Origin: Methanolinea sp.
GTDB taxonomy: Archaea; Halobacteriota; Methanomicrobia; Methanomicrobiales; Methanospirillaceae
DNA: 42,362 nt
Direction: 5' to 3'
Assembly (NCBI GenBank): GCA_029907345.1
Contig: JARYMB010000008.1
Span: 38,741-81,102 of the forward strand
Shown: positions 1 through 42,362 of the stretch, piece after piece
How positions within the stretch are numbered: the stretch's first letter is position 1
Layout of the letters: each line of letters starts with the position of its first letter
Translations under genes and position numbers: made by a program
The notes under the pieces: generated by a model
Told to the model about the DNA's origin: nothing
The model's input: the letters and a program-made list of their open reading frames with translations, nothing else
The model's database searches: none

Positions 1-833
1 TCGGTGGGGTCAGCCGAGAAGCTGGCGACAGGCGGGACACAGGGCGGGAGGACGTGGATGTACTCCTGTTTTGTGGTTGAGTTGGACCCGCAGTCGTTTG
101 TCACGGTGAGGGTGACGTTGTAGATCCCTGCTTCGGTGTAAAGATGGGTTGGATTCTGGATATCGGATGTAGCACCGTCACCGAAGTTCCAGAACCATTC
201 AGTGGGATCACCGGAGGATTCGTCGGTGAAAGTGACGTTGAGGGGAGCGCGACCCTCGGTGGGGTCAGCCGAGAAGCTGGCGACAGGCGGGACACAGGGC
301 GGGAGGACGTGGATGTACTCCTGTTTTGTGGTTGAGTTGGACCCGCAGTCGTTTGTCACGGTGAGGGTGACGTTGTAGATCCCTTCTTCGGTGTAAAGAT
401 GGGTTGGATTCTGGATATCGGATGTAGCACCGTCCCCGAAGTTCCAGAACCATTCAGTGGGATCACCGGAGGATTCGTCGGTGAAAGTGACGTTGAGGGG
501 AGCGCGACCCTCGGTGGGGTCAGCCGAGAAGCTGGCGACAGGCGGGACACAGGGCGGGAGGACGTGGATGTACTCCTGTTTTGTGGTTGAGTTGGACCCG
601 CAGTCGTTTGTCACGGTGAGGGTGACGTTGTAGATCCCTGCTTCGGTGTAAAGATGGGTTGGATTCTGGATATCGGATGTAGCACCGTCCCCGAAGTTCC
701 AGAACCATTCAGTGGGATCACCGGAGGATTCGTCGGTGAAAGTGACGTTGAGGGGAGCGCGACCCTCGGTGGGGTCAGCCGAGAAGCTGGCGACAGGCGG
801 GACACAGGGCGGGAGGACGTGGATGTACTCCTG
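1..833 (-). repeat. Near-perfect 255-bp tandem repeat encoding 85-residue PKD units
   Basis: Three full copies lie at 69-323, 324-578 and 579-833, with 1-68 matching the tail of another copy, so the array continues past the left edge. By eye the full copies differ from each other at only one or two bases (for example cgtcacc versus cgtcccc, and ccctgc versus cccttc). The period is a multiple of three, so copy number can change without breaking the frame. The next PKD unit (about 834-1075) is clearly diverged. Confidence 0.95.
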
Positions 834-3230
834 TTTTGTGGTCGAATTCGGTCCGCACTCATTGGCAACGGTGAGCGTGACGGTATAGGTCCCTTCAGCG
901 GTATACGTATGCACAGGGTTCTGATCCGGAGAACTAACCCCGTCACCAAAGTCCCACGCCCAGATGACCGGGTTGCCAGTCGAGGTATCGGTGAAGTTGA
1001 CCGTGAGAGGCACGTGCCCGCTGGTCGGATTTGCCAGGAAGTCAGCCACAGGCAGATCACATGGCGGCGTGCAGGCATCGTCTCTCAGGACGAAAAGGAA
1101 TCCGCCCTGGCCCCTGGGTTCGAATGCCGGGGGGTAGGGATCTGAAGACGGGAAGTTGGGAGAGTCGGTGAATCCTGTGATATAGGCTCCATCCACCCCG
1201 TCGGTCGCAACGGATGCACCTTTATCTGACCCCGCACCCCCAAGGTAGGTCAGGTAATCGGGGCGGGTCTCGAACGGGCAGAATTTTGCCACGAACGCAT
1301 CGGTGGCCTTGGGGTCACCATTGCCGAACCGCGGCTGGAAGGGATCCACGAGCGGGAAATCGAGAGAGGCGGTCGACCCGGTAATAAAGATCGTGTTGTA
1401 GATATCTGAAGTGATGCTGGCACCCCAGTCATTGCAGGAGCCGCCCAGGTAGGTGGAATAGAGGAGCTCCCTGCCGTCGGCCGAAAGGTAACTGTAGAAC
1501 GCATCCATGGCGCCTCCCGAAACAGGCTGGAAAGCGTTTTTCACCGGGAATACACTCATCAGCGTCGAGCCCGTGACATGGGCATGCCCGTACGAATCCA
1601 CAGCGATGGCATGACCCACGTCCACCTGCGACCCTCCGAGATAGGTCGAGTACACGAAGGTCTCTCCCCCGGGGCTCACCTTCGTGATGAATGCATCGCT
1701 CCACGTATCCCCGCTCAACGATGACTGGTAAGCATTTACGACCGGGAAGTCTTTCGAGGAAGTTTCCCCTGTTACATACGCATTGGCGTCCCGGTCAACT
1801 GCAACGCCGTTGCCGGCATCCTTCTGCTTTCCACCGATGAATTCAGAATACACGATCTCCTTTCCATCACCCGTCAGCTTGAGGACAAAGGCATCCTGGT
1901 TTCCGCCGTACTGCGTGTGGGTGGGGTGGTCGACGTCGGGCATCGAGAACGATGACGTATCACCGGCGATGATGATGTTTCCGAACCGGTCAAGGGCAAG
2001 AGCATTTCCCGAATCAGACCTGGTCCCACCCAGGTATGTGGAAAAGACAGGATCTGATCCGTCAGGGGAGAGTTTGAGGGCAAACGCATCCGTATCTCCG
2101 GCCAGGTAACCCTGGAGGGCATCCTTCACGGGGAAGTCCTGGGAATCCGTGACACCCGTGACATAGGCATATCCCGAAGCATCAACCTTGATCCCGTATC
2201 CGGTCTCGTTTCCACTCCCGCCGATGTAGGTGACATAGAGGGGGATCGTCCCGTCGGGATTGACTTTTACGACGACAACATCCATGCCACCCCCAAGGGG
2301 TCCGAACGAGTCTCCCTGGAGGGTGTAGGGGGCAGGGAACGTCTCACCGGTGACAAACGCGCTCCCGTCCCCGGAAACCGCAACAGAGCGGCCGTATGCA
2401 AGGCCGACACCTCTCAGGTATATCCCGTATTTCATGACGGGGTCTATGACGAGCGGAACATCCGGGTCATAGGGTCCCGTAGAGAAACCAACCCTGTTGT
2501 TGCCAAGCAGGGTGAACGAAGCGTCTCTGGGAACGACCTTGCCGCCGATGACCTGGTATGCAACCGGGGGATATTCGAGCAGGTCTCCAGCCGGCGTCTG
2601 GATCCGGAGTGCCCCTCCGTCTGTCAGGGAGAGACCCGTCACGCCCCGGTATTCAATGATGATGGAATCCGGAGACGCACCCGGTGCTACCGTAAAGACG
2701 CTTTTTATACCGTCCGATGTTCCTGAATATTCCAGGTCAATGCCGGGATACAGGTCGCTGTAAAGGATCGCACCGTAGACGGGAACGTCCGTGTACCACG
2801 ACGAGGGATCTTTTCCGAGCAGGAAGTTCACCGCGCTTTTGCGAGGGAAAAGTCCGGTCATTTCCGGATCCGGGTCTGCTCCATAGAATGAATAACCAAG
2901 GCTGGTCGTTCGGAACGTCCGGTCGTCAGGCGTGACAAGCTTTATCGACACACCTGCGGGGGAGAAGAAGAGAGACCCGCCGTCCGAGAGGACAATGTAT
3001 TCGACGCCATCGTCGCTCTGTCCGGCATTTTTCACAAATTGCAGGGGAATTGCCTGTGTACCCCCCTGCACTCTTCCCTGGTCCTGGCCTGGTGCCTGAT
3101 TCACCTGCTGGACAGGCATCAGCGTGGACTCTCCGGAGGAATCAACCTGGAACGGTACCTGGGAAGCGGAGATCACGCTGACAAGGACAAGACTGAGTAT
3201 AACGAAGCATGCGAGCCCTTTCGTCCTCAT
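1..3230 (-). CDS. Secreted SBBP beta-propeller / PKD-domain surface protein (C-terminus beyond window)
   Basis: An open frame of about 1076 codons runs leftward from ATG 3228-3230 off the window edge. The N-terminus is a signal peptide (basic start, then a hydrophobic run such as FVILSLVLVSVIS). A DUF7948-like domain follows (residues ~60-280, with NFLLG and DLYPGIDLEYSG), as is usual ahead of SBBP repeats. Next come about seven SBBP/beta-propeller repeats (~280-710), each with a YSTYLGGS-like strand and an AYVTG-like strand, and then at least four PKD domains (PVASFSADPTEG, WNFGDG, HLYTEAGIYNVTLTVTN). The frame was checked at several points and stays open. The family is extracellular and thought to act in the cell envelope or adhesion; the ligand is unknown. 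A TATA element lies just upstream. The far end, which should hold any cell-wall anchor, is not visible. Confidence 0.9.
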   Translation of the reverse strand, partial: MRTKGLACFVILSLVLVSVISASQVPFQVDSSGESTLMPVQQVNQAPGQDQGRVQGGTQAIPLQFVKNAGQSDDGVEYIVLSDGGSLFFSPAGVSIKLVTPDDRTFRTTSLGYSFYGADPDPEMTGLFPRKSAVNFLLGKDPSSWYTDVPVYGAILYSDLYPGIDLEYSGTSDGIKSVFTVAPGASPDSIIIEYRGVTGLSLTDGGALRIQTPAGDLLEYPPVAYQVIGGKVVPRDASFTLLGNNRVGFSTGPYDPDVPLVIDPVMKYGIYLRGVGLAYGRSVAVSGDGSAFVTGETFPAPYTLQGDSFGPLGGGMDVVVVKVNPDGTIPLYVTYIGGSGNETGYGIKVDASGYAYVTGVTDSQDFPVKDALQGYLAGDTDAFALKLSPDGSDPVFSTYLGGTRSDSGNALALDRFGNIIIAGDTSSFSMPDVDHPTHTQYGGNQDAFVLKLTGDGKEIVYSEFIGGKQKDAGNGVAVDRDANAYVTGETSSKDFPVVNAYQSSLSGDTWSDAFITKVSPGGETFVYSTYLGGSQVDVGHAIAVDSYGHAHVTGSTLMSVFPVKNAFQPVSGGAMDAFYSYLSADGRELLYSTYLGGSCNDWGASITSDIYNTIFITGSTASLDFPLVDPFQPRFGNGDPKATDAFVAKFCPFETRPDYLTYLGGAGSDKGASVATDGVDGAYITGFTDSPNFPSSDPYPPAFEPRGQGGFLFVLRDDACTPPCDLPVADFLANPTSGHVPLTVNFTDTSTGNPVIWAWDFGDGVSSPDQNPVHTYTAEGTYTVTLTVANECGPNSTTKQEYIHVLPPCVPPVASFSADPTEGRAPLNVTFTDESSGDPTEWFWNFGDGATSDIQNPTHLYTEAGIYNVTLTVTNDCGSNSTTKQEYIHVLPPCVPPVASFSADPTEGRAPLNVTFTDESSGDPTEWFWNFGDGATSDIQNPTHLYTEEGIYNVTLTVTNDCGSNSTTKQEYIHVLPPCVPPVASFSADPTEGRAPLNVTFTDESSGDPTEWFWNFGDGATSDIQNPTHLYTEAGIYNVTLTVTNDCGSNSTTKQEYIHVLPPCVPPVASFSADPT

Positions 3231-3544
3231 ATAAACCCTGTACACTGACTGGAGTAAGTCACCCTATATAAAACTATTGCCAAAAATGGACAATCCGGAC
3301 TCTGTTTTTCGATTAGTCACTGTAAAAAGTCGTGTGTTTCCGGAAGAGTTTGCATCTTCGCGCATCCCTGACCCCCGTGTCATTCCCCATTTTCCCCCGT
3401 TTTCGATATGACATGCGAGAATCCCGGAATGCCGGTCATGGAAATTGGATCCCCCTCTTCTTGCATGAATACGGATATGTGCATTGCAGTCGAACATTTG
3501 GGTACCAGGCCGTAATTCCCGGCAGGGTGACATGTCAGCAGGCC
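3231..3544. other. Intergenic region between divergent surface-protein and RPAP genes
   Basis: About 314 bases hold the TATA box of the leftward gene and presumably the promoter of the rightward operon. The frame of the rightward gene stays open back to about 3332, but that extension does not resemble the RPA-associated family and is rich in atypical residues, so I read it as non-coding. I see no RNA gene here. Confidence 0.5.
3264..3273 (-). promoter_or_regulatory. TATA box of the SBBP/PKD surface protein gene
   Basis: On the minus strand the sequence reads TTTTATATAG. It is centred about 38 bases before the ATG, which predicts a transcript start near 3243 and a leader of roughly a dozen bases. 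No strong ribosome-binding site is visible. Confidence 0.6.
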
Positions 3545-4312
3545 ATGATGTTCCAGAGGGTTTTTGCAGCAGAGCTCAATGCAGCGACGGTGCAGTTTTC
3601 ACGCGAAGGCATGGCAGAACCCGCCGTGCTCACACCGGGAGGTGCACTCCTCACCCTTGTCTTCTGCAGCGGGGCCCTTCTTGAATGCGAGGGGTGCGAG
3701 AGCGAAACGGTCCATGCCCGGATGGCTGACCCGACCGGGGCTTTCTCCCTTCAGGCAGATCCCCAGTCACCGGATGCAAGGGCCACTCTCTGTTCCCTCG
3801 ATACACCGTGCTTTGCGACAGTGGTCGGAAAACCATTCCTCGCCGGGACAGGGCGATCCGCCCGGTGCATCCTCAAGGTTCTCGACATCAGGGCGGCAGA
3901 CCGCTTTACGAGGGATACATGGGTGCTCCGGACGGCGGAAGCAACCCTCGACCGTCTCGAAAGGATCAATGCAATGCTCCGGTCTGGAAGCGAAGATCCT
4001 CTCGTCAGGACACTTGTGACGTCGTACAGCCTTGGTCCTGCCCGCCTGTGTTCCCTTGCCGGGATCGTGAGGGATGCGGTACAGAGCGTGCAGGCTCTCA
4101 ATCCTCCGGAAAAATTGGAATCCAGTCCCGAATCCGTCGTGCTCGCGATAATGAAGGAACACGGGGGGAAGGAGGGGATAACCCTTGAAGAGATCGTCAG
4201 GAGAGCAGCGAACCATGGTCTTACCCATCAGGACGTCCTGAACGCTGTCGAGGCTCTCTGCAGGGATGACGAGTGTTACCAGCCGGGCCGGGGGACCTTC
4301 AAACTCTTATGA
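3545..4312 (+). CDS. RPA-associated OB-fold protein (RPAP, COG3390 type)
   Basis: A 255-residue protein beginning MMFQRVFAAELNAATVQF, the usual opening of the archaeal RPA-associated family. An OB-fold-like beta domain (about 1-125) is followed by a C-terminal helical or winged-helix part (about 170-255). In haloarchaea and other Euryarchaeota such proteins are encoded beside replication protein A and a COG1407 phosphoesterase and act with single-stranded DNA-binding protein. The start was chosen by family match; GGTGA at 3526-3530 is a plausible but distant ribosome site, and a GTG at 3527 is an alternative. Its stop overlaps the next start as ATGA. No RPA gene is adjacent, so the partner must lie elsewhere. 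Confidence 0.75.
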   Translation: MMFQRVFAAELNAATVQFSREGMAEPAVLTPGGALLTLVFCSGALLECEGCESETVHARMADPTGAFSLQADPQSPDARATLCSLDTPCFATVVGKPFLAGTGRSARCILKVLDIRAADRFTRDTWVLRTAEATLDRLERINAMLRSGSEDPLVRTLVTSYSLGPARLCSLAGIVRDAVQSVQALNPPEKLESSPESVVLAIMKEHGGKEGITLEEIVRRAANHGLTHQDVLNAVEALCRDDECYQPGRGTFKLL

Positions 4313-5076
4313 AAATGGAATTTTTACCGGATGGTCCGGCCCTCGTTGTAGAGAACCGGGAAAGAGTCCTCGCGGCAGGCGATCTCCACCTGGGAATCGA
4401 GCCTTCCCTCTCCCGTCAGGGTGTCCATATCAGGAGCAGGAGCAGGGAGAGGATTGACCGGCTCATTGCCTGTATCGAGGCTGCACGGCCGGACACTCTC
4501 GCCCTCCTCGGGGATATCAAGCACGGCGTTCCCTTCACGACCCGGCGGGAAATGCAGGAAATCAGGGAATTTTTCGACGAAATCCGGGGGATCATCCCGT
4601 TCTTCGTCGTACCGGGAAACCATGACCCGGGTATCGGGGAGTTCCTCCGCCCCGGTGAACTGTTCCCCCGCGACGGGACACTCGTCGATGGAGTGGGGTA
4701 CCTCCACGGCCACACGTACCCCAACCCTGCCCTCCGGGGACACCTGATCCTGGCAGGGCACCACCACGTCATGGTCTCGGTCCGGGACGAGGTCGGCTGC
4801 GCCCTCCGGGCAGCAGGATACCTGCTTGCCAGGGTGAACGAAACCTGCCTGCAGTTCCCTCCCGGTGGTGACGAGTGCGTGCCGGTCACCCGCGTCCTCT
4901 TTATGCCTGCCTTCTGCGAACTCGCAGGGTACGATATCCAGCACATGATACGGGATCCCATCAGCCCCCTCTCCCGCTGCATCGACATCCCGGCATCGGA
5001 ACTTTTCCTCTCCGACGGGACTTTTCTTGGTCCCCTCTCTCTCCTGGAGGAGAATGACCATGATTCCGAACCTTGA
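4309..5076 (+). CDS. Calcineurin-like metallophosphoesterase, COG1407 (Rpe/PdeM type)
   Basis: A 255-residue predicted metal-dependent phosphoesterase. The family signatures are clear: GDLHLGIE near residue 25, GDIKHG near 70, GNHDPG near 102 and AGHHH near 148, which together build a two-metal site. COG1407 members sit beside RPA genes in archaea and beside Lhr helicases and DNA ligases in bacteria (PdeM), where they are phosphodiesterases linked to DNA repair. Translation appears coupled: its start overlaps the preceding stop by ATGA, and its 3' end overlaps the helicase start by 17 bases. The exact substrate is not known from sequence. Confidence 0.85.
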   Translation: MKMEFLPDGPALVVENRERVLAAGDLHLGIEPSLSRQGVHIRSRSRERIDRLIACIEAARPDTLALLGDIKHGVPFTTRREMQEIREFFDEIRGIIPFFVVPGNHDPGIGEFLRPGELFPRDGTLVDGVGYLHGHTYPNPALRGHLILAGHHHVMVSVRDEVGCALRAAGYLLARVNETCLQFPPGGDECVPVTRVLFMPAFCELAGYDIQHMIRDPISPLSRCIDIPASELFLSDGTFLGPLSLLEENDHDSEP

Positions 5077-7744
5077 CCCGAGGGTGAGCCAGCTGGTCAG
5101 GGCCCGGGGTTTTACCCGCCTGTCTCAGATTCAGGAAGCGGCCATCCCTCTCGTGAGGGAAGGAAAGAACCTCATCCTCATCGCACCGACTGGGACGGGA
5201 AAAACAGAGAGTGCCATGATACCTGTCTTTGACGCGATGCTCACCGGGAAGGGACAGGGTATCACGACGCTGTACATCACGCCGCTGCGGGCATTGAACA
5301 GGGACATGCTCTCGCGCCTCTCGTGGTGGTGCAGCAACCTCGGCTTTTCCGTCGGAGTCCGGCACGGGGACACAACACAGACCGAACGGAGGAAACAGGC
5401 CCTCTCCCCGCCCGACCTTCTCATCACGACCCCCGAGACTCTCCAGGCCCTCCTGATGGGAAGGGTAATCAGGAAGCACCTTGCGGCCGTCAGGTATGTT
5501 GTCGTTGACGAGATCCACGAGCTTGCGGGGAGCAAACGGGGGGCACAGCTAGCCGTTGCACTCGAAAGGGTGCGGGAGTATGCGGGAGAGTTCCAGAGAA
5601 TAGGCCTTTCGGCGACGGTCGGAAATCCCCGGGATATCGGGCAGTTTCTCTGCGGGAGGAGAGAATTTTCGGTGGTCTCCGTCCCTGTCGCAGAGAGTCT
5701 TGATGTAAGGGTGGAGTTTGCCGGAGATTCATTCGATTCGCAGTGCGAATGGATATCAAGGGCAATCGACAGGTATTCATCGACCCTTATCTTCGTGAAC
5801 ACACGGGTGACCGCCGAGGCACTCGGTCACCACCTGTACCCGAGGGGAGACGTCGAGGTTCACCATGGGTCGCTCTCCAGGGAGGTGAGAATAGAGGCAG
5901 AGGAAAAGTTCAGGAAAGGAGAAATCCGTTGTCTCATCGCGACGTCATCGATGGAACTCGGAATCGATATCGGGCGGATAGAGCACGTGATACAGTTCGG
6001 TTCTCCCCGCGAGGTGATGAGGCTGGTGCAGAGGGTCGGAAGGGCCGGGCACCAGCTGGACGTGGTTTCCCGTGGAACGGTCCTTTCCACAGGGTTTGAC
6101 GATCTCCTCGAGTCACTCGTGATTGCACGACGGGCGCATGCGGGGCAGATCGAGGAGGTCAGCATTCCCGTGAATGCAGCGGATGTCCTCGCCAACCAGA
6201 TTGCTGCCCTCGCAGTCGAGTACCGCGAGATCCCGCTCCTGAAGGTGAAGGAGATCGTGGGCAGGAGTTACCCGTTTCTCGATGCAGGAGACCTTGTGGA
6301 CGAGGTATGTGCCCAGATGGCAGAGCACCACCTGATCAGGTTCGAGGGTAACCGGATTCGGGCGGCGGGACGTTCCCGCAGGTACCTCTCCGGCAACCTC
6401 TCGATGATCCCTGACGAGCGCAAGGTGACGGTCTTTGACATGGTGTCGCGCAAGACCGTCGGGACGCTCGATGAGTCCTTCGTTGCCGGTTTCATCCATA
6501 CGGGCGTGGTCTTTGTCACGAAGGGACAGCTCTGGAGGGTCCTTGACATCGAGGACGGGAGGATAACCGTGGAACCGGCGCGGAAGGTGAAGGGAGAGAT
6601 CCCGTCCTGGGAAGGAGAGCAGATACCGGTCCCCTTCCCAATCGCCCGTGAGGTCGGCAGTCTCCGGCGGACGAGGGATTTTTCGTCCTACGCAGCGGGA
6701 AAGGATCCGGCTTCCTTTGCCGCGGGATTCCTCGAAGAAATGGACAGGAACCGGACCCCTGTCCCGGATGACACGCTGATTTCCCTCGAGAATGTCCCGG
6801 ACGGCGTTGTATGCAATGTCTGTGCGGGTCACAAGGCCAACGAGGCCCTCGCCCGCGTTCTCTCCATCCTGCTTTCAGCCCGTTTCGGGACAACAGTGGG
6901 TATCGAGATCGATGCCTACCGCATTTTCCTTCGCCTCCCACCCGCGGTGAAGGCAGCCGACGTGAAGGAGACCCTGCTTTCCCTCGATCCGTCGCACCTG
7001 GAAGGGATCCTCCGGCTTGCAATGAAGAGGACAGCGCTCTTCAAGTGGAAAATGGTCCAGGTTGCAAAGAAGTTCGGGGCGATTGACCCGGATGCAGACT
7101 ACGAGAAGATTTCGGTCCTGCGCCTCATCGAGACGTTCGAGGGGACAGTCGTCCAGAAAGAAGCGTACCGGGAACTTTTCTCGGTATACATGGACGTTCC
7201 CGCAGCGGCCCGGATCGTCTCCCTCGTGCGGGAAGGAAGCATCAGGGTCGCGATCTCGCACCAGAGCCTGATTGGAGCCGCAGGTCTCTTCTCCTCCCGT
7301 GACATGATCCCTCCCCCTGCTGCCGACCAGGCGGTAATCGCAACCCTCAGGCGCCGCATTGACCAGCAGGAAGTCATCCTTTTCTGCATGAACTGCAGGA
7401 AGTGGAAGAGCCGGACAGTGGTCAGCCGCGTCCCTGACCCGCCCCGGTGTCCCCACTGCCAGGCACGCTTGATAGCGGTCCTCAAACCCTGGGAGGAACC
7501 GCTCATCGCGCAGGTATCGAAGAAACAGAGGACACAAGAGGATCGTGCCACCGAGATGAAGCTCCTGAAAAATGCAAACCTCGTCCTCTCGAGCGGCAGG
7601 AAAGCAGTAACGGCCCTTGCCGCACGGGGCGTCGGCCCCGAGAACGCTGCCCGGATCCTCTCGAGCCTGGCCGAGGGGAACGCATTCTATACCGAGATCA
7701 TCAAAGCGGAACGCAACTATATCCGGACGCGGAAGTTCTGGTGA
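5060..7744 (+). CDS. lhr: Lhr-type DEAH-box superfamily 2 helicase
   Basis: An 894-residue ATP-dependent 3'-5' helicase of the Lhr family. It shows motif I APTGTGKT (42-49), motif II DEIH (150-153), motif III SAT (184-186) and motif VI QRVGRAG (324-330), followed by the long winged-helix and Lhr core regions. Near the C-terminus (about 776-803) a CxxC...CPHC pair suggests a zinc finger. The ATG at 5060 was preferred because GGAGG at 5046-5050 is nine bases upstream; another in-frame ATG lies at 5054. It is the last gene of a translationally coupled operon with a COG1407 phosphoesterase. Lhr proteins unwind RNA:DNA hybrids and forked DNA and are tied to repair. Confidence 0.92.
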   Translation: MIPNLDPRVSQLVRARGFTRLSQIQEAAIPLVREGKNLILIAPTGTGKTESAMIPVFDAMLTGKGQGITTLYITPLRALNRDMLSRLSWWCSNLGFSVGVRHGDTTQTERRKQALSPPDLLITTPETLQALLMGRVIRKHLAAVRYVVVDEIHELAGSKRGAQLAVALERVREYAGEFQRIGLSATVGNPRDIGQFLCGRREFSVVSVPVAESLDVRVEFAGDSFDSQCEWISRAIDRYSSTLIFVNTRVTAEALGHHLYPRGDVEVHHGSLSREVRIEAEEKFRKGEIRCLIATSSMELGIDIGRIEHVIQFGSPREVMRLVQRVGRAGHQLDVVSRGTVLSTGFDDLLESLVIARRAHAGQIEEVSIPVNAADVLANQIAALAVEYREIPLLKVKEIVGRSYPFLDAGDLVDEVCAQMAEHHLIRFEGNRIRAAGRSRRYLSGNLSMIPDERKVTVFDMVSRKTVGTLDESFVAGFIHTGVVFVTKGQLWRVLDIEDGRITVEPARKVKGEIPSWEGEQIPVPFPIAREVGSLRRTRDFSSYAAGKDPASFAAGFLEEMDRNRTPVPDDTLISLENVPDGVVCNVCAGHKANEALARVLSILLSARFGTTVGIEIDAYRIFLRLPPAVKAADVKETLLSLDPSHLEGILRLAMKRTALFKWKMVQVAKKFGAIDPDADYEKISVLRLIETFEGTVVQKEAYRELFSVYMDVPAAARIVSLVREGSIRVAISHQSLIGAAGLFSSRDMIPPPAADQAVIATLRRRIDQQEVILFCMNCRKWKSRTVVSRVPDPPRCPHCQARLIAVLKPWEEPLIAQVSKKQRTQEDRATEMKLLKNANLVLSSGRKAVTALAARGVGPENAARILSSLAEGNAFYTEIIKAERNYIRTRKFW

Positions 7745-7746
7745 GA

Positions 7747-8301
7747 TCAGGAGACCATCTCAATGGTCTGTTCCAGCAGGTCAGCACCCCGCCGGATTTC
7801 ATCGAGGTTCTTCCCGCCGGTGAGGATGATTTTTCCGGAAGAAAAGAGAAGTGCGACGATCTTGGGGTCTTTTAAGCGATAGACGAGGCCCGGGAATTGC
7901 TCCGGCTCGTACTCTATGTTTTCCATATTCAGGGTGACGACGAGCTTGTTGAGGTTGATGACTTTTCCGGCATCGTAGGAGCAGACTATGTTGGTGATGG
8001 CTACGACCGGGCGGGAGAGCACCCTGACACCCGCATCCTTCATTGCGCTGGCGATCCGGGAAATTGCCTCGTCCAATTCTTCCTTTTCCCGGAGCCCCGT
8101 CAGGACGATCTTGCCCGAGGAAAATACAAGGCAGACAACCTTTGGTTTTTCGAGCCGGAACACCGCACCGGGGAACTTCTTCCTGTTCAGCATGCAGTTC
8201 TCTATCCGGGATGATATCTCTGCAAGATCGATGGAATCAGCAATGGACCCTGAAGCAACGATGTTTTCGATCTTCAGTGAACGGTTTTCCGTCCCCGGCA
8301 T
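7747..8301 (-). CDS. tbp: TATA-box-binding protein (TBP)
   Basis: A 184-residue archaeal general transcription factor. Two imperfect direct repeats of about 90 residues form the saddle: the first runs over IENIVASGSI to FSSGKIVLTG, the second over ITNIVCSYDA to FSSGKIILTG. Length and repeat structure are typical of the family. It ends tail-to-tail with the Lhr gene, the two stops being separated by two bases. There is no acidic C-terminal tail of the kind found in some archaeal TBPs. A single copy is seen here; whether the genome has others cannot be told. Confidence 0.97.
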   Translation of the reverse strand: MPGTENRSLKIENIVASGSIADSIDLAEISSRIENCMLNRKKFPGAVFRLEKPKVVCLVFSSGKIVLTGLREKEELDEAISRIASAMKDAGVRVLSRPVVAITNIVCSYDAGKVINLNKLVVTLNMENIEYEPEQFPGLVYRLKDPKIVALLFSSGKIILTGGKNLDEIRRGADLLEQTIEMVS

Positions 8302-8436
8302 CGTGTACGTACATCCCCCTTGCCCACGATAAGGGTAATGGGATACCTTTATCTTTTGACCAGAATCGTTTTCCCCGGAGCAAATGGACAGGTTAAAATC
8401 AATGGAAAGAGACCTTTTTGGGATATCATGGAGGGA

Positions 8437-10095
8437 ATGTCGGCAGCAGAGGGGGATTACGAGGACCTGTGCAGGAACTTTTCGATCACAGTCCCCCGGT
8501 ACTATAACTTTGGCTACGATGTTATCGATTCATGGGCACAGAAGGACAGGAACAAGCTCGCGATGATATGGGTCAACCAGGAGGGATGCGAGAAGAAATA
8601 CTCCTTCCGTGACCTGAAAAATCTCTCGAACCAGGCGGCAAACATCCTGATCAAGTACGGTATCCAGAAGGGGGACCGTGTCCTCCTCATCATGCCCCGC
8701 ATCCCGGAGTGGTGGGTGTTCATGATAGCCCTGATCAAGCTTGGTGCAGTAGTCTGTCCCTGTCCGACGATGCTCACCCCAAAGGACATCAGGTACCGCC
8801 TGAATGCCGGGAAGTTCAAGATGGTCATCACGCTCATGGAACATGTGGAGAAGGTCAACGAGGTCGCCGACGACTGTCCCTCCCTCACGTGCCGGTTCCT
8901 GGTCGACGGTGAACTGCCGGGCTGGATCAGTTACCCTCTCGAACTGCACTATCCTGCCCCTGTGTCCCACCATTCTGTGAGCATGCCTGTCGAGAAGAAG
9001 ACGTTATCCTCCGACCCTATGCTCATTTATTTCACGTCCGGAACAACCGGCGAGCCCAAGATGGTCCTGCATGACCACTCCTACCCGCTCGGGCACCTCG
9101 TCACGGCCGGGCTCTGGCAGGATCTGACCCCCCACGACGTCCACTTCACGTACTCGGACACCGGGTGGGCAAAGTGTGCCTGGGGTAAAATCTTTGGCCA
9201 GTGGATACTCGGCGCATGCCTGTTCATCTACGATGCAAGGGGTAAGTTCAAGGCAACCGAGCTCCTCCCGCTGATGGAAAAATACGAGATCACCACGTTC
9301 TGCGTCCCGCCGACCATCTACCGCATGCTGATCCTCGCAGATCTCGAGAAGTTCGACCTCCGCGAACTGCGCCGGTGCGTGAGTGCCGGGGAACCTCTCA
9401 ACCCGGAGGTCGTGCGGGTCTGGCAGGAGGGGACGGGACTCCCCATCGCTGAAGGGTATGGACAGACCGAGACGGTCTGTTGCATCGGGACGTTCCGGGG
9501 TATGAAGGTAAAACCGGGCTCGATGGGAAAACCGGCGCCCGGATGGCATATCGAGCTCCATGACGATGAAGGGAGACCCGTTCCGCAGGGAGAGGTGGGC
9601 CGGATTGCGATCAGGCTCGACCCGCGTCCCGTGGGCCTGTTCGTCGGGTACCTTGATAACGACCAGGCAAATGCCGAATCCTTTGTCAACGGCTTTTATT
9701 ACACGGGGGACAAGGCATTCATGGACGAGGAAGGGTACTTCTGGTTCGTCGGCCGCGACGATGATATCATCAAGAGCTCGGGATACCGTATCGGTCCGTT
9801 CGAGGTCGAGTCCGCGCTCCTCGAACACCCGGCAGTTGCAGAATCGGCCGTCGTCGGTTCCCCTGACCTCATCCGGGGGACGATCGTGAAGGCTTTCATC
9901 GTCCTCAAGCCGGGATTCGAACCGTCGGAGAGGCTTGTGAAGGATATCCAGGCGTTTGTCCGGAAGAATACCGCGCCTTACAAGTATCCCCGTGCCATCG
10001 AGTTCGTTCCGGACCTGCCAAAGACCCTCTCGGGAAAGATAAAGCGGAACGAACTGCGCAGGATGGAGATGGAAAGGTTCAACAACGCGCACTAA
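8437..10095 (+). CDS. AMP-forming acyl-CoA synthetase (ACSM/acetyl-CoA synthetase-like), copy 1
   Basis: A 552-residue adenylate-forming enzyme that should convert a carboxylic acid, ATP and CoA to acyl-CoA via acyl-AMP. The hallmark motifs are present: YFTSGTTGEPKMV (AMP binding), EGYGQTE, YTGDKAF...GRDDDIIKSSGYRIGP (hinge region) and the C-terminal PKTLSGKIKRNELRR carrying the catalytic lysine. The start at 8437 (MSAAEGDYEDL) was chosen by alignment to the downstream paralogue; ATG 8428 is nine bases upstream and equally possible. The acid substrate is unclear; the sequence resembles medium-chain acyl-CoA synthetases more than classical Acs. A run of T tracts follows the gene. Confidence 0.88.
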   Translation: MSAAEGDYEDLCRNFSITVPRYYNFGYDVIDSWAQKDRNKLAMIWVNQEGCEKKYSFRDLKNLSNQAANILIKYGIQKGDRVLLIMPRIPEWWVFMIALIKLGAVVCPCPTMLTPKDIRYRLNAGKFKMVITLMEHVEKVNEVADDCPSLTCRFLVDGELPGWISYPLELHYPAPVSHHSVSMPVEKKTLSSDPMLIYFTSGTTGEPKMVLHDHSYPLGHLVTAGLWQDLTPHDVHFTYSDTGWAKCAWGKIFGQWILGACLFIYDARGKFKATELLPLMEKYEITTFCVPPTIYRMLILADLEKFDLRELRRCVSAGEPLNPEVVRVWQEGTGLPIAEGYGQTETVCCIGTFRGMKVKPGSMGKPAPGWHIELHDDEGRPVPQGEVGRIAIRLDPRPVGLFVGYLDNDQANAESFVNGFYYTGDKAFMDEEGYFWFVGRDDDIIKSSGYRIGPFEVESALLEHPAVAESAVVGSPDLIRGTIVKAFIVLKPGFEPSERLVKDIQAFVRKNTAPYKYPRAIEFVPDLPKTLSGKIKRNELRRMEMERFNNAH

Positions 10096-10104
10096 AAAAG
10101 GCCA

Positions 10105-10150
10105 CTCCCCTTTTTTCCCGTTCCCCGCCTTTTCCCCTCTTTTTTTCCGG
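10105..10150 (+). terminator. Multiple T-tract terminator after acyl-CoA synthetase copy 1
   Basis: Three T-rich runs interrupted by C (ccttttttccc, gccttttcccc, tctttttttcc) follow the stop within 60 bases, matching archaeal intrinsic termination at consecutive oligo-T stretches. Confidence 0.55.
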
Positions 10151-10252
10151 CTTCCCTGCGGACAAGGTTTATGGAAGAAACGAAGGAAGCAGAGTCTTTC
10201 CCGGAGAAAAAAGACACATTAATGTCTCATCTGGCCCCATGATCTGGTTTAT

Positions 10253-11950
10253 ATGGCTGCCGCGGAGCATAATATGCACAACTACCAGGAGGTCTACGAC
10301 CATTTTTCCCTGGAAGTGCCGGAGTATTACAATTTTGCGTTTGACGTTATCGACAGGATTGGTGAGAAGGACCGGAACCGGCTGGCAATGATATGGGTGA
10401 ACCAGGAGGGGAGAGAAAAGACGTTCACGTTCCGCCAGCTGATGAACCTCTCGAATTCCGCCGCCAACATGCTCCTGAAGTACGGTATCAAGAAGGGAGA
10501 CCGTGTCATCATCATGCTCCCACGTGTCCCTGAGTGGTGGATATTTGCGCTGGCCTGCATCAAGCTCGGGGCTGTCTTTTGTCCCTGTCCGACGATGCTC
10601 ACGTCAAAGGATCTCAAGTACCGCATCAACGCGGCAAAGATCAGGATGGTGATCACCGACCGGGAGAATGCGGGAAAAATCGAGGAGATATGCAGCAGCT
10701 GCCCGACGCTCCAGTCCCGTCTCGTCACAGATGCCGAGCTGCAGGGATGGATCAGCTACCCGGTGGAACAGGAATACCCTGCACCCGTCTCGCGGAGACT
10801 CGTTTCCATGACAGGCATGGAAAGGACGAAGGCAACGGATCCGCTCGTCATCTATTTTACCTCAGGGACGACCGGCGAGCCCAAGATGGTCCTGCACAAC
10901 CATGCCCTCCCCCTTGGGCACGTGACAACCGGGCGGTTCTGGCTGGACTTAACGGAAAACGATCTCCATTTCACCCTTGCGGATACCGGGTGGGCGAAGT
11001 CTTCCTGGGGCAAGTTTTTCGGACCGTGGATTCAGGGGGCCTGCATCCTCGTGTACGATATCCGGGGAAAGTTCAAGGCAACCGAGCTCCTGCCAATCCT
11101 CGAGAAGTACGAGGTGACGGTCTTTTGCGCACCGCCGACGGTATACCGCATGCTGATCCTTGCAGACCTCAAGAAGTACGACCTCAAGGAACTGCGCCAC
11201 TGCGTGAGTGCGGGGGAACCACTCAACCCCGAGGTCATCCGGGTCTGGAAAGAGGGGACAGGTCTCCAGATTTTCGAGGGATATGGCCAGACTGAGCTCG
11301 TGCTCGTCATCGGGACTTTTCCCTGCATGGAGCCAAAGCCCGGGTCCATGGGCAGGCCTGCACCCGGATGGCACATCGAGCTCCATGACGAGGAGGGAAA
11401 GCCCGTTCCCCGGGGCGAGGTGGGCAGGATCGCCATCAGAGTGAAACCGCGGCCGGTGGGACTGTTCGAGGGCTATCTCTACGACAAGGAGGCAACCTCC
11501 GCCGTTTTTGTCGGTGACTACTACTACACCGGCGACAAGGCATACATGGACGATGACGGGTACTTCTGGTTCGTCGGCAGGGACGACGACGTGATCAAGA
11601 GCTCGGGCTACCGCATCGGGCCATTCGAGGTCGAGTCTGCACTGCTCGAGCACCCTGCCGTGAGGGAGGCAGCAGTCATCGGGTCACCGGACGTCATCCG
11701 CGGCATGATTGTCAAGGCCTTTATCGTGCTGAAGGAAGGCTACCAGCCCACCGACCAGCTGGCAAGGGACATCCAGAAGTTCGTGAAAAAAATAACCGCC
11801 CCTTACAAGTATCCGCGGGCAATCGAGTTCGTGGATGACCTGCCCAAGACCATTTCAGGCAAGATCAGGAGAAACGTCCTCAGGGAGAGGGAGATGAGGG
11901 CAAAATCGGGCCAGGAAGACCTGCCCGGCGGGAAAGAAGGAACGGGATAG
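10253..11950 (+). CDS. AMP-forming acyl-CoA synthetase (ACSM-like), copy 2
   Basis: A 565-residue paralogue of the upstream gene. Long blocks are identical or nearly so (YFTSGTTGEPKMVLH, CVSAGEPLNPEV, GRDDDVIKSSGYRIGP, PKTISGKIRRNVLRE). All adenylation and thioester-domain motifs are intact, so both copies should be active. The start is clear: MAAAEHN aligns with copy 1. The 157-base gap with T tracts suggests separate transcription units. The C-terminus has a hydrophilic extension (…AKSGQEDLPGGKEGTG) that copy 1 lacks. Different residues in the acid pocket, for example GYGQTELVLVIG against GYGQTETVCCIG, suggest different substrate preference; this is inference. Confidence 0.88.
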   Translation: MAAAEHNMHNYQEVYDHFSLEVPEYYNFAFDVIDRIGEKDRNRLAMIWVNQEGREKTFTFRQLMNLSNSAANMLLKYGIKKGDRVIIMLPRVPEWWIFALACIKLGAVFCPCPTMLTSKDLKYRINAAKIRMVITDRENAGKIEEICSSCPTLQSRLVTDAELQGWISYPVEQEYPAPVSRRLVSMTGMERTKATDPLVIYFTSGTTGEPKMVLHNHALPLGHVTTGRFWLDLTENDLHFTLADTGWAKSSWGKFFGPWIQGACILVYDIRGKFKATELLPILEKYEVTVFCAPPTVYRMLILADLKKYDLKELRHCVSAGEPLNPEVIRVWKEGTGLQIFEGYGQTELVLVIGTFPCMEPKPGSMGRPAPGWHIELHDEEGKPVPRGEVGRIAIRVKPRPVGLFEGYLYDKEATSAVFVGDYYYTGDKAYMDDDGYFWFVGRDDDVIKSSGYRIGPFEVESALLEHPAVREAAVIGSPDVIRGMIVKAFIVLKEGYQPTDQLARDIQKFVKKITAPYKYPRAIEFVDDLPKTISGKIRRNVLREREMRAKSGQEDLPGGKEGTG

Positions 11951-11976
11951 TTCCGGGCTTATCCCGCTTTACCACA

Positions 11977-11988
11977 TCTTTATTTTCC
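11977..11988 (+). promoter_or_regulatory. TATA element of tRNA-Leu
   Basis: The sequence atctttattttc lies 24-35 bases before the mature tRNA 5' end, the right place for an archaeal TATA box. Confidence 0.45.
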
Positions 11989-12011
11989 CGGGCGATCAAA
12001 AAGTAGGAGGA

Positions 12012-12096
12012 GCGAGGGTAGCCAAGCCAGGTCAACGGCGCTAGATTCAGGGTCTAGTCTCGCAGGAGTTCTTGGGTTCAAATCCCATCCCTCGCA
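12012..12096 (+). tRNA. tRNA-Leu, anticodon CAG
   Basis: An 85-base class II tRNA. The acceptor stem pairs GCGAGGG (12012-12018) with CCCTCGC (12089-12095), with discriminator A at 12096. The anticodon stem CTAGA/TCTAG (12041-12045 and 12053-12057) encloses a seven-base loop TTCAGGG with CAG at 12048-12050. A long variable arm (about 12058-12070) and the GGGTTCAAATCCC T arm fit leucine identity. CCA is not encoded and there is no intron. It reads CUG codons. Confidence 0.95.
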
Positions 12097-12107
12097 TCAG
12101 GATCGTC

Positions 12108-12134
12108 TCTTTTTTAGAAAAAGAAGAAAAATCA
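12108..12134. terminator. Bidirectional T-tract terminator between tRNA-Leu and PEGA gene
   Basis: A T6 run (12110-12115) ends the tRNA transcript on the plus strand. The A-rich stretch 12116-12134 reads as T tracts on the minus strand just beyond the PEGA-protein stop. Confidence 0.5.
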
Positions 12135-12142
12135 GGTTTTCC

Positions 12143-13507
12143 TTACTTTCTCCCCACATGCAGGAGGGCAAGGCCTGCCAGCACTCCCAGGACAGGCACA
12201 GCAGGAGACAGGGGGGATTTCGTGGGGACCGTGGTCGGAACCGGTGAAAGCCCGCCGATGACGGATGCAGTCTGTCCGGCGTTCACCTGGACGGTATACT
12301 GGAAATCCTGGTACCCGCTCATCCGGAGCATGACGACATGGGAGCCTGCCGGGACGTTATGGATGGTGAGAGGTGCAAAACCCTTGTATGCATTGTCAAG
12401 GTACACGTCCGCTCCCGACGGTGAGGACTCGACGTATACGTCTCCTGTTGCCGGGGTGACGGAACCGGGGGTGAGGACTGCAGAGACGCTGGTCGTCTTT
12501 CCTACCAAAACCGTCACGTCTGCAGAATAGTCCTGGTAACCGTTCTTCAGGAGGCTGACCGTGTGGCTGCCGGGTGCGACTCCCGTGATATCGAAGGGAT
12601 TTCTCTCACTTGTCGTGCCGCGGTAACTCCCGTCGAGGTAGATGGCAGCACCGCCCGGGACCGATGTCACGACGATGTCCCCTGTCGTCGGCTGGTAAAC
12701 CGGGGTGAGCGTGACGGAAAATGAAGACTGGCTCCCGCTCTCAATCTCCACGGTACGTGTGTAGTCCTGGTATCCCGCAAGGGAGAGGCGGACTGCATGC
12801 CTTCCGGTGGAAAGCGAGCCAATCGTCATGGGTGTATATCCCCTGTAGATCTCGTCGACATAGGTTTCGGCACCCGAAGGTGATGATGTGACCCGGAGGG
12901 ACCCGGTGGTCTGCATGGGAGACAGCGAGGCACTCACGCCCGATGTCCCGCCGGCAGCCACGTTGACCGATGTGCTGTAAGGGAAATAGCCCGAGAGCGC
13001 AAGTTCAACGGTGTGGTAACCGGGAGGAACATACCGGAACGTGCCGGGCGTCACGAGTGTTTCGCCGCCGTCGAGCCGTGCAATCGCCCCGGAGGGGGAA
13101 GAGGTCACCTGGATGGAGCCTGTCTGGACGACAGGTTCGAGGTCTGCATTGACGTCAATCGTCTGGCCGGGTGCAGGGTTCTGGGAGAATGTCCGGATCC
13201 AGGTCTTGTAGCCCTGCCTGCTGACGGAAATGGTATGCGACGGAGTGGCTGTCGTGTAGACTTCTGCAACGATCGGGGTTTCGCCGAGGTACTTCCCGTC
13301 GAATATCACGTCGGCACCCGATGGCACCGAGCTGATGGCGAAGTAGCCGATATCCCCGCCGATGGATACCGGAAGGGTTACCGCTTCGGTTACAGCCTGT
13401 GTCTCTGCGGGTGTCACGGGGCCGGGCAGGGTCTCTTCCGCCCCTGCGGGAAGAGTGACCAGGATTAACAGGATCGATACGAGGATAATGGTCAAAACCG
13501 GTTTCAT
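12143..13507 (-). CDS. Secreted five-PEGA-domain surface protein with C-terminal membrane anchor
   Basis: A 454-residue protein with a signal peptide (MKPVLTIILVSILLILV, then an AGA-type cleavage site). Five PEGA repeats of about 70 residues run from ~50 to ~415; each has a strand such as VTSSPSGA.VYLDG followed by a GYQDY turn. A Pro/Thr-rich spacer (VPTTVPTKSPLSP) and a hydrophobic segment (VPVLGVLAGLALLHV) ending in a basic tip form the likely C-terminal anchor. PEGA domains are small surface modules of unknown ligand, common in methanogens with S-layers. GGTGA lies about nine bases before the ATG. It is alone on its strand, convergent with the tRNA. Confidence 0.88.
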   Translation of the reverse strand: MKPVLTIILVSILLILVTLPAGAEETLPGPVTPAETQAVTEAVTLPVSIGGDIGYFAISSVPSGADVIFDGKYLGETPIVAEVYTTATPSHTISVSRQGYKTWIRTFSQNPAPGQTIDVNADLEPVVQTGSIQVTSSPSGAIARLDGGETLVTPGTFRYVPPGYHTVELALSGYFPYSTSVNVAAGGTSGVSASLSPMQTTGSLRVTSSPSGAETYVDEIYRGYTPMTIGSLSTGRHAVRLSLAGYQDYTRTVEIESGSQSSFSVTLTPVYQPTTGDIVVTSVPGGAAIYLDGSYRGTTSERNPFDITGVAPGSHTVSLLKNGYQDYSADVTVLVGKTTSVSAVLTPGSVTPATGDVYVESSPSGADVYLDNAYKGFAPLTIHNVPAGSHVVMLRMSGYQDFQYTVQVNAGQTASVIGGLSPVPTTVPTKSPLSPAVPVLGVLAGLALLHVGRK

Positions 13508-13710
13508 GGTGTCAATTCACCCTGGAATACATTCCGGAAGGAAATCAGCAGGGGCAATCATTAACATTTGCCCTTGTCCAATTGGTGCAGGAGCCACGGC
13601 TCCCTGATGGTCCTGCCTGATCCTTTCCCGGAAAGAATGAAAGATCAAGAGTCATATCTTTCGGCTCCCGAACTAAAGTATCATCTCTTCCCGTGTGGAA
13701 CCTCTTCCAT

Positions 13711-15018
13711 ATGACGGCCGCCCCTCACGAATGTGCCCTTGTCCTCCGTGACGTTCTCCTCCCCGGGGGAAGGGTCGCCGATATCTCGATCAGGGACGGG
13801 AGGGTCTGCCACGTCGGTGCGGGTCTTGCCTCTTCTCAAACGGTCCCGTGCAGGGGGAAGATTGTTCTTCCGGGGGCAATCGACATGCACGTCCACATGC
13901 GGGGAAGGTCCCAGAAGGAGAAGGAGGACTGGACGAGCGGAAGCAGGAGTGCCCTTGCAGGGGGGGTCACGGTCGTCGTTGACCAGCCGAATACCGTTCC
14001 CCCGCTCAACACGCCCGAATCATTTTCCGAGCGGGTCAGGGAAGCACGGGAAGGGTCACTCTGCCACTTTGCCATCAATGCAGGGGTCCTGCCGGGAACA
14101 GACCCGTCCCCGCTCTGGGCTGCCGGGGCGATGGCATTCGGCGAGATATTCACTGCTGCCTCCAGTTATGGCTCCGGGCTGACACCCGCTGCATTAAAGA
14201 ACGTTCTTGACACAGTTGGAGCCATCGGGGGGCTCTGCACCATCCACGCAGAGGAGGTGGGGAAGGGAGAGGACCGGGACCTGCGTTCCCACCATGCCGT
14301 CCGGTCACCCGATGGCGAGGCCCGTGCCGTGGAATGCGTAAGGACGATGAACAGGGAGGGGTGCAGGCTCCATTTCTGTCACTTGAGTTCCGCCCTCTCG
14401 GTCCGCAGTGCCGGTGACGCGACAGTCGAGGTAACCCCGCATCACCTCTTTCTCGCCCTCGATGACTTTACTCCAAAAGACACCCGTGGGAAGGTCAATC
14501 CTCCTCTGAGGCCGGAAGTGGTCAGGAGGGAACTCTGGTCCGTCTGGGAGAGGATCGACGTCCTTGCATCGGACCATGCCCCCCATACCATGCAGGACAA
14601 AAAGCAGCCATTCCCGGAAGCACCGGCAGGCATCCCCGGGGTGGAGACGATGGTCCCGCTTGCCCTCGCCGCCTGCCGGAGAAAAAAGATCTCCCTTTTG
14701 TCCCTTGTGGAGAAGACGAGTTCAAACCCTGCCCGCATCCTGGGTATACCACCTGCCGGGTTCTCGGTCGGTGACAGGGCAGACTTCGCAATCTTTCCGA
14801 GGCACGAGTCCAGGGTCATTGCCGACGATCTCCACTCGCGGGCAGGGTGGACTCCGTTCGAGGGAATGGCTGCAATATTCCCCGAAATGGTTGTCATGGC
14901 CGGGGATATCGTTTACAGGAACGGGGAATTCGGGACGGGCAGGCCCCGGTGGTTCATGGGAAGGGGATATATACACGGCACGCAGAGAGACAATGGTGCC
15001 GATACAGCACGGCCATAG
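13711..15018 (+). CDS. pyrC: Dihydroorotase
   Basis: A 435-residue amidohydrolase of pyrimidine biosynthesis that cyclises carbamoyl aspartate to dihydroorotate. The metal-binding HVH motif is at 60-62 (GAIDMHVHMRGRS), with further conserved His residues in TIHAEE and LHFCHLS and the DHAPHT motif beginning at residue 288. Length is normal for the archaeal class. I chose ATG 13711; a GTG at 13693 would add six residues and has no family support. No other pyr gene is adjacent; pyrE lies about 6 kb downstream. Confidence 0.9.
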   Translation: MTAAPHECALVLRDVLLPGGRVADISIRDGRVCHVGAGLASSQTVPCRGKIVLPGAIDMHVHMRGRSQKEKEDWTSGSRSALAGGVTVVVDQPNTVPPLNTPESFSERVREAREGSLCHFAINAGVLPGTDPSPLWAAGAMAFGEIFTAASSYGSGLTPAALKNVLDTVGAIGGLCTIHAEEVGKGEDRDLRSHHAVRSPDGEARAVECVRTMNREGCRLHFCHLSSALSVRSAGDATVEVTPHHLFLALDDFTPKDTRGKVNPPLRPEVVRRELWSVWERIDVLASDHAPHTMQDKKQPFPEAPAGIPGVETMVPLALAACRRKKISLLSLVEKTSSNPARILGIPPAGFSVGDRADFAIFPRHESRVIADDLHSRAGWTPFEGMAAIFPEMVVMAGDIVYRNGEFGTGRPRWFMGRGYIHGTQRDNGADTARP

Positions 15019-15179
15019 GTCCCCGGGGGACCGTCTGGCGGGACGCCTGGGGGTGAACCACGGGACAACCCGGCCGTGCGACAGGCACCGCCCGGTAATG
15101 GGTAAAACGGGGGAGGGAAGGCAGCATGCCACCGATGACCCGCAGTTGTTAATGCCGGGCGACATAACCTGTTTGACGT

Positions 15180-15503
15180 ATGGATGACTACAGGGGCGCC
15201 CTCACACCGACCCGCGAAGGTACTGTCATCGCACTCGATGTGACTGCCGGGGCAAAGGAGACCGTTTTTCCTCATGGATATAATGCCTGGAGAAAGAGCA
15301 TCGTTTTCCTGGTCCGTGAACCGCCGGAGGGCGGAAGGGCCAACGCGGAAATCGTGAAGTTCCTCTCGCAGTTCTTCTCCCTCCCCACGTCCCGGATCAG
15401 GATTCTCTCGGGGGTATCGTCGCACAGGAAAAGGGTGCTCGTCGAAGGATTTGATCCGGAGAAGGTCCTTGCGCTCCTTTCAGGTCGCGAGAAATCCGGG
15501 TGA
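15180..15503 (+). CDS. UPF0235 / DUF167 family protein
   Basis: A 107-residue protein of the YggU-like DUF167 family. The recognisable core is VTAGAKET...GGRANAEIVKFLS followed by SRIRILSGVSSHRKRVLVEG, the standard pattern of a small alpha/beta fold whose function is unknown. Length is usual. It lies alone, 161 bases after pyrC, in the same direction. Confidence 0.85.
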   Translation: MDDYRGALTPTREGTVIALDVTAGAKETVFPHGYNAWRKSIVFLVREPPEGGRANAEIVKFLSQFFSLPTSRIRILSGVSSHRKRVLVEGFDPEKVLALLSGREKSG

Positions 15504-15531
15504 GGATATTTCCTGCCAGCCGGGCGGTCTG

Positions 15532-15573
15532 AAAAAATATATTCATATCATATAAAATATAACGTATATTTTG
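15532..15573 (+). promoter_or_regulatory. AT-rich promoter of dnaG containing a perfect 8-bp inverted repeat
   Basis: A 40-base A/T block stands out in GC-rich DNA and holds several TATA-like elements. Within it 15554-15561 (AAAATATA) and 15565-15572 (TATATTTT) form a perfect inverted repeat around ACG. About 72 bases separate it from the ATG, and GGAG at 15633-15636 serves as ribosome site. Confidence 0.5.
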
Positions 15574-15644
15574 TCACATGACTGATGCAGGATTCTCACA
15601 TGGCACAGGTTACGTGACACGTCATGATTCACGGAGTGGAGTGA

Positions 15645-16889
15645 ATGTACTCCAGCGATACCACGAAGTACTTAATTCATATTCACCTCGACGCAGAGGG
15701 GGTGGTCGAGAAACCTGACGTAGTGGGGGCCATTTTCGGCCAGACTGAAGGTTTACTCGGCGAAGACCTCGACCTGCGTGACTTGCAGAGGACAGGGCGG
15801 CTTGGAAGGATAGATGTCCAGGTCACCAGTAAGAAGGGGGAGACGAAGGGGGAGATATACATAGCTTCGTCCCTTGACAGGGCAGAGACGGCAATCCTTG
15901 CAGCATCCTTCGAGACGATCGATCGGGTGGGTCCCTGCGCTGCAAAGGTCCGCGTCGAATCGATCGAGGATATCCGCGTCAGCAAACGGAAGCAGGTCGT
16001 TGCCCGTGCCAAGGAACTGCTCCTGGATGCTTTCGAGGATGGATCGATTGACAGCACCCTCTTAATCGACGAGGTTCGCGAGAGCATGAGGATGGAGAAG
16101 ATCGGAACGGTCGGGGAAGACAAGCTCCCTGCCGGTCCCAACGTCCTCGAATCGGATGCAATCATCATCGTCGAGGGGAGGGCAGACGTGCTCAACCTCC
16201 TCCGGTTCGGCATCAAGAACGCGGTGGCCGTGGAAGGGTCCCGGATCCCGCGCACCATAATCGACCTCTGCGAGAAGAAGACGGCCACGGCCTTCTTCGA
16301 TGGAGACAGGGGTGGTGACCTGATCCTGCGCGAGCTCCTCCAGGTTGCTGAGATCGACTTTGTCGCTTACGCACCCCGGGGAAAGAGTGTGGAGGATCTC
16401 TCCCGGAAAGAGATCGTCAAGGCGCTCAGGAACAAGATCCCGGCTGATTACGTCCGCGAGGAGCCGGTCGGGGAGGAGGGAGAGGAAATGATCTCACAGC
16501 TTCCGCCCGCAGGAGTTCCTGACGAAAGCGGCCCGGGCGAGGGGGGGCCGGTCCTGCGAAGGAAACGTGAGCCAAAGGCACAGCAGGCTGCCATGGCAGA
16601 CAAGACAGGCCCCCGGACACTTTCCGAGCACCTCTCCGAGGTGAGGGGACAGCGCATGGCTCGTTTCCTCTCGTCTGAGTACACGGTCCTGCGGGAAGTG
16701 AAACTTGACGAGGTCGAGCGGACCCTCGAGGAGCTGAACGGGAACGCACGCGGACTTGTCATCGACGGCGAGGTGACCCAGAAGATGATCGACCGCATGG
16801 TCGGAAAGGGGTTTGAATATGTCGCAGCCAGGGGGTACAAGGGCATAATCAAGCGCCCTCTCTCCATGAGGCTCCTTAAAATCACCTGA
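15645..16889 (+). CDS. dnaG: Archaeal DnaG (TOPRIM primase-like, exosome-associated)
   Basis: A 414-residue archaeal DnaG. The N-terminal domain (1-160, [20 protein letters not shown]) is followed by a TOPRIM domain with the catalytic glutamate in IIIVEGRAD (around 177) and the DGDRGG acidic motif (219-224). A low-complexity linker rich in Glu, Pro and Gly (about 270-320) leads to a C-terminal domain. In archaea this protein is a component of the RNA exosome, promotes polyA-preferring degradation, and shows limited primase activity. Start and ribosome site are clear. It is followed by T tracts (16889-16896). Confidence 0.95.
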
Positions 16890-16951
16890 TTTTTTCCCGG
16901 AGTTACCTATTTATCCCCTCCACGCATATTCTCCTTTCCGGAAGTGAGTGT

Positions 16952-17236
16952 ATGCACAAGGAGGAACTGATCACGCTTCACCAGATGCTCTCTGAGATCA
17001 AGGACTACTTCGAGTCGATCAACTCGGACCTGAAGTTCAGCAACTATTACTCACTCAAAATTAACCCGTCGCAACTGCACAAGAGCAAGATGGAACACAA
17101 GTATGCCATCTTCGTCCTCGGGAACGAGCTTGCAGATGCGATGAAGGAGGTCGAGTTCTCTGCGTCCGGAAGGATATCGGCACGGATGAGGGAGCTTGCC
17201 GCAAAGACACTGAAGGAAATGGAATACGCTCAATAA
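16952..17236 (+). CDS. UPF0058 family protein
   Basis: A 94-residue small helical protein of the euryarchaeal UPF0058 family, recognised by MHKEELITLHQ at the start and LHKSKMEHKYAIFVLGNELA in the middle. The family is believed to be a dimeric helical bundle with metal-binding His and Glu residues; no function is established. A TATA-like ctatttatc lies about 45 bases upstream of the ATG, so it is probably transcribed alone. It is convergent with the ATP-grasp gene. Confidence 0.85.
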   Translation: MHKEELITLHQMLSEIKDYFESINSDLKFSNYYSLKINPSQLHKSKMEHKYAIFVLGNELADAMKEVEFSASGRISARMRELAAKTLKEMEYAQ

Positions 17237-17266
17237 ATTTTTTCTGCAACAGGGTGGCAGGTCAGA

Positions 17267-18061
17267 TTATTTTCGCCCCAGTCTCTCCTGTTCGAGAAGG
17301 TATTCGGCCAGGAGTCCGGGGATGTTGACGTCCATGCAGTGCCAGTTCGGGGTGCCGTTTACCTCGAGGACGCAGTAGTCGTCTCCCCTGCGGAGAAGAT
17401 CGACACCCCCGTAGTCCACCCCGACGGCACCCGCAGCGGCGACCGCCCGGTCAGCCATCAGGGAATCGATCTTCACGGGTCTTCCTGTTCCTCCCTGGTG
17501 GATGTTATGGGCGAGCGTATCGGAAACCCTTTCGATTGCACCCACTGCCTCGCCGTCGATGACGAACACGCGGAAATCCCTGTCGTTTGGGACGTATTCC
17601 TGCAGGTAATAGGGAGGCGACCCGAGTTCCGGGGGTGATTGCACGAGGACGATTCCATGCCCGTCATAGCCGTACACGGGTTTGGAAACGACCTTCTTGT
17701 GCCGGGAGAGAAAAACAGCCGCGGTCTTCCGGGACTGGGTAAAGCAGGTTTCCGGTGTCGGGATTCCCCGACGTACGAGGAGGGTGCTTGTCAGGACCTT
17801 GCTTGCACAGGTGAATATGGCAAGGGGAGAATTGATGACCCTGTTATCCACGGATAGCGCGTTGACGACCTCGAACTGGACCTCGTCCTGGGCAAGGCCG
17901 CAAACCCATATGAGCGAGTCGGATATTCCCGTCGAAAAGGGATCGATATCTGCTGGATCGATGAGCGTGCAGTCCCCGCCTCTCCTCGTTATCTCGCGGA
18001 TGACCATTGCCGTCGAGTTGTCACCGGGTGTATCGGTCGGTTTGGGAATGATATGAATCAT
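17267..18061 (-). CDS. RimK-like ATP-grasp ligase (candidate coenzyme alpha-L-glutamate ligase, MptN type)
   Basis: A 264-residue ATP-grasp enzyme of the RimK family. It shows KPVYGYDGHG (ATP-binding loop), YLQEYVPNDRDFRVFVI, and the metal-binding C-terminal VLEVNGTPNWHC. In methanogens this family adds terminal glutamate to tetrahydromethanopterin (MptN) or F420 (CofF), or modifies ribosomal S6 in bacteria. In Methanocaldococcus jannaschii mptN (MJ0620) is numbered next to the radical SAM gene MJ0619, whose homologue here lies just beyond alanine dehydrogenase; this favours MptN but is inference. The gene is divergent from alanine dehydrogenase with 136 bases between starts. Confidence 0.78.
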   Translation of the reverse strand: MIHIIPKPTDTPGDNSTAMVIREITRRGGDCTLIDPADIDPFSTGISDSLIWVCGLAQDEVQFEVVNALSVDNRVINSPLAIFTCASKVLTSTLLVRRGIPTPETCFTQSRKTAAVFLSRHKKVVSKPVYGYDGHGIVLVQSPPELGSPPYYLQEYVPNDRDFRVFVIDGEAVGAIERVSDTLAHNIHQGGTGRPVKIDSLMADRAVAAAGAVGVDYGGVDLLRRGDDYCVLEVNGTPNWHCMDVNIPGLLAEYLLEQERLGRK

Positions 18062-18197
18062 GGGTACTTGCAGAAGATTGTACAGTCGCAGTATTTGGCC
18101 CTGCAGGTGTATTAAGTCTGCTTTTCATCCTCCAAACCGGTGGCCCGCAAAAAAGGGACGTTACATTCTTTTCCGGCCTGCACCATATTCTCCCGTC

Positions 18198-19133
18198 ATG
18201 CGGTACTATCCCGACCCTGCCAGGGGTATCGATATCCGGCGCGCGAACCGCGCCATCGAGGAGGCCTTTGCGGAACACGCGCGGGGACACGTGCAGATGC
18301 CCCCCAAGATCTACGTGACCCTTGAAAAGGGCGATTTCAGGACAATGCCGGGGTATATCCCGTCCCTTGGGATCGCGGGCGTGAAGATTGTCAATGTTCA
18401 CCCGGGTAACCCTGCCCTGGGCCTGCCCACGGTCATGGCGCTCACGGTCATCCTCGACGTGGAGACGGGGCGCCCGGAGTCCATACTGAATGCAACCGGC
18501 CTGACCGATCTCCGGACAGGGGCCGCAGGGGCAGTCGCTGCAAAATACCTTTCGCCGAAGCGGAAGGTCCGGCTCGGGCTTGTCGGTTCAGGGCGGCAGG
18601 CCCGTGCACAGGTCATGGCGATCGGGCAGGAGCTCTCCATCACCGAAATCCTCGTATGGAGCAGGAACAGGGCGAATGCCGAAAAGTTCTGCGAAGACCT
18701 TCTCTTGCCTGATTGCCGGAGCGGGGACCTGGAAACGGTCTGCGACTGTGATATCCTTGTCACGACCACGCCATCCCGGGAACCGCTGATCATGGACCGG
18801 TGGATATCAAAAGGAACGCACATCAATGCAATCGGTGCGGATGCACCCGGGAAGCAGGAACTTGACCCTGCAATCCTCCAGAGGGCAACGGTTTTTGTGG
18901 ATGACCCTGCACAGGCTATCCACTCCGGCGAGATCAACGTTCCCATCGCAAGGGGCCTCTTTGCCCCCGGTCGCATTGCAGGAACCCTGGGGGAGGTTGT
19001 CATCGGCAGAAAAGGCCGGAAGAGCCCTGACGAGATTACCGTCTTTGACTCAACAGGCCTTGCCATCCAGGATCTTGCCATCGCTGCCATCGCGAGGGGT
19101 TCGGCAGAGGGAATTGACCTGCCGTTTCTTTAG
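18198..19133 (+). CDS. ala: Alanine dehydrogenase (ornithine cyclodeaminase/mu-crystallin family)
   Basis: A 311-residue NAD(P)-dependent enzyme of the mu-crystallin superfamily. The substrate half contains PPKIYV (Lys37) and ATGLTDLRTGA; the Rossmann motif GLVGSGRQA is at 127-135. The archaeal members, first studied in Archaeoglobus, interconvert alanine and pyruvate plus ammonia, so alanine dehydrogenase is the better name than ornithine cyclodeaminase; sequence alone does not settle it. ATG 18198 gives the family start MRYYPDPARG. The open frame extends upstream to about 18060 but that part overlaps the divergent start region and is not conserved-looking. Confidence 0.82.
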   Translation: MRYYPDPARGIDIRRANRAIEEAFAEHARGHVQMPPKIYVTLEKGDFRTMPGYIPSLGIAGVKIVNVHPGNPALGLPTVMALTVILDVETGRPESILNATGLTDLRTGAAGAVAAKYLSPKRKVRLGLVGSGRQARAQVMAIGQELSITEILVWSRNRANAEKFCEDLLLPDCRSGDLETVCDCDILVTTTPSREPLIMDRWISKGTHINAIGADAPGKQELDPAILQRATVFVDDPAQAIHSGEINVPIARGLFAPGRIAGTLGEVVIGRKGRKSPDEITVFDSTGLAIQDLAIAAIARGSAEGIDLPFL

Positions 19134-19257
19134 CAGCCAGCCGGTTTCCCGGAGCATTTGGGATTGAGAAAAAATAATGGAATTTCAGGATTGGAAACGC
19201 CGTCTCCCATGGAAAAGAAGAGATGGAATGGATTCCTGCTCTTTGAGAGCAGCGCAA

Positions 19258-20730
19258 TCATGTATCGAGCGGTTTGCTCCATTTCTTCCAGACAACTTCC
19301 CTGTACACGGGACCGCTGTTATAGGTGCAGAACGGGATGAGGATCCCGTCCGGTGTCGCGTAATGGATACAGCAGCGCTGGACGCGGGAGAGGTCATAAT
19401 TGTACCGGTCCATGAAATGCATGGTCCCGACAAAGAGTGCATTCCAGTGGAACTCGCGGAGTGCGTCGAAGTTATGGAATATGAGGGTCTTTCCGAGAAG
19501 TTTCCAGAGGTCACGGCCGGTCTTGTACTCGTCTTTCCTGACAGACTGGTTGAGCTGCGAGATGGTCTCGAACAGGGCGCGGTACTTCATGAGGAAACCA
19601 CCCCTTTTCAGTTTTTCCGCGGTCTCGTTGAGGGCTGAGAGGAAGTTCTCGACATCGACCATCCGGTTAACGGGGGTCAGCCCGTCGTCATTGACAAAGA
19701 CGTATGTCGCAGCCCCGCAGTGCTGGTGTGCCGTGAACCGGATCTGGGGTTTTCCCGTGAAGGCTTCGACGAAATCCGAAATGGGGACGACGCAGGGAAC
19801 AGGGTAGAAATCGTCTTTCTTGATGATTCCACTGGTCTGGTCTTCAATGTCCTGCAGGAGCTCAGGAATTGTTATCCTCTCGCGTGCCACGTCCTCTTCG
19901 CTTGCAGCCCCGGTGAAGGCTATCGGCTGGAAATTGACGCCCCTCACGGCCCGGATATGGTCTGCTGCAAACCGGATGATCTCGCCAACCTCGTGGTCGT
20001 TTCGTCCCCTGATGACCGTCGGGACAAGGACGACCCCGATCTCAAGTTCCTCGCAGTTCGCAATCACTTTCCTGTCCGTTTCGATCTTGAAATTTGTCTC
20101 CTTCGTGACTCCATCGAAGTGAAGGTAGAGCGTGGAAAGCCCCGCTTCCTTTAACTCGCGGAGATAGGACAGGTCCCGGGCAAGCTTGAGACCGTTTGTT
20201 GCTACCTGGACCTGGGGAAAACCCATTTCCTTTGCCGCAGCGATGATCCGGGGCAGGTCATCCCTCATCGTGGGCTCCCCGCCCGAGAACTGGACAGCGG
20301 GTGTCGGGACGGGTTTTTCCTCGCGGAGGAGCCGGAGCATCGCCATGACCTGGTCGAACGTGGGTTCGTAAATGTAGCCGCAGGCCCGGGCATTCGCAAA
20401 GCAGAAGTCGCAGTTGAGGTTACACCGGTTCGTCAGGTCAATGTTGGCAAGCAGCGTCGCAGACCTGTGGTTGGTGCATATCCCGCAGTAGGAGGGGCAG
20501 CCGTCCGGCGGGGCGTCCCGGTGCGGGTTCCCGATGCCCTTGCCTATCGATTCGAACCTCTCGAACTTCTTCCACAGTTCTGCATCCGACCAGTAAATAT
20601 CACGGAAATGACCATGCTCCGGGCAGGTGCGCTCGAGCCAGACTTTCCCCCCTTCTTCCAGGATCGTTGCATCGAGCACCGCGTTGCACCTCGGGCAGAG
20701 GCTCCTGGTCTTCTTGAGTATTGCCGGCAT
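19258..20730 (-). CDS. tes: Radical SAM tetraether lipid synthase (Tes)
   Basis: A 490-residue radical SAM protein. The Cys layout is diagnostic: an N-terminal rubredoxin-like pair (CPRC at 12-15, CPEHG at 36), an auxiliary set GCPSYCGICTNH (C78, C82, C85), the radical SAM CxxxCxxC (C103, C107, C110), SGGEPTMRDD for SAM binding, and a C-terminal set including RCCIHYATPDG and FCTYNSGPVYRE. This matches the Tes family (MA_1486, MJ0619), which couples two archaeol tails to make tetraether lipids using several Fe-S clusters. MJ0619 was earlier linked to methanopterin methylation, so that alternative remains. It is head-to-head with carS, the CDP-archaeol synthase gene. Confidence 0.85.
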   Translation of the reverse strand: MPAILKKTRSLCPRCNAVLDATILEEGGKVWLERTCPEHGHFRDIYWSDAELWKKFERFESIGKGIGNPHRDAPPDGCPSYCGICTNHRSATLLANIDLTNRCNLNCDFCFANARACGYIYEPTFDQVMAMLRLLREEKPVPTPAVQFSGGEPTMRDDLPRIIAAAKEMGFPQVQVATNGLKLARDLSYLRELKEAGLSTLYLHFDGVTKETNFKIETDRKVIANCEELEIGVVLVPTVIRGRNDHEVGEIIRFAADHIRAVRGVNFQPIAFTGAASEEDVARERITIPELLQDIEDQTSGIIKKDDFYPVPCVVPISDFVEAFTGKPQIRFTAHQHCGAATYVFVNDDGLTPVNRMVDVENFLSALNETAEKLKRGGFLMKYRALFETISQLNQSVRKDEYKTGRDLWKLLGKTLIFHNFDALREFHWNALFVGTMHFMDRYNYDLSRVQRCCIHYATPDGILIPFCTYNSGPVYREVVWKKWSKPLDT

Positions 20731-20816
20731 GACACCAATCCACCGTCAGATTGATAATTTTTGGGATATCTTAATGCTTATAATTACGCTTTATCACAGT
20801 ACCTGGAGAGCATATT
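20731..20816. promoter_or_regulatory. Divergent promoter region between tes and carS
   Basis: An 80-odd-base AT-rich spacer serves both directions. On the plus strand cttataatta (about 20777-20786) is a TATA candidate followed by GGAG at 20805-20808. On the minus strand ATTATAAGCATT in the same block can serve tes, and GGTGGAT precedes the tes ATG by about eight bases. Both genes act in ether-lipid synthesis. Confidence 0.5.
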
Positions 20817-21365
20817 ATTAGTCTCGATTCCTTCATAATAGCACTGGTTGCTGCGTTATGGTGCATGCTGCCGGCATATGTGCCCAACTCGGTGGCAGCA
20901 TGCTTCGGGGGCGGACGGCCAATCGACGGAGGGAGGACATTATCCGACGGGACGCGGATCTTTGGCGATGGCAAGACATACAGGGGTTTCTTTGCAGGCG
21001 TTGCCGGAGGGATAATCGTCGGGCTTGTTCAGATCGGACTCCAGGGATCCCTCGATCTCTCGTTTCTTCCGGCCCAAACGCTTCTCTCCGTGGTACTGCT
21101 TGCTGCCGGGGCACTCCTGGGGGATCTCTTCAAGAGCTTCCTCAAGCGCCGCCTGAAGATTCCGAGCGGCGGAAAGTGGCCGGTAGCAGACCAGTATGAC
21201 CTCGTTGCAGGGGCCTTTCTCCTCCTTGCGATCTTTGACCCTGCATGGCTCCTCGGAGCGGTCACGCTCCCTGTCCTCTTCTGGATACTGGTCCTCACGC
21301 CCCTGCTGCACAAGATGGCCAATGTGATAGGTTTCATAACGGGAGTAAAAGACGTACCATGGTAA
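20817..21365 (+). CDS. carS: CDP-2,3-bis-O-geranylgeranyl-sn-glycerol synthase (CDP-archaeol synthase)
   Basis: An integral membrane enzyme that activates digeranylgeranylglyceryl phosphate with CTP. The family core is plain: MLPAYVPNSVAACFGGG, PIDGG, IFGDGKTYRGFFAG, ALLGDLFKSFLKRRLKIPSG and the closing LLHKMANVIGFITGVKD, with about five membrane segments. The first ATG (20865) falls inside the first membrane helix. The frame is open upstream (from 20784) and encodes SFIIALVAALWC ahead of MLPAY, which relatives have. The only start-like codons in range are ATT 20814 and 20817, placed 5 and 8 bases after GGAG. I therefore give 20817, while 20865 is the conservative choice. It overlaps pyrE by seven bases. 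Confidence 0.85.
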   Translation: MSLDSFIIALVAALWCMLPAYVPNSVAACFGGGRPIDGGRTLSDGTRIFGDGKTYRGFFAGVAGGIIVGLVQIGLQGSLDLSFLPAQTLLSVVLLAAGALLGDLFKSFLKRRLKIPSGGKWPVADQYDLVAGAFLLLAIFDPAWLLGAVTLPVLFWILVLTPLLHKMANVIGFITGVKDVPW

Positions 21366-21892
21366 ACGAGATCGTGCAACTCCTGCTCCGTTACGGGGCA
21401 CTCGAATTCGGGGAATTCGTCCTCGCGTCAGGTGAGAAGAGCTCCTATTACCTTGATATCAAGAAGGTGGTGACGAGACCGGAGGCATTGCAATTGATCG
21501 CAGCGCTGATTGCACGCAGGTTTGAGTTCGATACCGTTGCCGGTGTCGCTGTCGGGGGTGTCCCCCTCGCGGTTGCCGTCTCGCTCGAGAGCAAAAAACC
21601 CTTTGCAATTGTGCGCAGCCAGGAGAAAGGGCACGGAAAATCAGGCAGGGTGATCGGCGATGTAAGCGGCAGGCGTGTCCTCCTCGTGGAAGACGTGACA
21701 ACCTCCGGAGGGTCGGCCATCCAGGGGATAAGGGCACTGCGGGAGGCGGGGGGAATTATCGATACCGCCGTTGTCGTGGTCGACAGGGAAGCGGGCGCGG
21801 TGGAGAGCCTCGGACGCGAGGGCGTGCGACTGGAGGCCCTTGCGAAGGCATCCGAAATCCTCAATGCAGGACGCGAGAATAGCAAGCGTTAA
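21359..21892 (+). CDS. pyrE: Orotate phosphoribosyltransferase
   Basis: A 177-residue enzyme that joins orotate and PRPP to give orotidine monophosphate. It has the PRPP-binding loop VLLVEDVTTSGGSA, the substrate motifs FVLASGEKSSYYLDIKKV and IVRSQEKGHGKSG, and the compact length of archaeal PyrE. The start lies inside the end of carS (ATGGTAA overlap), so translation is probably coupled. Purine and arginine genes follow in the same direction. Confidence 0.95.
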   Translation: MVNEIVQLLLRYGALEFGEFVLASGEKSSYYLDIKKVVTRPEALQLIAALIARRFEFDTVAGVAVGGVPLAVAVSLESKKPFAIVRSQEKGHGKSGRVIGDVSGRRVLLVEDVTTSGGSAIQGIRALREAGGIIDTAVVVVDREAGAVESLGREGVRLEALAKASEILNAGRENSKR

Positions 21893-21910
21893 CAGACGCG
21901 GTTACGATAC

Positions 21911-23203
21911 ATGACTATGAAAATCCTGGTTGTGGGGGGTGGTGGCAGGGAACATGCCATTGCCATGGCGCTGTCCCGCAACAGCGATGTGGACCTGTAC
22001 GCCGTGATGGCGCAGCAGAACCCCGGCATTGCAAAGCTATGCCGGAAGTTCTCCATCGGGAAAGAGACGGATGTTGCTGCCGTCACACGGTTCGCACAGC
22101 AGAACTCACTGGATTATGCAATAATCGGACCCGAAGCGCCCCTCGAGGCAGGGGTTGTCGACAGCCTCGAAAAGGCAGGTATTCCCTGCGTCGGGCCGAC
22201 CCGTGCTGCCGCCCGGCTCGAGACGGACAAGGCGTTCTGCAGGGAGATGATGGAGGCTCACGGGATCGCCGGGTGCCCGCGGTACCGTGCGTTCCACGCG
22301 GCGGAAGACGCGATCAGTTTCCTCAAAGGCTATCCCGGCGACCTTGCCATCAAGCCGGTCGGGCTTACAGGAGGGAAGGGTGTCAGGATCGTGGGGGAAC
22401 ACGTCGATCGGAAAGGGGCTGAGGAGTACATCCGCAGCCTGCAGGGCGGGGTCGTTCTCGAGGAGAGGCTGATTGGGGAAGAGTTCACACTCCAGGCGTT
22501 CTCCGATGGGAAAAATATCATCCCGATGCCCCTCGTCCAGGACCATAAAAGGGCATACGAGGGGGACAAGGGCCCCAATACCGGTGGAATGGGTTCCTAT
22601 TCCCTCCAGGACCATACCCTCCCCTTTGTAACCGGGAGCGACAGGAAGAGGGCACTGGATATTATGCAGTCTGCTGTCGCGGCAATGGAGGATGCAGGGA
22701 CACCCTATCGCGGGATCCTGTACGGCCAGTTCATGAACACGCGGGATGGCCCGATGGTCATCGAGTTCAATGCCCGCTTCGGAGACCCCGAGGCGATGAA
22801 CGTGCTCTCCCTCCTCGAGACTGACTTTTTGAGCATCATGGAGCGGATCGTGGAGGGAACCCTCGGGAATTTGCCGGTCCAGTTCTCCCGGAAAGCCACG
22901 GTCTGCAAGTACATCGTCCCCGAGGGTTATCCCGAGTCCCCGGTCACGGGAGAACCCCTCGCCATCGGACCATACGAGCCCGCCATCCTCCATTATGCCA
23001 ATGTCGAGGAGAGAGAGGGGACACTGTATACACGTTCTTCGCGGACGCTGGCATTCGTTGGTCTCGGCGACACGCTCCCTCTGGCCGAGAGGATTGCCGA
23101 GACCGCGGCTTCGAATGTGAGGGGGAGGGTGAGGCACCGGAGGGACATCGGGACTCAGGAACTCCTCGAACGCCGGATATCGCACATGAGGGAACTCCGA
23201 TGA
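21911..23203 (+). CDS. purD: Phosphoribosylamine-glycine ligase (GAR synthetase)
   Basis: A 430-residue ATP-grasp enzyme for the second step of purine synthesis. The N-terminal nucleotide fold begins [15 protein letters not shown]; the ATP-grasp part shows [21 protein letters not shown] and the metal-binding [13 protein letters not shown]. Length and order are normal. A second ATG two codons in (21917) is an alternative start. It follows pyrE by 18 bases and overlaps argF by the four bases ATGA. Confidence 0.95.
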
Positions 23204-24111
23204 AGCGCGACCTGATCTCGATCCTCGACATTACAGCCGGTGAACTGGACCATCTCCTTGATATGGCTGCCCGGATGAAGGAGATGCGGAGGGCAGGAAA
23301 GCCGCACCGGTGCCTGCCTGGCAAAACCCTCGCCATGATCTTCGAGAAATCATCGACACGCACCCGGATCTCTTTCGAGGTCGGGATGGCTGAACTGGGG
23401 GGAACAGCGCTCTTTTTGAGTGTCCATGACCTCCAGATCGGAAGGGGGGAGGAAATCCGCGATACGGCACGGGTGGCATCGCGGTACGTCTCGGGCGTGA
23501 TGATCCGTGCATACCGGCATTCCACCATCGAGGAGTTCGCCCGGTATGCGACCATCCCGGTCATCAACGGGCTTTCCGACCTGGAACATCCCTGCCAGAT
23601 CCTTGCCGACATCATGACGATCAGGGAGCATTTTACGAAGACTGAAGGCATCAGGGTCGGGTGGGTCGGGGACGGTGACAACGTGTGCAACTCGCTGGTC
23701 CTCTCCTCGGTCCTCACCGGGATGGAGGTCACCGTTGCCACACCCCCCCGTTTCCAGCCCCCGGAAGGGATCCTCGGCAGGGCCCGTGCCGAAGGTGGCA
23801 GGGTGAGGGTGGTCAGCGATCCGCGTGAGGCTGTCAGGGACGCACACGTGGTCGTGACCGATACCTGGGTCTCGATGGGCACGGAGGAGGAGCGTGATGC
23901 AAGGCTCCGGGCGTTCTCGGGATATACCATCAACGCGGAGTTGATGGACCTCGCAGCACCTGACGCGATTTTCATGCACTGTCTCCCGGCCCACCGGGGG
24001 CAGGAAGTCACGGACGACGTGATTGAAGGTCCCCGGAGTGTCGTCTTCGACGAGGCGGAGAACCGCCTCCATGCCCAGAAAGCTCTCCTTGCGTTCCTGA
24101 TGCGGGATTGA
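23200..24111 (+). CDS. argF: Ornithine carbamoyltransferase
   Basis: A 303-residue enzyme that makes citrulline from ornithine and carbamoyl phosphate. Motifs include SSTRTR at 51-56 (carbamoyl phosphate), HPCQ in the middle, DTWVSMG (ornithine-loop region) and MHCLPAHRG near residue 263. The last gene of the carS-pyrE-purD-argF run, it starts within the purD stop. Carbamoyl phosphate is shared with pyrimidine synthesis, which gives a metabolic link to pyrE. Confidence 0.96.
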
Positions 24112-24298
24112 GGGGTATTGCAAGGGGTTCCAGGATTTTTGGGGCTATTACTGTAGGCGGTGAGAAAAACCGGGAATGGAGTGCCGCCCCCAAAAGGGCG
24201 CCCCGGCGGCCCTGCAAAAAGCTGTAAAGCACCAATGCAGACCGCCCATTTGAAATAACGAGGAGAGAAAAAACTGAAAAATTGTGGAAGAAGTCTTG
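24112..24298. other. Convergent intergenic region with GC hairpin and T tracts
   Basis: The 187 bases between argF and the small minus-strand gene contain a short T tract for argF (about 24137-24141), a GC hairpin CGCCC/GGGCG (24185-24189 and 24196-24200), and an A-rich block (24264-24283) that is a T-rich terminator on the minus strand. I see no coding frame with family features. Confidence 0.45.
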
Positions 24299-24586
24299 TC
24301 ACTCCCCGATGAACTTCTTCAGTTCCTCGTAGAGGTAGTCCTGGACCCGCTCCACTACCTCTTTTTTCCCCCTGAACGCGAGCAGTTCCCTCTCGTCCCC
24401 GTCCATGTTGGCAAAATACAGCCTCTGTTTCCGTTCGACGAGTTGCACCTCGAATTTCCGGATGATATCCGCGATGATCGAACGGGGGACACCGGGGGGT
24501 ATCAGGAGATCGAAGAGCTGCTCTTCCCGTCCACTGTCTGACTGTGAATCGCTTTTTCGGTCCGGATCTGTCATTTCATCTGTCAT
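24299..24586 (-). CDS. Small conserved-looking protein downstream of methanogenesis marker 14
   Basis: A 95-residue protein I do not recognise. The first 20 residues are polar (Asp, Ser, Lys), then a mixed alpha/beta part: FDLLIPPGVPRSIIADIIRK, a strand-like VQLVERKQRLYFANM, and a charged helix RVQDYLYEELKKFIGE. No Cys, signal peptide or membrane segment. It starts 12 bases after the marker 14 gene on the same strand, so the two are probably co-transcribed and may work together. Coding is supported by its position, spacing and sensible composition. Confidence 0.65.
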   Translation of the reverse strand: MTDEMTDPDRKSDSQSDSGREEQLFDLLIPPGVPRSIIADIIRKFEVQLVERKQRLYFANMDGDERELLAFRGKKEVVERVQDYLYEELKKFIGE

Positions 24587-24598
24587 GATGCATTGTCC

Positions 24599-26098
24599 TC
24601 ATTTGCCCACTTTTATCCTGCGGGCCATGATGCAGGGTCCCCCGCGGACTCCTCCGATGGGGTTTTTTGGTTTTCCAAGGGAATTCATGCACCTGCCCAT
24701 GAGTGCAGCCCCGCGGGCAAGGCCGTCATCCACAAAGACAAGATGATCATTGGGATTGTCAAAGAGATTCCGCTCGATGATTCCCTCGAGGATGTATTCC
24801 GGTTTCCTCCCGGATATCGCTGCCCTCCCCGTGAACCCGATACTGGAATTGGGAAGGACGAGACCGAGATCGTTTGCAACGTCCACGAGCCGCAGCGCCA
24901 TGCGTGCGCAGACCCTGTCGATGACCTCGTTGAGGAGGCCAAGACCATGCCGCTCGTATATCTCACGCCCCAGTTGTGCGAGGTCCGGGAGAGTGCTTCC
25001 GTTCTCACCGGCATCGCAACCGATGAGGGCCACCCCCGATTCCTTTGCCACGTCGGCATAGACCGGCACCCTCCCGAACCGCTTCCTCTCGGGTGGAACC
25101 AGGCGTATGTCGATGAGTGCGTGGGCGCGGTCGACGTAACTTCTGACGACGTCGCTCTGGCCCCTCAATGCAAAATCACTTACCACGCTCCGGTCACCAA
25201 ACACGTCGAGGGCTGTGCCCGTATGGGGATCGACAAGACCGGTACCCTTGATGATCGCATCCGGAACTGCCCCTGCGAGCCCGCAGAAGTTACCGATGGT
25301 CTTTGCGAAGGGATTTGGATCTTTGGGGTCGACGTCGCTTGTTATCCTGCCATCAAGGGTCGTCCCGAAATCGATGGATATGCAGGGGTTCCTGAAATCG
25401 ACAGGTGTCCACTTTGCTCCTTCCTTTATTCCCGCCATTGCAAGTTCCCCCTCCATCTCGTTTGCAACCATCTCGACTCCCGTGCTCCCGACCGGGGGGA
25501 TGACTCCGGCAACTGCACCCACGAAGACGACCTTGTCTGCATAACTGAAGGGTTGAAGCTTCGCCGCCTGGTTTGCCTTCGACATAGGAGGAGTCATCTT
25601 CCGGGGGGGTACCCCTGCAAGCAGGCAGCCGTTGGCAAGGGCGAGAACAAATTCGCCCACCTGGTCCGGCGAGTCCATTGCAGCGACCACTCCCGTGCTT
25701 CGGACCACGAAATCGAGGTCTTTCTGGATATCGAGATGAGCCTCCTCGTGGCACTGGAGGAGGGTATCGCGGACAAGTTCCGTCACCGATTCGCGTGTGA
25801 GCTTCGTCCCGTCGAGGGTCTCGCCAAAGATCTCTTCTCCCGGCTTGGGTTTCCTGACATCCCTGCTCATCCGGACAGTCTTGTGGATGACATAGCTCAT
25901 CCCTGTCTCGAGGTTCACACCGGTCAGGATACACTTTGTCGTGGTGTTTCCCATCTCCACGGATGCCACGATAAAATATGGTTTTATCTTGAACTCGGGG
26001 ACATACACGCCCGGTCCGTGTGCGATGGACGGTGGAGGCGGACTTTCCACGATGTGGGGACGCGGTTTTAAAAATCGATCAAAAAAACGCGCACACAT
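24599..26098 (-). CDS. Methanogenesis marker protein 14
   Basis: A 499-residue protein restricted to methanogens and relatives. Its sugar-kinase/actin-like ATPase features are visible: a phosphate-1-like loop SVEMGNTTTKCILTG near residue 46, a second loop CISIDFGTTLDGR, and LGLVLPNSSIGFTGRAAISG. The fold resembles reductive activators of corrinoid proteins, so a role in activating a methanogenesis enzyme is possible but unproven. I start at ATG 26096-26098 (MCARFFDRFLKPRP); the open frame runs 26 codons further, but a TATA element sits there. A small unassigned gene follows in the same operon. Confidence 0.85.
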   Translation of the reverse strand: MCARFFDRFLKPRPHIVESPPPPSIAHGPGVYVPEFKIKPYFIVASVEMGNTTTKCILTGVNLETGMSYVIHKTVRMSRDVRKPKPGEEIFGETLDGTKLTRESVTELVRDTLLQCHEEAHLDIQKDLDFVVRSTGVVAAMDSPDQVGEFVLALANGCLLAGVPPRKMTPPMSKANQAAKLQPFSYADKVVFVGAVAGVIPPVGSTGVEMVANEMEGELAMAGIKEGAKWTPVDFRNPCISIDFGTTLDGRITSDVDPKDPNPFAKTIGNFCGLAGAVPDAIIKGTGLVDPHTGTALDVFGDRSVVSDFALRGQSDVVRSYVDRAHALIDIRLVPPERKRFGRVPVYADVAKESGVALIGCDAGENGSTLPDLAQLGREIYERHGLGLLNEVIDRVCARMALRLVDVANDLGLVLPNSSIGFTGRAAISGRKPEYILEGIIERNLFDNPNDHLVFVDDGLARGAALMGRCMNSLGKPKNPIGGVRGGPCIMARRIKVGK

Positions 26099-26124
26099 AT
26101 ATATCGAATGAGAAGCTTTGGGGG

Positions 26125-26132
26125 CATATATC
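26125..26132 (-). promoter_or_regulatory. TATA box of methanogenesis marker 14 gene
   Basis: GATATATG on the minus strand is centred 30 bases before the chosen ATG and predicts a nearly leaderless transcript. A second TATA-like run (26095-26105) overlaps the start codon itself. Confidence 0.45.
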
Positions 26133-26294
26133 TTTCGATTTACACTACCGGCTCGTCTATTCGCAGTTTTTACCACGCGGACATACCTGCTCCGGGTGCC
26201 AATTTACCGCACTGGATGGATGAGAGCCCCGCCATTCCGGATTGCCGCTTGCGAATCACAACTTTTTTATCGGGACACCGAGAAAGGGCTTAAC

Positions 26295-26489
26295 ATGGAT
26301 TTGCAGGACCCCCGTGGATGGGTCTTTTACTACCTGATCTGTTTTGTAGCCCTGCTCTGGGTAGGTTTTCTCTCGGCCCAGGGCGTGATGATCTTTGTCA
26401 GCCTCTTTCTCACCCTCATCGTGCTCGGATTTTCTGTAATCCTCTGTGCCATGCTCATCTTCGAAATAAGGAAGGAACGGGAGGAGTAA
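26295..26489 (+). CDS. Small two-helix membrane protein
   Basis: A 64-residue protein with two hydrophobic helices (about 10-30, YYLICFVALLWVGFLSA; and 32-55, MIFVSLFLTLIVLGFSVILC) and a charged tail EIRKEREE. No family is recognised. TTTTTTAT at 26263-26270 is a TATA candidate placing the transcript start almost at the ATG, so the mRNA may be leaderless. It precedes another small membrane protein in the same direction. Confidence 0.65.
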   Translation: MDLQDPRGWVFYYLICFVALLWVGFLSAQGVMIFVSLFLTLIVLGFSVILCAMLIFEIRKEREE

Positions 26490-26571
26490 ATAGGAAAAAT
26501 CCCTGTTTTTCCGGGAAAAGGAAAAGTAATTCTTTAAGTAGTCGCACACACAACCCATCCGTGAGGGGAGC

Positions 26572-26817
26572 ATGCGGACAAGTTCGGTAACAATGCTTCT
26601 CATTGCGGTCCTGATGATTATCATCATCCTTGCCCTCATCGTGATCATCGGACTGACTGTGATGCTCAAAACGGGGGGTGCATCCAGCCATGAGGAGAGT
26701 GCGATCATGCAGTTTGTCACTTTTTCCCAGGAACAGGCAATCGGGATATTCGATGCAATCAGGCAGTGGTTTGACTACCTGATAGTCCAGATCCAGAAGA
26801 TTTCCGAGTACCTTTGA
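26572..26817 (+). CDS. Small single-pass membrane protein
   Basis: An 81-residue protein with one long hydrophobic segment (about 6-33, including VLMIIIILALIVIIGLTVML) followed by an outward or cytoplasmic amphipathic helix (EQAIGIFDAIRQWFDYLIVQ). No family is recognised. GAGGGGAG precedes the ATG at good spacing and ctttaagt (26531-26538) is a TATA candidate, which supports a real gene. Confidence 0.65.
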   Translation: MRTSSVTMLLIAVLMIIIILALIVIIGLTVMLKTGGASSHEESAIMQFVTFSQEQAIGIFDAIRQWFDYLIVQIQKISEYL

Positions 26818-26969
26818 TGAAGGATGGAACAAACGGAATCATCAAAAATAGAGGTCCTTTTTCCCTGTTTTATTCTGTCTCCGGGCGACATTGTGCACCA
26901 ACTCTAGTTTCCCGGTGTTTCTGATATCCCCCTGTAGCCATTTCCAGCCACCGGTTCCCCGTGTGATAA

Positions 26970-26977
26970 TGTTATAC
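26970..26977 (+). promoter_or_regulatory. TATA candidate for the thiol-redox gene cluster
   Basis: tgttatac lies about 50 bases before the glutaredoxin-like ATG and would give a leader of about 25 bases. Confidence 0.35.
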
Positions 26978-27025
26978 AGTCTCCCGCCGAAGCCCTGTTG
27001 CGAAAAAAACCGGAGTCATTACACC

Positions 27026-27307
27026 ATGGTACAGATGGTCAGGGTCAATGGCAGGAACAGGGGCGATATCCGCCTCTATGCACTCTCCACGTGCGGGTGG
27101 TGTGCTAAGACCAAGGAACTCCTCAATTCTCTCGGAGTGGAGTATAGCTATGTATTCGTCGATCTCCTCCCGAAGAAGGAGCTCGAGGATACTCTCCTGG
27201 AGGTAGAGAAGTTCAACCCCGCAGGGTCCTTTCCCACCCTTGTCATCAACGGGTCGAGGGTCATCGTCGGGTTCAGGGAAACAGAAATACGGGAGGCACT
27301 CCGGTGA
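27026..27307 (+). CDS. Glutaredoxin-like thiol oxidoreductase
   Basis: A 93-residue thioredoxin-fold protein with the redox motif CGWC at the start of helix 1 (LYALSTCGWCAKTKELL), a cis-proline region SFPTLVINGSRV and a closing VGFRETEIREAL. The layout is that of NrdH/glutaredoxin-like proteins, which reduce disulfides in target proteins. Its stop overlaps the start of the disulfide reductase gene by four bases (GTGA), so the two products are probably a reductase-carrier pair. ATG 27026 is favoured; MVRVNG three codons later is an alternative. Confidence 0.88.
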   Translation: MVQMVRVNGRNRGDIRLYALSTCGWCAKTKELLNSLGVEYSYVFVDLLPKKELEDTLLEVEKFNPAGSFPTLVINGSRVIVGFRETEIREALR

Positions 27308-27807
27308 GCGGTGACGAAATTCCCCGGGAACTGATCGAAGAAAAAGTCTCTGCCCTCCGGAAGGATGCAGAGTCGGGGGGGTATTTTCTCAATCCGGATG
27401 CCGGATTTGTCTGGCAACTCGCGAGGGGACTGTGCATCAACGAAAAACGATACGGGTACCCATCCTGTCCCTGCAGGCTTGCCGTGGGCAGGAGGGAGGA
27501 AGACAGGGACATCATCTGCCCCTGTGACTACCGCGACCCCGACCTCGAGGAATTCGGGGCCTGTTACTGTGCCCTCTATGTTTCGCCCTCTGTTGCACAG
27601 GGAAAGACTGCGCCCCTACCTGTTCCGGAAAGGCGCCCCACGAGGTCAGAAAGAGTATCCGTGGCAACCCGCGCCGGAAGAACGATCGACGTTCCCCTGC
27701 CCGTCTGGCGGTGCAGGGTATGCGGGTACCTTTGTGCACGCGAAACACCCCCACTCGTCTGCCCGGTCTGCAAGGCATCAAAGGACCGGTTTGAACGTTT
27801 CATGTGA
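27304..27807 (+). CDS. Ferredoxin:thioredoxin (disulfide) reductase catalytic subunit fused to rubredoxin domain
   Basis: A 167-residue protein with GTG start. Residues 1-100 match the FTR catalytic subunit: C44, SCPC (C55, C57), CPC (C72, C74) and CYC (C87, C89), which hold a [4Fe-4S] cluster beside an active-site disulfide. Residues 135-160 form a rubredoxin-like knuckle pair, CRVC (137, 140) and CPVC (153, 156), expected to bind iron. A fused enzyme of this type, ferredoxin:disulfide reductase, is known from Methanosarcina acetivorans. It should pass electrons from ferredoxin to the overlapping glutaredoxin-like protein. No FTR variable subunit is nearby, as usual in methanogens. Confidence 0.9.
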   Translation: MSGDEIPRELIEEKVSALRKDAESGGYFLNPDAGFVWQLARGLCINEKRYGYPSCPCRLAVGRREEDRDIICPCDYRDPDLEEFGACYCALYVSPSVAQGKTAPLPVPERRPTRSERVSVATRAGRTIDVPLPVWRCRVCGYLCARETPPLVCPVCKASKDRFERFM

Positions 27808-27866
27808 GGCAGAAATGGCAAAGGATGCAGATCCGGGTGCAGGAAAAAAAAAATCTCCCTTCGATC

Positions 27867-27879
27867 CCCCGACTCGGGG
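27867..27879. repeat. Short GC palindrome between FTR and Cys-rich gene
   Basis: CCCCGA-C-TCGGGG is a perfect 6-bp inverted repeat about a single base, preceded by an A10 run (27844-27853). It could be a weak hairpin or an operator; the evidence is only symmetry. Confidence 0.35.
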
Positions 27880-27923
27880 TCATGTGCACACGCTCATGTA
27901 TCCCTGCGCCAAACAGGTAGTGC

Positions 27924-28283
27924 ATGGCTGCAAAAATCGTCATCGAGATAGTGGGCCTCGCGGACTCTTCGTGTTCACCGTTTCCCTGTGACAACACCCG
28001 GAGTTGTGGTCTCTATGACTGCCACCCGACAGGAAAGCTCGTCCCGGCATTCGAAGCACTGAAAAAGGAGCTCATCAGCCAGTACGGGGATACCATAGAA
28101 ATCACGCTGACACTGATAGATAAGGAGATCCCTTCCCGTATCAGGGACATTATTGCAGAGAATTACCCGCCGATCCCGTTCGTGATCATCAACGGTAACC
28201 TTGTTCCGATGGGAAGAATTTCCCTGCCCCTGATGCAGAAAGAGATAGAAAAGAGGAGGGAAGGCCTCAGGCGACCTTCGTGA
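27924..28283 (+). CDS. Unrecognised Cys-rich thioredoxin-fold-like protein
   Basis: A 119-residue protein. Four Cys sit near the N-terminus in two pairs, C17-SPFP-C22 and C28-GLYD-C33, right after the first strand (KIVIEIVGLA) where thioredoxin-fold proteins carry their active site. A helix, a strand (TIEITLTLID) and PPIPFVIINGNLVPMG, which looks like the cis-proline strand, complete a thioredoxin-like order. I cannot name a family. It follows the FTR gene by 116 bases in the same direction and is likely another redox carrier or metal-binding partner. Its 3' end overlaps the convergent carbonic anhydrase gene by 17 bases. Confidence 0.75.
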   Translation: MAAKIVIEIVGLADSSCSPFPCDNTRSCGLYDCHPTGKLVPAFEALKKELISQYGDTIEITLTLIDKEIPSRIRDIIAENYPPIPFVIINGNLVPMGRISLPLMQKEIEKRREGLRRPS

Positions 28284-28848
28284 GTTCCCCGGTTTCCAGG
28301 TTATAATAGAGTCCATGGATCTGGATTTTCTTTTCAAGGAGCGCCTCTTTCACGATGGGGTAATTCTTCAGGTGCTCGATCTGCAGCATGATGTTCTCCT
28401 TTTCGATCATTTCTGACCGTGCCTTCCTCTCCTCGGGTGTTTTCGGGGAAGGGATGCGGGCATCAACGCGCTTCTTTGCCTCGACTGCATTGTTGAGCCA
28501 GAGGGGGATGTACACGTCCGTCGTCTCCTTGTCGAGTGCCTTGATGGCCCCGCAGTCCGAGTGACCGCATATCACGATGTCCCTGACCTTGAGATGACGG
28601 ATGGCATATTCAAGGACCGTCGCAAAGTTCCAGTCGTGCAGGGGAGCGATGTTGCCTATGTTCCGGTGTACAAACAGCGTGCCTGGCATGGCCTGGGTAA
28701 TGTGCCCGGACTGGATCCGCGAATCCGAACACCCTATCCAGAGTACAGAAGGGCTCTGTCCCTTGGTCAGTTCCCTGTAATGTTCCAGGTTTTCCCTGAA
28801 AAAACCCTCTCTGAATTTCCTGTTTCCTTCGAGGAGCTGGTCAATCAT
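28267..28848 (-). CDS. Beta-class carbonic anhydrase
   Basis: A 193-residue zinc enzyme interconverting CO2 and bicarbonate. Zinc ligands C40, H96 and C99 are present in IGCSDSRIQSG and ICGHSDCGAIKAL, along with the D42-R44 dyad. Length is normal for the bacterial-type beta class. In a CO2-reducing methanogen it would balance CO2/bicarbonate supply. It is convergent with the Cys-rich redox gene, the coding ends overlapping by 17 bases. Confidence 0.93.
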   Translation of the reverse strand: MIDQLLEGNRKFREGFFRENLEHYRELTKGQSPSVLWIGCSDSRIQSGHITQAMPGTLFVHRNIGNIAPLHDWNFATVLEYAIRHLKVRDIVICGHSDCGAIKALDKETTDVYIPLWLNNAVEAKKRVDARIPSPKTPEERKARSEMIEKENIMLQIEHLKNYPIVKEALLEKKIQIHGLYYNLETGELTKVA

Positions 28849-28938
28849 GGATAATCACCTTTTTGCGGGTGGAATGGTGGACGACTCCTGCCTTTTCATG
28901 CAAAGAAGCTGTCCCTGCAGAGGGTACCGTGCACGGAA

Positions 28939-28948
28939 GGTATAAAGG
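28939..28948 (+). promoter_or_regulatory. TATA box of DUF1624 gene
   Basis: ggtataaagg is a good archaeal TATA box, centred about 37 bases before ATG 28981. Confidence 0.6.
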
Positions 28949-28980
28949 ATTGATATTTGTTCTCCCGGGCCAACATAACG

Positions 28981-29784
28981 ATGAAGGAAATAATGGATTT
29001 TGCACTATCCTGGCAGAAGTCCGGAGAAAGGAAGGCAGTAGCATCCCCATCCGGCCGTTTTTGGGAGATCGATTTCCTGCGGGGTTCTGCTGTTGTCATG
29101 ATGGTGGTGTTCCATGCCGTGTTCGATCTCGCCTACCTCGGGATTCTCGATATCCGGGTCTCGTTTGGTCCATGGAGGTTCCTTGCGATCTGCACTGCGA
29201 CTCTTTTCCTCTTCCTTGTCGGGCTCTCCCTGACCATAAGCAGCGCAAGGGCGGGGGACGAGCTCGACAGGCGTGCGTTTCGACTCAAGTTCATCAGGAG
29301 GGGGGCGGGTATCTTCATGCTCGGTCTCCTCATAACCCTTGTCACCCTTCTCCTTGTTCCCGGGGCCCCCGTACTCTTTGGTATTCTCCACCTGATCGGA
29401 GTCTCTGTCATGCTCGCACCCCTTTACCTCCCTTATAAGAAGGCAAATCTCGTTGCCGGCCTTGCGTTGATAGCGGCGGGCGCAGCGGTGCGCACTGTCA
29501 CCGGGCCGGAATACCTGCTCTGGCTTGGTATCTATCCGGCTGCATTTTCAAGCCTCGATTACACGCCCCTTGTCCCATGGCTGGGCGTCGTGCTGATGGG
29601 TGTCTTTACGGGAAAAGTACTATACCCGGGTGGAAGGAGGAAATTCAACATTCCCGATTTCTCTTTCCCGGGCAGAAGAGAGATCTGCTTTCTGGGACGG
29701 CATTCCCTGATCATTTACCTGGTGCACCAGCCTGTGCTTCTTCTCGTCATCTTCCTCGTATGGGGACTCCCCGGAATCACGTAA
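28981..29784 (+). CDS. DUF1624 membrane protein (heparan-alpha-glucosaminide acetyltransferase-like)
   Basis: A 267-residue polytopic membrane protein. The opening motif WEIDFLRGSAVVMMVVFHAVFDL and the closing LGRHSLIIYLVHQPVL are those of DUF1624 and the wider acyltransferase-3-like group. About seven hydrophobic segments are visible. Relatives of the HGSNAT type move acetyl groups across membranes to sugars; the substrate here is unknown. I chose ATG 28981 because of the TATA box position; a TTG at 28957 would add eight residues. It is convergent with the histidine kinase gene. Confidence 0.82.
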   Translation: MKEIMDFALSWQKSGERKAVASPSGRFWEIDFLRGSAVVMMVVFHAVFDLAYLGILDIRVSFGPWRFLAICTATLFLFLVGLSLTISSARAGDELDRRAFRLKFIRRGAGIFMLGLLITLVTLLLVPGAPVLFGILHLIGVSVMLAPLYLPYKKANLVAGLALIAAGAAVRTVTGPEYLLWLGIYPAAFSSLDYTPLVPWLGVVLMGVFTGKVLYPGGRRKFNIPDFSFPGRREICFLGRHSLIIYLVHQPVLLLVIFLVWGLPGIT

Positions 29785-29855
29785 GAAGCAAAAATGTTGC
29801 AGAGGAGAGGGAAATGGGGGAGGTTCCTTTTACCAGTATCTCCCGCAGGAGAGTC

Positions 29856-31688
29856 TCACCGGCCTGAAACCTCGCGGAGGGTCATCCGGAACGAGACGCC
29901 CTTTGTATGGTCTCCCGCGACCCTGTCGGAGACCTCGATGTCACCCCCGTACCGGGAAATGAGCACCTTCACGATATAGAGTCCAAGACCCTTGCTGTGT
30001 TCTCCCGGTTCGAACCGGGCAAAACGCCCAAAGACGACCCTCTTGAGGTCATCCGGAATTCCCGGGCCGGTATCGGAAACGATGACCCTTACCTTGCCCG
30101 GTTCTGTTCTCTCTACCGCGATGGTGACTTTCACTTTCGGACCGCCGAACTTGATGCTGTTCCCGATGAGGTTTGAAAAGACCTCACCGAGCAGTTCATC
30201 TGCCCATACCTGGACAGGAAATCCAGCATACTCCAGATGAGTATCGGGATACAGGTGCATCTCTTTCCTGATGACAGCCTCTAGGTCGACAGGCTTCAGT
30301 TCGGTTCTCTTCCCATGGAGCTTCCGGATCGTTTCGACATTCCTGATGATCTCGCGGCTTTTCCTGATTCCATCGATCAACTTGGTGGCAACAACACGCG
30401 GCTCTCCGGAGAGCATCTCGAGGAGGAGATCACCGTACCAGAGGGAGGCCAGGTTTGCATTGTTGATGTCGTGCATCAGGATATCCAGGTACAGGTTTGC
30501 CTGCCTGTTGGCCTCCGCGAGTCTTTCCATGAGGTTGATCCTCGTTACTGCAGTTGCAACCTCACCGGCAACCGACTTTACCAGCTGGTCCGGAAACGCC
30601 CCGACATTTTCCTTCGAGAGGAGGAAGAGCACGCCCACATTTTCCTCTCCGCTCGCGAGGGGGACCACCATACCTGCGGGGGGCAGACCCTCCGGGATTT
30701 TTCCGTCCCCGTTCCACCGGAGAGGCATGCCTGCAGTCGTCGCATCTCTCCATGCCAGCGAGATTTCCGAGTCCGACGATTCAACAAGTTCCAGGAGTTC
30801 TGAATCCCCGTCCGTGAAAAGCGAGGGAGGCTGTCCCTCGTGGAACACATAAGCTCCACAGAGGTCCCAGCCCGTGAAATCTCTCGTGTGTGCAAGCACA
30901 GAATGCATCAGCCATCCGATGTCGGATGCAGACGATGCATCGGCAGTCACCCTGTTGATCAGTTCAAGATGGTCGTTCTTTTTCCGTATCTCTTCCTCCT
31001 GCGCTATCCTTGCAGAGATATCAATAACCATGAGAACCATCATGTGACCGGGGAGTCTCGCACCCGAGATCAGGACAGGGATTGTGGTGCCATCGGTCCT
31101 TGCAATCGATGTCTCGAACTGGGGTGCCGTCCCGTCATTCTCCAGCACCCCGAGAAAAAATTTCCTGGCAGTTTCGTCCCGCCAGAACTCCGTGAATTTT
31201 TTTCCCTGCAGGTCACGGGGATGTTCCATCAGGAGAACACTCCCGCGGGGGTTCGCTTCTTCGATGATGAGCTCTGAGCTACCATTTCTGACGACGAATA
31301 TCCCGGCTTCAGAACTGTTGAAGATCCCCCTGTATCGCGCCTCCCTGTCACGCATCTCCCCGGAGAGGGATGAAATGACCACGGCAACAGCGACAAGGAC
31401 GTAGAAACTCGCGGTCGTGACGGCAAATGTTATCTCTGTCAGGTCCGGGTACGAAAAGAGGTAGACCAAAAAGACTTCCAGGATCCCCGTGATAACCGCG
31501 AATATCACGCCCTGCCGGGGAAACCAGTATGCCGCAAGGATGATGGGAAAGTAAAAGAGGAGCGGAGTGAACACCGAGAGACCGCTTGACAGTCCCCAGG
31601 CATACGAGACGAACGCAACGAGGGTGATTGCACCAAGAATAAAAAGGCGGGCATTTGTCCTCTGGAACAGAACGGGGGGCTCCTGCAT
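29856..31688 (-). CDS. Membrane-bound PAS-GAF sensor histidine kinase
   Basis: A 610-residue kinase. About four membrane helices (12-110) are followed by a PAS domain (~118-235, RYRGIFNSSEAGIFVVRNG), a GAF-like domain (~255-400) and the kinase core. The phosphoacceptor region reads YLDILMHDINNANLASL, a HisKA variant frequent in methanogens. The ATPase domain has the N box (NLIGNSIKFGG), G1 (SDTGPGIPDDL) and G2 (GLGLYIV). It lies 111 bases after a REC-PAS-TPR gene on the same strand; the two may form a signalling pair, although the kinase has its own promoter-like TATA. The signal is unknown. Confidence 0.9.
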   Translation of the reverse strand: MQEPPVLFQRTNARLFILGAITLVAFVSYAWGLSSGLSVFTPLLFYFPIILAAYWFPRQGVIFAVITGILEVFLVYLFSYPDLTEITFAVTTASFYVLVAVAVVISSLSGEMRDREARYRGIFNSSEAGIFVVRNGSSELIIEEANPRGSVLLMEHPRDLQGKKFTEFWRDETARKFFLGVLENDGTAPQFETSIARTDGTTIPVLISGARLPGHMMVLMVIDISARIAQEEEIRKKNDHLELINRVTADASSASDIGWLMHSVLAHTRDFTGWDLCGAYVFHEGQPPSLFTDGDSELLELVESSDSEISLAWRDATTAGMPLRWNGDGKIPEGLPPAGMVVPLASGEENVGVLFLLSKENVGAFPDQLVKSVAGEVATAVTRINLMERLAEANRQANLYLDILMHDINNANLASLWYGDLLLEMLSGEPRVVATKLIDGIRKSREIIRNVETIRKLHGKRTELKPVDLEAVIRKEMHLYPDTHLEYAGFPVQVWADELLGEVFSNLIGNSIKFGGPKVKVTIAVERTEPGKVRVIVSDTGPGIPDDLKRVVFGRFARFEPGEHSKGLGLYIVKVLISRYGGDIEVSDRVAGDHTKGVSFRMTLREVSGR

Positions 31689-31712
31689 CCTGGCACCACT
31701 CTATATCTACAT

Positions 31713-31727
31713 TGTTTATTTTTTAAA
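31713..31727 (-). promoter_or_regulatory. TATA box of histidine kinase gene
   Basis: The minus strand reads TTTAAAAAATAAACA about 25-40 bases before the ATG; the surrounding 40 bases are strongly A/T-rich compared with the genome. Confidence 0.5.
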
Positions 31728-31799
31728 TCATTTAAAACATAGGTGAAAAAACCGGGAGTAAGGAAGACCATGGGGAAGACCAAAGGTTACGCCTTTCTC

Positions 31800-33152
31800 C
31801 TACCGGCTGAGTTTCCGTGGATCTGTCCGGAGAATAGTCTGGGCCTTGTCAAATGAACGCCTTGCCTCCTCGAACTTACCCAGTTCCTTGAGGCAGACTC
31901 CCCTGTAATTCCATGCGTTCACGTTGTCAGGTTCCTTCTGGAGCACGATGTCAAAACATTCAATCGCTTTTCCGTAGAGTGAATAGTCTCCCGTCTCTCT
32001 TCCAAGTCTCTCGAGAGTCTCTCCCTTGGCGTAATACGTCGCAGGGACCCTGCCACCGAGGTCAATGGCCCTGTCAAAGCACTGGAGCGCCTCTTCATAC
32101 CTCCCCAGTTCCTTGAGGCATATCCCCTTCTCTCTCCATGCCTCCATGTGGGCCGGGTCCATCTCGATAACGCGGTCAAAACACTCTATGGCATCAATGA
32201 AGCGGCCCTGCTTGTAGTAGAGGTCAACACCTCTCTTGAACCAGCTTGCGGTCGATTTCCCAAATATCCTGTCAAAGAGCCCGATCTCCTTTTCCCTTGC
32301 GATCTCAGCCTGCTGCTTCTCTGTAATCTCCCGGATATCCGTGATATCGCGGACGGATTCGATCGCCCCGATAAGTGTGCCTTTCCGGTCCAGTATCAGG
32401 GTCGCCCTCGACCAGAGGACTGCATGACGACCCCGGAGAATCGCTTCCGGGTTTTCGGCGGTGAGTGAATTCCCGTCCCTCTGGATATTCTGGTACGACA
32501 GGGCCCTGATGTCAGCCTCCGGACTGTTGAGGAGGTTGACAAGGAGGGGCCGCTTCTTTCCATAGAAAGGAACTGCATATTCGAAATTACCTTTTCCGAT
32601 CATCTCTGCGGCAGGGATGCCTGTAAGGTCTTCCATCGCCCTGTTCCAGGAGACGACGCGTCCCTCGCGGTCTATGGCAAACGTCGCATCGGGAAGGTGG
32701 TTGATGATATCAACCATCTGCCGGTCGGCACTGTGAAGCGACTCTTCAGCGGCGCGGCGGCTGATGGCCTGGCGGATCATCCGATCGAGTTCGGCGAACT
32801 GGGCTTTGGGGTCCTGCCCCTTCGAGAGGTAGAAATCGGCCCTGTTGTTGAGGGCCTCCACGACGACATGCTCCCTCCCTTTTCCTGTGAAGATGATAAA
32901 CGGCGTAAAGTCCCCCTCGGCCCGGAGGATCTTGAGGAGAACGATACCGTCCATCAGGGGCATCTCGTAATCGCAGACAATGGCGTCGAAGCTCCGGGCT
33001 TTCAGAATCTCGAGGGCTTCGACGGCAGATCGGCACGTCTCGACCCGGAGCTCTCCCGACCGTTCCAGGAATAGTTTCGTGATCTCGAGCAGGGCTGGTT
33101 CATCGTCTACGAAGAGGACCGAGATCTTTCCGTTCCCGTGAGCCGCCGCCAT
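31800..33152 (-). CDS. Response regulator with REC, PAS and TPR domains
   Basis: A 450-residue protein lacking any DNA-binding domain. The receiver domain (~10-130) has the acidic pair D16/D17, phosphoacceptor D61 in VCDYEMP, and the conserved Lys in FYLSKG. A PAS domain (~145-270, INHLPDATFAIDREGRVVSWN) is followed by a short coil and four TPR units (~305-445), with repeats such as AWREKGICLKELGRYEEA. Such output modules suggest protein-protein signalling rather than transcription control. GAGG lies just before the ATG, and a TTAAGTA element (around 33184) is a TATA candidate. The histidine kinase gene follows on the same strand. Confidence 0.9.
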   Translation of the reverse strand: MAAAHGNGKISVLFVDDEPALLEITKLFLERSGELRVETCRSAVEALEILKARSFDAIVCDYEMPLMDGIVLLKILRAEGDFTPFIIFTGKGREHVVVEALNNRADFYLSKGQDPKAQFAELDRMIRQAISRRAAEESLHSADRQMVDIINHLPDATFAIDREGRVVSWNRAMEDLTGIPAAEMIGKGNFEYAVPFYGKKRPLLVNLLNSPEADIRALSYQNIQRDGNSLTAENPEAILRGRHAVLWSRATLILDRKGTLIGAIESVRDITDIREITEKQQAEIAREKEIGLFDRIFGKSTASWFKRGVDLYYKQGRFIDAIECFDRVIEMDPAHMEAWREKGICLKELGRYEEALQCFDRAIDLGGRVPATYYAKGETLERLGRETGDYSLYGKAIECFDIVLQKEPDNVNAWNYRGVCLKELGKFEEARRSFDKAQTILRTDPRKLSR

Positions 33153-33372
33153 TTCCTCAAGAGATTATCTCTGCTGTTGTACTTAACCCTTTCATCATCG
33201 GAAAAAGGGAGAAACGACAGTAAAAAGGGAGGCAGGGGGAATGTTTGAATAGCACTCTTTGCACTCCTGCCCCGTTGCACGGAGTCCAACGCATATCTGT
33301 GACGCCTTTGTAATACAACATTACCCTTTCCATTTTCCTGAAAGGAAGGCGGGGTCAAATAAGGCGGGCATA
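33153..33372. other. Intergenic region between adenine deaminase end and regulator start
   Basis: About 220 bases; the left-hand 30-40 hold the likely regulator promoter (TTAAGTA on the minus strand near 33184). In the rest I see no frame, RNA or clear repeat. Confidence 0.4.
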
Positions 33373-35055
33373 TCAGAGGAAGAGGGGAACGTCCCGGAAC
33401 TCCCTTGCATCGAAAAGACCCCTCTCGGTTATCCTGAGATGCGGGATGACCGTTAAGCAGAGGAAGGAGAGGTGCATGAACGAGCCGGGGATCGCCCCAA
33501 GCATTTCCGCCCTTTCGTGGAGCGCATCGAGCCTGACTGCAACGTCTTCTGCCGGAAGGAGGGACATGAGACCTGCACATGCGAGGGGCAGGACGGTCGT
33601 TGCCTTCCCGTCCGAGGCAGCAAGGCCCCCTCCTGACCTGATCACCGATGAGAGTGCTTTCCTGATCGATGCATCGTCAGCACCGACGGCAACGAGGTTA
33701 TGGGCATCGTGGGCCACGCTCCCGGCAATCGCGCCGGTATGCATGCCGAACCCATGGACGAGGCCCAAACCGGTCACCCCTTTCCTGTAGCGGCTGCAGA
33801 CAACGACCTTCAGGATGTCCCGGTCGGTATCAGGTATTCTCTCCCCGTCGACGTCGAATGAGAGTGCTTCTGTGAGGATCTGTCCGGGCACGATCCCTAT
33901 CACCCGTCCGGTCCCGTGCCCGCGTATCGCAAGATCCTTCACCCGGGGGACCATGGCCTCCATGGGTGATGACAGGGGAACCGGGATTTTTTTCGGATAG
34001 GATAAGACCGGCGTTCCTCCCGAGTACGTCTTTTTTATGGAAAACACCTTTACATCTTCCAGGATACAGAAATCAGCCCGCCTGCCGGGGGCAATCGCCC
34101 CGCGGTCATCGAGACGGAACCGCTCGGCAGGAGAGAGTGTTGCCATCCGGAGCGCGGTCTCGAGTTCGAGCCCGTATTCGAGTGACTTCCGGATACAGTC
34201 ATCGATGTGGCCGTCCCGGAAGAGTATGTCGGCATGCCTGTCATCAGTTGCAAAGGCGAGGCGGGGCGCTGTAGCGGGAGACGCGAGAGGCAGGAGGGCA
34301 TGGAGGTTTTTTTCGGTCGTCCCTTCCCTGATGAAAATGTACATGCCACGCACGAGCTTGGCGCGTGCCTCGTCCGTGCCGGTGCACTCGTGGTCACTCT
34401 GGAGCCCGGCACAGATGTACGCGTTGAGTGCTGTCCCGGACAGAAGCGGTGCATGTCCGTCCCGAAGGGAGAACAGCGCGAGTTTCTCCCATACTCCCGG
34501 GTCCCTTGCGAGAACACCGGGAACGTTCATCACTTCCCCAAGCCCAATGACACCTCTCCTTCCCATGAACGCCTGGAGGTCATGGGCCGAAAGGGTTGCG
34601 CCACCGGTGTCGAGGGGTGTTGCAGGGACGCAGGAGGGGAGCATGAAGAGGATATCCACCGGGAGCCCTTCCCTCTCGTTCAGCATGTACTCGATCCCCC
34701 GGGCGCCACAGACATTTGCAATCTCGTGGGGGTCTGCAATCACGGTGGTCGTCCCGTGCGCAGCGACCACCCGTGCGTATTCAGCCGGCACGAGGAGCGA
34801 GCTCTCGATATGTACGTGGGCATCGATGAGACCCGGGATTACTCTCTTTCCCCCCAGATCGCAAATTGTCCTTCCCCGGTATCCATCTCCGGTTCCAACG
34901 ACCCATCCCTTGCTGACTGCAATGTCGGTTTCAGTCCAGCTGCACGTGAAGGGGTCATAGAGGCATGCATGGGTAAAGAGAGTGCCAACCGGTTCCTGCC
35001 CGAGAGCCGGACCGATGCACTCCATGCGGGAGTAAGGTGGGAAGAATTCCTGCAT
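33373..35055 (-). CDS. ade: Adenine deaminase
   Basis: A 560-residue amidohydrolase converting adenine to hypoxanthine and ammonia in purine salvage. Metal-binding HVHIESS (about 81-87) and DPHEIANVCG are present, with LSGTALNAYICAG and the C-terminal GGGLAASDGK region typical of the Ade family. Length is normal. A second ATG ten codons in (MECIGPALGQEPVGTL, at 35025) fits the usual family opening slightly better. It follows pgk by 157 bases on the same strand, so it may be at the end of the ATP synthase transcript or have its own promoter. Confidence 0.93.
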   Translation of the reverse strand: MQEFFPPYSRMECIGPALGQEPVGTLFTHACLYDPFTCSWTETDIAVSKGWVVGTGDGYRGRTICDLGGKRVIPGLIDAHVHIESSLLVPAEYARVVAAHGTTTVIADPHEIANVCGARGIEYMLNEREGLPVDILFMLPSCVPATPLDTGGATLSAHDLQAFMGRRGVIGLGEVMNVPGVLARDPGVWEKLALFSLRDGHAPLLSGTALNAYICAGLQSDHECTGTDEARAKLVRGMYIFIREGTTEKNLHALLPLASPATAPRLAFATDDRHADILFRDGHIDDCIRKSLEYGLELETALRMATLSPAERFRLDDRGAIAPGRRADFCILEDVKVFSIKKTYSGGTPVLSYPKKIPVPLSSPMEAMVPRVKDLAIRGHGTGRVIGIVPGQILTEALSFDVDGERIPDTDRDILKVVVCSRYRKGVTGLGLVHGFGMHTGAIAGSVAHDAHNLVAVGADDASIRKALSSVIRSGGGLAASDGKATTVLPLACAGLMSLLPAEDVAVRLDALHERAEMLGAIPGSFMHLSFLCLTVIPHLRITERGLFDAREFRDVPLFL

Positions 35056-35212
35056 CAGGGATTACTGGAGCGCGGTCCTAAAAAGAACCTCGGTATGAGT
35101 AGGGGAGTCCCGGCTTTCAAAGGAAGAGAGACCATACCACCCCCTTTTTTTGTCTCGGATGTATCAGGAACTTCCCGCCTGACATGACGAAAAAGAAGGT
35201 GAGGGATGAATT

Positions 35213-36430
35213 TTACCCGAAAAGGACATGGGACCGCTCGAGTGCATCGACTGCAGGGAGCTTCTTTCCGGTGAGGAACTCGATGCACGCTCCGCCTCCC
35301 GTCGATATGTGTGAAAAATCCTTGTCGATGCCCATCTTTTCCACGACCGCTGCAGTATGACCTCCCCCGATGATGGAGAACTCGACCTTTGATGCTGCCC
35401 GGAGAAGTTCATGCGTCCCTGTTGCGAAATCGGGGTCTTCGAAGACACCAGCGGGCCCGTTGAAGACGACGGTCCTTGAGGAACGGATACGTTCTGCAAG
35501 GCAGGAGATTGCATCCATCCCTGCATCGAGGATCGTTGCATCCCCGGGGATTGAGTCTGCGGGGTATTCCACCCTGCGCCCGCCCTCCTTGACAGCGATG
35601 GACCCGGGATACATGATCTGGTCCCTGTAGGAATCAAGGAGGAGACGGGCACGCTCGATCTCCTTTTCGTAACCGAGCTGCTGGATGATCTGGTCCGATC
35701 CTCTCCCTATCCTGAAGCCTGCCGCACGCAAGAAGATATTTGCAACGACACCCGTCACGATAACGAGATCGGCAACCCTGTTGGGAAGCACGTGCTCTGC
35801 GACGGAGAGGGAATCGTCCACCTTCGTTCCGCCAAGAACCATGCACACGGGCCCCGGGGCGTTCTCAAAGACCCTGCTCAACGTGGTGACCTCCTTTTCC
35901 ATCAGGAGGCCCGCGACAGACCGCATGACCATGGGGAGACCGACCATCGTGGGCTGGGAGCGGTGCGAGGTCCCGAAGGCGTCGTTTACGAAGATGTCTC
36001 CCATCTGGGAGAGCTTTTGGACCAGGTGGGTTTTCGCGGCTTCTTCCGGCTTCAGTTTGAGGTTCTCTTCGGCATTGAACCTGACGTTCTCGAGCATAAG
36101 GACGTCCCCGTTCTTCATCCGCCGCACGGCGTCGCGGGCACACTGCCCGAAGATATCGTCGATGTACCTGACCTTTCCCTGGAGCAGACCTTCCAGCCTC
36201 TCGGCATGTCCTTCGAGTGTCGTGAAATCCTTCTTTCCCGGCCTGCTCTGGTGGGTGATGATAACCACGCGCGACCCGGAGAGGGCCTGGATAGTGGGGA
36301 GGTGTTCGCGGAATCGTTTATCATCGAGGATGTGATGGGTTGCCGGGTCAATAGGGGAATTGAGATCCAGCCGGAGGAGCAGGGTCTTGTTCTCCGGCCG
36401 GATATCCTTCAGCGTCCCGATTGGCATCAC
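35213..36430 (-). CDS. pgk: Phosphoglycerate kinase
   Basis: A 405-residue enzyme interconverting 1,3-bisphosphoglycerate and 3-phosphoglycerate, used mainly in gluconeogenesis in methanogens. Recognised by LLRLDLNSPID (substrate loop), HQSRPG, MLENVRFNAEE, VNDAFGTSHRSQPTMVG, CMVLGGTKVDDS, VFNGPAGVFEDPDFATG and the closing IGGGHTAAV...STGGGA nucleotide site. It begins only 15 bases after atpD, which suggests it is the last gene of the ATP synthase transcript. The start may be either of two adjacent ATG codons (36430 or 36427). Confidence 0.95.
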   Translation of the reverse strand: MMPIGTLKDIRPENKTLLLRLDLNSPIDPATHHILDDKRFREHLPTIQALSGSRVVIITHQSRPGKKDFTTLEGHAERLEGLLQGKVRYIDDIFGQCARDAVRRMKNGDVLMLENVRFNAEENLKLKPEEAAKTHLVQKLSQMGDIFVNDAFGTSHRSQPTMVGLPMVMRSVAGLLMEKEVTTLSRVFENAPGPVCMVLGGTKVDDSLSVAEHVLPNRVADLVIVTGVVANIFLRAAGFRIGRGSDQIIQQLGYEKEIERARLLLDSYRDQIMYPGSIAVKEGGRRVEYPADSIPGDATILDAGMDAISCLAERIRSSRTVVFNGPAGVFEDPDFATGTHELLRAASKVEFSIIGGGHTAAVVEKMGIDKDFSHISTGGGACIEFLTGKKLPAVDALERSHVLFG

Positions 36431-36445
36431 TAGCCCTCCCCCATT

Positions 36446-37072
36446 TCAGGTGGTCCTTGCCTTGATCTTCTTCAAACGGAAGAGCTCTTCCCTTTCCATC
36501 TCGTCGAGGCGCATCTTGATGAAATCACGTGCAGCCGTCATCTCGGGAATGACCTTGAACTCGAGTGCGTTTACCCTTCTTTTCGTGGACTCGATCTCGT
36601 CGAGCAGCCGCTTCATGGTCGTCTCCATTTCCGCGCTGCGGATGATCGCCTCCACGAGTTCCTCGAATGCGAGCGCCGTCTCGTCGATGACAGGAGTCGT
36701 CCCGAGGATACCGTAACCCCGTTCCATCAGGCCCTTTTTGACCTTGGATGCATCGATCTCCGGGACCACCACACCCATGATGTTCTTGCTGGCAACGGTG
36801 ATTGCAGGGACCTCCTGAACGGAGAATGCTGCTGCCTTGACCCCGATTGCCCCCTCGACAGTGTTGGCAACCGCCATCATTTCCCGGGCGCGTTCGTACT
36901 TCTCCATGAGGTCCCCCCGGGTGTCCTTTGCCTGCTCCAGCACCTTGAAGAACTCCAGGATAAGCCCATCCCTCTTCATCTTGAGGATTTTATACCCTCT
37001 CTCGGAGAGTGCTATCTTCTTCTTGAGGTTGATCAGTTCCGACCGCGTGGGCTTGATATCTCGGAGTGCCAT
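36446..37072 (-). CDS. atpD: A1AO ATP synthase subunit D (central stalk)
   Basis: A 208-residue long-helix protein of the V/A-type subunit D family: IKPTRSELINLKKKIALSERGYKILKMKRDGL at the N-terminus (split here into the helix core) and EIESTKRRVNALEFKVIPEM toward the C-terminus. It forms the coiled-coil rotor shaft inside the A3B3 hexamer. Six bases separate it from atpB. Length is typical. Confidence 0.96.
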   Translation of the reverse strand: MALRDIKPTRSELINLKKKIALSERGYKILKMKRDGLILEFFKVLEQAKDTRGDLMEKYERAREMMAVANTVEGAIGVKAAAFSVQEVPAITVASKNIMGVVVPEIDASKVKKGLMERGYGILGTTPVIDETALAFEELVEAIIRSAEMETTMKRLLDEIESTKRRVNALEFKVIPEMTAARDFIKMRLDEMEREELFRLKKIKARTT

Positions 37073-37078
37073 GTGGAT

Positions 37079-38470
37079 CTACCCCTCTGCCTTTGCAGTC
37101 TGCCGGAACTTGGGGTGGTACTTGTTGATCAGGTCACGGTCGATACGGACGAGCTGTTCCACGGGCAGCGTTGAGAGGAGGTTCCACCCGAGGTCGAGGG
37201 TTTCCTCGATCGTGCGGTCTTCAGTGTACCCCTGCCGGACAAACCTGTTCTCGAAGAGGTCTGCAAATTCGAGGAACATCCTGTCCCGCTCGGAGAGTGC
37301 GTCCTTCCCGACGATTGCGACGAGGCCGCGGAGATCGTTGCCCTCTGCGTAGGCCGCGTACAGCTGGTCGGAGACCTTCTTGTGATCCTCGCGCGTGTGG
37401 CCTTTCCCAATCCCGAGGTTCATGAGCCGGGAGAGGGATGGGAGGACGTTGATGGGGGGATAGATACCCTTCCTGTGGAGTTCCCTGCTGACAACGATCT
37501 GCCCCTCGGTGATGTACCCGGTGAGGTCGGGAATCGGGTGCGTGATGTCATCGCCCGGCATCGTGAGGATCGGGAACTGGGTGATCGAACCCTTCTTGCC
37601 CTTGACAATCCCCGCCCTCTCGTAGATACCTGCAAGATCCGTGTACATGTAACCCGGGTAACCACGCCGGCCGGGCACCTCCTCGCGGGCCGCACCGATC
37701 TGGCGAAGCGCCTCGCAGTAGTTCGTCATGTCCGTCAGGATGACGAGGACGTGCATCCCGAGATCGAATGCGAGGTACTCGGCGGTCGTTAAGGCCAGAC
37801 GGGGGGTAATGATACGTTCAACGGCAGGATCGTCAGCAAGGTTCAGGAAGACCACTGCACGCTCGAGCGCCCCCGTCCGTTCGAAGTCCTGCATGAAGTA
37901 GTTGGCCTCTTCCTTGGTGATGCCCATTGCCGCAAACACCACGGCAAAGGCTTCCTTGGAACCGGGTACCTTTGCCTGCCGTGCTATCTGGAGTGCGATC
38001 TGGTTGTGCGGGAGTCCTGCACCCGAGAAGATCGGGAGTTTCTGGCCACGGACGAGGGTGTTTGTCCCGTCGATGGTTGAAATACCTGTCTGGATGAAGT
38101 CGTTCGGAGATCCGCGGGCATAGGGATTGATTGCCGCACCGGTGATATCAAGCCGTTTCTCCGGGACGATCTCGGGTCCGCCGTCGATGGGTTTTCCACC
38201 GCCGGAAAGGATGCGCCCGAGCATGTCCCGTCCGACCGGCATCTTGATGGTCTCGCCCGTGAAGCGGATGCCGCTGTCCCTGCCGATCCCGGCAGTCGTC
38301 TCGAAGACCTGGACCACAACAAGCTCGTCGCTCGTGTCGAGAACCTGCCCCCGCTTGATGGAACCGTCGTAGAGCACGATATTGACCAGTTCTCCGTACC
38401 CGACAGGTTCAGTCTTCTCGACGAAGACGAGGGGACCTGCTATCTGGGTGATTGTCCTGTATTCCTTCAT
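37079..38470 (-). CDS. atpB: A1AO ATP synthase subunit B (non-catalytic)
   Basis: A 463-residue regulatory B subunit. It has the beta-barrel start [20 protein letters not shown], the degenerate nucleotide site [15 protein letters not shown] in place of a P-loop, and [27 protein letters not shown], all hallmarks of archaeal B subunits. It alternates with A in the A3B3 head. Its start overlaps the atpA stop by four bases (ATGA), so stoichiometry is likely set by coupled translation. Confidence 0.97.
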
Positions 38471-40233
38471 GCTGCCGACCTCAGTGCATTGAACTCTGCT
38501 TCCATATCGGCCTGGATCTTTGCGAGTGCCGGGACGTAGTCCTTGATGAACTTGATCTGGGGCAGCTCGTTCTTGGACCTGACTGAAAGGATCTGCTGCG
38601 GTGTCACGCCCGCGTTCTGGGCAGCGTAGGCAAGATCAGAGTACTGGCGGATGGCCTTCATCATGTCGTACTGCTTCTTCATGTCGCAGAACGTGTCCAC
38701 GGCATCGTAGGCGTTCTGCTGGAGGAAGATCTCGCGGATCATCCGTGCCACCTCGATGGTGATCTGCTCGGCCTCGGGGAGTGCATCTGAGCCGACGAGC
38801 TGGACGATCTCCTGGAGTTCTGCCTCCTTCTGGAGGATTTCCATTGCCCATGAGCGCAGGGAGTTCCACTCGGGCGAGACTTCCCGGTCGTACCATTCCT
38901 GCAGGCTGTCGAGGTACAGCGAGTACGAGTTGAGCCAGTTGATGGCAGGGAAGTGGCGTCTCTGCGACAGCTTCGCATCGAGTGCCCAGAACACCTTCAC
39001 GATACGGAGGGTGTTCTGCGTGACGGGTTCGGAGAAATCACCGCCGGGTGGCGAGACAGCCCCGATGACCGAGACCGATCCCATTTTTCCGCCCAGTGTC
39101 CTGACCCGCCCTGCACGCTCGTAAAACTCCGAGAGGCGGGCTGCAAGGTATGCAGGATACCCCTCCTCGCCCGGCATCTCCTCGAGACGGGAAGAGATTT
39201 CACGCATGGCTTCTGCCCAGCGCGATGTCGAGTCTGCCATGAGCGAGACATCGTATCCCATGTCCCTGAAGTACTCGGCGATCGTTATCCCGGTATACAC
39301 GGATGCTTCCCTTGCAGCGACCGGCATGTTGCTCGTGTTTGCAATCAGCACGGTCCTTTCCATCAGGGGTTTTCCTGTCTTTGGATCCTCGAGTTCGGGG
39401 AACTCTGTCAGGACCTCCGTCATCTCGTTGCCCCGCTCGCCGCACCCGATGTAGACCACGATCTCGGCATCGCTCCACTTGGCCAGCTGCTGCTGGGTCA
39501 CCGTCTTTCCGCTTCCGAAGGGACCGGGGATGGCCGCCGTTCCCCCCTTTGCGATCGGGAAGAGACCATCGAGGATACGCTGGCCGGTGATGAGCGGGAC
39601 TGTCGGGTTCATCTTCTCGAGAACGGGTCTGGGGACGCGGACCGGCCATTTCTGCATCATGGTAAGGGACGTCCCGTCATCCAGCGTGCAGATAACCTCG
39701 TCAACGGTGAATGAACCAGACCTTATACTTTTAACCGTACCTCCCCTGACGTTGGGAGGCACAAGGATCCTGTGGACGATGTTGGTCTCCTGGACTTCCC
39801 CGATGACAGTCCCCGGCCCGACTTCCTGCCCTTCTTTGACGAGGGGGCCGAACTCCCACTTTTTCGAGTGGTCAAGACCAGGCGCAGATACACCCCTCTG
39901 GATGAAGTCACCCATCTTGTCGACGAGTACGGACAGGGGCCGCTGGATACCATCGTAGATACTGGTCAGCAGTCCCGGCCCGAGTTCAACGGCAAGGGAG
40001 AGCCCTGTGTTGATCACAGGTTCGCCCGGCCGAATGCCCGAGGTGTCTTCGTAGACCTGGATGATGATATTTTCACCCTGGATCTTGATCACCTCTCCCA
40101 TGAGTTCTTCTTTACCGACCTTGACCACGTCGTACATGTGGGCTTCAATTCCCACAGCAGTGACCACCGGACCGGCAATTCGCTTGAGAACCCCTGTCTT
40201 TGTTGTCTTTGTGTCCTGTGCTTTCACTTCCAC
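38467..40233 (-). CDS. atpA: A1AO ATP synthase subunit A (catalytic)
   Basis: A 588-residue catalytic subunit. The characteristic archaeal P-loop GPFGSGKT is at 237-244, with the non-homologous insert region (about 110-200), the [11 protein letters not shown] glutamate region and [22 protein letters not shown] split here as key residues of the catalytic site. It synthesises ATP from the ion gradient made by methanogenesis. No intein is present, unlike some archaeal A subunits. The 5' end overlaps atpF by ten bases. Confidence 0.97.
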
Positions 40234-40526
40234 AGATCAACACCCACTGAACGCTTTATCCTCTCCCTCATGGAGAGACCCCCTTCTTCGGCTCCGATCG
40301 TGATGACCGTTGGTTTCACGGATTCTTCGAGGGTCATCTGCAGCCTCCGCGGGATCTTCCTGATGTCTCCGCTCTGCAGGACCAGGATTCCCACATCCGG
40401 GTCATCGAGGACGCGGTTGATATTCTCCACGAGTTTCTCGTCGCTCTCTGCCGGATAGGTCTTCCGGATACCCGCCAGGCGGAACCCAAGAATAAACTCC
40501 TGGTTTCCAATCACTGCAATCTCCAT
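40224..40526 (-). CDS. atpF: A1AO ATP synthase subunit F
   Basis: A 100-residue CheY-like subunit: [18 protein letters not shown] at the start and [15 protein letters not shown] in the middle. It sits with subunit D on the central stalk and influences ATP hydrolysis. Start and atpC stop share one base (TAATG), and its end overlaps atpA. Confidence 0.95.
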
Positions 40527-41581
40527 TATACCACCAGATATCCCCGGATTCTCTCAGGTGCAAGCCCGGATTCCTTCCCCCTTGCAAGGGCGCGGAGATT
40601 GAAGATCTCGTATTTCTTCATCTCCAGGTAGGCAAGGATGGGATGGATGGAGAACGGATGGAGTTTTGACATGGTCTCCATTTCTGCAAGCTGCACCTTG
40701 ATGAGTTCGATCTCTATCTCACGAAGCGACTTCTCCTCCCGGAGCCTCTCCAGCAGCTCCCGGAGAGGTCTGACCTTAATCAGGGGTACGAGTGCATCGA
40801 TGAACTCGTTTGTATCCTTTATCTGGAATACACGCTGGAGTGCCTGGGGTGGAATCGTTCCCCCGGAAATGAGGACTCCGGCGATATCACTCACCGAGGT
40901 ATCGGCCCGGATGCGGAAAACCGTTCTGATGTTGGTGATATCGATATCCAGAGTGATGTAATCGAGGAACTGCCTGCCGCCCTTGATTCCGCTGTGAGCA
41001 TAGGCAATCAGGTCGGCGTAGAACTGCTTGTAGAGTTCGTTCTCTACCTTCGGAAGGAGTTCCTCCCTGACCCCCCCCTCCGTCATCCGCGACAGGATCG
41101 GGTAGATGCCTTTCCCCTTGAGGGCTTCGATGACCCGCTCGGGAGTCGGTTCTTCGAGAAGCCTGTCGAGAAATACCCTGTCAAGTTCTCCTGCGGGTAC
41201 CAGGACTTCCCTGATCTTCCCCTTCTTCTCTCCGTGGAGCTTGCCCCGGATGATTGTCAGGACATTCTGGATGTCCCACCGCCTGAGGTAGGCACGGGTC
41301 AGGTCCTTGAGTGTCCCGGGTGTGATCTTCTGGATGTTCTGGTACTCTTTTGCGAGATTCCACGACAGTGCCGTTTCGATGAGGTCTATTCCCCGGAAAG
41401 AAGTTGCCAGTTCATCCACTTCTCTCTTGTACTGCGATTCACCCACGAACCTCGTGATCTCTGCAAGCCCCATGTTCAGCATCCGCATGTATTCCTCGCG
41501 GGGAAGGAGTTTGGACTTGCGCACCCGCATCCTTGTACAGACATAGATGTAGGGGACCGGGCCGGCTCTTATTTCTGCCAC
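40526..41581 (-). CDS. atpC: A1AO ATP synthase subunit C (rotor coupler)
   Basis: A 351-residue V-type d / A-type C subunit made of three related helical domains; visible signatures are [21 protein letters not shown] and [16 protein letters not shown] split within the first third. It joins the central stalk to the membrane rotor ring. It follows atpE by twelve bases. Confidence 0.94.
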
Positions 41582-41593
41582 GTGAGCACCCCC

Positions 41594-42172
41594 CTATCCA
41601 AAGAGCAGGTCTGATGCATCTTTGAGTCCTGATTCCCACACCATGTCCAGGAATGTGCGGTAACTGTAATCGAGCTGCAGGCTCCCATCCTTCTTCTCGA
41701 CGATCACCCCGCCATCAATATCGGCGTCGCTTCCCACTGAAAAATTTTTGAACTCGGGGTTCTGGGCAAGAACCTGTTCAAGGAGTCTCCGGTCACGGGA
41801 ATTGACGTGCACGACGCCCTCCCCGATCTGGTTTTTTGCCTCTTTCAGGAGGTTGGTGATTGCCTCGCGGTGGAAGCTCTCGGGCAGATCTGCAATCAAC
41901 TCCTTTGCACGGCGGTACACCTGGTCCAGGAGTTCCTTCTGGGTGTTGAGCAACTCCCGCTTTACCTGGAGGTTGGCTGCCGAGACTTCCTGGTTCATGA
42001 CGTACGCGGCCTGCCTCTCGACCTCGTCGTTTGCAGCCTGCTTGATCTTTGCGGCACGTTCCTGGGCAGCCGAAAGAACCCTGGTGGTCTCTTCCTGGCT
42101 CTCTCTCCTGATCCTCTCTACTTCCTTTCTCCCTCGCTCGCGGATCTCCTCAAGGACTGCCTCCAATCCCAT
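41594..42172 (-). CDS. atpE: A1AO ATP synthase subunit E (peripheral stalk)
   Basis: A 192-residue protein. The first ~100 residues are a charged coiled coil (EEIRERGRKEVERIRRESQE...), and the C-terminal domain has VHVNSRDRRLLEQVL and GGVIVEKKDGSLQLDYSYRT, which bind the top of the A3B3 head. ATG 42172 was chosen because it gives the usual start MGLEAVLEEI and lies ten bases after the atpK stop; the frame stays open upstream inside atpK. Confidence 0.95.
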   Translation of the reverse strand: MGLEAVLEEIRERGRKEVERIRRESQEETTRVLSAAQERAAKIKQAANDEVERQAAYVMNQEVSAANLQVKRELLNTQKELLDQVYRRAKELIADLPESFHREAITNLLKEAKNQIGEGVVHVNSRDRRLLEQVLAQNPEFKNFSVGSDADIDGGVIVEKKDGSLQLDYSYRTFLDMVWESGLKDASDLLFG

Positions 42173-42182
42173 GGTCCGCTCC

Positions 42183-42362
42183 CTAGAAGAGTAACAGGAG
42201 TCCGACCACAAGACCGAAGATAACGATGGTCTCAGGGATGACAGTGAGCAGGAGAACCAGCCCAAAGATGTCCTTGTTCTCGGCCGTGGCTCCCACTGCG
42301 GCAGAACCGATTGCCATTTCGGCAAGACCGGTCCCGATACCCGTGAGCCCGACAGCGAGCCC
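42183..42362 (-). CDS. atpK: A1AO ATP synthase subunit K (membrane rotor proteolipid), C-terminal part
   Basis: The last 59 residues of the proteolipid are visible; its start lies beyond the right edge. The end of helix 1 reads TGIGTGLAEMAIGSAAVG, a polar loop ATAENKD follows, and helix 2 is FGLVLLLTVIPETIVIFGLV with the ion-binding glutamate in PET. The stop is TAG at 42183-42185. Subunits I and H should follow outside the window, given the usual archaeal gene order. Confidence 0.92.
   Translation of the reverse strand, partial: GLAVGLTGIGTGLAEMAIGSAAVGATAENKDIFGLVLLLTVIPETIVIFGLVVGLLLLF

Follow-up and report, generated by a model that had tools for sequence, protein, structure and literature searches.

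P3, a conserved four-cysteine protein family of the Methanomicrobiales with a likely redox association and a possible metal site

A described disulfide-reducing pair and its form at this locus

A thiol carrier working with a ferredoxin:disulfide reductase (FDR) is a known pair in methanogens, as described in two reports (PMC6491703; PMC6262447). One of these has FDR reducing a Methanosarcina thioredoxin, called MaTrx5 in its text and entered as a MaTrx1 row in its Table 1 (PMC6262447), and a third gives coenzyme M-dependent disulfide reductase activity for the methanoredoxin of M. acetivorans (PMC7278568). The window analysed here is a 42,362-nucleotide stretch of DNA from a Methanolinea sp. 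(assembly GCA_029907345.1, contig JARYMB010000008.1), whose genome assembly amounts to 1.86 Mb and is 88% complete. An earlier note on this DNA had singled out three consecutive genes, the first two overlapping by four bases, and the reading frames bear this out. The first gene, GRX, encodes a methanoredoxin-like glutaredoxin carrier of 93 amino acids with a CGWC motif (27026-27307, plus strand; PF00462, E = 3.9e-11), read from the ATG at 27026 within a longer mechanical ORF that opens at a TTG at 26891. Sharing the four bases GTGA with it, FTR-Rbx (27304-27807, plus strand) starts with GTG and encodes a 167-residue ferredoxin:disulfide reductase. This protein consists of an FTR catalytic domain with CPC, CPC and CYC motifs (residues 17-101; 27352-27606, plus strand; PF02943, FeThRed_B, E = 1.3e-20) and a fused rubredoxin-like domain with C-x2-C ... 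C-x2-C (residues 135-164; 27706-27795, plus strand; PF21349, E = 2.4e-14). The Pfam domains confirm what the note had named a CGWC glutaredoxin-like carrier and an FTR-rubredoxin fusion. The third gene, P3 (27924-28283, plus strand), begins with an ATG 116 bp beyond the end of FTR-Rbx and encodes a four-cysteine protein of 119 amino acids. All three genes are conserved across genomes, so none of them is a chance ORF.

A sequence search of the PDB matched the reductase to 4tpu over residues 11-167 of 167 (E = 1.3e-54), an entry that is named Rubredoxin and that we take to be the FDR of Methanosarcina acetivorans. Both proteins join an FTR catalytic domain to a C-terminal rubredoxin domain, although in the alignment the linker between the domains is shorter in the window's reductase. 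For GRX, the matches were 5cax (E = 3.1e-28), aligned over residues 6-92 of 93, and 3nzn (E = 4.6e-28); both entries bear the name Glutaredoxin and are presumably Methanosarcina proteins, and 5cax we take to be methanoredoxin. Like 5cax, GRX belongs to the glutaredoxin family and carries the S-T-C-x-W-C motif, which reads CVWC in the two structures and CGWC in the window's protein. Chain A of 7pwe, by name a ferredoxin-thioredoxin reductase subunit B, matches GRX in its residues 6-81 and the reductase in its residues 87-191. The two matches fall in separate stretches, so a GRX-like and an FTR domain are fused in that chain, whereas the window has two overlapping genes. The 7pwe chain covers the FTR part alone of the window's reductase (residues 10-114) and does not match its rubredoxin domain.

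Cysteines 55, 57, 72, 74, 87 and 89 of the reductase, its rubredoxin cysteines (137, 140, 153 and 156) and the CxxC of GRX were kept in 29/29 aligned copies, and the rubredoxin motif was found in 42/42. An FTR match of some kind occurred in 119 of the 120 genomes of the order. We counted matches at ortholog level in 99 genomes, the weakest being a split one in G394; the remaining 20 genomes gave best FTR E-values of 7.6e-17 to 1.6e-10. In 97 of these 99, GRX immediately precedes the reductase in the same orientation; the exceptions are G429, where no glutaredoxin reached E = 1e-10, and G394, whose pieces fall on different contigs. Judged by sequence, GRX and FTR-Rbx are the order's form of the relay already described. 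Electrons would pass from ferredoxin to the [4Fe-4S] ferredoxin:disulfide reductase with its fused rubredoxin, then to the methanoredoxin-like glutaredoxin and on to protein disulfides.

The earlier note had supposed that the organism avoids an NADPH-based thioredoxin reductase. That part of it is weakened by a 383-aa ORF of the same genome (L246:7581-8732, equal to G000:C44:111580-112731, plus strand), in which an N-terminal glutaredoxin domain (CPYC) is fused to a thioredoxin reductase-like flavoprotein falling below the NCBIfam cut-off. All 21 relatives searched matched TIGR01292 at E <= 1e-20, none over the curated cut-off, in a search whose control matched 14/14 genomes and passed the cut-off in 12. 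A flavin enzyme resembling thioredoxin reductase thus appears from its sequence to be present. Its donor could be NADPH or F420, so on NADPH the note may still be right. Just upstream of the fusion we read by eye a rubrerythrin-like ORF.

Around the three genes, a convergent beta-type carbonic anhydrase gene (28267-28848, minus strand; PF00484, E = 5e-49), into which the 3' end of P3 runs for 17 bp, is probably not part of the redox system. An HGSNAT_cat-like gene beyond it (28957-29784, plus strand; PF07786, E = 1.2e-68) adjoins the carbonic anhydrase gene at many loci of the window's family. On the 5' side lie two small hydrophobic ORFs (26232-26489 and 26572-26817, plus strand), neither over a Pfam cut-off, which are present in 11 of 12 same-genus loci and in 0 of the 46 other loci compared. 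A gene for methanogenesis marker 14 protein (24602-26176, minus strand; TIGR03285, E = 1.5e-187; DUF2114) lies farther out.

The P3 family and its predicted fold

The earlier note had considered the third component new, and it indeed belongs to none of the family libraries searched: P3 gave no match in Pfam or NCBIfam (E <= 1), PADLOC or PHROGs. Searched against the PDB by sequence, it reached a best E-value of 0.3, mostly with the tails of thioredoxins. Literature searches returned no title on P3, which, for a nameless protein, is no proof of absence from print. A BLASTP comparison of GRX with P3 (E = 1.6) showed no relation between the two.

P3 was present in 58 of 61 relatives searched. Across the phylum, a profile of 31 members gave matches in 87 of 392 genomes, of which 82 belong to the order and five, with weak matches, lie outside it; among the order's genomes listed in that search, G380 alone was without a match. 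One phylum match (G291, E = 5.6e-4) was confined to columns 42-103, which leave out the Cys loop, and was dropped. A pattern scan of 84,980 species genomes confirmed 106 relatives, of which we retained 80, from Methanomicrobiales genera or from archaea lacking a genus name. These 80 loci served solely to establish gene order and naming and were left out of the counts, which refer to the 95 genomes of the order found with P3 by the relatives search and the phylum profile search together. The pattern C-x-P-F-x-C-x3-R-x-C-x-L-x2-C occurred in 95/95 of their P3 proteins. The window's P3 has exactly four cysteines (17, 22, 28 and 33), all within this C-x4-C-x5-C-x4-C motif (residues 17-33; 27972-28022, plus strand), and E8, G11, R26, L30, A42, P70 and P85 are further invariant residues among 58 aligned proteins. 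P3 is retained in eight genomes that have no ortholog of the reductase or the carrier, where weak FTR matches exist.

AlphaFold models of the window's P3 and of a divergent member (mean pLDDT 86.6 and 85.4) have the topology beta-alpha-beta-alpha-beta-beta-alpha. By prediction, the P3 fold is thioredoxin-like, with the Cys loop where CxxC would sit; in both predictions, this loop belongs to the parts modelled with the least certainty (block means 63-85). The note's thioredoxin-fold-like label is therefore supported by the predicted structures and finds no backing in sequence families. Foldseek placed 1xg8 first for both models, as the sole PDB match at E <= 0.001 (6.8e-4 and 4.7e-4), with 14 and 18% identity. 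This structure is presumably SA0789, of family DUF1462. As a family for P3, DUF1462 (PF07315) was rejected, the window's P3 giving no match and 1 of 31 members an E-value of 0.23. In the genomes of 21 relatives there were three weak DUF1462 matches (E = 0.03-0.04) and 0/21 over the cut-off, the control of that search matching 4 of 14 genomes and passing the cut-off in one. Thioredoxins made up most of the remaining Foldseek matches, which also included ArsD (E >= 0.005, TM mostly 0.45-0.6). The fold predicted for P3 resembles that of canonical thioredoxin, but the WCGPC/CxxC of the latter is absent from P3, which has C-x4-C-x5-C-x4-C instead. ArsD is likewise of thioredoxin-like fold and is among the weaker fold matches, and we take its cysteine spacing to differ from that of P3; neither P3 nor its 31 aligned members matched the Pfam family (PF06953). 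We also rejected P3 as a thioredoxin-like [2Fe-2S] ferredoxin: the pattern of those proteins, as we understand it, is C-x(10-12)-C ... C-x3-C, a different spacing, and the window's P3 has no further cysteine.

Genes beside P3 across the order

We compared the neighbourhoods of the 95 P3 loci in six kin groups, f1 to f6, of which f1 is the window's family, using neighbour classes picked after inspection of the data. In 37 of the 45 f1 genomes, FTR lies upstream of P3 in the same orientation and at a distance of up to 400 bp. Five more have it within 4 kb, and in G014 the GRX-FTR pair is about 880 bp upstream, for a total of 43/45 within 4 kb; FTR is on another contig in G020 and not found within 9 kb in G013. 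Outside f1 the arrangement occurs in 0/50 genomes, and in none of the 42 of these where both genes could be located do P3 and FTR come within 5 kb of each other on one strand. The earlier note had proposed surveying the co-occurrence of the three genes and had named missing linkage in other genomes as evidence against its relay. Linkage holds in f1, and its absence is what we find elsewhere. We take the P3-reductase association to be a feature of one family, and the idea that P3 is specific to this reductase finds no support in the 50 unlinked genomes and the eight without reductase or carrier orthologs.

Other families have other genes in this place. Throughout f4 and f5, the latter including Methanoculleus, an iron-sulfur flavoprotein is encoded just upstream of P3 (22/22). 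One member matched FMN_red (PF03358, E = 9.5e-21), and all 22 have the compact C-x2-C-x2-C-x4-7-C motif that we take as the mark of iron-sulfur flavoproteins. The gap to P3 is 27-38 bp in six of seven examples and about 330 bp in the seventh (L056), and from the short gap we infer that flavoprotein and P3 share one transcript in f4 and f5. Relatives of this flavoprotein occurred in 20/20 genomes searched, beside P3 solely in three f5 genomes and away from it in f1, f2, f3 and f6 genomes, so this flavoprotein, too, has no fixed link with P3. In genus g29 of f6, which is probably a Methanocorpusculum-like genus, a thioredoxin gene (CGPC in 8/8) lies upstream of P3 on the same strand in all eight genomes, none of which has a reductase or glutaredoxin ortholog; weak FTR matches exist there. 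Among the five genomes of f6 genus g22, the thioredoxin gene is divergent in three, and a ferritin-like gene lies upstream in one. A ferritin-like gene also lies within 2 kb of P3, with another gene between, in two of the four f3 genomes. No FTR, GRX, flavoprotein, thioredoxin or ferritin gene was found near P3 in any of the 11 f2 genomes. Altogether, 20 of the 50 genomes outside f1 (f2, f3 and f6 g22) have neither a flavoprotein nor a same-strand thioredoxin gene just upstream.

Much of the order shares a frame of divergent carA, P3 and convergent carbonic anhydrase gene, with a family-specific redox gene between carA and P3; 43/95 genomes have carA in divergent orientation at most 5 kb upstream of P3, and in 57/95 the carbonic anhydrase gene converges on P3 at a distance of up to 60 bp. 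The window genome has 3 thioredoxin, 8 FMN_red, 3 glutaredoxin and 3 FTR matches in its 1.86 Mb (family controls of the thioredoxin, FMN_red and glutaredoxin searches matched in 13, 13 and 12 of 14 genomes), about 0.9% of its genes if one gene per kb is assumed. The chance of such a gene standing directly upstream of P3 in three lineages is then roughly 1e-6, with no correction for the post-hoc classes. A redox association of P3 is therefore likely. We conclude that P3 is a new lineage-specific, redox-associated family and not a dedicated partner of the reductase.

To judge from the intergenic sequence, the f1 P3 genes are probably transcribed from a promoter of their own. In 20 f1 gaps, AAATA (9) or ATGTA (8) starts 26-29 bp before P3, with neither in three. 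A distance so fixed fits a TATA box, with the transcript beginning near the start codon. In the window, ATGTA lies 28 bp 5' of the P3 start (27896-27900, plus strand), as a possible TATA-like element. Two sequences of the FTR-P3 gap gave mostly unvarying pairs on folding as RNA and no evidence of structure, and sigma-70 and terminator scans, which were not made for archaea, stayed at chance level. TTTATA occurs seven times in the window against 2.6 expected, the copy nearest to P3 being 658 bp beyond its end.

A possible metal site or dithiol carrier

Relatives of P3 in another family of the phylum bear on what its cysteines may do. Four genomes of this family, f14, encode distant relatives (L169:7451-7834, L170:7685-8044, L171 and L172) in which the motif is C-x2-C-x5-C-x4-H (4/4). 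Profile comparison with P3 gave a probability of 96.6 (E = 6.4e-10) and set Cys33 on the histidine, and a reverse search with the four relatives found P3 places in 21 genomes of the order at E <= 0.001. Matches of the reverse search in f8 (G192, G343 and G374) covered columns 22-87 of much longer frames and were not used. We recognised no redox gene beside the P3 relative in the three f14 loci read. A change from cysteine to histidine at fixed spacing keeps a metal ligand and loses a disulfide, which makes a metal site preferable to a carrier with two disulfides. This pattern, from one outside family, suggests that the Cys loop of P3 is a metal site. The four-Cys motif fits a possible metal site better than it fits the motif of a dithiol carrier. 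The earlier note had drawn a single relay from ferredoxin to dithiol carriers. Of this, the carrier-reductase pair stands, as a known one, and P3 as one of the carriers is the less likely part. The evidence for the redox setting of P3 is good, and that for the metal loop moderate.

Our main reading, for which we would put the probability at about 0.5, keeps GRX and FTR-Rbx as the known relay and P3 as a separate protein, most likely a metal-binding redox or repair accessory beside each lineage's reductant. On a thioredoxin-like fold, the usual CxxC would be replaced by the invariant C-x4-C-x5-C-x4-C loop, which would most likely hold a metal, as zinc or as an Fe-S cluster. P3 may then be an accessory of low-potential redox or of the repair of oxidative damage. 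It would work with the adjoining reductant of its lineage and might receive electrons from it. That reductant would be GRX with its reductase in the window's family, the iron-sulfur flavoprotein for Methanoculleus and one neighbouring family, and canonical thioredoxin for the Methanocorpusculum-like genus.

A bolder version, which we advance tentatively, makes P3 the founder of a new metal- or Fe-S-binding class of the thioredoxin fold, a single-domain electron carrier or a metal or redox sensor of this one order, whose ferredoxin- or thiol-linked reductase has been exchanged from lineage to lineage. If so, the slot upstream of P3 would record an exchange of redox partners, and the class would have His-bearing cousins in another family.

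It seems to us unlikely that P3 itself carries electrons as a dithiol/disulfide protein, in the form of a thioredoxin variant whose two Cys pairs the neighbouring reductase or carrier reduces directly. The thioredoxin-like fold of both models speaks for such a carrier, as do the thiol reductants beside P3 in two families and the proline at position 85, invariant in 58/58, which we suppose may be the cis-proline of thioredoxins. However, P3 has no CxxC, its four cysteines being spaced x4, x5 and x4; the fourth is a histidine in its relatives; and it occurs in the eight genomes without orthologs of reductase and carrier. An ArsD-like metallochaperone, or a trafficking factor that delivers or holds Fe-S or other metal for a neighbour, is a rather improbable alternative to the accessory reading. 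It would account for the Cys4/Cys3His loop, for the ArsD structures among the weaker fold matches (E = 0.03-0.1) and for one f14 relative that reached E = 0.0071 against Pfam ArsD, below the cut-off, but P3 and its 31 aligned members do not match ArsD, and we recognised no arsenic genes among the P3 neighbours read. That P3 belongs to bicarbonate and carbamoyl-phosphate metabolism, as its place between carA and the carbonic anhydrase gene in many genomes might suggest, is very improbable, since divergent and convergent genes share no transcript with it, neither gene was found close to P3 in f6 g29 (0/8), and in f2 the carbonic anhydrase gene is convergent within 60 bp in 1/11 only.

The methanogens of the order are anaerobes commonly met in wetlands, digesters and guts, and to our knowledge little is known of the means by which they maintain or repair thiols and metal sites once exposed to oxygen. 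P3 is nearly universal and strictly conserved in the order, and none of the searched libraries models its family. Since the protein occurs next to three different redox systems, three candidate donors offer a direct route to its function. A thioredoxin fold with a Cys4/Cys3His metal loop would, if true, be a little-known use of that fold.
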